Position numbers and translations under genes: made by a program
Notes under the pieces: model-generated
Told to the model about the DNA's origin: nothing
The model's database searches: none
What the model saw: only the letters and a program-made list of their open reading frames with translations
Origin: Candidatus Arcticimaribacter sp.
GTDB taxonomy: Bacteria > Bacteroidota > Bacteroidia > Flavobacteriales > Flavobacteriaceae
Reading direction: 5' to 3'
Assembly: GCA_003023645.1 (NCBI GenBank)
Contig: PXYQ01000002.1
Location: 1-45,216, forward strand
Length of the DNA: 45,216 bases
In this document: one piece after another, positions 1 through 45,216 of the stretch
How the letters are laid out: each line of letters begins with the position of its first letter
How positions within the stretch are numbered: position 1 is the first letter of the stretch

Positions 1-1754
1 ATTTCTACATTACCGACTTGACGCATTTTCTTTTTCCCCTTCTTTTGTTTTTCCAACAGTTTTCGTTTACGAGAAATATCACCACCATAACATTTGGCGG
101 TTACATCTTTACGAACCGCTTTGATGGTTTCTCTAGAAATTATTTTGGCTCCAATAGCAGCTTGTATTGGAATATCGAACTGTTGTCTTGGAATTAGTTG
201 GCGTAATTTCTCACACATTTTCTTTCCAATATTATATGCGTTGTCTGCATGGATCAAAGCCGATAAAGCATCCACTTGACTTCCGTTCAATAGGATATCG
301 ACCTTCACTAGTTTAGAAGGGCGCATTCCAATTGGAGAATAATCGAAAGAGGCATACCCTTTTGAAACAGTTTTTAAACGATCATAAAAATCAAAAACAA
401 TTTCAGCTAAAGGCATATCAAAAGTAAGCTCTACACGTTCGGTTGTCAGATACGTTTGATTGGTAATAACACCTCTTTTTTCGATACAAAGAGACATTAC
501 ATTTCCAACAAAATCTGCTTTGGTTATTATGGAGGCCTTTATAAAAGGCTCTTCAACACGATCTAAAGCCGATGGGTCGGGAAGATCCGATGGATTATTT
601 ACTAGAATTCTATCGGTTACATCTTTTCGGACAAAGGCATGATAGGAAACGTTGGGAACCGTTGTGATAACGGACATATTGAATTCTCGTTCCAAACGCT
701 CTTGAATGATTTCTAAATGCAACATCCCTAGGAATCCACAACGAAAACCAAAACCTAGTGCAGCTGAACTTTCTGGAAGAAAAACAAGAGAAGCATCGTT
801 CAGTTGAAGCTTTTCCATCGAAGAACGAAGCTCTTCGTAATCTTCGGTGTCGACAGGATAAATTCCAGCAAAAACCATGGGTTTTACTTCTTCAAATCCA
901 TCAACAGCGTTTTGGGTAGGGTTGTCTGGGGTAGTAATTGTATCTCCTACTTTTACTTCTTTAGCGTCCTTAATACCGGTGATGAGGTATCCCACATCTC
1001 CAGCTTTAATTATTTTTTTGGGTTCTTGTTTGAGCTTTAAGGTTCCAATTTCATCCACATTATAGGTGTTTTTTGTGGCAATGAATTGAATCTTTTGTCC
1101 TTTAGAAATAGTACCATTCAAAATTCTGAAATAGGTTTCTATTCCTCTAAAGGGATTGTAAACTGAATCGAAAATTAAGGCTTGAAGCGGTTCGTCTGGG
1201 CTTCCTTTTGGATGCGGAACGCGCTCAATAATTGCTGTTAATATTTCTTGAATTCCAAGGCCTACTTTAGCAGAGGCTGGAATAACATCTTCGGGAGCAC
1301 AGCCCAATAAATCGACAATATCATCAGTTACTTCTTCGGGGTTAGCCGAAGGAAGATCGACCTTATTGAGCACTGGAATAATTTCTAAATCATTTTCTAG
1401 CGCAAGGTATAAGTTCGAAATAGTTTGTGCTTGGATGCTTTGTGCAGCATCAACAATAAGCAAAGCTCCTTCGCAAGCAGCAATGGATCGAGAAACCTCG
1501 TAGGAAAAATCGACATGGCCGGGTGTGTCAATCAGGTTCAAGATATATTCTTGTCCTTCATGAATATATTCCATTTGGATTGCATGCGATTTAATGGTAA
1601 TCCCACGCTCACGCTCCAAGTCCATACCGTCTAAGATTTGATCTTGTTTTTCGCGTTCCGTAACAGTTCCAGTAAAATCTAATAGTCGATCTGCTAATGT
1701 ACTTTTCCCATGATCAATGTGGGCAATAATGCAAAAATTTCTGATGTACTTCAT
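1..1754 (-). CDS. lepA: Elongation factor 4 (LepA), 3' end beyond window
   Basis: Ribosome-associated translational GTPase of the LepA/EF4 family, thought to remodel stalled or assembling ribosomes in the cytoplasm. Reading the reverse complement from ATG at 1754 gives an open frame of 584 codons that runs off the window edge. The GTPase motifs are in order: P-loop AHIDHGKST (residues 11-19), switch I GITI (51-54), DTPGH (76-80) and NKVD (130-133). The tail ends in a basic stretch ([20 protein letters not shown]) characteristic of the LepA C-terminal domain. LepA proteins are about 600 residues, so only some 15 residues are missing. A Bacteroidota -7 element lies 27 bp upstream of the start. 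Confidence 0.97.
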
Positions 1755-1780
1755 AGCGTTTCTTTCCTAAGCTTAAGCCG

Positions 1781-1788
1781 CAAATATA
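1781..1788 (-). promoter_or_regulatory. -7 promoter element of lepA
   Basis: The minus strand reads TATATTTG, an exact match to the Bacteroidota -7 consensus TAnnTTTG, 27 bp upstream of the lepA ATG. I see no clear -33 TTTG at the usual 17-23 bp spacing, so this is a half-match only. Confidence 0.5.
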
Positions 1789-1901
1789 CTTATTTGTCCA
1801 ATGCTTTTTTGCTTTCTCTTGAAATATAGTTTCTTAAAAACCATTTGCTTTTTTAAATAATTGTTATCTTGAATTAGATTTAACCCAATAATCTTATTTT
1901 T

Positions 1902-2489
1902 ATGAAATTAACCATCACACATCAGGAACAATATTCTAGAAGCGAACTCTTGTTAAGATCCATTTTTGGAGTTCTATATATTACCTTACCACACGCATTT
2001 CTTCTCTTTTTTGTAGGCCTCTGGGGGCTTATTTTAAACTTCGTTGCTTTTATTACCGTCGTTTTTACTGGAGAATACCCCAAAAGTATTTTTGAGTTTC
2101 AAGTGCAACTGATGCGCTGGAAGTTACGTGTCAACGCGCGCATATATAATTTGTCTGACGGATACCCTGCATTTGGCCTCTCGGGTACAGATGAGGAATA
2201 CACACAATTAGAAGTACCTTATCCTGAACAAATAAGCAGAAGTTTGGTTTTGCTACGATTCTTCTTTGGTGTCATTTTTGTTGGAATCCCGCATGGATTT
2301 GTTTTATACTTTAGAAACATAATAGGCGTATTCATTTCTTTTTTCGCATTGTTTGCTGTGCTCTTTACAGGAGAATATCCAAAGAGTTGGCACCGTTTTA
2401 TTGTTGGCACTATGCGCTGGCAATTTCGAGTTGGAATTTATTTAGCCTACTTGTCAGATGACTATCCTCCGTTTACTGGAGAAGCCTAA
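1902..2489 (+). CDS. DUF4389 membrane protein with two tandem copies of the domain
   Basis: Membrane protein of 195 residues of unknown function. It is built of two clearly homologous halves: residues 12-92 and 102-182 share SRS..LLR..FGV, a PHxF turn, FTGEYPKS, MRWxxRV and LSDxYPxF, in the same order and spacing. Each half has two hydrophobic segments, so about four membrane passes are expected. The repeated unit resembles DUF4389 as known in other bacteria. It is followed after 24 bp by the DUF4870-like gene and then by an M48 protease in the same direction, suggesting one transcription unit. The family assignment is from recognition of the motif pattern; the duplication is directly visible. 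Confidence 0.85.
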   Translation: MKLTITHQEQYSRSELLLRSIFGVLYITLPHAFLLFFVGLWGLILNFVAFITVVFTGEYPKSIFEFQVQLMRWKLRVNARIYNLSDGYPAFGLSGTDEEYTQLEVPYPEQISRSLVLLRFFFGVIFVGIPHGFVLYFRNIIGVFISFFALFAVLFTGEYPKSWHRFIVGTMRWQFRVGIYLAYLSDDYPPFTGEA

Positions 2490-2513
2490 CTCATTTATTT
2501 TTAAAACAGAAAA

Positions 2514-3035
2514 ATGTCTATAACCTACATTCCACTTCCGCAACCAGAAGAACTTACTTCACGCGAAAAAGAAGACGCAATGGGCGCCTATTTAATGATG
2601 TTTGCCGCTTTTGCTGTAAGCATCCCTTTACCTATTGTCAATTTGATTGCTGCAATAATTTACTTCTATATCAACAGAAAAAAAAGCCGTTATATTCATT
2701 TTCATTGCCTTCAATCCCTACTGTCTCAATTGCCAACAACCCTTATAAATTGGGGTATGCTCTACTGGGCACTACAAATTTTCTTATTCGATAACGTAGA
2801 GATCAACGACTACTTTTACGCCTATCTCGGTTTTATGATTTTGGCCAACCTCATCTATTTTACGTTCAGTATTGTTGCAGCCATTCGAGCAAGAAAGGGT
2901 GTTTTTATGTACTTTATTTTCTTTGGTTCTTTTGCCTATAATCGTGTGTATTCCTCCAAGAACACCTTGTTTTATGATAATGAAGAACGCCACGAAAAAA
3001 CAACACAGCAACTCAATAAACCTCCATTCGAATGA
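2514..3035 (+). CDS. DUF4870-like small integral membrane protein
   Basis: Membrane protein of 173 residues with four predicted hydrophobic segments (about 25-50, 72-90, 103-125 and 128-145). The stretch between the first two, with RKKSRYIHFHCLQSLLSQ, is typical of the DUF4870/Tic20-like fold, where a charged loop leads into a His/Gln-containing helix. Function is unknown. The stop codon overlaps the start of the following metalloprotease in an ATGA, so the two are probably translationally coupled. Confidence 0.75.
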   Translation: MSITYIPLPQPEELTSREKEDAMGAYLMMFAAFAVSIPLPIVNLIAAIIYFYINRKKSRYIHFHCLQSLLSQLPTTLINWGMLYWALQIFLFDNVEINDYFYAYLGFMILANLIYFTFSIVAAIRARKGVFMYFIFFGSFAYNRVYSSKNTLFYDNEERHEKTTQQLNKPPFE

Positions 3036-3859
3036 AGCAAAAGATCGTAAAAGATTTGATTAAAATCCTGTTCCTTTTCGGAGGGATTTTTGCATTTTTC
3101 TATGTTGGATTACAGTTGTTGTCTGAGGATAAGAAGAATAGTTGGCTGTATTCTGGCGATGAAGCGAAGCTCATTTCCTATGAGCAAGAAATCAAATTAG
3201 GGAATCTTATTGATGAATATTTAATAGATACAGATGAAACGATTTTGCTGCAAAATGAATTAATCGATTCGGTCGTTTGGGCAGTTCGTTCGCGTTTAGA
3301 AAAACAAATTATAATGTCAGAGTATGATTACAAAATCGTAGTCGTCGATGATGATCTGGTCAATGCATTTACAATCCCAGGAGGAAGGATTTATATTTAC
3401 AAAGGTTTGTTTGAGTTTTGCGAATCTGCGGAACAACTTGCAGCTGTTTTGGCACATGAGATAGGCCATGTAGAAAAGCGTCATTCGGTTTCTAAACTCA
3501 TTAAAGAATTTGGACTCAAAATTTTATTTTCGATTGTAACTGGGGGCGATACTATTTTGCTTGGTGAACTATGGGAAAGCACCGTTTCTAGCGCTTTTGA
3601 CCGTTCCAATGAAAAAGAAGCAGATCAATATGCAATGGAATTGTTGGAGCGTGCTAAAATAGTACCAACAGCGATAGCTTCTTTTTTTAGAAAATTAAAT
3701 CGTGAAGAATTGGATTACAACGAGAATATGGAATTTCTAATGACCCACCCGCACAACAATTCAAGAATAAAGGCATCCTTAAGCTACGAAACAGCAGGAA
3801 ATTTTGAAGCTCAAGACTTTGATATTGATTGGAAGCGAGTTAAAGAAGCTTTGAAGTAA
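3032..3859 (+). CDS. M48 family zinc metalloprotease
   Basis: Zinc-dependent peptidase related to the BepA/Oma1/HtpX group (M48), 275 residues. An N-terminal hydrophobic segment (about 10-30) acts as signal anchor, placing the catalytic domain in the periplasm. The zinc-binding helix is AHEIGH with H132, E133 and H136, and the third ligand is probably E184 in the ExxAD motif (NEKEADQYA). The preceding NAFTIPGGRIYIYKG strand (101-115) is the usual substrate-binding edge. The protein lacks the TPR domain of BepA. It overlaps the upstream membrane gene by 4 bp (ATGA), so it may work with, or on, the DUF4870/DUF4389 membrane proteins; that link is inference. Confidence 0.92.
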   Translation: MKQKIVKDLIKILFLFGGIFAFFYVGLQLLSEDKKNSWLYSGDEAKLISYEQEIKLGNLIDEYLIDTDETILLQNELIDSVVWAVRSRLEKQIIMSEYDYKIVVVDDDLVNAFTIPGGRIYIYKGLFEFCESAEQLAAVLAHEIGHVEKRHSVSKLIKEFGLKILFSIVTGGDTILLGELWESTVSSAFDRSNEKEADQYAMELLERAKIVPTAIASFFRKLNREELDYNENMEFLMTHPHNNSRIKASLSYETAGNFEAQDFDIDWKRVKEALK

Positions 3860-3871
3860 AACAACAAAGAG

Positions 3872-4741
3872 ATGCGAAACATTATAGCTGGATTAAGAAT
3901 ATTATTGGGGATAACCTTCCTTTTTTCGGCTTACACCAAATTTGTTGGCCCTGGTTTTTTTGAAATAACCTTAATGGATCAAGGATTAGCATCCGACCGT
4001 TTTATTGCTGCACAGCTAGCCCGATTTTTTATTGGGTTGGAATTTGCTCTAGGAATTTTAATGCTACTTCCTTTTTACACCAAAAAATTAATGATTGCCT
4101 CTCTACTTCTTTTGGGAGGCTTTACACTACATTTAGTCTATTTGTGGAGTATAGGCGACACCGAAAATTGCGGCTGTTTTGGCGAGATGATATCGATGAC
4201 ACCAGTAGAGTCAATTATAAAAAACATAGTCTTTATTGGAATTTCTGCATTTCTTTTTTGGAAAACACCCAAGGATATACGCTCGATAAAGCCAGCATTT
4301 TTATCAGTAGGACTTATTATTGCAAGTATGTGGCTACTACTCCCACTGCCAGATCACAGCGAATTTCCTTTTCAAAAATTCACCCAGTTTGAGTATGCAG
4401 GTCGAGTAGATCTGGCTGCTGGAGAAAAAACCGTGGCAATTTTTAATTTGGACTGTGAACACTGTCAAGAAGCTGCAACCCAATTGGCCGAACTGGAGCG
4501 CGCGAGCACCAACTTCCCGAAGCTATACGTTTTGTTTTATCAAGAAGGAAGCACTACAGTTTCGGAATTTGAACAACTCACAACGTCTGCTTATCCAAAC
4601 GCTTTTATCGATATGAATACATTTTTTGATTTAATCGGGAATTCTCCCCCTCGAATTTACCACCTAAAAGCAGGAAAAGTTGAAGCGATCTGGGATGAAG
4701 ATTTTGTTTCTCATTACCAAGAAACGTTTGAATTGAACTAG
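3872..4741 (+). CDS. MauE/DoxX-like membrane protein with thioredoxin-like C-terminal domain
   Basis: A protein of 289 residues in two parts. Residues 1-150 form a four-helix MauE/DoxX-type membrane domain with the redox pair CGCFG (C100, C102) at the end of a helix, as in quinone- or thioredoxin-coupled DoxX-like proteins. After a last membrane segment (about 143-160) comes a periplasmic thioredoxin-like domain with strand VAIFNLD and active-site pair C195-E-H-C198. Such fusions are common in Bacteroidota and are thought to move electrons to or from periplasmic dithiols. The gene starts 12 bp after the M48 protease and is probably in the same operon. The exact redox partner is not evident. 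Confidence 0.82.
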   Translation: MRNIIAGLRILLGITFLFSAYTKFVGPGFFEITLMDQGLASDRFIAAQLARFFIGLEFALGILMLLPFYTKKLMIASLLLLGGFTLHLVYLWSIGDTENCGCFGEMISMTPVESIIKNIVFIGISAFLFWKTPKDIRSIKPAFLSVGLIIASMWLLLPLPDHSEFPFQKFTQFEYAGRVDLAAGEKTVAIFNLDCEHCQEAATQLAELERASTNFPKLYVLFYQEGSTTVSEFEQLTTSAYPNAFIDMNTFFDLIGNSPPRIYHLKAGKVEAIWDEDFVSHYQETFELN

Positions 4742-4767
4742 GGTGTATAGAAAACCTAGGTTTTACG

Positions 4768-4775
4768 TACTTTTG
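4768..4775 (+). promoter_or_regulatory. -7 element upstream of dusB
   Basis: TACTTTTG matches TAnnTTTG 16 bp before the TTG start of dusB. No -33 motif is seen at normal spacing, so the call is weak. If it is used, the leader is only about ten bases long. Confidence 0.35.
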
Positions 4776-4791
4776 TAAAAAATTTCACGCT

Positions 4792-5784
4792 TTGGTAAAA
4801 ATTGGTGACATCGAACTCAGTGACTTTCCGCTTCTTCTTGCACCCATGGAAGACGTTAGCGACCCTCCTTTTCGAGCCCTGTGCAAGGAACATGGAGCAG
4901 ACGTAGTTTACACCGAATTCATTTCGAGTGAAGGTCTGATTCGTGACGCCGCTAAGAGTGTCATGAAACTTGACATTTACGAAAAAGAGCGCCCCGTTGG
5001 GATTCAGATTTTTGGTGCAAACGAAGAATCAATGCTTCGATCTGTAGAAATTGTTGAAGCATCTAAGCCCGATATTATTGACATCAATTTTGGATGTCCA
5101 GTTAAGAAAGTAGTGAGTAAAGGAGCAGGAGCAGGTATTTTGAGAGACATTCCCTTAATGGTTCGCTTGACTAAAGTAATGGCAGAACACACCAACCTTC
5201 CCATTACGGTAAAAACACGTTTGGGCTGGGATCACGATTCTATAAAAATTGTTGAGGTAGCCGAACGCTTGCAAGACGCCGGAGCAAAAGCCATCTCGAT
5301 TCACGGGAGAACTCGTGCTCAAATGTATAAAGGCGATGCCGATTGGCGTCCTATAGCTGAAGTTAAAAACAACCAACGCATGCATATTCCTATTTTCGGA
5401 AATGGCGATGTTGACAGCCCCGAAAAAGCAATAGAAATGCGCGATCAATATGGTTTAGACGGTGCTATGATTGGAAGAGCAAGTATTGGAAACCCTTGGT
5501 TTTTTAATCAAGTAAAGCATTTTATGAAAACGGGAACTCACTTAGCTCCACCATCCATTGTAGAGCGAGTAGATGCTGCCCGTAGGCATTTGGAAATGGC
5601 AATTGATTGGAAAGGGGAAGTTTTGGGTGTTTTAGAAACGCGCAGACATTATACAAACTACTTCAAAGGAATTCCCCATTTTAAAGAATACCGAACCCGA
5701 ATGGTAACCTCGAACGCATCGGTAGATGTCTTTGCCGCTCTAGCTGATGTTGAGGCCAACTGGGGTGATTATGAAATGGTTTAA
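4792..5784 (+). CDS. dusB: tRNA-dihydrouridine synthase B (TTG start)
   Basis: Flavin-dependent enzyme that reduces specific uridines in the D-loop of tRNA. The product is 330 residues, normal for DusB. The TIM-barrel signature DINFGCPVKKV (97-107) contains the catalytic C102, and the FMN-binding segments APMEDVSDPPFR (17-28), KTRLGWD, IHGRTRAQMYKG and FGNGDV/GAMIGRASIGNPW follow in the expected order. The only start that keeps the conserved N-terminus is TTG at 4792; no in-frame ATG lies between it and the -7 element. The stop codon interlocks with the stop of the convergent permease gene over TTAA at 5781-5784. Confidence 0.95.
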   Translation: MVKIGDIELSDFPLLLAPMEDVSDPPFRALCKEHGADVVYTEFISSEGLIRDAAKSVMKLDIYEKERPVGIQIFGANEESMLRSVEIVEASKPDIIDINFGCPVKKVVSKGAGAGILRDIPLMVRLTKVMAEHTNLPITVKTRLGWDHDSIKIVEVAERLQDAGAKAISIHGRTRAQMYKGDADWRPIAEVKNNQRMHIPIFGNGDVDSPEKAIEMRDQYGLDGAMIGRASIGNPWFFNQVKHFMKTGTHLAPPSIVERVDAARRHLEMAIDWKGEVLGVLETRRHYTNYFKGIPHFKEYRTRMVTSNASVDVFAALADVEANWGDYEMV

Positions 5785-6983
5785 AGCAACTTAATTCTTT
5801 TCCCTACCTGGGCAGTAGCCCACGCCGAGGCAAGACCCCCTAGCACAAGAAGTAACAGCAATACCATCGCTACGTTTTGAAGCTCCAAACGAACGGGATA
5901 TGGGAAATTGGTTCCAGGAACATAAAGAAAAGGGAAATAGCGCTGAAGGAGTACTAGAGTTGTGCCTAATAAAATCCCAAGGCCACCGCCAACCCAACTG
6001 ATCATTCCGCCCAAGTAAAAGAAAATTAAACGAATTTCTTTAGGCTGTACACCAAGAGCGTACAGCACCTTCAATTGGGGTCTTTTTTCTAAAATCATCA
6101 TGATCAAAGCACCGACGACATTAAAAAGCGCAATGATGATTACCAAGGTAAAAATCAAATAGATTGCCATTTGCTCGGTATTGAGCATCTTGAAAAGCGC
6201 CGCATTGAGCTCCGTTCTGGAACGTATGCGTATGGGTGTTTTGAGTAAAGCTTGAAGCTGTTCTTCGAGTTGCTTTCGATTTAAACTGGGGTCAACTTTT
6301 AGCTCTAGTGAACTATATACATTTCCCTTTCGTTGAAAAAGATCGCGCGCAAACGACAGGTTTGAGAACATGTATTTTTTGTCGAGCTCTTCGCTAACAC
6401 TATATATTCCAGATACTAAGGCCGTTTTATTGATAAAAGGTTCTTTGAGTTGGGTTGCACTTGCCGATCTTTTGGGAACCGTAAGCACTAAAAAATCGTT
6501 GTAATCGTAAACGCCTAAACTTAATACTTGGGCTACTCCGCCACCAATCACAACCTCATCAAGCTCCTTGGAAAACCAAGCACCACTGCTTAAAAAACGA
6601 TCACTTTCTATTACTTTTTGATAGGTCGAATCAACTCCCTTGAGATAAACAACATGGTTTTTATCTCGGTAATTCAAAAACACTTTGTCTTCTATAATTC
6701 CAGAAACAGCAAAAATACCATCCAGTTGTTTTATAGAAGCCAGGGCTACCGAATCTACTTCAAGAACTTTTCCTTGAACAGCTTCAACTCGAAAATCAGG
6801 ATCGAATACATTAGAAAAAGAAAGGCCAAAATCTTTGAGACCTGTAAAAGCAGAGAGGACAATTAACAAGGCTGCAGTAGCAATTAGAACTACCGAAAGG
6901 GCAATGTAATTGATGATATTGATTACACTTTGTTTGCTTCTAGTGAAGAAATATCGGGAGGCTATGTACAGGGGGAAGCGCAC
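5781..6983 (-). CDS. FtsX/LolC-LolE-like ABC transporter permease
   Basis: Inner-membrane permease of the MacB/LolCDE type, 400 residues, probably part of a lipoprotein-releasing or similar extracytoplasmic ABC machine. One transmembrane helix lies near the N-terminus (about 18-47), a large periplasmic domain follows (about 48-265), and three more helices lie at about 273-297, 318-345 and 370-392, the usual FtsX layout. The N-terminal RYFFTRSKQSVINIINYI is typical of LolE-like proteins of Bacteroidota. The start is GTG at 6983, four bases after the rbfA stop, so it is co-transcribed with rbfA; this rbfA-LolE order is frequent in flavobacteria. The ATPase subunit is not in the window. Confidence 0.88.
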   Translation of the reverse strand: MRFPLYIASRYFFTRSKQSVINIINYIALSVVLIATAALLIVLSAFTGLKDFGLSFSNVFDPDFRVEAVQGKVLEVDSVALASIKQLDGIFAVSGIIEDKVFLNYRDKNHVVYLKGVDSTYQKVIESDRFLSSGAWFSKELDEVVIGGGVAQVLSLGVYDYNDFLVLTVPKRSASATQLKEPFINKTALVSGIYSVSEELDKKYMFSNLSFARDLFQRKGNVYSSLELKVDPSLNRKQLEEQLQALLKTPIRIRSRTELNAALFKMLNTEQMAIYLIFTLVIIIALFNVVGALIMMILEKRPQLKVLYALGVQPKEIRLIFFYLGGMISWVGGGLGILLGTTLVLLQRYFPFLYVPGTNFPYPVRLELQNVAMVLLLLLVLGGLASAWATAQVGKRIKLL

Positions 6984-6987
6984 AAGG

Positions 6988-7380
6988 TTATCTTTTTTTA
7001 CGAGGAATTAAGCCCTCAGGATTTTTTATGGGATCGTTGGTCGCGGTTAAAGCCTCATCAATTTTTTCGATATAATCCAGAGAATCGTCCAAGTAAAAAA
7101 CAAGTTCAGGAACTTTTCGTAATTGATTTTTCATTAATCGCGCGAGGTCATGCTTTACCTGAAAACTGTTCGATTGAATTCCTTCGAGCACTTCAAGTGC
7201 TTTGGCAGGAGGGAACAAGCTCAAGTATATTTTGGCAATGGAAAGGTCAACCGTTACGGCAACTTTGGTAACTGAAATCAAAAGATTAGAGACTCCTTCT
7301 TTACGAACGGCTCCCTGAAGCATTTGAGCAATTTCTTGTTGCAATAAGGTTGCGATTTTCTTTTGTCTCGGACTTTCCAT
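6988..7380 (-). CDS. rbfA: 30S ribosome-binding factor A
   Basis: Small KH-fold protein (130 residues) that binds the 30S subunit and helps late 16S rRNA maturation and cold adaptation. The N-terminal helix ESPRQKKIATLLQQEIAQML, the strand VTKVAVTVDLSIAKIYLSLFP and the tail helix with PELVFYLDDSLDYIEKIDEAL match RbfA along its whole length. ATG at 7380 gives the usual length. It is the first gene of a two-gene unit with the permease downstream. Confidence 0.95.
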   Translation of the reverse strand: MESPRQKKIATLLQQEIAQMLQGAVRKEGVSNLLISVTKVAVTVDLSIAKIYLSLFPPAKALEVLEGIQSNSFQVKHDLARLMKNQLRKVPELVFYLDDSLDYIEKIDEALTATNDPIKNPEGLIPRKKR

Positions 7381-7466
7381 AAGTTTGAATATTGTGTAAA
7401 ATTAAGGATATTTGTTGGGATGCAGTCCTCAAACACAAAGTATACCACTTAAAACAAGCAATTGAT

Positions 7467-7988
7467 ATGATAAAAATTTCTAAAACCCTATGCACAACAT
7501 TTTTTTTGTTTCTTATTTTTTCTGCTTTTGGGCAGCAAGATCAAGAAATTATAGCCCAGCTTATTTTTAAAAAGACAAATCAATTGCGACAAGCCAAAGG
7601 CCTAGTCCCATTTAAAAAACTAGACAGCTTAGACCAGATAGCTCAGTATCACAGCGACAATATGGTTCAAAAAAAGTTTTATTCTCATACTGATCACGAA
7701 GGTTTGAGCCCAGTAGAGCGGGCCGAAAAGTTTAACATTCAAGCTTGGAGAAGAATCGGAAACCGCTTTGTTGGGATTGCAGAAAACATTGCTCAGGTAC
7801 CCTGGTTCGAAAATGTAACGAAATGTGGAGATACTCGATCGAACGAAGCCATAGCCGAATGCTTGGTTCAGGGTTGGAAAAGTAGCCCGCCCCACTATAA
7901 AAACATCTTGGGAGATTATGTGTATTTAGGTGTAGGAATTCGTTTTAATACCGACCTAATGGGTTTTGCAACGCAGAATTTTAGATAG
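7467..7988 (+). CDS. Secreted CAP-domain (SCP/PR-1-like) protein
   Basis: Secreted protein of 173 residues with one CAP domain. The frame is open 25 codons further upstream, but ATG at 7467 directly begins a signal peptide (MIKISKTLCTTFFLFLIFSAFG, cleavage near GQQ), so it is preferred. CAP hallmarks are AQYHSDNM and FYSHTDHEGLSPVERAEKF (first conserved His and Glu), AENIAQ, and a C-terminal HYKNILGDYVYLGVGI block. Bacterial CAP proteins have no settled enzymatic role. The stop lies one base from the stop of the convergent DUF2452 gene. Confidence 0.88.
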   Translation: MIKISKTLCTTFFLFLIFSAFGQQDQEIIAQLIFKKTNQLRQAKGLVPFKKLDSLDQIAQYHSDNMVQKKFYSHTDHEGLSPVERAEKFNIQAWRRIGNRFVGIAENIAQVPWFENVTKCGDTRSNEAIAECLVQGWKSSPPHYKNILGDYVYLGVGIRFNTDLMGFATQNFR

Positions 7989-7989
7989 T

Positions 7990-8388
7990 CTAGAGGCGTT
8001 CCCACTTATAGTCTCCGTTTAGACGGAAAGACCCCAGATGTGTTTTCTTCCAACTGTTGGGTTCTATAAGTGATAAAAAAGACTCTTTGGCTCCTTCATA
8101 CAGATGATAGGTTTCGCCAACTATGGGTTCGAATTTGAATTTAGCGGAGTAAACCATTTGAGTATCGGAAGCTAAATCGACAAAGTTTTTGATTTTGCTC
8201 TGCAGGTCTGCAAGCTCCGCTTGGAATTGTTTAGTAACCCGATCAACTCCCTTTTTTTTAAACGAATCTACGTTAGGAATACTGATTACAGGACTGCTGT
8301 TGCTTATTGCGTAGGGCAATAATTTTGCAATGTATTCTTCATTTTTTTCGTCCCATGCGACATTATCTGGTTTTTTCGACGATTTCAT
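7990..8388 (-). CDS. DUF2452 domain protein
   Basis: Soluble protein of 132 residues with the DUF2452 pattern: an N-terminal KPDNVAWDEKNEEYI, the SSPVISIPN loop, and the C-terminal FEPIVGETYHLYE ... WKKTHLGSFRLNGDYKWE. The family is common in Bacteroidota and its function is unknown, though the YHLYE/W-rich end suggests ligand binding. ATG at 8388 is chosen over a TTG two codons upstream. A good promoter match lies just upstream. Confidence 0.88.
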   Translation of the reverse strand: MKSSKKPDNVAWDEKNEEYIAKLLPYAISNSSPVISIPNVDSFKKKGVDRVTKQFQAELADLQSKIKNFVDLASDTQMVYSAKFKFEPIVGETYHLYEGAKESFLSLIEPNSWKKTHLGSFRLNGDYKWERL

Positions 8389-8403
8389 CTTCAAGCGTTT
8401 ACT

Positions 8404-8435
8404 GCAAAAATAGGCTTCTTCCTTTGTCTAGCCAA
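8404..8435 (-). promoter_or_regulatory. Promoter of the DUF2452 gene
   Basis: On the minus strand TTG (plus 8433-8435), a 20-bp spacer and TATTTTTG (plus 8404-8411) form a complete Bacteroidota promoter (TTG-N17-23-TAnnTTTG), ending 15 bp before the ATG at 8388. Confidence 0.6.
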
Positions 8436-8510
8436 TTTTCTTCTGATAACATTCGTGAAGAAAAACTTTAAATAATTGCATTTAAAAGGAAGAAAAAATA
8501 ATTATTGTGT

Positions 8511-8518
8511 TAATTTTG
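8511..8518 (+). promoter_or_regulatory. -7 element of the tRNA gene
   Basis: TAATTTTG matches TAnnTTTG 31 bp upstream of the first tRNA base. No convincing -33 element is seen. Confidence 0.45.
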
Positions 8519-8549
8519 CAGCATGCTAGCAAATTCGTTTGTTTAAGCA

Positions 8550-8623
8550 GGTCCTATAGCTCAGTTGGTTAGAGTAGCTGACTCATAATCAGTTGGTCCC
8601 TGGTTCGAGCCCAGGTGGGACCA
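8550..8623 (+). tRNA. tRNA with anticodon CAU (tRNA-Met or lysidine-modified tRNA-Ile2)
   Basis: A 74-base cloverleaf. Acceptor GGTCCTA pairs with TGGGACC (one G-T pair), T8 A9 are present, the D stem is GCTC/GAGT, the anticodon stem GCTGA/TCAGT holds loop CTCATAA with anticodon CAT, and the T stem is CCTGG/CCAGG with loop TTCGAGC. The discriminator is A; CCA is not encoded. A CAT anticodon means elongator Met or, after lysidine modification by TilS, Ile decoding AUA. The C4-G69 and C5-G68 pairs and the ACTCATAATC context resemble tRNA-Ile2 rather than elongator tRNA-Met of E. coli, so Ile2 is somewhat favoured. It is not the initiator because the first pair is a standard G-C. Confidence 0.9.
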
Positions 8624-8648
8624 CAAAAGAAGAGATAACTCTTTTTGG

Positions 8649-8680
8649 AAGCCTTTACATTTTGTAGAGGCTTTTTTGTT
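8649..8680 (+). terminator. Intrinsic terminator after the tRNA
   Basis: AAGCCTTTAC and GTAGAGGCTT form a ten-pair stem (one G-T) around a short T-rich loop, followed by TTTTTTGTTTT. It lies 25 bases past the tRNA. Confidence 0.8.
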
Positions 8681-8753
8681 TTCTGGTGAGAAGTTTATCC
8701 GCAGTATGCGGGAGCCCAGGTGGGACCACAAAAAAAGAGACAACTCTTTTTGG

Positions 8754-8785
8754 AAGCCTTTACATTTTGTAGAGGCTTTTTTGTT
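8754..8785 (+). terminator. Second copy of the tRNA terminator
   Basis: Same stem-loop and T-tract as the terminator 105 bases upstream, carried in the second tandem repeat. Confidence 0.75.
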
Positions 8786-9046
8786 TTTGGGCGAGAAGTT
8801 TATCCGCTATAGGTGGGAGCTCTGGTGGGACCAAAATTAAAATCAAGCCTTCACGTAAAGCGGGAGCTTTTTTTATTTCCAACACTCACTTAATACTCAC
8901 TTCAGCACTCTATTTCATTTGTCGATTAACCCCAGTAAAACCCTTTAAATCATCAAAAACGTTAGAGAATGAAAACAAGCTTTGAAAACGGTTTTGTACA
9001 TTGTATTGATAAATTATATTAAACTTATAAAAGCAGAAAAGCACTA

Positions 9047-9673
9047 ATGGATTTAATCTATATTTTAGATATTACTGGAACATTTGCATTTGCAATTAGT
9101 GGAGCATTATTTGCTTCAGATAAAAAATTCGATTTATTTGGTGTAATTATTATTGCTTTTGTCACCGCAGTTGGAGGTGGAATGCTGAGAGATATTTTAA
9201 TGGATACTCATCCAATAAATTGGATTGGTGATTTAAATTATGTTTGGACAATTTTGATAGCAGTTATTTTTACTATGCTATTCAAAAGTAAAATAGCTCC
9301 ATTAAGTAAAACTATGTTTTTGTTTGATACCATTGGTATTGGTGTTTTTACTTTAATAGGAGTGCAAAAAGGATTTAGTTATGACTTACATCCTTTTGCA
9401 GCAATTATTATGGGTATGATTTCTGCAGTCTTTGGAGGTGTTCTAAGAGATGTTCTTACTAATCAAATACCTCTTATTTTTCAGAAAGAAATTTATGCGT
9501 CAGCTTGTCTTATCGGCGGTTTAGTTTTTTGGATATTGAATTATTTTGAGTTTTCCCAGTTTGTACAATTTTTTGTGACTTTAGTTTCAGTAATCTTGGT
9601 AAGATCTATAGCAGTAAAATTCCATTTAGAATTACCAAAAATTAATGATGATTTATTCAGTAAAATGAAATAA
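9047..9673 (+). CDS. TRIC (UPF0126/YicG) family cation channel protein
   Basis: Integral membrane protein of 208 residues, homologous to prokaryotic trimeric intracellular cation channels, which conduct K+ and other monovalent cations. It has the two inverted three-helix repeats of the family, each marked by a glycine-rich kink and LRD: GGGMLRD (43-49) and FGGVLRD (129-135), plus the seventh helix. Length and motif order are typical. The gene is visibly richer in A+T than the genes before the tRNA. It stands alone, with a 213-base spacer before it and gene debris behind it. Confidence 0.92.
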   Translation: MDLIYILDITGTFAFAISGALFASDKKFDLFGVIIIAFVTAVGGGMLRDILMDTHPINWIGDLNYVWTILIAVIFTMLFKSKIAPLSKTMFLFDTIGIGVFTLIGVQKGFSYDLHPFAAIIMGMISAVFGGVLRDVLTNQIPLIFQKEIYASACLIGGLVFWILNYFEFSQFVQFFVTLVSVILVRSIAVKFHLELPKINDDLFSKMK

Positions 9674-9861
9674 AGCAAATTAATTTTAAAAACAGCTTTG
9701 CACATTAGTTTCAGACAACAATGTATTATAAAAAAGATTTACAGTTTTTCAAAATCAAATTTTGTTACAGGACATATTGTCAACGATGGATAGCTCTATT
9801 GTGCCTCGTTCTTCTAGGTATATTTTTCTTTATTTTATCAATAACGTCAATATCCAATTGC

Positions 9862-10085
9862 CTAAAGAATTGATGTCTCAGCTTCTGCTGCTTCTATATT
9901 TTTATTGCTTCATTAGCTCAGTTTATTAAAGCTTTATAGGCAGTATCTTCTACTAGCCGCGTCTTCTGTGACAGTGTCTCTAATTCAACAGCACTAGGAC
10001 TCAATTTGTCCTGTAAGTAAGCCTTTGTCTGTTTTTTGTCTTCCTGCTTCTCATAGGTAGTCCTATAGATTGTCTGATCGATCTT
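9862..10085 (-). pseudogene. Decayed coding sequence, unrecognised coiled-coil protein
   Basis: The 529-base spacer 9674-10202 has no intact gene. On the minus strand from 10085 a frame reads IDQTIYRTTYEKQEDKKQ, then TKAYLQDKLSPSAVELETL and SQKTRLVEDTAYKALIN before a stop, and after a stop and one shift continues with NKNIEAAEAETSIL to a stop at 9862. The charged, heptad-like pattern looks like real former coding sequence, with at least one stop and one frameshift. I do not recognise the family. It could be the remains of a mobilisation or structural gene of the island. Confidence 0.35.
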
Positions 10086-10202
10086 TCATAAGTGATAATA
10101 ATCTCACAGATCAAGTGAAGTTTTTATACCTTTCTACTTCATAAATGTTTTGAAATACAAATGTTTGAAACGATTTAGCACTAGATTTATAAAACACCTA
10201 AC

Positions 10203-10748
10203 ATGAAACACACACTATTTTTATTACTTATACTAATAAGTTGTTCTAAAGAGGCACCATCCTCAGAACCACAGGATACGGTTGTTACTGAACCGGAAAT
10301 TATTGTTCCAGATTTTGATAATGATACGATCTATATGAAATTAAAACCCAAGTTACTCGATAGCTATTGGACTGCATTTAAAGAATCAGCATCATTATAT
10401 AACATTGATCTTTCTTATATCGATGAAGTTGCATTTGTTTCTGAAAACCTTCTTAATAATATTGCTGGAACGGCAAACGGATCTTGCGAACCGTATGTTC
10501 GAATTTTAGTTGATGAAACTACATTTAGAAATCTGAGTGCTGGTGAACAAGTTTTCCTAATGTATCATGAACTTGGTCACGATGTCTTTAACGCTTCTCA
10601 CGAAGGAGGCGGGTTAATGGCCCCTAATATTCGGTCTTTGGATTATAAACTTTTTCAAACGGAAGTTAAAGACTTTTTCACCGGAGTAGATTATGTTGAA
10701 TGGACTGATGAGGAGTGTGAATATATTCGGAGTATAATTGACAATTGA
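10203..10748 (+). CDS. Putative zinc-metalloprotease lipoprotein (HELGH)
   Basis: Lipoprotein of 181 residues. The signal peptide ends in the lipobox LISC (Cys14), followed by an acidic linker (15-40). The catalytic helix YHELGHDVFN holds H122, E123 and H126, the HExxH zinc site. A further His (H133) and the segment GGGLMAPN (135-142) that follows resemble the third ligand and Met-turn of metzincins, although the His is one residue further away than in the standard HExxHxxGxxH. It has a normal ATG start and a short spacer to the next lipoprotein gene. Substrate is unknown. The domain is seen from motifs only. Confidence 0.7.
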   Translation: MKHTLFLLLILISCSKEAPSSEPQDTVVTEPEIIVPDFDNDTIYMKLKPKLLDSYWTAFKESASLYNIDLSYIDEVAFVSENLLNNIAGTANGSCEPYVRILVDETTFRNLSAGEQVFLMYHELGHDVFNASHEGGGLMAPNIRSLDYKLFQTEVKDFFTGVDYVEWTDEECEYIRSIIDN

Positions 10749-10890
10749 CTTCCAGTAAAAACAGGAGAATAGTAAACGTGATATTTGGTAGGCACTACCA
10801 AGTTTTAGGTTTTTTCCTCAGCACTTTTTAATTATTAATAGAATCTTATTTAGTATTGATGTTTAATTTAAATTATATAATAACCACCCT

Positions 10891-11382
10891 ATGAAAACTA
10901 TATTTACTTTATTTGTTGCAACAATTGTATTGCTTTCTTGCAACAACAATATCAAAGAAATTGAAATTGACCGAACAGCTGGAGAATGGGTTTCATCTGG
11001 AGCAAAGTATGTTATTGGTTCTGACGAAAAAGTAGCGATCGTTAAAAAATTAATTGAAAATTATGCGGCCTTGGATGCAGAGGGTGTTTTCACTAATACA
11101 AGAGATTCGCTAAGGTTTTTCCCGTTCAATTCAAAGACTTCAGTGATGTTGACCGTTGACAATCTGAAGGAAATGTTTTCTTCATATGATTCAATAATTT
11201 CAAAACCAGTATACTATTTACCTTATGATTTGGAGGGGGTTAGAAGTATTGTTCAAGTAACATCTACAGAAACGAAATACAACAAAAATGGCACCGTTGA
11301 AGAAGATCTTCTATTAGAAAAATTCATCTTTGGAAAAAATGGCAAAATACATACAGTCAGACAATGGAGAGCTGCTTGGTAA
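10891..11382 (+). CDS. Lipoprotein with probable NTF2/SnoaL-like domain
   Basis: Lipoprotein of 163 residues with lipobox LLSC (Cys17). The mature part starts with a short linker and then shows the layout of a small cone-shaped NTF2-like domain: a helix KVAIVKKLIENYAALDAEGVF, then alternating strands, ending in FIFGKNGKIHTVRQWRAAW, the usual last strands of SnoaL-like proteins. The lipoprotein encoded at 11723 has a similar plan (helix, then strand ending in a Lys-Ile turn), suggesting they are distant paralogues. No catalytic residues can be named. Confidence 0.6.
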   Translation: MKTIFTLFVATIVLLSCNNNIKEIEIDRTAGEWVSSGAKYVIGSDEKVAIVKKLIENYAALDAEGVFTNTRDSLRFFPFNSKTSVMLTVDNLKEMFSSYDSIISKPVYYLPYDLEGVRSIVQVTSTETKYNKNGTVEEDLLLEKFIFGKNGKIHTVRQWRAAW

Positions 11383-11722
11383 AAGTGTTTTCTGTCAATC
11401 ATTCCTACTAAGTGGTTTTAATAACGAACCATCGACAATAAATTAGTCTAAGAAACAGGTCTAATTAATCAATCAAAGACTAAAATCAACTGGATGAAAA
11501 ACTATTCTGATTTTGTATATGAAACACTAATCAAACTTTATAAATGTGAGATGAGAACTTGGAGAAATATCTTTAAGTACAAAATCTAAAAACCAGAGGA
11601 GCTTCTTCACTTTAATTGATTTGTCCTTTCTACTAATTTTTTTTAAGTATTATGATTTGCAATACAACTTGCAATGTGCAATATATTCTTATATTTAAAT
11701 ATTGTTAACTAAATTTTTAAAA
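11383..11722. other. 340-base A+T-rich spacer without a clear gene
   Basis: No promoter with both elements and no terminator is evident. A 31-codon ATG frame at 11494-11589 (MKNYSDFVYETLIKLYKC...) is the only open stretch; it has no recognisable family and may be chance or debris. Confidence 0.5.
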
Positions 11723-12253
11723 ATGAAAAAACTATTATTATGTACGGTACTTGCAGCATCTTTAATTTCATGCCAAGCTCCAGCCGAAAAAGGATCGGAT
11801 CATTCTCACGAATCAACTATTATTGGATATGAATTTAGTGATGCAGGTGAAAAACAGAATCTGATAGCTGGAGACATTTCTATAATTGATACGTATATGG
11901 AATTTATTCAGGCGCACAACGACCGCGATATTGATAAAATCATGGACATGGTTCAAGACTCAATTCTAATTAAGACTCAAGACGCTCGAGAATTAAAGGG
12001 AAAGTCTACTCATAGACAAGCTTTGGAAAAATGGTTCCCAGAGAGTAATCCGGTGTGGACTGTTAGATGGATGGCTACTAATACTGTTGAGGTTAAAGAT
12101 GGAGAAAACAGACATTGGCTAACAACAGGTATTGAAATTACCGAGACACTCGATAATAAAGAAATAAAAAGAGAGCAAATTCTGGATGTTAATTTTGTCG
12201 GCAAGATGATTAAAGAGGTTAGCATCTACGAAAGATCAAAACCAATAGAATAA
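11723..12253 (+). CDS. Lipoprotein with NTF2/SnoaL-like domain
   Basis: Lipoprotein of 176 residues. ATG at 11723 is preferred over an in-frame TTG seven codons upstream because it begins the signal peptide directly; the lipobox is LISC (Cys17). A His-rich linker (SDHSHES) precedes a SnoaL-like domain: helix IIDTYMEFIQAHNDRDIDKIM, the strand DSILIKTQDARELKGKSTH, then Trp-rich strands (WTVRWMATN, HWLTTGIEI) and the closing DVNFVGKMIKEVSIYERS. This pattern is typical of secreted ketosteroid-isomerase-like proteins. Binding partner or activity unknown. A strong terminator follows directly. Confidence 0.72.
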   Translation: MKKLLLCTVLAASLISCQAPAEKGSDHSHESTIIGYEFSDAGEKQNLIAGDISIIDTYMEFIQAHNDRDIDKIMDMVQDSILIKTQDARELKGKSTHRQALEKWFPESNPVWTVRWMATNTVEVKDGENRHWLTTGIEITETLDNKEIKREQILDVNFVGKMIKEVSIYERSKPIE

Positions 12254-12266
12254 CGATATTCTAAAG

Positions 12267-12290
12267 CCCTCCCTAGCGGAGGGTTTTTTG
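12267..12290 (+). terminator. Intrinsic terminator after the SnoaL-like lipoprotein
   Basis: CCCTCC (12267-12272), a five-base loop and GGAGGG (12278-12283) followed by TTTTTT. Confidence 0.85.
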
Positions 12291-12444
12291 TTTTTTTATT
12301 CTGTCAAGATCGCATTTAACGAACCAATCGAACGACTCAAGACATTGGGCAAGATTTTCTTCAAGGGCACTAAAGAAGATTAAAGAAGCTCAGGTTGTTA
12401 ATATTATCGGCACTTTTAATTTCTAATCACAATCTATATTATAA

Positions 12445-13254
12445 ATGAAAAAATTAATGTTACTTTTTATCGCTTTATTGTCAATATCTGCATATGCACA
12501 AGATGACAACACCTATGAATCTGCTCTTTACATCAACGATGTAGCTATTTCTGAAATGCCAAGATTTGTCGAATTACATAAAAAATTCACAGATATGTCT
12601 TTAGGAGAAAACAGAACAATGACAGGCGAATGGGTTTTTAGACACTGGTATGGGTCAGGTCACAGCTTTGTTATTTACAATCAATACAACTCTATGGAAG
12701 ATTTTCATAAGGATGCTGATATTGCAAATCAAAACATTAGAGCAAAAATAGACACAACAAAAGATACAAGTGTAAAAGAAACTCTTATGAAAGAATGGGC
12801 AGAATACAGAGCCTTTTCTAATGGTCATTCCGATGAAATTCGAGTAGCAAACAAGGCAACTGGTTTTTATCAACTTGAAGAAACAGATTTTGATATTCCT
12901 TTTGCAATGGTAGTTGGAAAATATAATTCTTCTGGTGCTTGGGGAACAATGGGAACAGCTTTTTTTGACTGGGCAATTAAAAATTCTGTAGACAATGGAT
13001 CATCAATGTCTGGTGGGGTTTCTTACCACTATATGGGAACGAGTTTTGAAGTAGAAGTATGGCAATGTTATACAAATCTAGTTGAATTCGCAAAAGGGGT
13101 AACAGCAAGAGCTGAAGAAACCGAAGAAGCTATTAAAGCAAAGAAAACATTTTGGAGCTTAGTCGATGGTGCTCATGAAGATCAAATTTACCTCCATATT
13201 GGACATGTAAATATGGAAAAAGGAATTTTTGATTTAGCAGGTAAAGACCGCTAA
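12445..13254 (+). CDS. Secreted protein with internal alpha/beta duplication, unknown family
   Basis: Secreted protein of 269 residues with a clear signal peptide (1-19, cleavage at AYAQ-D). I do not recognise a named family. The mature chain contains two similar halves: residues 59-87 (MTGEWVFRHWYGSGHSFVIY...) and 188-215 (MSGGVSYHYMGTSFEVEVW...) both show M-x-G, aromatic strand, glycine turn, hydrophobic strand, then an NxxEF/SMEDF helix start. Such a repeat would suit two ferredoxin-like units, as in dimeric alpha-beta barrel proteins, but this is inference. It stands alone, bounded by terminators on both sides. Confidence 0.7.
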   Translation: MKKLMLLFIALLSISAYAQDDNTYESALYINDVAISEMPRFVELHKKFTDMSLGENRTMTGEWVFRHWYGSGHSFVIYNQYNSMEDFHKDADIANQNIRAKIDTTKDTSVKETLMKEWAEYRAFSNGHSDEIRVANKATGFYQLEETDFDIPFAMVVGKYNSSGAWGTMGTAFFDWAIKNSVDNGSSMSGGVSYHYMGTSFEVEVWQCYTNLVEFAKGVTARAEETEEAIKAKKTFWSLVDGAHEDQIYLHIGHVNMEKGIFDLAGKDR

Positions 13255-13270
13255 AAAAATCTATTTATAA

Positions 13271-13295
13271 AAAGGCGCTTCGGCGCTTTTTTTTT
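13271..13295 (+). terminator. Intrinsic terminator with TTCG tetraloop
   Basis: AAGGCGC-TTCG-GCGCTT stem-loop followed by a run of nine or more T, just after the secreted protein gene. Confidence 0.85.
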
Positions 13296-13424
13296 GCCTT
13301 AAATCGAATTCTTTATCTACTTCAATAGTATCATTTTCTACAAAGACACCCAATCGATTTTTTTAATGTCAATTTTAAAATTAACAAGTGTAATTTAGAA
13401 AAATATACATACCTTAAAGAAAAA

Positions 13425-13610
13425 ATGAAGTTTTTAGAAAAGTACTATCCCGTTATTCTAGCATTTTTAAGCTTTTTGTACTCTGTGTTTTTATGGTTTT
13501 CAGGAAGTGAGCTTGAGGGAATTTATGTAGGAATTTGGCCTGTAACGATTTTAGCTTTTGCGATTGTTATAAGACAAAGAAGGAATGATGATAAAAACAA
13601 CCGAATATGA
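13425..13610 (+). CDS. Small two-helix membrane protein
   Basis: A 61-residue protein with two hydrophobic helices (about 8-27 and 32-49) joined by a GSELEGIYVG turn, and a basic tail (RQRRNDDKNN) that should stay in the cytoplasm. No named family is recognised. Its last codons overlap the start of the next gene (ATGA), a sign of coupled translation. Confidence 0.6.
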   Translation: MKFLEKYYPVILAFLSFLYSVFLWFSGSELEGIYVGIWPVTILAFAIVIRQRRNDDKNNRI

Positions 13611-13801
13611 ATAAAAATGGAATAATGTTTATTGTTGGTTCAGTCATATTTGTCACGTACATTTATTTTTATTTTAAAATAATTATCAGACAACACAAAG
13701 ACGAACGTCAAGATTTTCAATCGCACGATACAAATGATTTCGACGGAATAGGGAATCAAGGACGAATTCCGGATAAGAAACCAAAAAACAGAGCCTTTTA
13801 A
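13607..13801 (+). CDS. Small single-pass membrane protein
   Basis: A 64-residue protein with one N-terminal membrane helix (about 7-27) and a hydrophilic, charged tail of about 35 residues. The ATG shares four bases with the previous stop, so the two small proteins are probably made together. Function unknown. It ends 17 bases before the distal copy of the tRNA terminator, which probably terminates this pair. Confidence 0.55.
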   Translation: MNKNGIMFIVGSVIFVTYIYFYFKIIIRQHKDERQDFQSHDTNDFDGIGNQGRIPDKKPKNRAF

Positions 13802-13816
13802 TTACACAGACTCATT

Positions 13817-13868
13817 GGAAGCCTCTACATTATGTAGAGGCTTTTTTGTTTTGGGGTAAGATGTTTAT
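13817..13868 (+). repeat. Distal copy of the tRNA-proximal terminator repeat
   Basis: A 52-base segment nearly identical to the region from GGAAGCC to TTTAT in the tandem repeats after the tRNA (8647 onward and 8752 onward). It includes the stem-loop, the TTTTTTGTTTT tract and the following G-rich tail with TTTAT. It lacks the tRNA 3' end. Confidence 0.8.
13819..13848 (+). terminator. Terminator within the distal repeat
   Basis: AAGCCTCTACA and TGTAGAGGCTT form an eleven-pair perfect stem with a short loop, followed by six T. Pairing is better than in the two copies beside the tRNA. Confidence 0.8.
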
Positions 13869-13897
13869 TTGTTAAAGTAAGTACTTCAAGGATATTA

Positions 13898-14122
13898 TTA
13901 CTCTATAACCTCATAGTCAATGCTTAATTTTCGCAAAGACCTTAGAGCAGAACCAGAACTCTTATCTCCTATCTCAATGTCTACAGGGTCTCCTTCCAAA
14001 AGGATGTCGGTAAGCTCTTTGGACAAAGAGTCACTTACGTTAGAAGAAATTTCCGCAATACATTGGGCAATGGCTCTTCTATCGGGCCGCTGAGCATCAC
14101 AAGACAATAAGTTTATTTTCAT
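13898..14122 (-). CDS. Small hypothetical protein, possible L7/L12 C-terminal-like fold
   Basis: Protein of 74 residues from ATG at 14122; an open frame ten codons longer exists but its start would be atypical. The order helix (RRAIAQCIAEIS), helix (SLSKELTDILLEG), strand (DPVDIEIG), helix (SSGSALRSLRKL) and strand (DYEVIE) resembles the C-terminal domain of ribosomal protein L7/L12, which in other proteins mediates binding to translation factors or ClpS-like adaptors. This is a fold guess from pattern only. It lies just outside the distal repeat. Confidence 0.55.
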   Translation of the reverse strand: MKINLLSCDAQRPDRRAIAQCIAEISSNVSDSLSKELTDILLEGDPVDIEIGDKSSGSALRSLRKLSIDYEVIE

Positions 14123-14281
14123 AGTTCTTTCTATGGAATAAATATAAGGCAAACCACCGCGAAAGGAAGAGTGTTTGAACTATAAAAACCAAGTCCTGCA
14201 TAGTCGAGACAAATTTTAAACTTAAAAAAAGGAATGACCATAGCAGTTGAATCGGTTTTCTTTCACTCGTTTCAAGTGAGT

Positions 14282-14539
14282 TTAAGTGCCAATTAATTTC
14301 AGTTTTTCTACCCGTGATAATTTTTTGATTTCGTATTCTCGTTTTGATGCAGTCGATCGATCGGGATGCATTTCAGAATACACTAAGTCAACAGGTCTTC
14401 TATTTCTTGTGTACTTGGCTCCCTTTTTTGAATCGTTGTGTTCAGCGATTCTTCTTTCTCGGTCAGTTGTAATACCCGTGTACAAACTTCCGTCTGAGCA
14501 TGCAACAATATAGACCCACCACTCTTTTTCTTCCTCCAT
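14282..14539 (-). CDS. GIY-YIG domain protein (UPF0213/YhbQ-like)
   Basis: Protein of 85 residues made of a single GIY-YIG nuclease-type domain. The two strands are WVYIVACSDGSLYTG, with the YIV and YTG variants of the GIY...YIG signature; the catalytic-type Arg lies in RERRIAEHN, followed by the KGAKYTRNRRPVDLVYSE strand and the Glu-containing helix ASKREYEIKKL. Stand-alone proteins of this family are very common and their cellular role is not settled. ATG at 14539 is used; the codon before it is TTG. Confidence 0.9.
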   Translation of the reverse strand: MEEEKEWWVYIVACSDGSLYTGITTDRERRIAEHNDSKKGAKYTRNRRPVDLVYSEMHPDRSTASKREYEIKKLSRVEKLKLIGT

Positions 14540-14631
14540 CAAGTACGAATATCAGCTTCTGTCTAACCAAGATATAAAATCTTCGCCATAGTAATTTTAG
14601 AATTCATTCCTCTTTTTTAAGAATGTTCCTT

Positions 14632-14844
14632 TCAAAATAAACTCACGATATAGAGCCAAAGTTTTTTCCAGACGAGGTATAATAAGTGTCCAGCAATTAA
14701 ACCAATAGCAAGTATTTTTTGACTTAAATTTTTTCCGCCAAAGAAGTTGAGTTTTTGAACAAGAACATAAGAAAGCACCATGCTAATTAAAATCCATAAA
14801 CCAAAAGCAGCGTAATCAATTAGGGTGAATAAGAAAATCATCAT
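14632..14844 (-). CDS. Small hydrophobic membrane protein
   Basis: Protein of 70 residues from ATG at 14844 (a TTG start six codons earlier is possible). Almost the whole chain is hydrophobic, with two or three membrane helices and few charges (QKLNFFGGKNLSQK loop). No family recognised. It follows the AraC-type gene by about 40 bases on the same strand. Confidence 0.5.
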   Translation of the reverse strand: MMIFLFTLIDYAAFGLWILISMVLSYVLVQKLNFFGGKNLSQKILAIGLIAGHLLYLVWKKLWLYIVSLF

Positions 14845-14886
14845 GAATCGAATATACAGCAATTGAGTGACATTTACTTTTATTAT

Positions 14887-15738
14887 TTAACCGTCGGCAG
14901 TAGGATTGTTCTTAAAGGCCGATGGATTTTCTCCACTTATTTTTTTAAACGTACGGTTGAAGTACGATAAACTTTCGAAGCCACATCCATAACAAGCCTC
15001 GCTTACATTCTTTCCAGCGAGGAGCAAGCGTTTGGCCTGTGAAATCCGATACTGGTTTAAAAAGGCTGTAAAGGTGTTTCCACTGTGTTTTTTGAAGTAT
15101 CGACAAAAAGCTTCTTTACTTAGGTTCACCAATTGCGCCACTTCTTCGACCTTAATTTTTCGGATGTAGTGTTCATCAATAAAAGAATAGACCTTTTGTA
15201 AGCGCTGCCGCTGTTTTTTATCTGAACTGTTATACACGGGTTGTTTGTGTAAAAGTTCAAACTCTACAGACAAAGCAAGCGTTTTCAAAATTTGGATAAC
15301 AGCAATGAATTGATCAAAAGCACCGAGCAAATGCAGGGTTTTGATTTGTTCTCCGACGATCTGCTTTGTTTTTCCATAAAAAACAATTCCATGTTGCGCT
15401 TGTTCAAATAAGGTGTGAATGCTCGAAAGCTCTCGAACCTGCTTAAAAACCTGTTCTTTAAATGACGGACTAATATGCAAAACCTCTTTCCTGTATGCGG
15501 TCTTTATTCCGTAATCAAAATTCAAATGTGGAATATTTGATCCAATCAACACCAGGTCGCTTTGTTGGTAATTGGAACGATGCTTTCCAACATGTCGAAT
15601 TCCATCTGCTCCTTCGATATATACGAGTTCATATTCTGGATGAAAATGCCAAAAAAACAAGTCATTCAATTTAGGATCATGTAATAATCGAAACGAACTC
15701 TTGTCGTCGGGTTGAATGTTTTCAAGTTGAATTTTCAT
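14887..15738 (-). CDS. AraC family transcriptional regulator
   Basis: Regulator of 283 residues with an N-terminal cupin-like sensing domain (about 1-140, with FFWHFHPEYELVYIEG and GKHRSNYQQSDLVLIGSNIPH) and a C-terminal AraC double helix-turn-helix (about 183-280). The HTH shows VEEVAQLVNLSKEAFCRYFK and the signature ISQAKRLLLAGKNVSEACYGCGF..LSYFNRTFKK. The gene is divergent from the dioxygenase-symporter-SDR operon, which it probably controls in response to a small molecule bound by the cupin domain. The intergenic palindrome is a candidate operator. Confidence 0.92.
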   Translation of the reverse strand: MKIQLENIQPDDKSSFRLLHDPKLNDLFFWHFHPEYELVYIEGADGIRHVGKHRSNYQQSDLVLIGSNIPHLNFDYGIKTAYRKEVLHISPSFKEQVFKQVRELSSIHTLFEQAQHGIVFYGKTKQIVGEQIKTLHLLGAFDQFIAVIQILKTLALSVEFELLHKQPVYNSSDKKQRQRLQKVYSFIDEHYIRKIKVEEVAQLVNLSKEAFCRYFKKHSGNTFTAFLNQYRISQAKRLLLAGKNVSEACYGCGFESLSYFNRTFKKISGENPSAFKNNPTADG

Positions 15739-15804
15739 TAAATTGTCATTTACTACACTTAATTAACGCTATTTTGTCAATATAGTTCAAATTACAATCA
15801 ACAT

Positions 15805-15820
15805 CAAGGTTGTGACCTTG
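15805..15820. promoter_or_regulatory. Palindromic operator candidate
   Basis: CAAGGT-TGTG-ACCTTG is a perfect inverted repeat with six-base arms. It covers the -33 TTG of the dioxygenase promoter and lies in the spacer between the AraC-type gene and the operon. A bound regulator here would touch RNA polymerase directly. Confidence 0.55.
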
Positions 15821-15840
15821 TTTTTATACTTATAGATTTG
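15810..15840 (+). promoter_or_regulatory. Promoter of the dioxygenase operon
   Basis: TTG (15810-15812), a 20-bp spacer and TAGATTTG (15833-15840) match the full Bacteroidota promoter. The start codon is 37 bases further on, preceded by a purine-rich AAGGAAGAAG. Confidence 0.65.
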
Positions 15841-15877
15841 AATTATATATTTCCAGATTAACGTATAAGGAAGAAGT

Positions 15878-16849
15878 ATGAAGAAAGAAGTAAAAACAAC
15901 AATGGCTAATAAAGCCCATGAAGAAATTCCAGGAAACCCATCCGTTTCCACCAGCAGCGATCAAAAGCTAAACGACCGTTCGAACGGAAAGCCCTTGCGG
16001 GTTTTATCGGAAGAAGATTGGCGGTTTTGGATGCACAATGGATATATCGTAATAAAAAACGCAATTCCTAAAGATCAAGCAAAAGCTACTGCAGATTTTA
16101 TATGGGAATTTGATGAGAAAGATCCAAATGACCCTTCGACCTGGTATGCAAAACCACGAGCCGAAATGCAAATGAAGGAATTGGCAGGAACTGGAATGGT
16201 CGAAGCATACAACCATCAAACTCTTTGGAACAACCGTCAGATGCAAAAGGTATACGATGCCTTTGTAGATGTATGGGGCACCGAAAAATTATGGGTAACG
16301 ATTGATCGCGTCAACTTGAATTTTCCGCAGCGACCTGGAGAAGAAAAAGAAGGCTTCATTCACTGGGATTATGATCCTGAAACCAGACCACAAAACGTAC
16401 AGGGTGTTATCGCACTTGCCGATCAAATGGACGAAAACATGGGAGGCTTCCAGTGTATTCCGTGGTTGTATCGAAATTATGATACTTGGAAACTAACCCA
16501 ACCAGAAGATAGAGATCGTTTTAAACCCAATCTAGATGCTTTGCAAAACAAGTTTGTAAAAGTTGTAATGGAGGCTGGAGATTTGCTGATTTTTAACAGT
16601 ACAGAACCGCACGGAATCCGCCCTAATCGATCGGATAATAAGGTTAGAATCGCACAGTATATTTCGATGATGCCCGCAGAAGAAGAGAATCAGGAACTCA
16701 AAGATTGGAGGGTAAACTCTTGGAAAAACAGAATCGCCCCCGTAGGTTATGCCTTTCCTGGTGATCCAAGGAATTGGGAGCAGGAAAAACATAAAACAGC
16801 TGAACTGTCTGAGTTGGGTAAAAAACTATTGGGGCTGAACAACTGGTAA
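15878..16849 (+). CDS. Phytanoyl-CoA dioxygenase (PhyH) family Fe(II)/2-oxoglutarate oxygenase
   Basis: Non-haem iron oxygenase of 323 residues. The double-stranded beta-helix ligands are seen as H162-x-D164 in FIHWDYD and H245 in STEPHGIRPN, with a likely 2-oxoglutarate-binding Arg nearby (R251 or R257, NRSDNKVRIAQY). These enzymes hydroxylate small molecules or lipids, and many bacterial members act on osmolytes, amino acids or sugars; the substrate cannot be read from the sequence. It is the first gene of an operon with a SGLT-like symporter and an SDR dehydrogenase, which suggests uptake, hydroxylation and oxidation of one exogenous compound. There is no signal peptide, so it is cytoplasmic. 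ATG at 15878 is preferred for its upstream purine-rich site. Confidence 0.9.
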   Translation: MKKEVKTTMANKAHEEIPGNPSVSTSSDQKLNDRSNGKPLRVLSEEDWRFWMHNGYIVIKNAIPKDQAKATADFIWEFDEKDPNDPSTWYAKPRAEMQMKELAGTGMVEAYNHQTLWNNRQMQKVYDAFVDVWGTEKLWVTIDRVNLNFPQRPGEEKEGFIHWDYDPETRPQNVQGVIALADQMDENMGGFQCIPWLYRNYDTWKLTQPEDRDRFKPNLDALQNKFVKVVMEAGDLLIFNSTEPHGIRPNRSDNKVRIAQYISMMPAEEENQELKDWRVNSWKNRIAPVGYAFPGDPRNWEQEKHKTAELSELGKKLLGLNNW

Positions 16850-16878
16850 AAAAACAAAACGAATTAAAACTGTACTAA

Positions 16879-18558
16879 ATGCCAACAACAATAAGTTTAT
16901 TAGACATTTTCATCATCCTAATCTATTTTGGAATTATTCTATGGATAGCCCAATGGGCTTCAAAAAGTAAAAGCGAGTCTGGGGGAGCAGTTGATTATTT
17001 TTTAGCAGGGAAGAACTCTGGTTGGCTGGTAATTGGAGCATCTCTTTTTGCCTCAAACATTGGATCAGAAATTATTCTGGGAGTTTCGGGTGCAGGAGCT
17101 CGAGGTAATATGCCCATGGCAAATTTTGAAATAATAGCCTCTTTAGTATTGATCCTTTTGGGTTGGGTTTTTGTTCCCTTTTACTTGCGAACAGGAGTTT
17201 TTACAATGCCTGAATTTTTAGAGAAACGGTATTCTGTAGCGTGTCGTAATTACCTTTCAATAATTTCTATTTTGGCTTATGTAATTACCAAGATTTCTTT
17301 AATCATATTTGCGGGTGCCTTGGTTTTCGAAACCATTGGAATTTCTTTTTGGACCGGAGCAATTATTACAGTTGTCGCAACTGGATTTTATACTGTTTTA
17401 GGGGGACTAAAAGCGGTGATTTATACGGATATGGTTCAAGCGTTTATTTTACTCATAGGGACCCTATGTGTTACAGGATTTGGACTATACGCTCTTGGAG
17501 GATGGGATAATTTATTAGCCATACTTACCGAAGCTTCTGCGGTAGATGGAAATCCGCCACGTGAGCAGTTTTTTAACCTATGGAGACCTATGGCAGATAC
17601 CGAATACCCATGGACAGGAATGCTCTTTGGAGCACCTATTTTAGGTGTTTGGTATTGGTGTACGGATCAATATATCGTTCAGCGTGTACTTTCTTCTAAA
17701 GATGAAAACAATGCAAGGAAAGGAGCCTTGTTTGCAGGGTATTTAAAATTACTACCGGTATTCATCTTCTTTATTCCTGGTGTAATTGCCTATGCTCTTT
17801 TACAAGAAGGAGCCATTGACTTTTCACTTGATAATGCAGATCAAGCACTTCCAGCGATGATTAACCAATTCTTACCATCTGGTTTAAAGGGGCTTGCGAT
17901 TGCAGGATTGTTAGCTGCCTTAATGAGCTCACTTTCTTCAGCATTTAATTCTAGTTCAACATTATTAACAATCGATTTCTATTTGAAATATAAGCCCAAG
18001 GCATCTCAAAAAGATCTGGTTCGTTTTGGTCAATTTGCTACCGTTATTTTGGTACTCGTTAGTTTGGGCTGGATACCCTTTATGAAATCATTAATGGGCG
18101 GGGGAATTTTTCATTACTTACAAAGTGTTCAGGCCTATATATCTCCTCCAATTGCTGCTGTTTTCCTTTTTGGATTATTCTATAAATGGATAAATGCTAA
18201 AGGCGCAATCGTATCATTGTGGTTAGGCTTTATCGTTGGAATTTTTAGACTAGTAGCAGAATTTCTTTCTAATGAAGGAACTATAGTTGTTGCAGAAGAT
18301 TCGCTTTTGGGGCTTTTTATAGGGGTGAACTTTTTGCATTTTGCCTTATTTTTATTCCTATTCTGTGGCTCAGTTTTAATGCTTGTTAGTAAACTGACAC
18401 CACCACAGCCACTAGAAACATTAGAATTGGTTACTTTTAAATCGAGAAACCTTAGACCAAAATTTATATGGTCAACAGACATGACCTTAACAGTTGTGCT
18501 AATCGGACTTGTATTGATGCTTTGGATACTGTTTAGCCCTTGGGGAATTGCACAATAG
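16879..18558 (+). CDS. Sodium/solute symporter, SGLT-like (SSS family)
   Basis: Membrane transporter of 559 residues with about 14 hydrophobic helices. SSS hallmarks are present: DYFLAGKNSGWLVIGASLFASNIGSE near the N-terminus, the GGLKAVIYTDMVQ segment in helix 5, WYWCTDQYIVQRVLSSKDENNARKG, and AGLLAALMSSLSSAFNSSSTL with the conserved serines of the sodium site. Resemblance to vSGLT-type sugar transporters is good, so a sugar or sugar-like solute is a reasonable guess. It starts 29 bases after the dioxygenase and is followed after 15 bases by the SDR gene. Confidence 0.92.
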   Translation: MPTTISLLDIFIILIYFGIILWIAQWASKSKSESGGAVDYFLAGKNSGWLVIGASLFASNIGSEIILGVSGAGARGNMPMANFEIIASLVLILLGWVFVPFYLRTGVFTMPEFLEKRYSVACRNYLSIISILAYVITKISLIIFAGALVFETIGISFWTGAIITVVATGFYTVLGGLKAVIYTDMVQAFILLIGTLCVTGFGLYALGGWDNLLAILTEASAVDGNPPREQFFNLWRPMADTEYPWTGMLFGAPILGVWYWCTDQYIVQRVLSSKDENNARKGALFAGYLKLLPVFIFFIPGVIAYALLQEGAIDFSLDNADQALPAMINQFLPSGLKGLAIAGLLAALMSSLSSAFNSSSTLLTIDFYLKYKPKASQKDLVRFGQFATVILVLVSLGWIPFMKSLMGGGIFHYLQSVQAYISPPIAAVFLFGLFYKWINAKGAIVSLWLGFIVGIFRLVAEFLSNEGTIVVAEDSLLGLFIGVNFLHFALFLFLFCGSVLMLVSKLTPPQPLETLELVTFKSRNLRPKFIWSTDMTLTVVLIGLVLMLWILFSPWGIAQ

Positions 18559-18573
18559 AAAACAACACAGAAA

Positions 18574-19368
18574 ATGGATTTAGAATTAAAAGGGAAAACG
18601 GTTTTCATAACAGGGTCTACAGCTGGAATTGGTTTTGCAACGGCAAAAGCATTACTGAACGAGGGCGCTAGTGTCATCCTCAATGGTCGAACTTCTGCCT
18701 CAGTAGAAGCAGCGATTAAACGCTTAGAACAAGCGTTTCCAAACGGAACAATTTCTGGGATAGCAACAGACTTCAGCATACTAGGAGAAGTGAATAATCT
18801 CCTAGAAAATCTACCTAAAATAGATGTCTTAATCAACAATGTTGGGGTGTATTCTTCGGGTTCTTTTTTTGAAACCGATGATGCAGCGTGGTACCGTCAG
18901 TTTGAAGTAAATGTAATGAGTGGAGTCCGCTTATCGAAACGTATGCTCCCGCGTATGTTGGCTAATAATTGGGGACGGATTTTGTTTATTTCCAGCGAAT
19001 GTGCCAGTCTAACGCCTCCTGATTTAATTGCATACAGCATGACCAAGGCCGCTATTTTAGCAGTTTCTCGTGGCTTGGCTCAATTAACAAAAGGAACCAA
19101 TGTTACCGTAAATTCAATAATCCCAGGGTCTACTTTGTCCGAAGGAGCAGAGCAGTTTTTAGAAGATGCTGCACAAAAAGAACAGAAGACAAAAGATGAA
19201 ATAGAAAACGCTTTTTTTACAGAAGTACGAACAAGCTCTTTGCTGCAGCGGTTTGCAAAAGTAGAAGAAGTAGCCGATACGATTGCGTATATAGCAAGTC
19301 CGCGTTCTTCCGCTACAAACGGGGCTGCAATTAAAGTTGACGGAGGAAGTTCAGGAGGATTGTTTTAG
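18574..19368 (+). CDS. SDR family oxidoreductase
   Basis: Classical short-chain dehydrogenase of 264 residues. The cofactor motif TGSTAGIG (13-20) and NNVG (89-91 region, NNAG in most) are followed by the catalytic S141, Y154 and K158 (YSMTK). The C-terminus ends in AAIKVDGGSSGG, the usual SDR tail. NGRT after the second strand suggests NADP(H) preference. As last gene of the AraC-divergent operon it probably oxidises an alcohol made or taken up by the partner proteins. No terminator is obvious behind it. Confidence 0.93.
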   Translation: MDLELKGKTVFITGSTAGIGFATAKALLNEGASVILNGRTSASVEAAIKRLEQAFPNGTISGIATDFSILGEVNNLLENLPKIDVLINNVGVYSSGSFFETDDAAWYRQFEVNVMSGVRLSKRMLPRMLANNWGRILFISSECASLTPPDLIAYSMTKAAILAVSRGLAQLTKGTNVTVNSIIPGSTLSEGAEQFLEDAAQKEQKTKDEIENAFFTEVRTSSLLQRFAKVEEVADTIAYIASPRSSATNGAAIKVDGGSSGGLF

Positions 19369-19434
19369 TTTTTTGAGTCGGGTCTTTTAATTTAAGGCGT
19401 GTTTTCTGGAAATTGATTATCTTGAATGAGTTAA

Positions 19435-20038
19435 ATGAACTCGTATCAAAAAGCCCTTCTTTTTTCTTGTTTTACTTTCCTTCCTTACTTTCGCTCAAGA
19501 GCGGAACGAGGCCTTAATTATTCAGGGGAAGATTTTTACGGTTTCTTATAACGAATTATACGAGCAGCCCAATTGGATTACCTATTGCGTTCGAGATGTT
19601 CCAAAGAATGTAGATCGAAAAGGATATAATTTTCGGAAAGACCTACAGGTATGGACTTCAAATAATGCAGATTATAAAAACAACATTTGGGACAAAGGAC
19701 ATTTGGCACCCGCCGCTGCTTTTTCTGATTCAGAAGGTAATCTAAAGGCAACCTTTTCTTTTTTGAACTGTACACTTCAACACCAAAGGTTAAACCGAAA
19801 AGAATGGGCTCAACTCGAACAACAAGTACGTGATTGGGCTAAAGCGTTTGGCGATATGAGCGTAGAAGTAGACGTTCTTTTCGAATCAAACCATCGAGTT
19901 TTACCCACGGGAGCACATGTACCTTCTGGCTTTATCAAACGGATTCAATTTCCTGATGGCACCACCAAATGTTTCTATTTTCCCAATGATGATACACTTA
20001 ACAAAAACTGGACTCAATTTGAGATTGAATGCGACTAA
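19435..20038 (+). pseudogene. Secreted DNA/RNA non-specific endonuclease, start out of frame
   Basis: The main frame, open from 19439 to the stop at 20038, encodes a signal peptide (IKKPFFFLVLLSFLTFAQE) and a mature ββα-metal nuclease of the DNA/RNA non-specific type: WDKGHLAPAAAF carries the catalytic His of the DRGH motif, and FSFLNCTLQHQRLNRKEW the metal-binding Asn and partner residues. Length (about 195 residues) is normal for the short flavobacterial version. However, the frame has no ATG, GTG or TTG before the nuclease core; the only good ATG (19435) is one base out of phase, ten bases before the signal peptide. One inserted base, or a sequencing error, explains this. The first in-frame start codon is TTG at 19703, inside the active-site motif. 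Confidence 0.7.
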
Positions 20039-20123
20039 AGCAAAAACCTTTCGAACGAGAATATCTGTTTGAGGATGTAAAAAAAATGCAAGCGGGCTTT
20101 AATGGAGTAATGCTTCGTTAAAA

Positions 20124-21500
20124 TCAGTTTTTTTCTAGCTGCACTGTAAAATGTCGCATGATGGGCGCCTCCCATTTGATGGAATAACCCCTTTTGGCTT
20201 CTTTACGGGTGTCGAATACTTTTTTAATTGCCACTGCTACGTATTCCATATGGGAAAGCGTGTAGGTTCTTCTTGGGATAGCCAAGCGAACCATTTCCAA
20301 TTTCGGAAAACGATTTTCTCTGGTCACGGGATCTCGATCGGCCAACAAAGTTCCAATTTCTACTCCACGAATTCCTGCAACAATATATAATTCAATCGCC
20401 AAAGACTGTGCTTGGTACTCTTCTTTAGGAATCTCGGGGACAAACTTTGCAGCATCAATATAAACTGCATGACCGCCGAACGGCTTAAGAACAGGAATTC
20501 CAAAGGCATCGAGGCGTTTGCCTAAATAGGCCGTTTGCTGAATTCGGCTTTCTAGATATTCGAATTCTACTCCTTCGAGTAATCCTTGTGCCAAAGCGCC
20601 CATATCCCGACCTGACATTCCGCCATAGGTAACAAAACCTTCGTACATGATAGCAAAAGTAGAACAGCTTTCATAAACCTTTGGATCGTTCAACGCAATG
20701 AAACCTCCCATATTGACAAGCCCATCTTTTTTTGCGCTCATGGTCATTCCGTCCGCTAAAGAGAATGTCTCTTTTACAATATCCTTGATGCTGCGGTTGG
20801 CGAATTCTTCTTCGCGTATTTTAATGAAATAGGCATTTTCTGCAAAACGGGCAGCATCGATGTAAAATCCAACTTCATATTGATTGCATAAGGCACGAAC
20901 CGCGCGCATGTTTTCAATAGAAACCGGTTGCCCACCCGCTGAGTTACACGTAATGGTCATCAGTACAAAAGGGATTTTTTCTTTGGGATGTTGCTGTAGA
21001 ATTGCTTCGAGCTTTTGTAAATCAATATTTCCTTTAAAAGGATGATCGATTGCAATGTCAAAAGCTTCGTCTATGGTACAGTCTACTGCTGTTGCTTTTC
21101 GGTATTCGATATGCCCTTTGGTAGTGTCAAAATGAGCATTCCCGGGAACAAAATCACCTTCTTTTACTAAAGCTGAAAACAAAACATTTTCTGCGGCTCT
21201 CCCTTGATGGGTTGGAATAAAGTGAGTAAAACCTGTAAGGTCTTTTACTGTTTTTTCTAATTTCAAGAACGAGCGAGAACCAGCGTAACTTTCGTCGCCT
21301 AACATTACTTCGGCCCATTGCTTGTCTGACATTGCGCCCGTACCAGAATCGGTAATTAAGTCGATAATGACTTGATCGCTGTTTAACTTAAAGAGGTTAT
21401 AGGATGCTTCCTCGATCCATTTTTTTCGTTGTTCAGGAGTCGATAATTGAATCGATTCCACAGTTTTTATTTTATAGGGTTCTATATAAGGTAAGTGCAT
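20124..21500 (-). CDS. tnaA: Tryptophanase / beta-eliminating lyase
   Basis: PLP enzyme of 458 residues that splits L-tryptophan into indole, pyruvate and ammonia. The fold-I signatures are strong: DSGTGAMS, GDESYAGSRSF, PTHQGRAAEN, DTTKGHIEYR, TCNSAGGQPVS, DAARFAENAYFIK and the lysine site MTMSAKKDG. The segment AGIRGVEIGTLLADRDP matches tryptophanases, where tyrosine phenol-lyases have an Arg, so tryptophan is the likelier substrate. ATG at 21500 aligns with the E. coli N-terminus (HLPEPF/HLPYIEPY); a frame 18 codons longer exists upstream but adds non-homologous residues. No TnaC-like leader is seen. Confidence 0.92.
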   Translation of the reverse strand: MHLPYIEPYKIKTVESIQLSTPEQRKKWIEEASYNLFKLNSDQVIIDLITDSGTGAMSDKQWAEVMLGDESYAGSRSFLKLEKTVKDLTGFTHFIPTHQGRAAENVLFSALVKEGDFVPGNAHFDTTKGHIEYRKATAVDCTIDEAFDIAIDHPFKGNIDLQKLEAILQQHPKEKIPFVLMTITCNSAGGQPVSIENMRAVRALCNQYEVGFYIDAARFAENAYFIKIREEEFANRSIKDIVKETFSLADGMTMSAKKDGLVNMGGFIALNDPKVYESCSTFAIMYEGFVTYGGMSGRDMGALAQGLLEGVEFEYLESRIQQTAYLGKRLDAFGIPVLKPFGGHAVYIDAAKFVPEIPKEEYQAQSLAIELYIVAGIRGVEIGTLLADRDPVTRENRFPKLEMVRLAIPRRTYTLSHMEYVAVAIKKVFDTRKEAKRGYSIKWEAPIMRHFTVQLEKN

Positions 21501-21527
21501 ACCAATTGGATGTTCGTTATTTAAAAA

Positions 21528-21692
21528 TTGAAAAGGGCTCTTTTGAAAGAGCAATCGGAGGTATTAAGCCAAGATGTAAGAGTCTCGGTTTTTGATATTC
21601 TGGAAAAGACGGAAAGAAAAGGTCTTGATTATCATGGCTTAAAACTAAGACAATTTTTGAAACCTTTGGGTGTTTCTGCTAAAAACAGATAA
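21528..21692 (+). CDS. Possible small ORF or gene remnant
   Basis: From TTG at 21528 a 54-codon frame (LKRALLKEQSEVLSQDVRVS, then VFDILEKTERKGLDYHGLKL and RQFLKPLGVSAKNR) reads like a real protein, with helices and a balanced composition, but it has no ATG and no recognised family. It lies divergent from tnaA. It may be the end of a decayed gene. Confidence 0.3.
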   Translation: MKRALLKEQSEVLSQDVRVSVFDILEKTERKGLDYHGLKLRQFLKPLGVSAKNR

Positions 21693-21950
21693 AATGAAGT
21701 ATAAAATCTAAATATAAAACAGAAAATATAGATGCTGTTTTTTTAGATGATTTTCGGTTGATTAAAAGGAAGTTAACTTCTTATTAGCGCTTTTTTTACG
21801 ATAAAATACAATTTATTTTCAATTCTTTTTAACATCCAAAAACATCTTACAAGCCTATGAGCATCAGGGATCAACGCTATTTAAAGTGTGGAATAGACCA
21901 AAAAAAAGAACTTTATTAACAGTATAATGGTTTTACATTGATTTAATCCC

Positions 21951-21958
21951 TACATTTG
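21951..21958 (+). promoter_or_regulatory. -7 element of the cold-shock gene
   Basis: TACATTTG matches TAnnTTTG 22 bases upstream of the ATG. The 258 bases between the small ORF and this site hold no gene that I can see. Confidence 0.5.
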
Positions 21959-21980
21959 CAGTCAATTAAAAAATATAATT

Positions 21981-22178
21981 ATGAGTAATCACAACGGAAC
22001 TGTAAAGTTCTTTAACAACGCAAAAGGATTTGGATTCATCACTAACGAAAGTGGAGAAGATATTTTTGTACACGTAAACAATACCCAAGACGAAATTACT
22101 GAAGGAGACAAAGTTAGCTATGACGTAGAGGAAACTCCAAAAGGTCTTAGCGCTATCAACGTTAGTCTAGAAGACTAA
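21981..22178 (+). CDS. Cold-shock domain protein (CspA family)
   Basis: Single OB-fold protein of 65 residues that binds single-stranded RNA and DNA and keeps transcripts unfolded. RNP1 reads KGFGFIT and RNP2 DIFVHV, and the start MSNHNGTVKFFNNAKGFGF is typical of Bacteroidota Csp proteins. It is transcribed alone and ended by a strong terminator. The family name is sure; which Csp paralogue is not. Confidence 0.96.
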   Translation: MSNHNGTVKFFNNAKGFGFITNESGEDIFVHVNNTQDEITEGDKVSYDVEETPKGLSAINVSLED

Positions 22179-22200
22179 TTCGTATAAAGTATAGTGTAAG

Positions 22201-22229
22201 AAGCCCTACCAAACGGTAGGGCTTTTTTT
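22201..22229 (+). terminator. Intrinsic terminator of the cold-shock gene
   Basis: AAGCCCTACC-AAAC-GGTAGGGCTT stem-loop followed by seven T in total. Confidence 0.9.
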
Positions 22230-22551
22230 ATGCCCAAAAACTAAATTCTACCAATTCCATACCCTAAAAGAGAGGTCACGACCAATATTAAATAAACCAG
22301 CTGCTTTTAATCGAGAAAGGCGAGCAATATAAGATAGTTCTAACAAATTCTATAGACCATCTGATATGGATATTTTTTAGACGAAACCCCCATTTCTCTT
22401 TCTTTATAAGTTTGTGTTAAGATATTCGATTACTTGTTTGTTGCTATTATAGGCTAAGAGAGCCCATTTTCAGGAGAGTGTACTTTCATATCCAGAAAAT
22501 ATGTAATAGAAGTTCTTTTTAAACCAAAGCGTTTTTATAAATTTGTTTTAA
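22230..22551. other. 322-base spacer with possible gene debris
   Basis: No intact gene. On the minus strand a 32-codon stretch from TTG at 22346 to a stop at 22248 (LELSYIARLSRLKAAGLFNI, then GRDLSFRVWNW) has a protein-like composition but no start or family. TAAATTTG at 22538-22545 resembles a -7 element but sits only six bases before the next ATG. Confidence 0.4.
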
Positions 22552-22896
22552 ATGGATTATAATAAAGACAATTCTAAAAAACAGTTTGTTAAAAACATAA
22601 TAGCATCATTGCTTTTGATGTTTTTATTGTTACCTACTGCTTTCCAGTTTGTTGCAATCTTTGAGAAACACGAACACATTGTATGCTCTGAGCAACAAGT
22701 CCATGTTCATAAATCGATTGTAGAGTGCGAAATATGCTCCTTTCAATTCACTCCTTTACATTACAATTTAGTTCATCACAATGAACTAGATGTACTTTTA
22801 ATTCCAGAAACAACCCAAGAAAGAGCTTATTCTTTGTTGTTTCACTCGTTTACAAGAACCAACATTCAGCTTCGTGGACCACCTGCTTTATCATAA
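22552..22896 (+). CDS. His/Cys-rich small membrane protein beside a TonB-dependent receptor
   Basis: Protein of 114 residues with one membrane helix (about 15-35) and a periplasmic part rich in His and Cys: KHEHIVCSEQQVHVHKSIVECEICSF. The paired Cys-x-x-Cys and multiple His suggest a metal site. The end reads QLRGPPALS; such C-termini are common in small flavobacterial proteins encoded before TonB receptors for metal uptake. The receptor starts 36 bases downstream. Function is inferred from context only. Confidence 0.65.
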   Translation: MDYNKDNSKKQFVKNIIASLLLMFLLLPTAFQFVAIFEKHEHIVCSEQQVHVHKSIVECEICSFQFTPLHYNLVHHNELDVLLIPETTQERAYSLLFHSFTRTNIQLRGPPALS

Positions 22897-22932
22897 ATAA
22901 GACACTATTTTTTATGTTAATTCAGCCAATCT

Positions 22933-25329
22933 ATGCGAATTTATTTTCTAATGATTCTGCTTTTAAGCAGCGTCCCACTATTATCACAAAGATGTGACTA
23001 TACGCTTTCGGGTGTACTCACAGACCTTCATGACGGATCTGTACTTGAAGGAGCAACTCTTATTGTTGCAGGTTCTGAGCGCTTTGTAGTTACTGATTTA
23101 GAGGGGAAGTTTATGATTTCAAACCTATGTAATGAGACCTACTCTATTCAAGTATCTCATCCCTATTGTTTGACTAAAGGTTTTAGCGTTACACTCTCTG
23201 GAGATACGTTTAAGTCTTTTAAACTGGAACATCATTTAGAAGTGCTCAATGAAATCAGCATTGACGGAAGAATTGTCAATAATCAATCCAAAACCCTTAA
23301 GGAAAATATCCTTTCAAAAGAGGAATTAGAACGTTTTGGTAGCAGATCACTTGGTGATGCGCTGGCAAGTTTAAGTGGGGTTTCTTCATTGAATACAGGG
23401 AATACAGTCATAAAGCCAATGATTAACGGGCTCCACAGCAGTCGCGTTGTTATCATAAATAATGGAGTGCGGATGGAGGATCAAGAATGGGGTGCTGAAC
23501 ATGCACCCAATATTGATGTTAATGCAGTCAACAAGCTCACGCTGATAAAAGGAGCTGGTGCGCTTCAGTACAGTGGTGACGCGATTGGAGGGGTTATTAT
23601 TGCAGAAACTGCAATAATTCCTTTTAAGGATAGTCTTTTTGGTAACACTCAGCTTGGAGGTGCTTCCAATGGTAAAGGCACATTCATCACTACTGAGCTT
23701 ACTAAAAGCTATGAGAATGGCTGGTATGCAAGCATGCAGGCTAGCCTGAAACGTTTTGGAGATTTTGAAACAGCAGATTATATCTTAAGTAATACGGGGA
23801 TAAATCAGCAGAATGCTTTTTTGAAAGCAGGATTCAATAGTTACGATCATGGCTTCGAAGTTTTCTATTCCATTTTTCAAAATGAAATTGGGATTTTGAG
23901 AGCCTCTCATGTAGGAAGTGCTCAAGATTTATATCGAGCAATTGGAAGCGATAGACCATTAATCATAAGTGAATTCACCTATGATATTATTGCTCCGAAG
24001 CAAGAGGTAGCCCACCATTTGGCACGCATCAAAGCATATAAGCGAATAGGCGAACTTGGCAAGTTGAGTTTCCAATATGATTTTCAGAGAAACAAACGCC
24101 TTGAATTTGATACCCGAAGAGGAGCAGATAAAGGAGATGCTTCGTTGGATTTAGAGTTGGACACCCACACTTTAAGGCTTGATTTGGATACAAATGCTTC
24201 CGATCAATCAAGCTTTAAGGTGGGCGTTGTAGGCAGTTTTCAGAGTAATTTTGCACCAAATACAGGTGTGAGGAGGTTGATACCAAATTATGATAAGTAC
24301 GATTTGGGAGCATACCTTGTAGCGGATTATCAGTTGGATGATCAATGGCTTTTTGAAATTGGCGCTCGATTCGATCATACGCAAATGGATGTTTTTAAGT
24401 TCTATCGAAAATCATTTTGGGAGTCTAGAAATTACGATCAACTTTTTGCTGATTTGGTTGTCGAAGACGATGGGAATAAGATCAGAACCAATCCAAAATT
24501 AAGTTTCAATAATGGATCGGGTACGTTCGGAGTTATTCATGATTTAGATGAAAAGCATAAGCTGTATTTCAATTATTCTCTTACTTCTCGAATCCCAAAC
24601 CCCTCGGAACTTTTTAGCGAAGGCTTACACCATTCTGCTTCAAGAATTGAATTAGGAGATCTAACCTTTAATCCAGAAATAGGACAGAAACTGTCCTTTA
24701 CTCTAGAACGAAGAGAAGAGCGTTTCAGTTTTTCGATCAATCCCTATTTAAATAATATTTTGGATTTTATTGTAATAGAGCCTATCACGACCAACAGTAC
24801 AATTCGTGGGACTTTTCAAGTATGGGAGTATCGACAAACCAATGCTCAACTTTTGGGAGTTGATTTTGACGCGTCTTATGTTTTTAATAAAACGCTTCAA
24901 TTCAATCACCAAGCATCCATCGTAAAAGGTTTTGATAAAATTCAAGAGGAAGCCCTCATTAACATGCCCCCTGTAAACACAACAAATGAAATAGTTTATT
25001 ATTCCAGCAAGATTAATAACCTACGTTTAGCACTACAGAGTGAATATGTATTTAGACAAAACGAATTTCCCAATACCGATTTTGAAATATATATTCCAGA
25101 GACTGAAACTCAAGAGATAGTTGAGGTGAGTTCCCCTCCACCCGCATATCATTTACTAAACTTCAATTCATCTATTGATTTCAATTTTTCAGAAAAATCA
25201 ACCTTAACCGTTGGTTTTCAAATCACCAATATGTTGAATGTTTCTTATAGAAATTACCTCAATCGAATGCGGTTTTTTGCACACGATTTAGGTAGAAACG
25301 TTTCTGTAAACATCAAATTAAATTATTAA
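22933..25329 (+). CDS. TonB-dependent receptor, probably for a metal or metal chelate
   Basis: Outer-membrane receptor of 798 residues. After a signal peptide (1-18) comes a carboxypeptidase-D regulatory-like domain (about 24-100, GVLTDLHDGSVLEGATLIV...), then the plug (about 120-220; SLGDALASLSGVSSL, the MINGLHSSRVVIINNGVRM strand and GAGALQYSGDAIGGVI) and a 22-strand-type barrel ending in RNVSVNIKLNY. Substrate is unknown; the His/Cys-rich neighbour and the small lipoprotein downstream suggest metal uptake. There is no SusD partner, so polysaccharide import is unlikely. Confidence 0.92.
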   Translation: MRIYFLMILLLSSVPLLSQRCDYTLSGVLTDLHDGSVLEGATLIVAGSERFVVTDLEGKFMISNLCNETYSIQVSHPYCLTKGFSVTLSGDTFKSFKLEHHLEVLNEISIDGRIVNNQSKTLKENILSKEELERFGSRSLGDALASLSGVSSLNTGNTVIKPMINGLHSSRVVIINNGVRMEDQEWGAEHAPNIDVNAVNKLTLIKGAGALQYSGDAIGGVIIAETAIIPFKDSLFGNTQLGGASNGKGTFITTELTKSYENGWYASMQASLKRFGDFETADYILSNTGINQQNAFLKAGFNSYDHGFEVFYSIFQNEIGILRASHVGSAQDLYRAIGSDRPLIISEFTYDIIAPKQEVAHHLARIKAYKRIGELGKLSFQYDFQRNKRLEFDTRRGADKGDASLDLELDTHTLRLDLDTNASDQSSFKVGVVGSFQSNFAPNTGVRRLIPNYDKYDLGAYLVADYQLDDQWLFEIGARFDHTQMDVFKFYRKSFWESRNYDQLFADLVVEDDGNKIRTNPKLSFNNGSGTFGVIHDLDEKHKLYFNYSLTSRIPNPSELFSEGLHHSASRIELGDLTFNPEIGQKLSFTLERREERFSFSINPYLNNILDFIVIEPITTNSTIRGTFQVWEYRQTNAQLLGVDFDASYVFNKTLQFNHQASIVKGFDKIQEEALINMPPVNTTNEIVYYSSKINNLRLALQSEYVFRQNEFPNTDFEIYIPETETQEIVEVSSPPPAYHLLNFNSSIDFNFSEKSTLTVGFQITNMLNVSYRNYLNRMRFFAHDLGRNVSVNIKLNY

Positions 25330-25346
25330 TAAATAAAAACAATCAA

Positions 25347-25862
25347 ATGAAAAAAATATATTTTTTAGCAACAGTACTTTTTACAATATTATTAGCGTCT
25401 TGTTCAAAAGACAATGAAACTCCAAAAGCTGTTAACGAGGAAGAATTAATTACAACACTTAAGGTTACACTTGTTCCTGTATCTGAAGGAAATACCATTG
25501 TTTTAACGACCCGTGATTTAGACGGTGACGGACCCAATGAGCCCGAAATTACGATTTCATCAAACTTAATAGCTGGTGTAACTTACAATGGCACTATTGA
25601 GTTTCTTGACGAAACAAAAAGTCCAGCAGACAATATAACTGAGGAAGTAGAAGAGGAAGCGGATGAGCACCAGATTTTCTATACAATCGGAAGCGGACTG
25701 GATGTTGCAGTAACAGCCACTAATTTAGATTCTGAAGGGAATTTGTTGGGTACAGAATTTGAGTTGACTGCAAATACGGCTAGTAGTGGTCCATTGACAT
25801 TTACCTTGCGTCACGAGCCTACTAAACCTAATGATGGTCTTAGTTCTGCATGCAGCTTCTAG
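25347..25862 (+). CDS. Small secreted lipoprotein with frameshifted C-terminus
   Basis: Lipoprotein (lipobox LASC, Cys19) of 171 residues of a type often encoded after TonB receptors in flavobacteria, with repeated beta strands (ISSNLIAGVTYNGTIEFLD, FTLRHEPTKPNDG) and an acidic middle. Such proteins usually end with a short GGETD-type turn and a strand like EATFSITVE. Here the frame runs into a stop after LSSACSF, while in the +1 frame the bases 25885-25920 read DIEATFSITVE and a stop. About 30 extra or altered bases separate the two. The gene therefore looks damaged, or an assembly error lies near 25850-25885. The role, perhaps substrate capture, is inferred. Confidence 0.7.
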   Translation: MKKIYFLATVLFTILLASCSKDNETPKAVNEEELITTLKVTLVPVSEGNTIVLTTRDLDGDGPNEPEITISSNLIAGVTYNGTIEFLDETKSPADNITEEVEEEADEHQIFYTIGSGLDVAVTATNLDSEGNLLGTEFELTANTASSGPLTFTLRHEPTKPNDGLSSACSF

Positions 25863-25952
25863 AGTTTTAGCGACTTGCTGCCCGGATATTGAAGCTACCT
25901 TTTCAATAACAGTAGAGTAGTTTTATTATAACGTAAACATTTTTAATATTAA

Positions 25953-25989
25953 ACACCCTTTGCTTTTAAAGTAAAGGGTGTTTTTTTTT
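25953..25989 (+). terminator. Intrinsic terminator of the receptor operon
   Basis: ACACCCTTTGC and its partner GTAAAGGGTGT enclose a TTTTAAA loop and are followed by nine T. Confidence 0.88.
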
Positions 25990-26048
25990 AATTTTTAAGG
26001 GAAAAGTTGGTTCAATCTGGCGAATCTAAACATCAATAACCAACAAAT

Positions 26049-27785
26049 CTACATGCGTGTTTGATAGGTATAGAGCTCGTAATACCTCCCTTGTGCGGCA
26101 ATCAATTCCTCGTGTTTTCCACGTTCTACAATATCTCCATCTTCTATGACTAGGATTTGATCGGCTTTTTGAATGGTACTGAGTCGGTGTGCAATAACAA
26201 AGGTTGTTCGTTCTTGCATCAAAACAGCAAGACTTTTTTGAATAAAAGCTTCACTTTGGGTATCTAAATTAGAAGTAGCTTCGTCTAAGATTACAATTTT
26301 TGGGCGCGCCAATAAAGCACGAGCAATTGAAATACGTTGGCGCTGCCCACCTGATAATTTCACTCCTCGTTCTCCAATAAGCGTATCTAAACCGTCATCA
26401 AACCGATCTGTAAATTCATTTACATAGGCTCCTTCAACGGCTTCTAACAATTCTTTTTCGGTTGCTTCTGGGCGCGGAAAAAGAATATTTTCTCGTATCG
26501 TTCCTTCATATAGGAAGTCGTCTTGTAAAACAACTCCCAGCTGACTTCTAAAGCTTCTTAAGTCTACTTTCGACAAGTCTACTCCGTCAATCAATACTTG
26601 CCCAGAACTTGGGTTTAAAAAGGCTGTAGCCAACCCAGCAATAGTAGTTTTTCCTGAGCCAGATGATCCGACCAAAGCTGTAACACTTCCCTTGGGCGCT
26701 TCAAACGAAATGTCGTGTAGTACTTCTGTTTTATCGTCGTAACTAAATGTTATATTTTTAAAAGAAACGGTTCCTTCTATTTCATCTAAAGTTTTGGTTC
26801 TGACTTCTAAATCATTTTCTTCAGGAATACGCATCAATTCTTGAGTTCGATCTAGACCAGCAAATGCTTCGGTCAGTTGACTTCCAATATTACTCATCTG
26901 CACAATGGGAGCGATCATAAACCCAAGAAAAAGGGTAAAAGAAACAAACTCGCCATAGGTCATAGTGTTTTTCATGATAAAATACCCCCCCATTCCCATG
27001 ATACTAGCTGAGGCTAGGCCAAGTAAAAAAGTCGAAGAACTTGTCATGAAGGCTGTCGCGGTTAAACTCTTTTTTACATTTTGAAACAGCTCATCAACAC
27101 CTTTTTCAAACACTTGTTGTTCTTGTGCTTCGGCATTGAATCCTTTGATCACTCGAATTCCATTGAGGGTTTCGGTTAGACGACCCGTTACTTCTGCATT
27201 TATTTTTCCACGTGCTCTAAAAATAGGGCGGATATAGCCAAAAGCCTTTAAAGCAATCCCTGCAAAAATGGCTACAGGCACTAAAACGAATAATGTCATT
27301 TGAGCATTGATTCGAATTAAAATAACCAAGGATATGATGGCCGTTATACTTCCACCAATCAATTGCACTAAACCGGTTCCTACCAAATTCCTGACGCCTT
27401 CGACATCAGTCATTACGCGCGAGACCAAAGCTCCAGATTTGTTGTTGTCGAAAAAACTTATGGGTAAGGTGAGTAGTTTTTGTTGCACTTTGGCTCTAAG
27501 AATAGAGATCAAATGTTGCGCCTCTACACTCAAAATTCGGGTTAGTGAAAAAGAACTGATCGATTGAAATAAAAGAGCAGAGCACACCACGATCAACAAC
27601 ATCGTTAGTGCATGTGTATCTTTAGAGGGGATGACTTCGTCGATTAAGTTTTTACTCGCATACGGAAGCACCAAGCCCGATAAACTGCGAACAATGATTA
27701 AGAACAGACCTAGGGAAACTACTTTTCTTCTTGGCCAAATAAATTCTTTGAAGGCCCAACTGAAGGAAACATTATTTTTACTCAT
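26049..27785 (-). CDS. ABC exporter, MsbA-like (fused membrane and ATPase domains)
   Basis: Half-transporter of 578 residues with six membrane helices in the first 310 residues and a nucleotide-binding domain behind: Walker A GSSGSGKT (373-380), Q-loop VVLQDD, signature LSGGQRQR (477-484), Walker B IVILDEAT (497-504) and the H-loop AHR. It should act as a homodimer, exporting lipids, lipopeptides or drugs. It stands alone, so the substrate cannot be deduced. MsbA proper is usually slightly longer and linked to lipid A genes, which are absent here. Confidence 0.95.
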   Translation of the reverse strand: MSKNNVSFSWAFKEFIWPRRKVVSLGLFLIIVRSLSGLVLPYASKNLIDEVIPSKDTHALTMLLIVVCSALLFQSISSFSLTRILSVEAQHLISILRAKVQQKLLTLPISFFDNNKSGALVSRVMTDVEGVRNLVGTGLVQLIGGSITAIISLVILIRINAQMTLFVLVPVAIFAGIALKAFGYIRPIFRARGKINAEVTGRLTETLNGIRVIKGFNAEAQEQQVFEKGVDELFQNVKKSLTATAFMTSSSTFLLGLASASIMGMGGYFIMKNTMTYGEFVSFTLFLGFMIAPIVQMSNIGSQLTEAFAGLDRTQELMRIPEENDLEVRTKTLDEIEGTVSFKNITFSYDDKTEVLHDISFEAPKGSVTALVGSSGSGKTTIAGLATAFLNPSSGQVLIDGVDLSKVDLRSFRSQLGVVLQDDFLYEGTIRENILFPRPEATEKELLEAVEGAYVNEFTDRFDDGLDTLIGERGVKLSGGQRQRISIARALLARPKIVILDEATSNLDTQSEAFIQKSLAVLMQERTTFVIAHRLSTIQKADQILVIEDGDIVERGKHEELIAAQGRYYELYTYQTRM

Positions 27786-27864
27786 ATCTTTGTTTAAGCA
27801 ATAAAATTAAGCCAAAACTTCGACTTCGAATCTTTAGGGTTAAAGTCTTTTAAACATATTCTTT

Positions 27865-28071
27865 ATGAACGACGAATTATTACTGATGTTCCATCCTGCT
27901 GTTTACATCGCCATAGGTGTTTTTTTTGGCGCTGTTGGTGCTTATTTGGCAGAGAAAAGAGGAAGAACTCACTACAAAGGGTTCTTAGTCGGCTTCTTTT
28001 TTGGACTCTTGGGTGTATTGTCGCTTGCGATTTTTTTGGAAAACAAAAATACGCCTACAGCTGAGAATTAA
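27865..28071 (+). CDS. Small two-helix membrane protein
   Basis: A 68-residue protein with two hydrophobic helices (about 10-28 and 38-59) separated by the positively charged loop AEKRGRTHYKG; the glycine pattern (GVFFGAVGAYL, GFFFGLLGV) suggests tight helix packing. The family is not recognised. Its stop interlocks with the stop of the convergent PepSY gene (TTAA at 28068-28071). Confidence 0.6.
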   Translation: MNDELLLMFHPAVYIAIGVFFGAVGAYLAEKRGRTHYKGFLVGFFFGLLGVLSLAIFLENKNTPTAEN

Positions 28072-28769
28072 TGTTTAGCTTCTTTTTTTCTTCTTTTTGA
28101 AGTAACAAAGGCTAAAGCAAAACCACTCATCACAGTTACTAGTCCGAGAAAGGAGAAAACACGCAGTGTTAGTGTATTGAAATTATCTCTTCCTTCATAA
28201 TCCATAGTGTGTGTCATCCATAAAAAATCGAACCATCTCCAGCGGCGATGTCGTATGCGTTGAAAAGATCCATCTCGTGCACTTACATAGGCAATCGGAT
28301 TTCCTTCTCCACTGAGCCAAACCTTGTATGCTGGTAAGGGACGACCTCTATACTCGTCATGTTGAGAAACAGAGTCGATCCGTTCAATTTTCTTAACAAC
28401 ATATTGATCAAGAATATTATGTTGTATAACCTCCAAAGCGGCTTTTTCTGAAATAATATCGAGTTTGTTTCCTGTTGTTGCATTGTAAAGATCACGATCA
28501 TTGATCCAGTAAAACGGATCTTCACCGATGACCTTGAGCTCTAAGGATTCGATTGATAGGTTGGCTTTGTTTTCAAGGGAATCTACTGCGATTAGCGAGT
28601 TAAAAACAATCTGTTTAGGATCTTTACGATACTGGTCTCCGTGAATTTCATCGAGATTAGTCCAACTGAAATACAAGCCAGAGAGGGTCCAAAACAAGAA
28701 TTGAATTCCAATAAAAATTCCTAAAAAACGATGCGTTTTTCTAAACTTATTTATGGTTTGATAGCGCAT
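28068..28769 (-). CDS. PepSY-domain membrane protein
   Basis: Protein of 233 residues with N-terminal and C-terminal membrane helices (about 14-36 and 205-224) and a periplasmic PepSY-like part between them, with FRKTHRFLGIFIGIQFLFWTLSG at the start, typical of the PepSY-TM family. These often belong to reductase or iron systems, but here no such partner is adjacent. It overlaps the ABA4-like gene by 23 bases, so both are surely co-translated. Confidence 0.8.
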   Translation of the reverse strand: MRYQTINKFRKTHRFLGIFIGIQFLFWTLSGLYFSWTNLDEIHGDQYRKDPKQIVFNSLIAVDSLENKANLSIESLELKVIGEDPFYWINDRDLYNATTGNKLDIISEKAALEVIQHNILDQYVVKKIERIDSVSQHDEYRGRPLPAYKVWLSGEGNPIAYVSARDGSFQRIRHRRWRWFDFLWMTHTMDYEGRDNFNTLTLRVFSFLGLVTVMSGFALAFVTSKRRKKEAKH

Positions 28770-29202
28770 GATCTTGTGGCTTTATTTTTAAAACTAATTT
28801 AGTTACTTCATAAAGTAGAATCCCTACAGGGCCTAGCATAAAGGTAGCTAGGAGTGGAATGATAAGCCAAATATGTTTTATTTTTTTTGACTTTGCTTCT
28901 CTTAAAATCCAACAACCTACCCAAAAATCGAAGGCAAGGTAATGCAACCATCCAGCAGCAATTAGTTCTGGAGTACTGTTTTCGTACAGCGCAATTATTC
29001 CGTCTAGAGAAGAAAAATCTACATCGCCCATACCTCCATTTACGTTCATAAAGTAAAGGTAAATGATACTTAATAAAAGCGGTATAAAAGGGCGTTCGGA
29101 CAAGAGGACCGTAAACTTCCAATTTGGTATAAAAAGAAGCAATCCCCAGGCTGCTAAAATACTGGTGTTACAAATTGTAAATAAAAGCTCAGTTGTGTTC
29201 AT
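28747..29202 (-). CDS. ABA4-like (DUF4281) integral membrane protein
   Basis: Membrane protein of 151 residues with four helices. The signature of the ABA4-like family is clear: GWLHYLAFDFWVGCWILREA and LATFMLGPVGILLYEVTK. In plants ABA4 is needed for neoxanthin formation from violaxanthin; bacterial members are of unknown function. It overlaps the PepSY gene and starts three bases after the 2OG oxygenase stop, giving an operon of three genes. Confidence 0.85.
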   Translation of the reverse strand: MNTTELLFTICNTSILAAWGLLLFIPNWKFTVLLSERPFIPLLLSIIYLYFMNVNGGMGDVDFSSLDGIIALYENSTPELIAAGWLHYLAFDFWVGCWILREAKSKKIKHIWLIIPLLATFMLGPVGILLYEVTKLVLKIKPQDHALSNHK

Positions 29203-29205
29203 GTG

Positions 29206-30147
29206 TTATTTTTTTATAAGACCAAGTTCAATCAGGCGTTGATGTAAAAAAGCTCCGGCAGTAGTATCGTCGTACGCTTTGGGTTGCTTTTCAGAAATGC
29301 AATGCGGCAAACAATTAAGCGGCATTTCTGCAATGGGATGCATAAAAAACGGAATCGAATACCGTGAACTTCCCCAGGCTTCTTTGGGTGGATTGATTAC
29401 TTGATGTAGGGTAGACTTAAGTTTGTTATTGGTTAAACGCGACATCATATCCCCCATGTTAATGATCAATTCATCGGGTTCAGCAATGGCATCAATCCAA
29501 GCGCCATCGTTGGTCATTACTTGTAAGCCCCTTCCTTGTGCACCCATCAATAACGTAATCAGATTGATGTCTCCATGAGCAGCAGCTCGTAGTGCATTTT
29601 CGGGTTCTTGGGTAATGGGTGGATAATGAATTGCACGCAAAATAGAATTCCCATTTGCGATGAAAGAGTCAAAAAAACGCTCTTCTAATTTGAGATGAAT
29701 CGCTATTGCTTGAAGTACATGCTGTGCTGTTTTTTCTAAAAGTTTATAGGTCTCTTTCCCAACGGAGTTGAAAACGGGGAGTTCGTTAACCTTAAGATTC
29801 TCGGGATATAGTGTAGGGCTAGCTTCTTCGTATTGACCGAAATGCCAAAACTCCTTAAGGTCCCCTATTTTTCTGTCTTTAGCGTGTTCTTTCCCAAAGG
29901 AGGTATATCCTCTTTGTCCTCCTCCGCCTTCAACTTCATATTGTTTTTTCTCCTCCAATGTGAGGTCAAAGAAAGCCTTGATTTCTGTATATAAACCTTC
30001 CATAAGTTCAGAAGAAAGAAAGTGTCCCTTTAAGGCTACAAAACCAATTTCTTCAAAAGCAGAGCCTAACTGGGAAACAAATTGCTTTTTATCATTTTGG
30101 TCAGCACTTAAGAAATCATTTAAATCTACTTTAGGAATTTGTTGCAC
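29206..30147 (-). CDS. Isopenicillin N synthase-like 2OG-Fe(II) oxygenase
   Basis: Non-haem iron oxygenase of 313 residues, related to isopenicillin N synthase and plant 2OG dioxygenases. Iron ligands are H191-x-D193 (AHGDINLITLL) and H248 (STLHQVIN); the co-substrate carboxylate is bound by R262-x-S264 (SRYSIPF). The N-terminal part is the family's usual helix and strand region (FEEIGFVALKGH). The substrate is unknown. It is the first gene of the operon with ABA4-like and PepSY proteins. In this window it is the second such oxygenase next to a membrane gene set. Confidence 0.9.
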   Translation of the reverse strand: MQQIPKVDLNDFLSADQNDKKQFVSQLGSAFEEIGFVALKGHFLSSELMEGLYTEIKAFFDLTLEEKKQYEVEGGGGQRGYTSFGKEHAKDRKIGDLKEFWHFGQYEEASPTLYPENLKVNELPVFNSVGKETYKLLEKTAQHVLQAIAIHLKLEERFFDSFIANGNSILRAIHYPPITQEPENALRAAAHGDINLITLLMGAQGRGLQVMTNDGAWIDAIAEPDELIINMGDMMSRLTNNKLKSTLHQVINPPKEAWGSSRYSIPFFMHPIAEMPLNCLPHCISEKQPKAYDDTTAGAFLHQRLIELGLIKK

Positions 30148-30198
30148 GTGGATATGTTTAGAATAAAATTACAAATACGGATGAGGTTGTAGCATACT

Positions 30199-30227
30199 AA
30201 AAAAGCAGGTCCATCGACCTGCTTTTA
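30199..30227. terminator. Intrinsic terminator between antiporter and oxygenase operons
   Basis: AAAAGCAGGTC-CATC-GACCTGCTTTT stem-loop, symmetrical enough to work in both directions. On the minus strand it ends the antiporter transcript after the small frame at 30249-30311. Confidence 0.85.
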
Positions 30228-30248
30228 TTCTGATAGAAAAAGAAAGGC

Positions 30249-30311
30249 TTATAACTGTCCTCTAAAAGGTATCAGTTGTTCGTCTTTCCTCAAATTCTTT
30301 TTATGTAACAT
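30249..30311 (-). CDS. Possible 20-residue peptide with strong SD and self-pairing leader
   Basis: ATG at 30311 begins a 20-codon frame, MLHKKNLRKDEQLIPFRGQL, preceded by AGGAGGTATCAA, an unusually good Shine-Dalgarno site for a Bacteroidota genome. The frame lies between the antiporter and its terminator. The sequence AGGTATCA within the SD region (complement of plus 30313-30320) is repeated as TGATACCT in the frame (complement of 30267-30274), so the RNA could fold and hide the ribosome site. Whether it is translated is unknown; the frame is also open further upstream without a start. Confidence 0.35.
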   Translation of the reverse strand: MLHKKNLRKDEQLIPFRGQL

Positions 30312-30403
30312 TTGATACCTCCTTTCTTCATTTAGTTCGACTTTGCTATTGTCATAGCTTAACTACTCATCTCAAAGATAGAAAACAGAATGATATCCAA
30401 GAA

Positions 30404-31663
30404 CTATTTTACGATCTTTTTAAGTGTCAGCCCTTGAACAAGGATAGTAAATAAAACTACGGCATAAGTAAGAAATAAAATGAGGGATTTTCCTTCTCCT
30501 AGCGATGCAGGTAAGTTTAACGCCAATGCAATACTCAGACCGCCGCGAAGACCACCCCAAGTAATAATAAGTGCCGTTTTCTCTTCAAAAACTTTTTTGA
30601 TTGAAAGGATTTTTATGGGAATTATAACGCCAATACCGCGAGAAATAACCACCAACACAATAACGATTAGCGATAAGAAAATGTAGTTCAATTGGAAGTT
30701 ATGAAAAATGGTTAGAATTTCAAGACCAATAAGAATGAATAAAACGGCATTAAGTGTTTCGTCGAGCAAGTGCCAGAACTTATATACATAAGCCCCCATT
30801 GACGATTCTTCACTGTCCGAAGACGCAATATTTTTATTTAAAAACAAACCAAGAATTACAACTCCAATGGGACCCGAAAGGTGAAAGCGATGCGCTACAA
30901 CCGAAACAATGAGCACCAAAGAAAGGGTGATTAGGACCTCCAACTCTACAAATTCATTTTCAATGTATCGAAGCAACTTGAGTCCTAAATAACCAACCAA
31001 TGCACCGAGTGCTAATCCACCAACAACTTCTGTTACAAACAAAACGCTAATGCTTTGGGCAGTTACCTGCTCTATGCCTTCTGTTTTGATGTTGAGTAAA
31101 GTTAAAAAGATAACCACTCCAATTCCGTCATTAAAAAGAGATTCCCCTGCAATTCGGGTTTCGGTTGCTGGAGATAGATTCATTTTTTTAACCATGGCCA
31201 AAACGGCAATGGGATCTGTCGGAGCTATTAAAGATCCAAACAAAAGACAGTCAATAAGACTAAGCCCTAGACCAGACAACCCAAGAAACGATTGTTGTGT
31301 AAGCCAAAAAGTCCCATATCCTACTGCGAAGGTTGAGAAAAGAACCCCAAAGGTCGCTAGGAACAAGATGGTTACTTTGTCTTTGAGTAATTCTTTAAGG
31401 TTAATGGTTATTGCGCCTGCAAAGAGCAAGAACGGTAGCATTACATTGATGAGCAGTGTGCTAAAGTCAAACCGCTGTGTTAGCGAAGTAACAGCTTCTA
31501 AAAATGAAGGAAATATAAGGCCCGTTATTAAAACAAAAATGGAAAGTATAATTGCCAGAACCATCAATCCAATGGTTTGAGGGAGTTTTAAAACACGTAA
31601 ATTAATGATTGAAAAAACAGAAGCTAATAAAAGTAAAACGGTAGATAATTCTAATACATCCAT
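30404..31663 (-). CDS. Na+(K+)/H+ antiporter, CPA1 family
   Basis: Antiporter of 419 residues with about 12 helices. CPA1 hallmarks: IAPTDPIAVLAMVKK with the transport Asp, AGESLFNDGIGVVIFL, and WGGLRGGLSIALAL. ATG at 31663 is chosen over a GTG six codons upstream. It exchanges cytoplasmic sodium (or potassium) for protons and may serve pH and salt balance, fitting a marine or halotolerant organism. It has no regulatory domain beyond the membrane part. Confidence 0.92.
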   Translation of the reverse strand: MDVLELSTVLLLLASVFSIINLRVLKLPQTIGLMVLAIILSIFVLITGLIFPSFLEAVTSLTQRFDFSTLLINVMLPFLLFAGAITINLKELLKDKVTILFLATFGVLFSTFAVGYGTFWLTQQSFLGLSGLGLSLIDCLLFGSLIAPTDPIAVLAMVKKMNLSPATETRIAGESLFNDGIGVVIFLTLLNIKTEGIEQVTAQSISVLFVTEVVGGLALGALVGYLGLKLLRYIENEFVELEVLITLSLVLIVSVVAHRFHLSGPIGVVILGLFLNKNIASSDSEESSMGAYVYKFWHLLDETLNAVLFILIGLEILTIFHNFQLNYIFLSLIVIVLVVISRGIGVIIPIKILSIKKVFEEKTALIITWGGLRGGLSIALALNLPASLGEGKSLILFLTYAVVLFTILVQGLTLKKIVK

Positions 31664-31711
31664 AAAAATAGTTTTCACCAAGTTACTGATTTGCCAATTG
31701 CCAACAAGGTC

Positions 31712-32299
31712 TTAATTTAATAATTGCATTTTTGCAATGTATTTCCCTACAACATCAAACTCCAAATTTACACGAGTTCCAACCTGGAATTCATGAAAGT
31801 TAGTATGCTCGTAAGTATACGGAATAATAGCAACAGAAAAATCTGAAATCCCTGAATTGATAACCGTTAAACTTACTCCGTTGATGGTAATCGATCCTTT
31901 TTCGATGGTAATGTTTTTCATTGCAGGATCATAGGTAAAGGTATATAGCCAGCTACCACCTGTTTCTTTAGCCTCAGTACATTGCCCTACTTGATCTACA
32001 TGCCCTTGAACAATGTGCCCATCCAAACGAGCACCAAGTTTCATAGCCCGTTCTATGTTTACTTTAGAGCCAACTTTCAAATCGTTGAGGTTGGTTTTAT
32101 CTAGGCTTTCTTTGATGGCAGTTACTGTGTATTGGGTTCCTTCAATGGCAATAACCGTTAAACAAACGCCATTATGAGCAACACTTTGATCGATTTTTAA
32201 TTCAGAAGTTAAATGACTGTCCATCGTAATATGAAGGTTTTCATTTTCGTGAATTAACTTTTTTACTTCCCCAAAACCTTCTATGATTCCTGTAAACAT
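31712..32299 (-). CDS. ribE: Riboflavin synthase (alpha chain)
   Basis: Enzyme of 195 residues that dismutates two 6,7-dimethyl-8-ribityllumazine molecules into riboflavin and a pyrimidine. It starts with MFTGIIEGFGEV and contains two lumazine-binding repeats, each with a VSLTV/CLTV strand (NGVCLTVIAIEG, NGVSLTVINSG). Length and the SITINGVSLTV core match. No FMN riboswitch fits in the 58 bases to the divergent pdxA gene. Confidence 0.95.
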   Translation of the reverse strand: MFTGIIEGFGEVKKLIHENENLHITMDSHLTSELKIDQSVAHNGVCLTVIAIEGTQYTVTAIKESLDKTNLNDLKVGSKVNIERAMKLGARLDGHIVQGHVDQVGQCTEAKETGGSWLYTFTYDPAMKNITIEKGSITINGVSLTVINSGISDFSVAIIPYTYEHTNFHEFQVGTRVNLEFDVVGKYIAKMQLLN

Positions 32300-32330
32300 T
32301 CCCTAGATTATATTGATTAACTTTGTTGTT

Positions 32331-32338
32331 CAAAATTA
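32331..32338 (-). promoter_or_regulatory. -7 element of riboflavin synthase
   Basis: The minus strand reads TAATTTTG, matching TAnnTTTG 31 bases before the ribE ATG. No -33 motif at standard spacing; the region is shared with the divergent pdxA promoter. Confidence 0.45.
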
Positions 32339-32357
32339 CTAATAAATCAAGGATTTG

Positions 32358-33374
32358 ATGGAACAAGACCGAAAAATAAAAGTTGGAATTTCAATTGGCG
32401 ACCCCAACGGAATTGGAATAGAAGTCATCTTAAAAATATTTGAAGAAAAAGAGATTTTTGACTTTTTCACACCTGTACTTTTTGGGAATATGAAATTGAT
32501 TAGTTTTCAGAAAAGACACTTAAATTTAAAGACATCACTTAGCCCATATAAGGAAGGTGGAAAATTAAGCCCTACTCAAGTCAATGTTGTTGATGTTTGG
32601 AATACTCCTTTTAATTCATCTTTTGGTGAATCTACTAAAGAAGGAGGTGAGCATGCACTCAAATCATTAGTGGCAGCAACAAAAGCACTCAAAGAAGGCA
32701 AAGTCGATGTTTTAGTTACTGCGCCTATTGATAAACACAACATCCAATCGGACACGTTTAAATTCCCTGGACATACAGATTACTTAGCGAAAGAGCTGGG
32801 CGGAAAAAGCCTCATGTTTATGATCACCGATGACCTTAAGGTCGGCTTACTTACAGATCATGTGCCGGTAAGTGAAGTTGCTCAATTAATTACGCCAGAG
32901 CGCATCGAAGAAAAAATAGCTTTGATGATGCAGTCGTTAAGAGAAGATTTTGGGATATCGAAGCCTAAAATAGGCGTCTTAGGGGTCAACCCACATACAG
33001 GAGATCAAGGGATTATAGGGAAAGAAGATGATGAAGTGCTCAGACCGACCTTAAAAAAATTATATGACAAAGGTCATATTGTATTAGGGCCTTATGCTGC
33101 GGATAGTTTTTTTGGAGCACAAACCCACACACAATTTGATGCTGTTTTAGCGATCTATCACGATCAAGGTTTGATCCCTTTTAAGACACTGTCTTTTGGC
33201 CAAGGAGTCAATTATACCGCAGGATTAACTAAGGTCCGCACATCACCAGATCACGGTACAGCTTTTGAAATTGCAGGAAAAGGAGAAGCTCATACGGACT
33301 CGTTTAAAGAGGCTCTTTTTGCAGCTCGAAATATCTTTTTTGAACGAACTGCCAACGAAAATATAAGCAGCTAA
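32358..33374 (+). CDS. pdxA: 4-hydroxythreonine-4-phosphate dehydrogenase
   Basis: NAD-dependent enzyme of pyridoxal phosphate synthesis (DXP-dependent route), 338 residues. The N-terminal ISIGDPNGIGIEV, the TAPIDKHNI and FPGHTDYLA (metal-binding His) segments and AIYHDQGLIPFK are in their usual places. ATG at 32358 is preferred over the TTG one codon earlier. It lies divergent from ribE and starts the run towards the DUF177-rpmF-fabH genes, though a separate promoter precedes those. Confidence 0.95.
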   Translation: MEQDRKIKVGISIGDPNGIGIEVILKIFEEKEIFDFFTPVLFGNMKLISFQKRHLNLKTSLSPYKEGGKLSPTQVNVVDVWNTPFNSSFGESTKEGGEHALKSLVAATKALKEGKVDVLVTAPIDKHNIQSDTFKFPGHTDYLAKELGGKSLMFMITDDLKVGLLTDHVPVSEVAQLITPERIEEKIALMMQSLREDFGISKPKIGVLGVNPHTGDQGIIGKEDDEVLRPTLKKLYDKGHIVLGPYAADSFFGAQTHTQFDAVLAIYHDQGLIPFKTLSFGQGVNYTAGLTKVRTSPDHGTAFEIAGKGEAHTDSFKEALFAARNIFFERTANENISS

Positions 33375-33408
33375 TACTTAGTAATTGACAATTTCCTAAG
33401 GAAAGCTT

Positions 33409-33436
33409 TTTGGTTGATATTTTTTTATTAAATTTG
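33409..33436 (+). promoter_or_regulatory. Promoter before the DUF177-rpmF-fabH-acc genes
   Basis: TTTG (33409-33412), 16 bases and TAAATTTG (33429-33436); spacing is one base short of the usual range. The ATG follows 19 bases later. Confidence 0.45.
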
Positions 33437-33455
33437 CAGGCTCAATAACTATTGA

Positions 33456-33980
33456 ATGGAACGCTCATCTGAATTTAAGTTGCCCTTTGTAGGCCTAAAA
33501 GAAGGAGTTCACCATTTTGACTATGAAATTGAGAATACGTTCTTTAAAGCATACGATTTTAATGACTTCTTTAGCGCCAAAGTGAAGGTGGTGTTGACTT
33601 TTGAAAAAAAAGCAACTCTTTTAAACCTCAACTTTAAAGCCCTAGGAAGTGTTGAAGTTAGTTGTGATGTCACCGACGAACATTTTGATTTTCCAATTGA
33701 CACACGTTTTGATTGGATTGTAAAGTTTGGCGATGATTACAACAACGACAACGATGAAATCTTAATTATTCCTCATGGGAGTTACGAAATTGATGTAGCC
33801 CAACCTATATATGAGATGATTGTTTTAGCAATACCTGCTAAAATTGTTCATCCTGGAATTGAAGACGGAACATTAGATTCGGACATATTAATAAAACTAG
33901 AAGAACTACAACCCAAAGAGCGTTTGCTTCCAGAAGAAGAAAGCGACCCTCGTTGGAATAAATTAAAAGACTTACTATAA
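33456..33980 (+). CDS. DUF177 (YceD-like) protein
   Basis: Protein of 174 residues of the DUF177 family, nearly always next to rpmF as here. Members are involved in rRNA or ribosome-related processing (YceD in E. coli, Nest1/2-like in plants). It shows the family core VEVSCDVTDEHFDFPIDTRF, with a single Cys where many homologues have more, and the acidic tail EEESDPRWNKLKDLL typical of Bacteroidota. It starts the transcription unit leading to fatty-acid synthesis genes. Confidence 0.88.
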   Translation: MERSSEFKLPFVGLKEGVHHFDYEIENTFFKAYDFNDFFSAKVKVVLTFEKKATLLNLNFKALGSVEVSCDVTDEHFDFPIDTRFDWIVKFGDDYNNDNDEILIIPHGSYEIDVAQPIYEMIVLAIPAKIVHPGIEDGTLDSDILIKLEELQPKERLLPEEESDPRWNKLKDLL

Positions 33981-34000
33981 CAATAAATTAAAGGAATAAA

Positions 34001-34198
34001 ATGGCGCATCCTAAGAGAAAAATATCGAAGACAAGAAGAGACAAAAGAAGAACGCACATCAAAGCGACTCCTTCTCAAATCGCTGTAGACACGACAACAG
34101 GTGAATCTCACTTGTACCACCGTGCACACTGGCATGAAGGCAAATTGTTCTACAAAGGCAAAGTCCTTATTGACAATACTGAAGTAGCTGAAGCTTAA
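34001..34198 (+). CDS. rpmF: 50S ribosomal protein L32
   Basis: Basic protein of 65 residues. [19 protein letters not shown] is the L32 signature; the Cys pairs found in some bacteria are absent (the SLYHRAHW region has none), giving the zinc-free C- form. It follows DUF177 by 20 bases and is followed by a stem-loop. Confidence 0.97.
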
Positions 34199-34226
34199 AA
34201 AGCAACTTAATTTTACACGAAAAAAT

Positions 34227-34251
34227 GCTCTCCTCAAGAGAGCTTTTTTTA
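34227..34251 (+). terminator. Intrinsic terminator or attenuator between rpmF and fabH
   Basis: GCTCTC-CTCAA-GAGAGC stem-loop followed by seven T. As fabH follows only 76 bases later and lacks a clear promoter, it may act as a partial attenuator within the unit. Confidence 0.75.
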
Positions 34252-34326
34252 TGAAAAAAATATCGTATCGATTAAAAATCTAGTATATTCACTTTCTAAG
34301 TGCTAGAAGATTAAGCAAGCATTTCA

Positions 34327-35337
34327 ATGAAAAGCATTAACTCAAAAGGTATAAAAGCTGCCATTACTGCTGTTAGCGGTTACGTTCCCTCTGAAATTTT
34401 ATCCAATAGTGATTTGGAGAAAATGGTTGATACGAACGATGAATGGATTGTTAGTCGTACAGGAATTAAAGAGCGTCGTATTGCTCGAAATCCTTTAGAA
34501 CCGACTTCTTTTTTAGCAATTCAAGCAGCAAACCAACTCCTACAAAAAAAGAATATTGATCCATTGACCATTGATTTGGTTCTTGTGGCAACGGTTACAC
34601 CCGACATGGGGGTTGCTGCAACTGCAGCCTATGTTGCAACACAAATTGGAGCACACAACGCCTTTGGCTTTGACCTACAAGCTGCCTGTTCAGGGTTTTT
34701 GTACGGAATGTCTACAGCTTCAATGTATATTGAATCTGGACGCTACAAAAAAGTACTTTTAATTGGGGCAGACAAAATGTCTTCGATTGTAGATTATACC
34801 GACAGAACCACTTGTATTATTTTTGGAGATGGGGCTGGTGCAGTTCTTTTTGAACCTTCAGAAAATGACTTTGGATTCGAAAATTCATATTTACGAAGCG
34901 ATGGATCTGGAAGAGATTCTCTCAATATCAAGGCAGGGGGATCATTACATCCATTCGATGAAAACACTTTTACAGAGGGTTCTCATAATATTATGCAAGA
35001 CGGGCAAACGGTGTTCAAGAATGCGGTAAAAAATATGGCGGATGCTAGCGAAAAAGTAATGCTTCAAAATAAACTATCGGGCGACGATATCGCCTTTCTA
35101 CTCCCACACCAAGCCAACAAAAGAATTATTGATGCAACTGCTAGAAGAATGAATCTTTCTGAAGATCGTGTGTTGATGAACATAGAAAAGTACGGAAATA
35201 CTACCTCAGCAACGCTACCTTTATTACTTTCGGATTACGAGTCTAAGTTTTCGAAAGGAGACAAGTTAATTTTCGCCGCTTTTGGAGGAGGTTTTACTTG
35301 GGGAGCTGTATATTTAACCTGGAATTATAATAACTAA
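34327..35337 (+). CDS. fabH: Beta-ketoacyl-ACP synthase III
   Basis: Enzyme of 336 residues that starts fatty-acid chains by condensing acyl-CoA with malonyl-ACP. The catalytic triad is visible: C121 (LQAACSGFLYG), H261 (LLPHQANKRI) and N291 (EKYGNTTSATL). The acyl pocket is not readable, but branched acyl starters are usual in flavobacteria. It is followed by accB after 12 bases, linking initiation of fatty acids to malonyl-CoA supply. Confidence 0.96.
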   Translation: MKSINSKGIKAAITAVSGYVPSEILSNSDLEKMVDTNDEWIVSRTGIKERRIARNPLEPTSFLAIQAANQLLQKKNIDPLTIDLVLVATVTPDMGVAATAAYVATQIGAHNAFGFDLQAACSGFLYGMSTASMYIESGRYKKVLLIGADKMSSIVDYTDRTTCIIFGDGAGAVLFEPSENDFGFENSYLRSDGSGRDSLNIKAGGSLHPFDENTFTEGSHNIMQDGQTVFKNAVKNMADASEKVMLQNKLSGDDIAFLLPHQANKRIIDATARRMNLSEDRVLMNIEKYGNTTSATLPLLLSDYESKFSKGDKLIFAAFGGGFTWGAVYLTWNYNN

Positions 35338-35349
35338 ATAGTTTAGCAT

Positions 35350-35823
35350 ATGGATATTAAAGAAATTCAAAACCTCATCAAATTTGTCGCCAAGTCAGGC
35401 GCAACCGAGGTTAAGCTTGAAATGGAAGACATCAAAATCACCATTAAAACGGGCGGTGAAGATCGTTTAGAAACCACAACAATTGTGCAACAACACCCTA
35501 GTATAGTTCAAAGTGCACCTGTTGTTCAGGCTCCAATAGTCGAGTCAACTGAAGCAACTCCTGCTGTAACTGAAAACGACAACTTCATTACTGTAAAGTC
35601 ACCAATCATTGGAACTTTTTATAGAAAAGCATCTCCCGATAAACCAGCTTTTGTAGAGATTGGTCAAGAAATTAAAGAAGGAGACGTGCTTTGTGTAATC
35701 GAAGCAATGAAATTATTCAACGAGATTGAATCTGAAGTACAAGGAAAGATTGTAAAAATCTTAGTAGACGATTCTACTCCAGTAGAATTTGACCAACCTC
35801 TTTTCTTGGTTGACCCTTCCTAG
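35350..35823 (+). CDS. accB: Biotin carboxyl carrier protein of acetyl-CoA carboxylase
   Basis: Protein of 157 residues with an N-terminal helix region, a Pro/Ala/Val-rich linker (about 48-75), and a C-terminal biotinyl domain carrying the biotin lysine K121 in EAMKLFNE. The thumb loop ([13 protein letters not shown]) marks it as the acetyl-CoA carboxylase form. It precedes accC by 22 bases. Confidence 0.97.
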
Positions 35824-35845
35824 AAGTTTCACAAAAAATAAATTC

Positions 35846-37183
35846 ATGTTTAAGAAAATATTAATAGCCAACCGAGGTGAGATTGCGCTTAGGATAATCC
35901 GAACTTGTAAAGAGATGGGAATTAAATCCGTAGCAGTCTATTCAAAAGCCGACGAAGAAAGCTTACATGTAAAATTTGCAGACGAAGCTGTTTGTATTGG
36001 TCCAGCACCTAGTTCGGAGTCTTATCTCAAGATGTCTAATATACTAGCCGCTGCCGAGATTACAAATGCTGACGCAATTCATCCAGGATACGGGTTTTTA
36101 TCAGAAAACGCTAAATTTTCCAAAATGTGTGAAGAACATCACATAAAATTTATCGGAGCTTCTTGTGATATGATTAATAAAATGGGAGATAAAGCGTCTG
36201 CTAAATCTACCATGAAAGCTGCTGGAGTACCAACCATTCCAGGTTCAGAAGGAATCTTAAAAGATTTTGAAGAAACTCAAAAACTAGCTGCAGAGATGGG
36301 TTATCCAGTAATGCTAAAGGCTACTGCTGGTGGTGGTGGAAAAGGAATGCGTGCAGTTTGGGCAGAAGATGAGCTTTTAAAAGCGTGGGACAGTGCTCGT
36401 CAAGAAGCTGCTGCAGCTTTTGGAAACGACGGTATGTATATGGAAAAACTCATCGAAGAGCCACGCCATATTGAAATACAAATTGTTGGAGATAGCTTTG
36501 GAAAAGCCTGTCATTTATCTGAACGTGATTGTTCTGTACAACGACGCCACCAAAAACTAACCGAAGAAACGCCATCTCCTTTTATGACCGATGAACTTCG
36601 CGATAAAATGGGAGCTGCCGCAGTTTTAGCAGCAGAATATATTCAATACGAAGGAGCAGGAACAGTTGAGTTTTTAGTTGATAAGCATCGCAACTTTTAC
36701 TTTATGGAAATGAATACGCGTATTCAGGTTGAGCATCCAATTACAGAACAAGTAATCGATTTTGACTTGATTCGTGAGCAGATCTCTGTGGCGGCTAAAA
36801 TTCCAATTAGTGGGAAACATTATCTGCCAAAACTACATTCAATCGAGTGTCGTATTAATGCAGAGGATCCGTATAATGACTTTCGCCCTTCACCGGGAAA
36901 AATAACCAACCTTAATATACCTGGAGGCCACGGAATTCGTTTAGACACCCATGTCTATTCTGGATATACCATTCCACCCTATTACGACTCGATGATTGCA
37001 AAGTTGATTACAACAGCTCAAACACGAGAAGAAGCCATCAATAAAATGAAACGTGCCTTAGGCGAATTTGTAATTGAAGGTATAAAAACAACCATTCCGT
37101 TTCACCTTCAATTAATGGATCATCCCGACTATTTAGCGGGGAACTATACGACTAAGTTTATGGAAGATTTCGAAATGAAATAG
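35846..37183 (+). CDS. accC: Biotin carboxylase of acetyl-CoA carboxylase
   Basis: ATP-grasp enzyme of 445 residues that carboxylates biotin on AccB. ATG at 35846 gives [20 protein letters not shown], the standard start; the frame is open 19 codons earlier but overlaps acc[10 protein letters not shown] (79-87), the glycine-rich ATP loop GGGGKGMR (162-169), [12 protein letters not shown] and [15 protein letters not shown] follow. The carboxyltransferase genes are elsewhere. A terminator closes the operon. Confidence 0.97.
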
Positions 37184-37200
37184 ACCTTCTTTATCATATT

Positions 37201-37229
37201 AAAAAAGCCTGCATTTAGCAGGCTTTTTT
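37201..37229. terminator. Bidirectional terminator between accC and asd
   Basis: AAAAAAGCCTGC-ATTTA-GCAGGCTTTTTT stem-loop, with T-tracts on both strands, between two convergent genes. Confidence 0.9.
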
Positions 37230-37251
37230 GTTTTTATAGATCACAGCAGTT

Positions 37252-38241
37252 CTATATCCAGTTTTTTTCAACTAAATATTCAGCAATTTGAATGGTATTG
37301 GTAGCCGCTCCTTTTCTAAGATTATCCGAAACAATCCACATATTCAACGTATTTTCTTGCGAAAAATCCTTTCGAATTCGACCAACAAAAACATCATTTT
37401 TACCCTCGGCATAAATCGGCATAGGATAGGTGTTGGTGTCAGGGTTATCTTGCACAACAACGCCTGGACTTTGATTCAATAGCGCTTGTACTTCGCCAAC
37501 TGAGGCATCTTCTTTAAGCTCTACGTTCACAGATTCACTGTGTCCACCTACTACAGGAATTCGAACAGCTGTAGCGGTAATTCGAATGCTATCGTCTCCC
37601 AATATCTTATGTGTTTCTTGAATCAACTTCATTTCTTCTTTGGTGTATCCATTATCCTGAAATACATCACAATGTGGAATAGCATTTCGGTGTATCGGAT
37701 AAGGATAAGCCATTGCGCCTTTTTCACCCTTATATTCGTTTTCTAATTGTTGAACTGCTTGAACACCCGTACCCGTAATAGATTGGTAAGTAGAAATCAC
37801 TAAACGTTGAATACCATAGGTTCGCTGTAAGGGAGCCAGAGCAACAAGCATTTGTATGGTAGAGCAGTTTGGATTGGCTATAATTTTATCCTCTGGCGTA
37901 AGTTCGCTAGCATTGATTTCGGGAACTACAAGTTTTTTGGTTGGATCCATTCTCCATGCCGAAGAATTATCAATTACTGTTGTCCCTGCAGCGGCAAATT
38001 TTGGCGCCCATTCAAGAGAGGTTTCTCCCCCTGCTGAAAACAAAGCAACATCGGCTTTCATTGCTACAGCTGTAGCCATACCAACAACCGTATAGGACGT
38101 TCCCATGTAGTCAATTGTTTTTCCAACGGAGCGTTCAGAGGCAACGGGAATTAGTTCCGTAACCGGAAATTTTCTTTCTGCAAGTACTTTTAACATGATT
38201 TGACCTACCATTCCAGTAGCTCCAACAACGGCAACTTTCAT
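37252..38241 (-). CDS. asd: Aspartate-semialdehyde dehydrogenase
   Basis: NADP enzyme of 329 residues making aspartate semialdehyde for lysine, diaminopimelate, threonine and methionine synthesis. The cofactor loop VVGATGMVGQ (5-14) and the active-site C126 in NPNCST are clear, as are the substrate-binding YQSITGTGVQAV and VPVVGGHSESV segments. It has its own strong promoter. Confidence 0.96.
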   Translation of the reverse strand: MKVAVVGATGMVGQIMLKVLAERKFPVTELIPVASERSVGKTIDYMGTSYTVVGMATAVAMKADVALFSAGGETSLEWAPKFAAAGTTVIDNSSAWRMDPTKKLVVPEINASELTPEDKIIANPNCSTIQMLVALAPLQRTYGIQRLVISTYQSITGTGVQAVQQLENEYKGEKGAMAYPYPIHRNAIPHCDVFQDNGYTKEEMKLIQETHKILGDDSIRITATAVRIPVVGGHSESVNVELKEDASVGEVQALLNQSPGVVVQDNPDTNTYPMPIYAEGKNDVFVGRIRKDFSQENTLNMWIVSDNLRKGAATNTIQIAEYLVEKNWI

Positions 38242-38266
38242 TTGAATTCTTTTAAATTATTGAATG

Positions 38267-38297
38267 CAAAAGTACTTATAAAATCGTTTGTTCCAAA
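38267..38297 (-). promoter_or_regulatory. Promoter of asd
   Basis: On the minus strand TTTG (plus 38294-38297), exactly 19 bases and TACTTTTG (plus 38267-38274), the best full match to the Bacteroidota consensus in the window. The ATG is 26 bases downstream. Confidence 0.75.
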
Positions 38298-38351
38298 TGA
38301 ATCTTTCGATTATACCAAATATAAAACAAAATGTTATAAATAAAACAAAAC

Positions 38352-39446
38352 CTATTGATATACCCGCTGAATTCGGGAATTTAGTCCGGTTAATAGTTCG
38401 TAAGAAATGGTGTTACCAGTTGCGGCAAAGTCTGCGGCAGTAGTGTTTTTATCAAAGAGAATAACTTCCGTTCCAACCTCACAGCGAATAGACTCGAGGT
38501 CAATCATAAGCATGTCCATACAAACGTTTCCGATGATGGGAGCAGTTTGTCCTAAGATCTGCACCTTCCCAACGCCATTGCCGTATTGTCTTCCGATGCC
38601 ATCTGCATGACCGATAGGGATTATCCCAATTCGACTGTCTTTGGTTGCTTTCCATCCTTGATTGTACCCCACATTTTCTCCTTTTTTGAGTGTGTGAATT
38701 TGACAAATTGGTGCACTCAGTTTTGCAATGGGTTGGAGTTCTAAATCCCATTCCGTTTGGTTGGCAAAACCGTATAACGCAATTCCAACACGAACGGCAT
38801 CGAGTTGATGTTCTGGATAATTGAAGACTCCAGAACTGTTCAGCAGATGAAACTTAGGAAGCGTTGGACACAATTCTTTTACTGTTTTTTTTACAACTTC
38901 AAAAGCATTGATCTGATGTTGGGTAAAAGGGCAAGGTTTTAGATTTTCGGAGGCACCTAAATGAGAATAGATGCTTTTAATGTTCAAAGAAGAAGCATCA
39001 ATTTTCGTTAAGAAAAAAACAAGATCTTCTTGTGAAAGACCAATTCGGTTGAGTCCAGTATTACATTTAATGTGAACAGGATAGTCCTTTAAATTCTTTT
39101 GCTTTAGCAATACAATAAAAGCCTTGATGATTTCTACGGTATATAAAACAGGTTCTAGTTGATGTTCAATGATACGATCCAACTGTCCTATCTGAGGGTA
39201 AAAAACCATGATATCCTCTTTGATCGTTGCTTCTCGAAGCACTACCGCTTCGGCGGTATAGGCAACTGCAAAATGCTTTGTTCCAAGTTTTGCAAGTTCT
39301 TGTGCTATTCGCACACTACTGGTACCATAGGCATTGGCTTTTACAACTGCAATAAGTGCTGTATCTTCTTTTAGTTTGGATCGCAAACAGTTATAATTAT
39401 GCGCTAAACAATCCAGGTCAATGGTCAGTTGTGCTTCTTGGATCAT
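38352..39446 (-). CDS. alr: Alanine racemase
   Basis: PLP enzyme of 364 residues making D-alanine for peptidoglycan. The cofactor lysine K36 is in VVKANAYG; the catalytic tyrosine lies in [11 protein letters not shown], and [11 protein letters not shown] and the [12 protein letters not shown] strand follow. Its ATG overlaps the tdk stop (ATGA), so the two are co-translated. Confidence 0.96.
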
Positions 39447-40069
39447 GAATTCTTTTTCGTCTTAGCGATGTGCTCTTTTGCCTGAAGTGCTTCTTCGGTA
39501 CGCGACCTGAAAAAAGCGGCTCTGCTCAAGGGTTCGTATACTTCTTTTTCGCCCAAAACAACTAAGCTATCTTCTTTTGAGGTACGGTGACTGTATTGAG
39601 CTAAGTTTCCGGTCTTGGTACAAACAGCATGTACTTTGGTAACATACTCTGCGGTTGCCATAAGGGCAGGCATAGGGCCAAAAGGATTACCTTTGAAGTC
39701 CATATCCAAACCAGCAACAATAACACGAATTCCACGATTAGCTAGATCGTTACAAACCTGTACAATTTCGGAATCAAAAAACTGAGCTTCGTCAATACCG
39801 ACAACATCACAGTCAGAAGCCAAAATAGGAATATTTGCCGCCGCAGGGACTGGTGTCGATCGAATTTGATTCTGATCGTGTGAAGTAACAAGTTCATCGT
39901 CGTAGCGGTTGTCTACCTCTGGCTTAAAAATCTCGATGCGTTGTTTCGCAAACTGAGCACGTTTGAGACGTCGGATCAATTCTTCTGTTTTTCCAGAGAA
40001 CATGGAACCACAGATTACTTCGATCCAGCCAAATTGTTCATTTTGATTTACGGTGTTTTCTAAAAACAT
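39443..40069 (-). CDS. tdk: Thymidine kinase
   Basis: Type II thymidine kinase of 208 residues, which phosphorylates thymidine for salvage. The P-loop is GSMFSGKT (21-28), and DEAQFF and the lid region follow. In the zinc lasso the usual first CxxC is reduced to CTKTGN, leaving one Cys, a variant I recall from Bacteroidota; zinc binding may differ. It overlaps alr by 4 bases. Confidence 0.95.
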
Positions 40070-40108
40070 TTTTGTAATTTTCAGCAGCGCTTTTGCTACC
40101 TACTCCAA

Positions 40109-40116
40109 CAAAAGTA
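40109..40116 (-). promoter_or_regulatory. -7 element of tdk-alr
   Basis: TACTTTTG on the minus strand, 39 bases before the tdk ATG. A TTTG lies 24 bases further upstream, slightly beyond the normal spacing. Confidence 0.5.
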
Positions 40117-40148
40117 TTAAAACTAATTGTTGAAAAGAATCAAATTTA

Positions 40149-40793
40149 ATGATTAATACACTTCACAAAGAATTAAGAGCAATTGCTTTGTCTATTTTGG
40201 ACCAAGGGAATACTGTTAATGTTGTAGAACTGGAACAAAAAGTTCGTGTACTTCAGAAGCAGCTCACCATTTTGGAACACGAACAACGCATGTCTAAGCA
40301 GGGAGTTAACGTAGAGCTTATCCCCGTTGTCGAGGAATCAGAAATTATAGTGGAAGAACCAAAAGTAGCTGTTGAAGCAGTTCTTGAAAAACAAATAGAA
40401 ACACCAAAAATTTCGGAAGAACCTCCCCAAGTTGTAACAGAATCTCTGGAAGATTTATTTGCTACAGCGATTAGTGAACCTGTTTTTGTGAAAAAAGAGA
40501 GTCCAGTTATCGAGGAAGAAGAAGGGGTTGAACAAACTCAGAAAAACCTAAACGACGTTTTAGGCAAAGGTCTCAAGATTGGGTTGAATGATCGTTTGGC
40601 TTTTATAAAAAACTTATTCGAGGAGCGTCCAGAAGAATACCAGCGCGTAATTTCCCAAATTCTAACCTATGAAAATTTAGAAGAAGCTCGGGAATTCATT
40701 GAAACCTTTGTAAAACCGGAGTACAATTCGTGGGAAGGAAAAGAATCCTTCGAGGAACGTTTTTATAAAATAATAGAACAAAATTTTAATTAA
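40149..40793 (+). CDS. Conserved hypothetical protein, coiled coil plus C-terminal helical domain
   Basis: Protein of 214 residues without signal peptide or membrane helix. Residues 20-50 form a likely coiled coil (VVELEQKVRVLQKQLTILEH). An acidic, low-complexity linker (55-135, many E, V, P) leads to a conserved helical end, LNDVLGKGLKIGLNDRLAFIKNLFEERPEEYQRV. This kind of protein is widespread in flavobacteria, but no function is known to me. It is followed after 12 bases by the DoxX-like gene, so they may share a transcript. Confidence 0.75.
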   Translation: MINTLHKELRAIALSILDQGNTVNVVELEQKVRVLQKQLTILEHEQRMSKQGVNVELIPVVEESEIIVEEPKVAVEAVLEKQIETPKISEEPPQVVTESLEDLFATAISEPVFVKKESPVIEEEEGVEQTQKNLNDVLGKGLKIGLNDRLAFIKNLFEERPEEYQRVISQILTYENLEEAREFIETFVKPEYNSWEGKESFEERFYKIIEQNFN

Positions 40794-40805
40794 AGACATA
40801 GCTTA

Positions 40806-41159
40806 ATGAACACACAAAAAATTATTTATTGGATTGCTACCAGCCTTCTTTCTTTAATGATACTAGGTAGTGCGGCCCTTTATTTTGTTCAGACCGAGGA
40901 AATAGCGAAGGTGTTCAAACTCCTAGGCTATCCAACTCACTTGATCATTCCAATAGCAGTTGCTAAAATTTTAGGTATACTAACGCTTTTGCGAAATCAA
41001 GGACAGAAATTAGTAGAATGGGCTTATGCCGGTTTATTCTTCGAATTTCTACTTGCAGCTTTTTCCCATTGGCAGGTTCAAGATGGAGAGATTGCAGCAT
41101 CCCTAGTAGCTCTTGTTTTGCTTATGATTTCATATAATTTAAAAAATAAAGTACGATAA
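40806..41159 (+). CDS. DoxX-like membrane protein
   Basis: Membrane protein of 117 residues with four helices of the DoxX-like type. Features are the KVFKLLGYPTHLIIPIAVAKILGILTLL core and a FEFLLAAFSHW end. No CxxC or other redox residues are present, unlike the MauE-like protein at 3872. Function unknown. It is three bases from rsmI and probably co-transcribed. Confidence 0.82.
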   Translation: MNTQKIIYWIATSLLSLMILGSAALYFVQTEEIAKVFKLLGYPTHLIIPIAVAKILGILTLLRNQGQKLVEWAYAGLFFEFLLAAFSHWQVQDGEIAASLVALVLLMISYNLKNKVR

Positions 41160-41162
41160 CCT

Positions 41163-41840
41163 GTGGGAAAATTATTCTTAGTACCAACCCCAATCGGGAA
41201 TTTGAAAGACATGACGTATCGAGCTGTAGAAGTACTTTTGCAAGTTGATCTAATTCTTGCAGAAGATACTCGAACCAGTGGCAAATTGATGAAGCATTAT
41301 GAAATTACGGCACCCATGCAGAGCCATCATATGCACAACGAGCACAGTACATTGGATTCTATTATTTCAAAGCTAAAGCAAGGAAAACAAATAGCATTGA
41401 TTTCTGACGCCGGAACACCAGCAATTTCAGATCCAGGATATTTATTGGTTCGAGAAGCGATCGCAAATAAAATAGAAACCGAGTGCTTGCCTGGAGCAAC
41501 AGCTTTTGTACCCGCTTTAGTTCAAAGCGGCTTGCCAAACGACCGCTTTATTTTTGAAGGTTTTCTTCCTCCAAAAAAAGGAAGACAAACCCGACTAGAG
41601 CAACTTGCCGAAGAGACACGAACCATTATTCTATACGAATCGCCGCACAAGGTTGTAAAAACACTTACCCAGTGTATGGTCTTTTTTGGAGCAGATCGAC
41701 AAGTGAGTTTTTCACGAGAATTGTCTAAACTGCACGAAGAAACGTTCCGAGGGACGATGCAAGAAGTAAAAGAACATCTTGAAATAAAGCCTCCTAAGGG
41801 TGAATTTGTACTCTGTATCGCTGGTAAATCAAAGAAATAA
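41163..41840 (+). CDS. rsmI: 16S rRNA (cytidine-1402-2'-O)-methyltransferase
   Basis: SAM-dependent enzyme of 225 residues that methylates the ribose of C1402 in the ribosomal decoding centre. It begins with GTG at 41163; LFLVPTPIGNLKDMTYRA and AEDTRTSGKLMKHY are the family start, followed by ISDAGTPAISDPGYLLV and LPGATAFVPALVQSGLPNDRF. It is shorter than the E. coli enzyme (286) because the C-terminal helical domain is missing, as in other Bacteroidota. It abuts recJ by one base. Confidence 0.95.
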   Translation: MGKLFLVPTPIGNLKDMTYRAVEVLLQVDLILAEDTRTSGKLMKHYEITAPMQSHHMHNEHSTLDSIISKLKQGKQIALISDAGTPAISDPGYLLVREAIANKIETECLPGATAFVPALVQSGLPNDRFIFEGFLPPKKGRQTRLEQLAEETRTIILYESPHKVVKTLTQCMVFFGADRQVSFSRELSKLHEETFRGTMQEVKEHLEIKPPKGEFVLCIAGKSKK

Positions 41841-41841
41841 T

Positions 41842-43527
41842 ATGCGTTGGGAACCCAAACCACTTCCAGATTCTACCAAGGTAAAAGCCATTCAAAAAGC
41901 GCTGCAAGTCCCTGAAACTGTTGCGAAGCTTTTAATCCAAAGAGGTATTGGAGATTTTGAAACTGCAAAAGCTTTTTTTAGACCTCAATTGAGTGAATTG
42001 CATGATCCTTTTTTGATGCAAGACATGCAACAGGCAGTAGAACGAATTGATCAGGCTTGCCAGAATCAAGAGTCTCTAATGATTTACGGAGATTATGATG
42101 TTGATGGCACTACTTCTGTTTCCTTAGTTTATTCTTTTCTTCGACCTTTTTTCCAAGAAATAATGCCCTATATCCCAGATCGGTATGCCGAAGGTTACGG
42201 TATTTCGTTTCAAGGAATCGATGTGGCAGCTGCAAAAGGAGTTGATCTGATCATCGCTTTGGATTGTGGAATTAAAGCAGTCGAAAAAGTAACTTACGCT
42301 AAGTCAAAAGGAATCGATTTCATCATTTGTGATCACCATTTACCGGGCGATACACTTCCAGATGCTGTAGCAGTTTTAGATCCTAAACGTCCCGACTGTC
42401 AATATCCATATAAAGAATTATGTGGATGTGGTATTGGCTTTAAATTGATTCAAGCCCAAACCACTTTTTGGAAGGAAGATTCGAAAGCATTGCTACCCTA
42501 TTTAGATCTTGTAGCTACTGCAATTGCTGCTGATATTGTTCCTATGACGGGAGAAAACCGAATCTTAGCTTTTCATGGAATTGAACAATTACGAAAGAAC
42601 CCAAGACCAGGACTTCAACCTTTTATAGCTCAACTTAAAAAACCGGTCACGGTAACTGATTTAGTTTTTGTGATCGCCCCACGAATCAACGCGGCAGGCC
42701 GAATGAGCCATGCCCTAAATGCAGTTGAACTTTTAGTAGAATCCGATTTAGAACAGGTTGAATTAAAAGCCAAAACAATTGAAACTTTTAATAGCGAGCG
42801 CCGGACTACCGACATGCGGATTACCCAAGAAGCTTTAGTTTTGATTAAAGAATTGGGCGAAGAAGAGCGGTATAGCACAGTCGTTTGTCAAGAAGATTGG
42901 CACAAAGGGGTTATTGGAATTGTTGCTTCTCGGTTGATTGAAACCTATTATCGTCCAACTGTTGTTTTTTCTGTTGTTGGTGATACCATGGTCGGCTCAG
43001 TTCGCTCAGTAAAAGGATTCAGTGTATACGAAGCTTTAGACGCCTGTAAAGAGCATATCGTACAGTTTGGTGGACACAAATACGCAGCAGGTCTAACCAT
43101 AGAGAAAAAGCAATTCGAAGCCTTTAAAAATGCTTTTGAGGCGGTAGTTCAGGAACGTATTTTACCAGAACAACGGACTCCAACAATTATATACGATACA
43201 GAAGTTCCTTTTGAAGAGTTGACACCTAAATTATTTCGGATTTTAGAACAATTAGGACCTTTTGGACCTCAAAACATGCGCCCTGTTTTTAGAACAAATC
43301 AAGCTTTAGATTCGGGCTATTCGAAAGCAATAGGGAAAGACTTTTCCCATCTGCGTTTATCGATTCAAACCAAGACAAATCCGATGACTGGAATTGCATT
43401 TGGACGCGCAGATTTTTTACCTCAAATACAATCTAAACAACCTTTCGATTTGGTTTATACCTTAGACGAAAATGAATGGAACGGACAAATATCTTTACAG
43501 CTTAAGGTCAAAGATTTAATGGCTTAG
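41842..43527 (+). CDS. recJ: Single-stranded-DNA-specific exonuclease RecJ
   Basis: 5'-3' exonuclease for recombination and mismatch repair, 561 residues. ATG at 41842 gives the usual start; the frame is open 14 codons earlier but overlaps rsmI. DHH motifs: [11 protein letters not shown] (82-92), ALDCG (139-143) and CDHH (163-166), then DHHA1 ([27 protein letters not shown]). Its stop interlocks with that of the convergent pgi (TTAG at 43524-43527). Confidence 0.96.
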
Positions 43528-45161
43528 GCATCCAAATGATCCAACAAACTTTGGGTTGAATTATCGTGCGAATTTTTAGTTTCTTTAGTGATGTCTGTTA
43601 ATATAACAGAAGCCAATTGCTTTCCTAACTCTACACCCCATTGGTCATAACTGAATATGTTCCACACAACTCCTTGAACAAAGATTTTATGCTCGTACAT
43701 AGCCACCAACTTCCCTAAACTTTCAGGCGTTAGCGCATCAATCATAAGAGTGTTGGTTGGGTTGTTTCCTTTGAATATTTTAAAAGGAAGTAGGGCTTCA
43801 ATTGCTTCAGGGCTTTTGTCCGTTTTATCCAATTCTTTCTGAACAGCCTTACTGTCTTTTCCCTGCATAAGAGCTTCGGTTTGCGCTAAGAAGTTTGCCA
43901 TTAATTTTTGGTGATGATCTTCTTCTCCATAAAGAGATTTTTTGAAGCCAATAAAATCAGCAGGAATCAATTTTGTTCCTTGATGAATCAACTGAAAAAA
44001 GGCATGTTGTGCATTTGTACCTGAACCTCCCCAAATGATTGTACCGGTTTGGTAGTCGATAGGATCTCCGTTTCGATCTACACTTTTCCCATTACTTTCC
44101 ATAATACCTTGTTGTAGGTAGGCTGGTAGGTTTCTTAAGTACTGTGTGTAAGGAATGATAGCTTCACTTTCGGCACCCCAAAAGTTGTTATACCAAACGC
44201 TTATTAAGGCCAATACGACCGGGATATTTTTTTCAAGAGGAGTTTCTTTAAAATGGGTATCCATTGCATTTGCACCCTTTAGAAGGGCTTCGAAATTATC
44301 TGAACCAACGGCTAAGGCAACACTCAATCCAACTGCAGACCAGAGCGAAAAACGTCCGCCTACCCAATCTTTCATTGGAAATACATTATCGGGATGAATC
44401 CCAAAGGCTTCAATTTTTGTGAGGTTGGTAGAGACAGCTACAAAGTGTTTTGCGATTGCATCTTCTGAAGCATGTTGTAAAAACCATTTGCGAATGGTAT
44501 TGGCATTGGTCAGTGTTTCTTGAGTTGTAAAGGTTTTAGAAACGATGACAAATAAGGTTGTTTCGGGATCTAATTTTTTAAGAATTTCGCGAACGTGATC
44601 CCCTTCTACATTAGAAACAAAATGGGTGTTGAGGTGGTTTTTATAAAACTCTAACCCTTCGACAATCATAGCTGGTCCTAAGTCAGACCCTCCAATTCCG
44701 ATATTAACTACATCGGTAATGGCCTTGCCTGTATAACCTTTGTGATTTCCAGAAATTATAGCAGAAGTAAACTGACTTATTTTTTCTTTTACAGCAAAAA
44801 TCTCAGGAATAACATCGAGTCCATCGACAAAAACTTGATCACTTTCTTGAGCTCTTAGTGCCGTATGGAGCACGGCTCTACCTTCTGTTTGATTGATTGC
44901 GTCGCCGTCAAAATAAGATTCGATGGCACTTTTTAAACCACATTCTTCAGCAAGCTCTTGAAGTAAAGACAAGGTTTCTGTACTCAAACGGTTTTTAGAA
45001 TAGTCTACTAAAAAATCTTCCCAATGAATGGATAAAGCTGCAAAACGACTTTTTTCATTTTGAAAAGCGTCTTGAATGCGTTCCTTTTTTTGGATTTTAA
45101 AATGCGCTTCTAATTTTTTCCACGCTTTTGTTTGGGTTGGGTTTATTGTATTTAATGCCAT
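43524..45161 (-). CDS. pgi: Glucose-6-phosphate isomerase
   Basis: Glycolytic enzyme of 545 residues, the normal long bacterial form, interconverting glucose 6-phosphate and fructose 6-phosphate. The signatures [41 protein letters not shown] and the C-terminal [11 protein letters not shown]-type motif ([14 protein letters not shown]) are all present. ATG at 45161 starts [14 protein letters not shown]. The last 55 bases of the window upstream contain nothing I can call. Confidence 0.97.
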
Positions 45162-45216
45162 AATATTAATTCAATGCTAGGATTATGTTTTTTTCGTTTT
45201 CTTCGAAAGAAAGACA

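Follow-up and report, generated by a model that had tools for sequence, protein, structure and literature searches.

What produced the tandem copies of a tRNA 3′ end that follow a tRNA-CAU gene in a draft Bacteroidota genome? The window analysed here is the whole contig that carries this gene (45,216 nucleotides; contig C80 of genome G000, which has 190 contigs and about 2.1 Mb), and ARAGORN finds one tRNA in it. The last 17 bases of the tRNA, GAGCCCAGGTGGGACCA, occur exactly at 8607-8623 and 8712-8728 and with two mismatches at 8817-8833; none of 100 shuffles gave three or more such matches. Tandem Repeats Finder reports a period of 105 (2.2 copies, score 377), and copy 1 (8607-8711) is identical to copy 2 (8712-8816) at 96 of 105 bases. 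The tRNA-end repeats at 8712 and, degenerate, at 8817, the 105-base period with 96 shared bases and the full terminators of the first two copies, all described in an earlier note on this sequence, are thus confirmed. That note had also counted three copies of the tail with its terminator; there are three tails, but the third is a tail only, with a different terminator behind it. What it did not contain is a conserved motif, GAGAAGTTTAT, which together with a 13-nt hairpin lies between the terminator and each downstream tail (8688-8711 and 8793-8816). The features are as follows.

8550-8624, + strand: tRNA-CAU (called as tRNA-Met), the anchor of the array (ARAGORN, anticodon CAT; Rfam tRNA, 68.2 bits)
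8607-8711, + strand: unit 1, beginning with the functional tRNA tail (T-loop onwards), then terminator, spacer, conserved motif and hairpin
8647-8678, + strand: terminator of unit 1, GGAAGCCTTTACATTTTGTAGAGGCTTTTTTG
8683-8687, + strand: 5′ arm of unit 1, CTGGT, complementary in part to GCCCAG of the tail copy (from the sequence and family-wide arm/tail covariation)
8688-8698, + strand: conserved motif of unit 1
8699-8711, + strand: hairpin of unit 1, CCGCA-GTA-TGCGG
8712-8816, + strand: unit 2, comprising the first displaced tail, a terminator as in unit 1, spacer, motif and hairpin
8752-8783, + strand: terminator of unit 2, its core identical to that of unit 1
8787-8792, + strand: 5′ arm of unit 2, TTGGGC, complementary to the tRNA-tail GCCCAG (from the sequence and a covariance-model match at 8787-8824)
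8793-8803, + strand: conserved motif of unit 2
8804-8816, + strand: hairpin of unit 2, CCGCTATAGGTGG, its pairing kept through G-U despite stem changes relative to unit 1
8817-8834, + strand: oldest displaced tail, decayed
about 8845-8875, + strand: the different terminator after the third tail
13815-13868, + strand: stray terminator, spacer and degenerate motif behind a protein gene

The two units differ at nine sites, four of them in the hairpin, where an A-T pair has become T-G, a G-C pair has become G-T and one loop base has changed, so that pairing is preserved. Since the copies differ at these nine sites and a homologous unit is present in the sister species G002, it is unlikely that the array is a misassembly artefact. 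The same build appears on another contig of the window genome (C90, locus L051), where a tRNA-Asn gene is followed by a terminator, TTGGGC, GAGAAGTTTAT, a hairpin and a copy of the tRNA-Asn tail. The stray copy at 13815-13868 is also found in G002, and five other relatives have no match behind that gene. The terminator after the third tail and the flank up to about 9016 recur at 83-93% identity in G005, G013 (twice) and G014; the repeated segment, about 190 bp at 8824-9016 with a frame ending VFDDLKGFTGVNRQMK inside it, has shorter pieces elsewhere and is probably the end of another mobile element.

We searched 400 genomes of the family with the pattern GGGCGAGAAGTTTATSC, using the reversed pattern as a control. 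The pattern was found in 42 genomes and the control in none. Scanning contigs with the motif gave at least 118 stretches, and among the matches listed, viral contigs included, a tRNA on the same strand lies within 600 nt at 129 of 171 unique loci, at a median distance of 57 nt. The tRNAs concerned, again among the matches listed, serve at least 12 amino acids. By reading, about 22 of the 33 non-viral loci with no called tRNA are at contig ends and have a tRNA tail next to the motif; the remaining 11 lie mostly within coding sequence, several of them in other phyla, and look like chance matches. After the hairpin, 115 of 137 units have the cognate tRNA tail, most commonly at an offset of 30 nt from the first C of the motif, and a second search that did not require GGGC led to 21 places, all behind tRNAs. 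A covariance model built from the units and run on 396 genomes of the phylum matched in 34 of them. The full-length matches that could be read are at tRNA tails and have compensated arms (GGGT/ACCC, CCGGAC/GTCCGG); the weak partial ones are dispersed palindromes. Units are 70-190 bp long, tightly clustered in length and without a gene; spacers and terminators vary between loci, and the truly shared part is only about 30 nt. Ulvibacter antarcticus and Christiangramia are among the carriers, with four units at tRNA-Asn in Christiangramia sabulilitoris (L239). A phage origin of the motif was considered and rejected: its 11 matches on viral contigs, none with an adjacent tRNA, are all consistent with chance. 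No description of these units was found in the literature searched, and the tRNA-tail units form a widespread and apparently undescribed family in Bacteroidota.

Repeats of a similar build, RtT, behind the tyrosine tRNA of E. coli were described in the 1970s, have stayed an unexplained peculiarity of a single locus and are processed from the tyrT transcript. We regard it as rather probable that the array in the window consists of stacked RtT-like tRNA-tail units and began with an insertion at the T-loop. A founding insertion would bring a fresh 3′ tail, a terminator or spacer, GAGAAGTTTAT and the hairpin; the tRNA would be rebuilt, and the old tail with its native flank would be pushed downstream. 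Growth would then continue beside the tRNA, either through repeated insertions or through unequal exchange involving the direct repeats, and tails once displaced would decay. The insertion was presumably carried out by an enzyme acting in trans, and the structured tRNA-sense strand may be what the inserting agent recognises or may serve an RNA function.

The founding step can be followed in two genomes of one genus. In G406, the empty allele, tRNA-Trp is followed directly by AAATCTTAAAGAAG and secE, whereas in G232 five 72-bp units stand between tRNA-Trp and the corresponding AAATCTTAAAGAG with secE, an array situated in an operon ahead of secE. The filled allele has the direct tail repeat and the rebuilt tRNA, and its native flank is displaced exactly behind the last tail. 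The unit spacer and motif are missing from the empty allele; therefore, the array was founded by an insertion in which the tail was regenerated. At 78 loci with a single unit, the sequence after the tRNA is mostly unlike that after the displaced tail, with a median identity of 0.64, against 0.56 for random 45-mers; the two flanks are at least 0.8 alike at 14 of these loci, which fits duplication there. Growth of the arrays has a direction. Among 41 arrays, a few of them with duplicate or doubtful tRNA calls, decay is greater in the distal than in the proximal tail in 19, equal in 22 and smaller in none, and across 28 arrays junction identity falls from 0.94 at the first unit to 0.68 at the last. 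Thus, units enter or multiply next to the tRNA. Either repeated insertion or unequal exchange may account for this later growth.

Comparison of units also points to a conserved fold. The arm that precedes GAGAAG has the sequence of the reverse-complemented tail after the hairpin and varies with the tRNA (GAGAGAC/GTCTCTC for Leu, ACTGGAC/GTCCAGT for Met, TAGGAC/GTCCTA for Gln). At free positions, arm and tail pair at 0.60, compared with 0.46 when tRNAs are permuted, a value that none of 5000 permutations reached. Over 45 distinct units, the two proposed stems have 62 double-change cells versus 25 ± 4 after shuffling, and slid versions of the stems all score far lower; the sequences are related, so these shuffle tests overstate independence. 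Part of the covariation in stem 1, formed by arm and tail, could be inherited from the T-stem of the tRNA. The R-Y pair at alignment columns 5 and 39 and the whole of stem 2 fall outside such inheritance, because the former involves a loop base of the tRNA and the latter is independent of it. Non-canonical pairs on the tRNA-sense strand comprise 52 G-T and 13 A-C, and on this sequence bias the sense strand, as RNA or as DNA, is the likelier folded form. Single-sequence folding does not find the window hairpins unusually stable (z of -0.2 and -0.6), and the case for structure therefore rests on comparison.

These compensatory changes and the lean towards G-U would also be expected if the units were kept for an RNA function, as structured small RNAs processed out of tRNA read-through transcripts in the manner of RtT, whose product RttR is annotated as a small RNA in E. 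coli RefSeq. We nevertheless find this explanation doubtful. A folded DNA strand would yield equal covariation, tRNA and hairpin are usually separated by a strong terminator, the distribution is as patchy as the covariance-model matches indicate, and distal copies decay.

The earlier note had pointed to tRNA 3′ ends as attachment sites and to serial events at this one, and here it was right: integrase elements occupy the same tRNA in related genomes, sister species among them, and the flank recurs. In G014, of the same genus, a 6-kb segment between the tRNA and an attR-like tail copy encodes a 533-aa phage-type integrase (PF00589), a ParB/N6-methylase protein and a MerT/HMA protein; integrase ORFs lie directly 3′ of the same tRNA in G001, G003 and G012; and in G002 an attR-like tail, accompanied by a broken piece of an integrase, lies upstream of the 105-bp unit. 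Contig C176 of G002, considered as the tRNA side missing from that locus, starts with a different tRNA and has no bearing on it. Relatives thus differ in copy number and carry inserted elements, not the invariant, element-free repeat that the note had set against its own reading. It does not follow that the units are scars of tyrosine-recombinase elements, whose left end (tail and terminator) stayed while the interior was later lost. Each integrase element at this tRNA does place a new terminator behind it, the broken integrase piece in G002 does lie beside a unit, and the tail copies do start in the T-loop, a usual crossover point. However, among the matches listed no long element ends in the motif at any of the 171 loci, and the tightly clustered unit length is unlike the outcome of random deletions. 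None of the integrase elements at this tRNA carries the unit, and their right ends differ from it: they read GTTATAAATAGTAATGAGTA and then CAGGTGGGACCACCA, and the motif is absent from the attR sequences of G014 and G013. In the units, motif and hairpin take the place of the T-loop in the displaced copy, and the overlap region TTCGAGY is not intact; a T-loop broken in this way is not an ordinary attR. No unit contains an integrase gene. We therefore consider descent from such elements unlikely, and the note's suggestion that the 105-bp repeats are leftovers of integrase elements is not supported, since the motif is always in short units. Deletion of a longer ancestor was rejected as well, no long motif-bearing version having been found. 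The 105-bp units are a separate phenomenon at a target that they share with integrase elements.

A more speculative idea, to which we give little credence, is that motif and hairpin could be a folded single-strand recombination site with logic like that of integron attC sites, in which the tip varies and the tRNA tail completes the stem. A recombinase would then stack gene-less cassettes at the tRNA, the newest one proximal, both in Bacteroidota and in enterobacteria, where the cassettes would be the RtT repeats.

The alternative named in the earlier note was simple tandem duplication. Such copying of the tRNA 3′ end and terminator, through slippage during replication or through unequal crossing-over and without any mobile element, is very unlikely to explain the array: units within an array are often identical, terminator included (L166, L202, L239), and copy number varies freely, for example in E. 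coli, but the same motif and hairpin stand at every founding junction across phyla and tRNA types, most single-unit flanks are unlike, and the spacer and motif of the unit are absent from the empty allele in G406. Duplication is refuted for founding events and viable for later array growth.

A build of the RtT type behind so many kinds of tRNA turns an oddity of one locus into a class that can be compared, and because empty and filled sites, polarity and covariation are available, its origin and function can be tested. The units account for the fast turnover of tRNA 3′ flanks, and they call for caution in that a tRNA-tail repeat is not always an integrase attachment scar. They may also help to explain contig breaks at tRNA 3′ flanks in metagenome-assembled genomes. 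Several such contigs end in or just past tRNA-CAU (G006:C29, G007:C147, G015:C288, G016:C87, G022:C22), as would be expected if the 3′ flank there is repetitive or variable. Other arrangements were seen at tRNAs of these genomes. In G011 (L048, 1429-1480), the same tRNA is broken after about 51 nt by foreign sequence, and its 3′ end is missing. Behind tRNA-Asn in the genus (L392 in G013, L390 in G014, L391 in G002) there are several segments ending in GCTGCAACTTTGAATAATAGGGGGAGC and a terminator; in G013, these segments lie 0.6-1.9 kb apart and form a cassette-like row with a common right end of its own.

Among known systems, tyrosine-recombinase integrative elements (IMEs, tycheposons) resemble the units in that insertion at the 3′ end rebuilds the tRNA and displaces the old tail, and in that serial insertion is tRNA-proximal. 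The units differ from them in being gene-less, in having no long version among those seen and in their hairpin-broken displaced T-loop. REP/RAYT palindromes are also short hairpins, and the commonest unit hairpin, TGAGCGNAGTCGAA, is found away from tRNAs too; REPs are scattered through intergenic regions of the whole genome, whereas the full-motif matches of the family search lie behind tRNAs where contigs allow this to be judged, and it is the bare hairpin alone that is dispersed. REP tags have been described as GTAG or CGTC (PMC3733652), and neither stands at the foot of the hairpin in the unit alignment. Dispersed palindromes, AGTTTATCCTGAGCGNAGTCGAAGG, that resemble the commonest unit hairpin were observed away from tRNAs at L413, L415-L418 and L420.

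SegB, a GIY-YIG homing endonuclease at phage tRNA genes, is associated with tandem amplification next to tRNAs (PMC13096335). Similar tRNA-tail units of relatives do contain GIY-YIG ORFs (L134, L178), whereas the motif-type units have no nuclease gene; there is none in the window units, and the only GIY-YIG ORF of the window (14309-14521, minus strand) is 5 kb away. The possibility that GAGAAGTTTAT is the 3′ tail of a GIY-YIG frame (GREVY) was rejected, as no such frame enters the motif loci, except for open frames that span repeats. Free-standing GIY-YIG ORFs adjoin tRNA genes, some in identical tandem, at L134 (G028, 1450-2405), L178, L138, L121 and L136. They are flanked by partial tRNA copies, and a palindrome (e.g., CCCGATAGCTATCGGG) interrupts the anticodon loop, variable loop or D-loop; these ORFs beside Bacteroidota tRNAs look like homing-type elements.

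The closest likeness is to RtT (RF00391; 178-bp repeats of the tyrT (tyrV) operon). In the tyrT region of E. coli K-12, tyrV is followed by three more tail copies, and in front of each stand, in this order, CGGGGAAGGAT, GAGAAG, several hairpins and ATCCTTCCCCCACCACCA; arm and tail pair over 10 bp, and the unit folds well (z of -2.95). In E. coli, Klebsiella and Salmonella, the RtT units have an arm, GGGAAGGAT, that is complementary to the tail and followed by GAGAAG. CP125156.1 (L432), a 5.37-Mb Klebsiella chromosome, is deposited as a plasmid record. Among complete E. coli genomes, 4708 of 5426 carry between 1 and 10 copies, with a median of 3, and the remaining ones have none at the sensitivity used. 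The Rfam RtT model misses the Bacteroidota units and matches in E. coli only, and we therefore call them RtT-like rather than RtT. RtT units are larger, lack TTTAT, overlap the tpr reading frame and, in the enterobacteria examined, stand behind tRNA-Tyr only, whereas in Bacteroidota the core measures about 30 nt, a terminator is often part of the unit, and units follow at least 12 types of tRNA. On the other hand, both are direct tandem repeats behind a tRNA that vary in copy number between strains; both end in a tail copy that starts in the T-loop and runs to the 3′ end; and both have a tail-complementary arm (GGGGAAGGAT/ATCCTTCCCC in RtT) with GAGAAG directly after it and then hairpins. Since the same hexamer occupies the same structural position and the tail boundary is the same, RtT and the Bacteroidota units are of the same kind.
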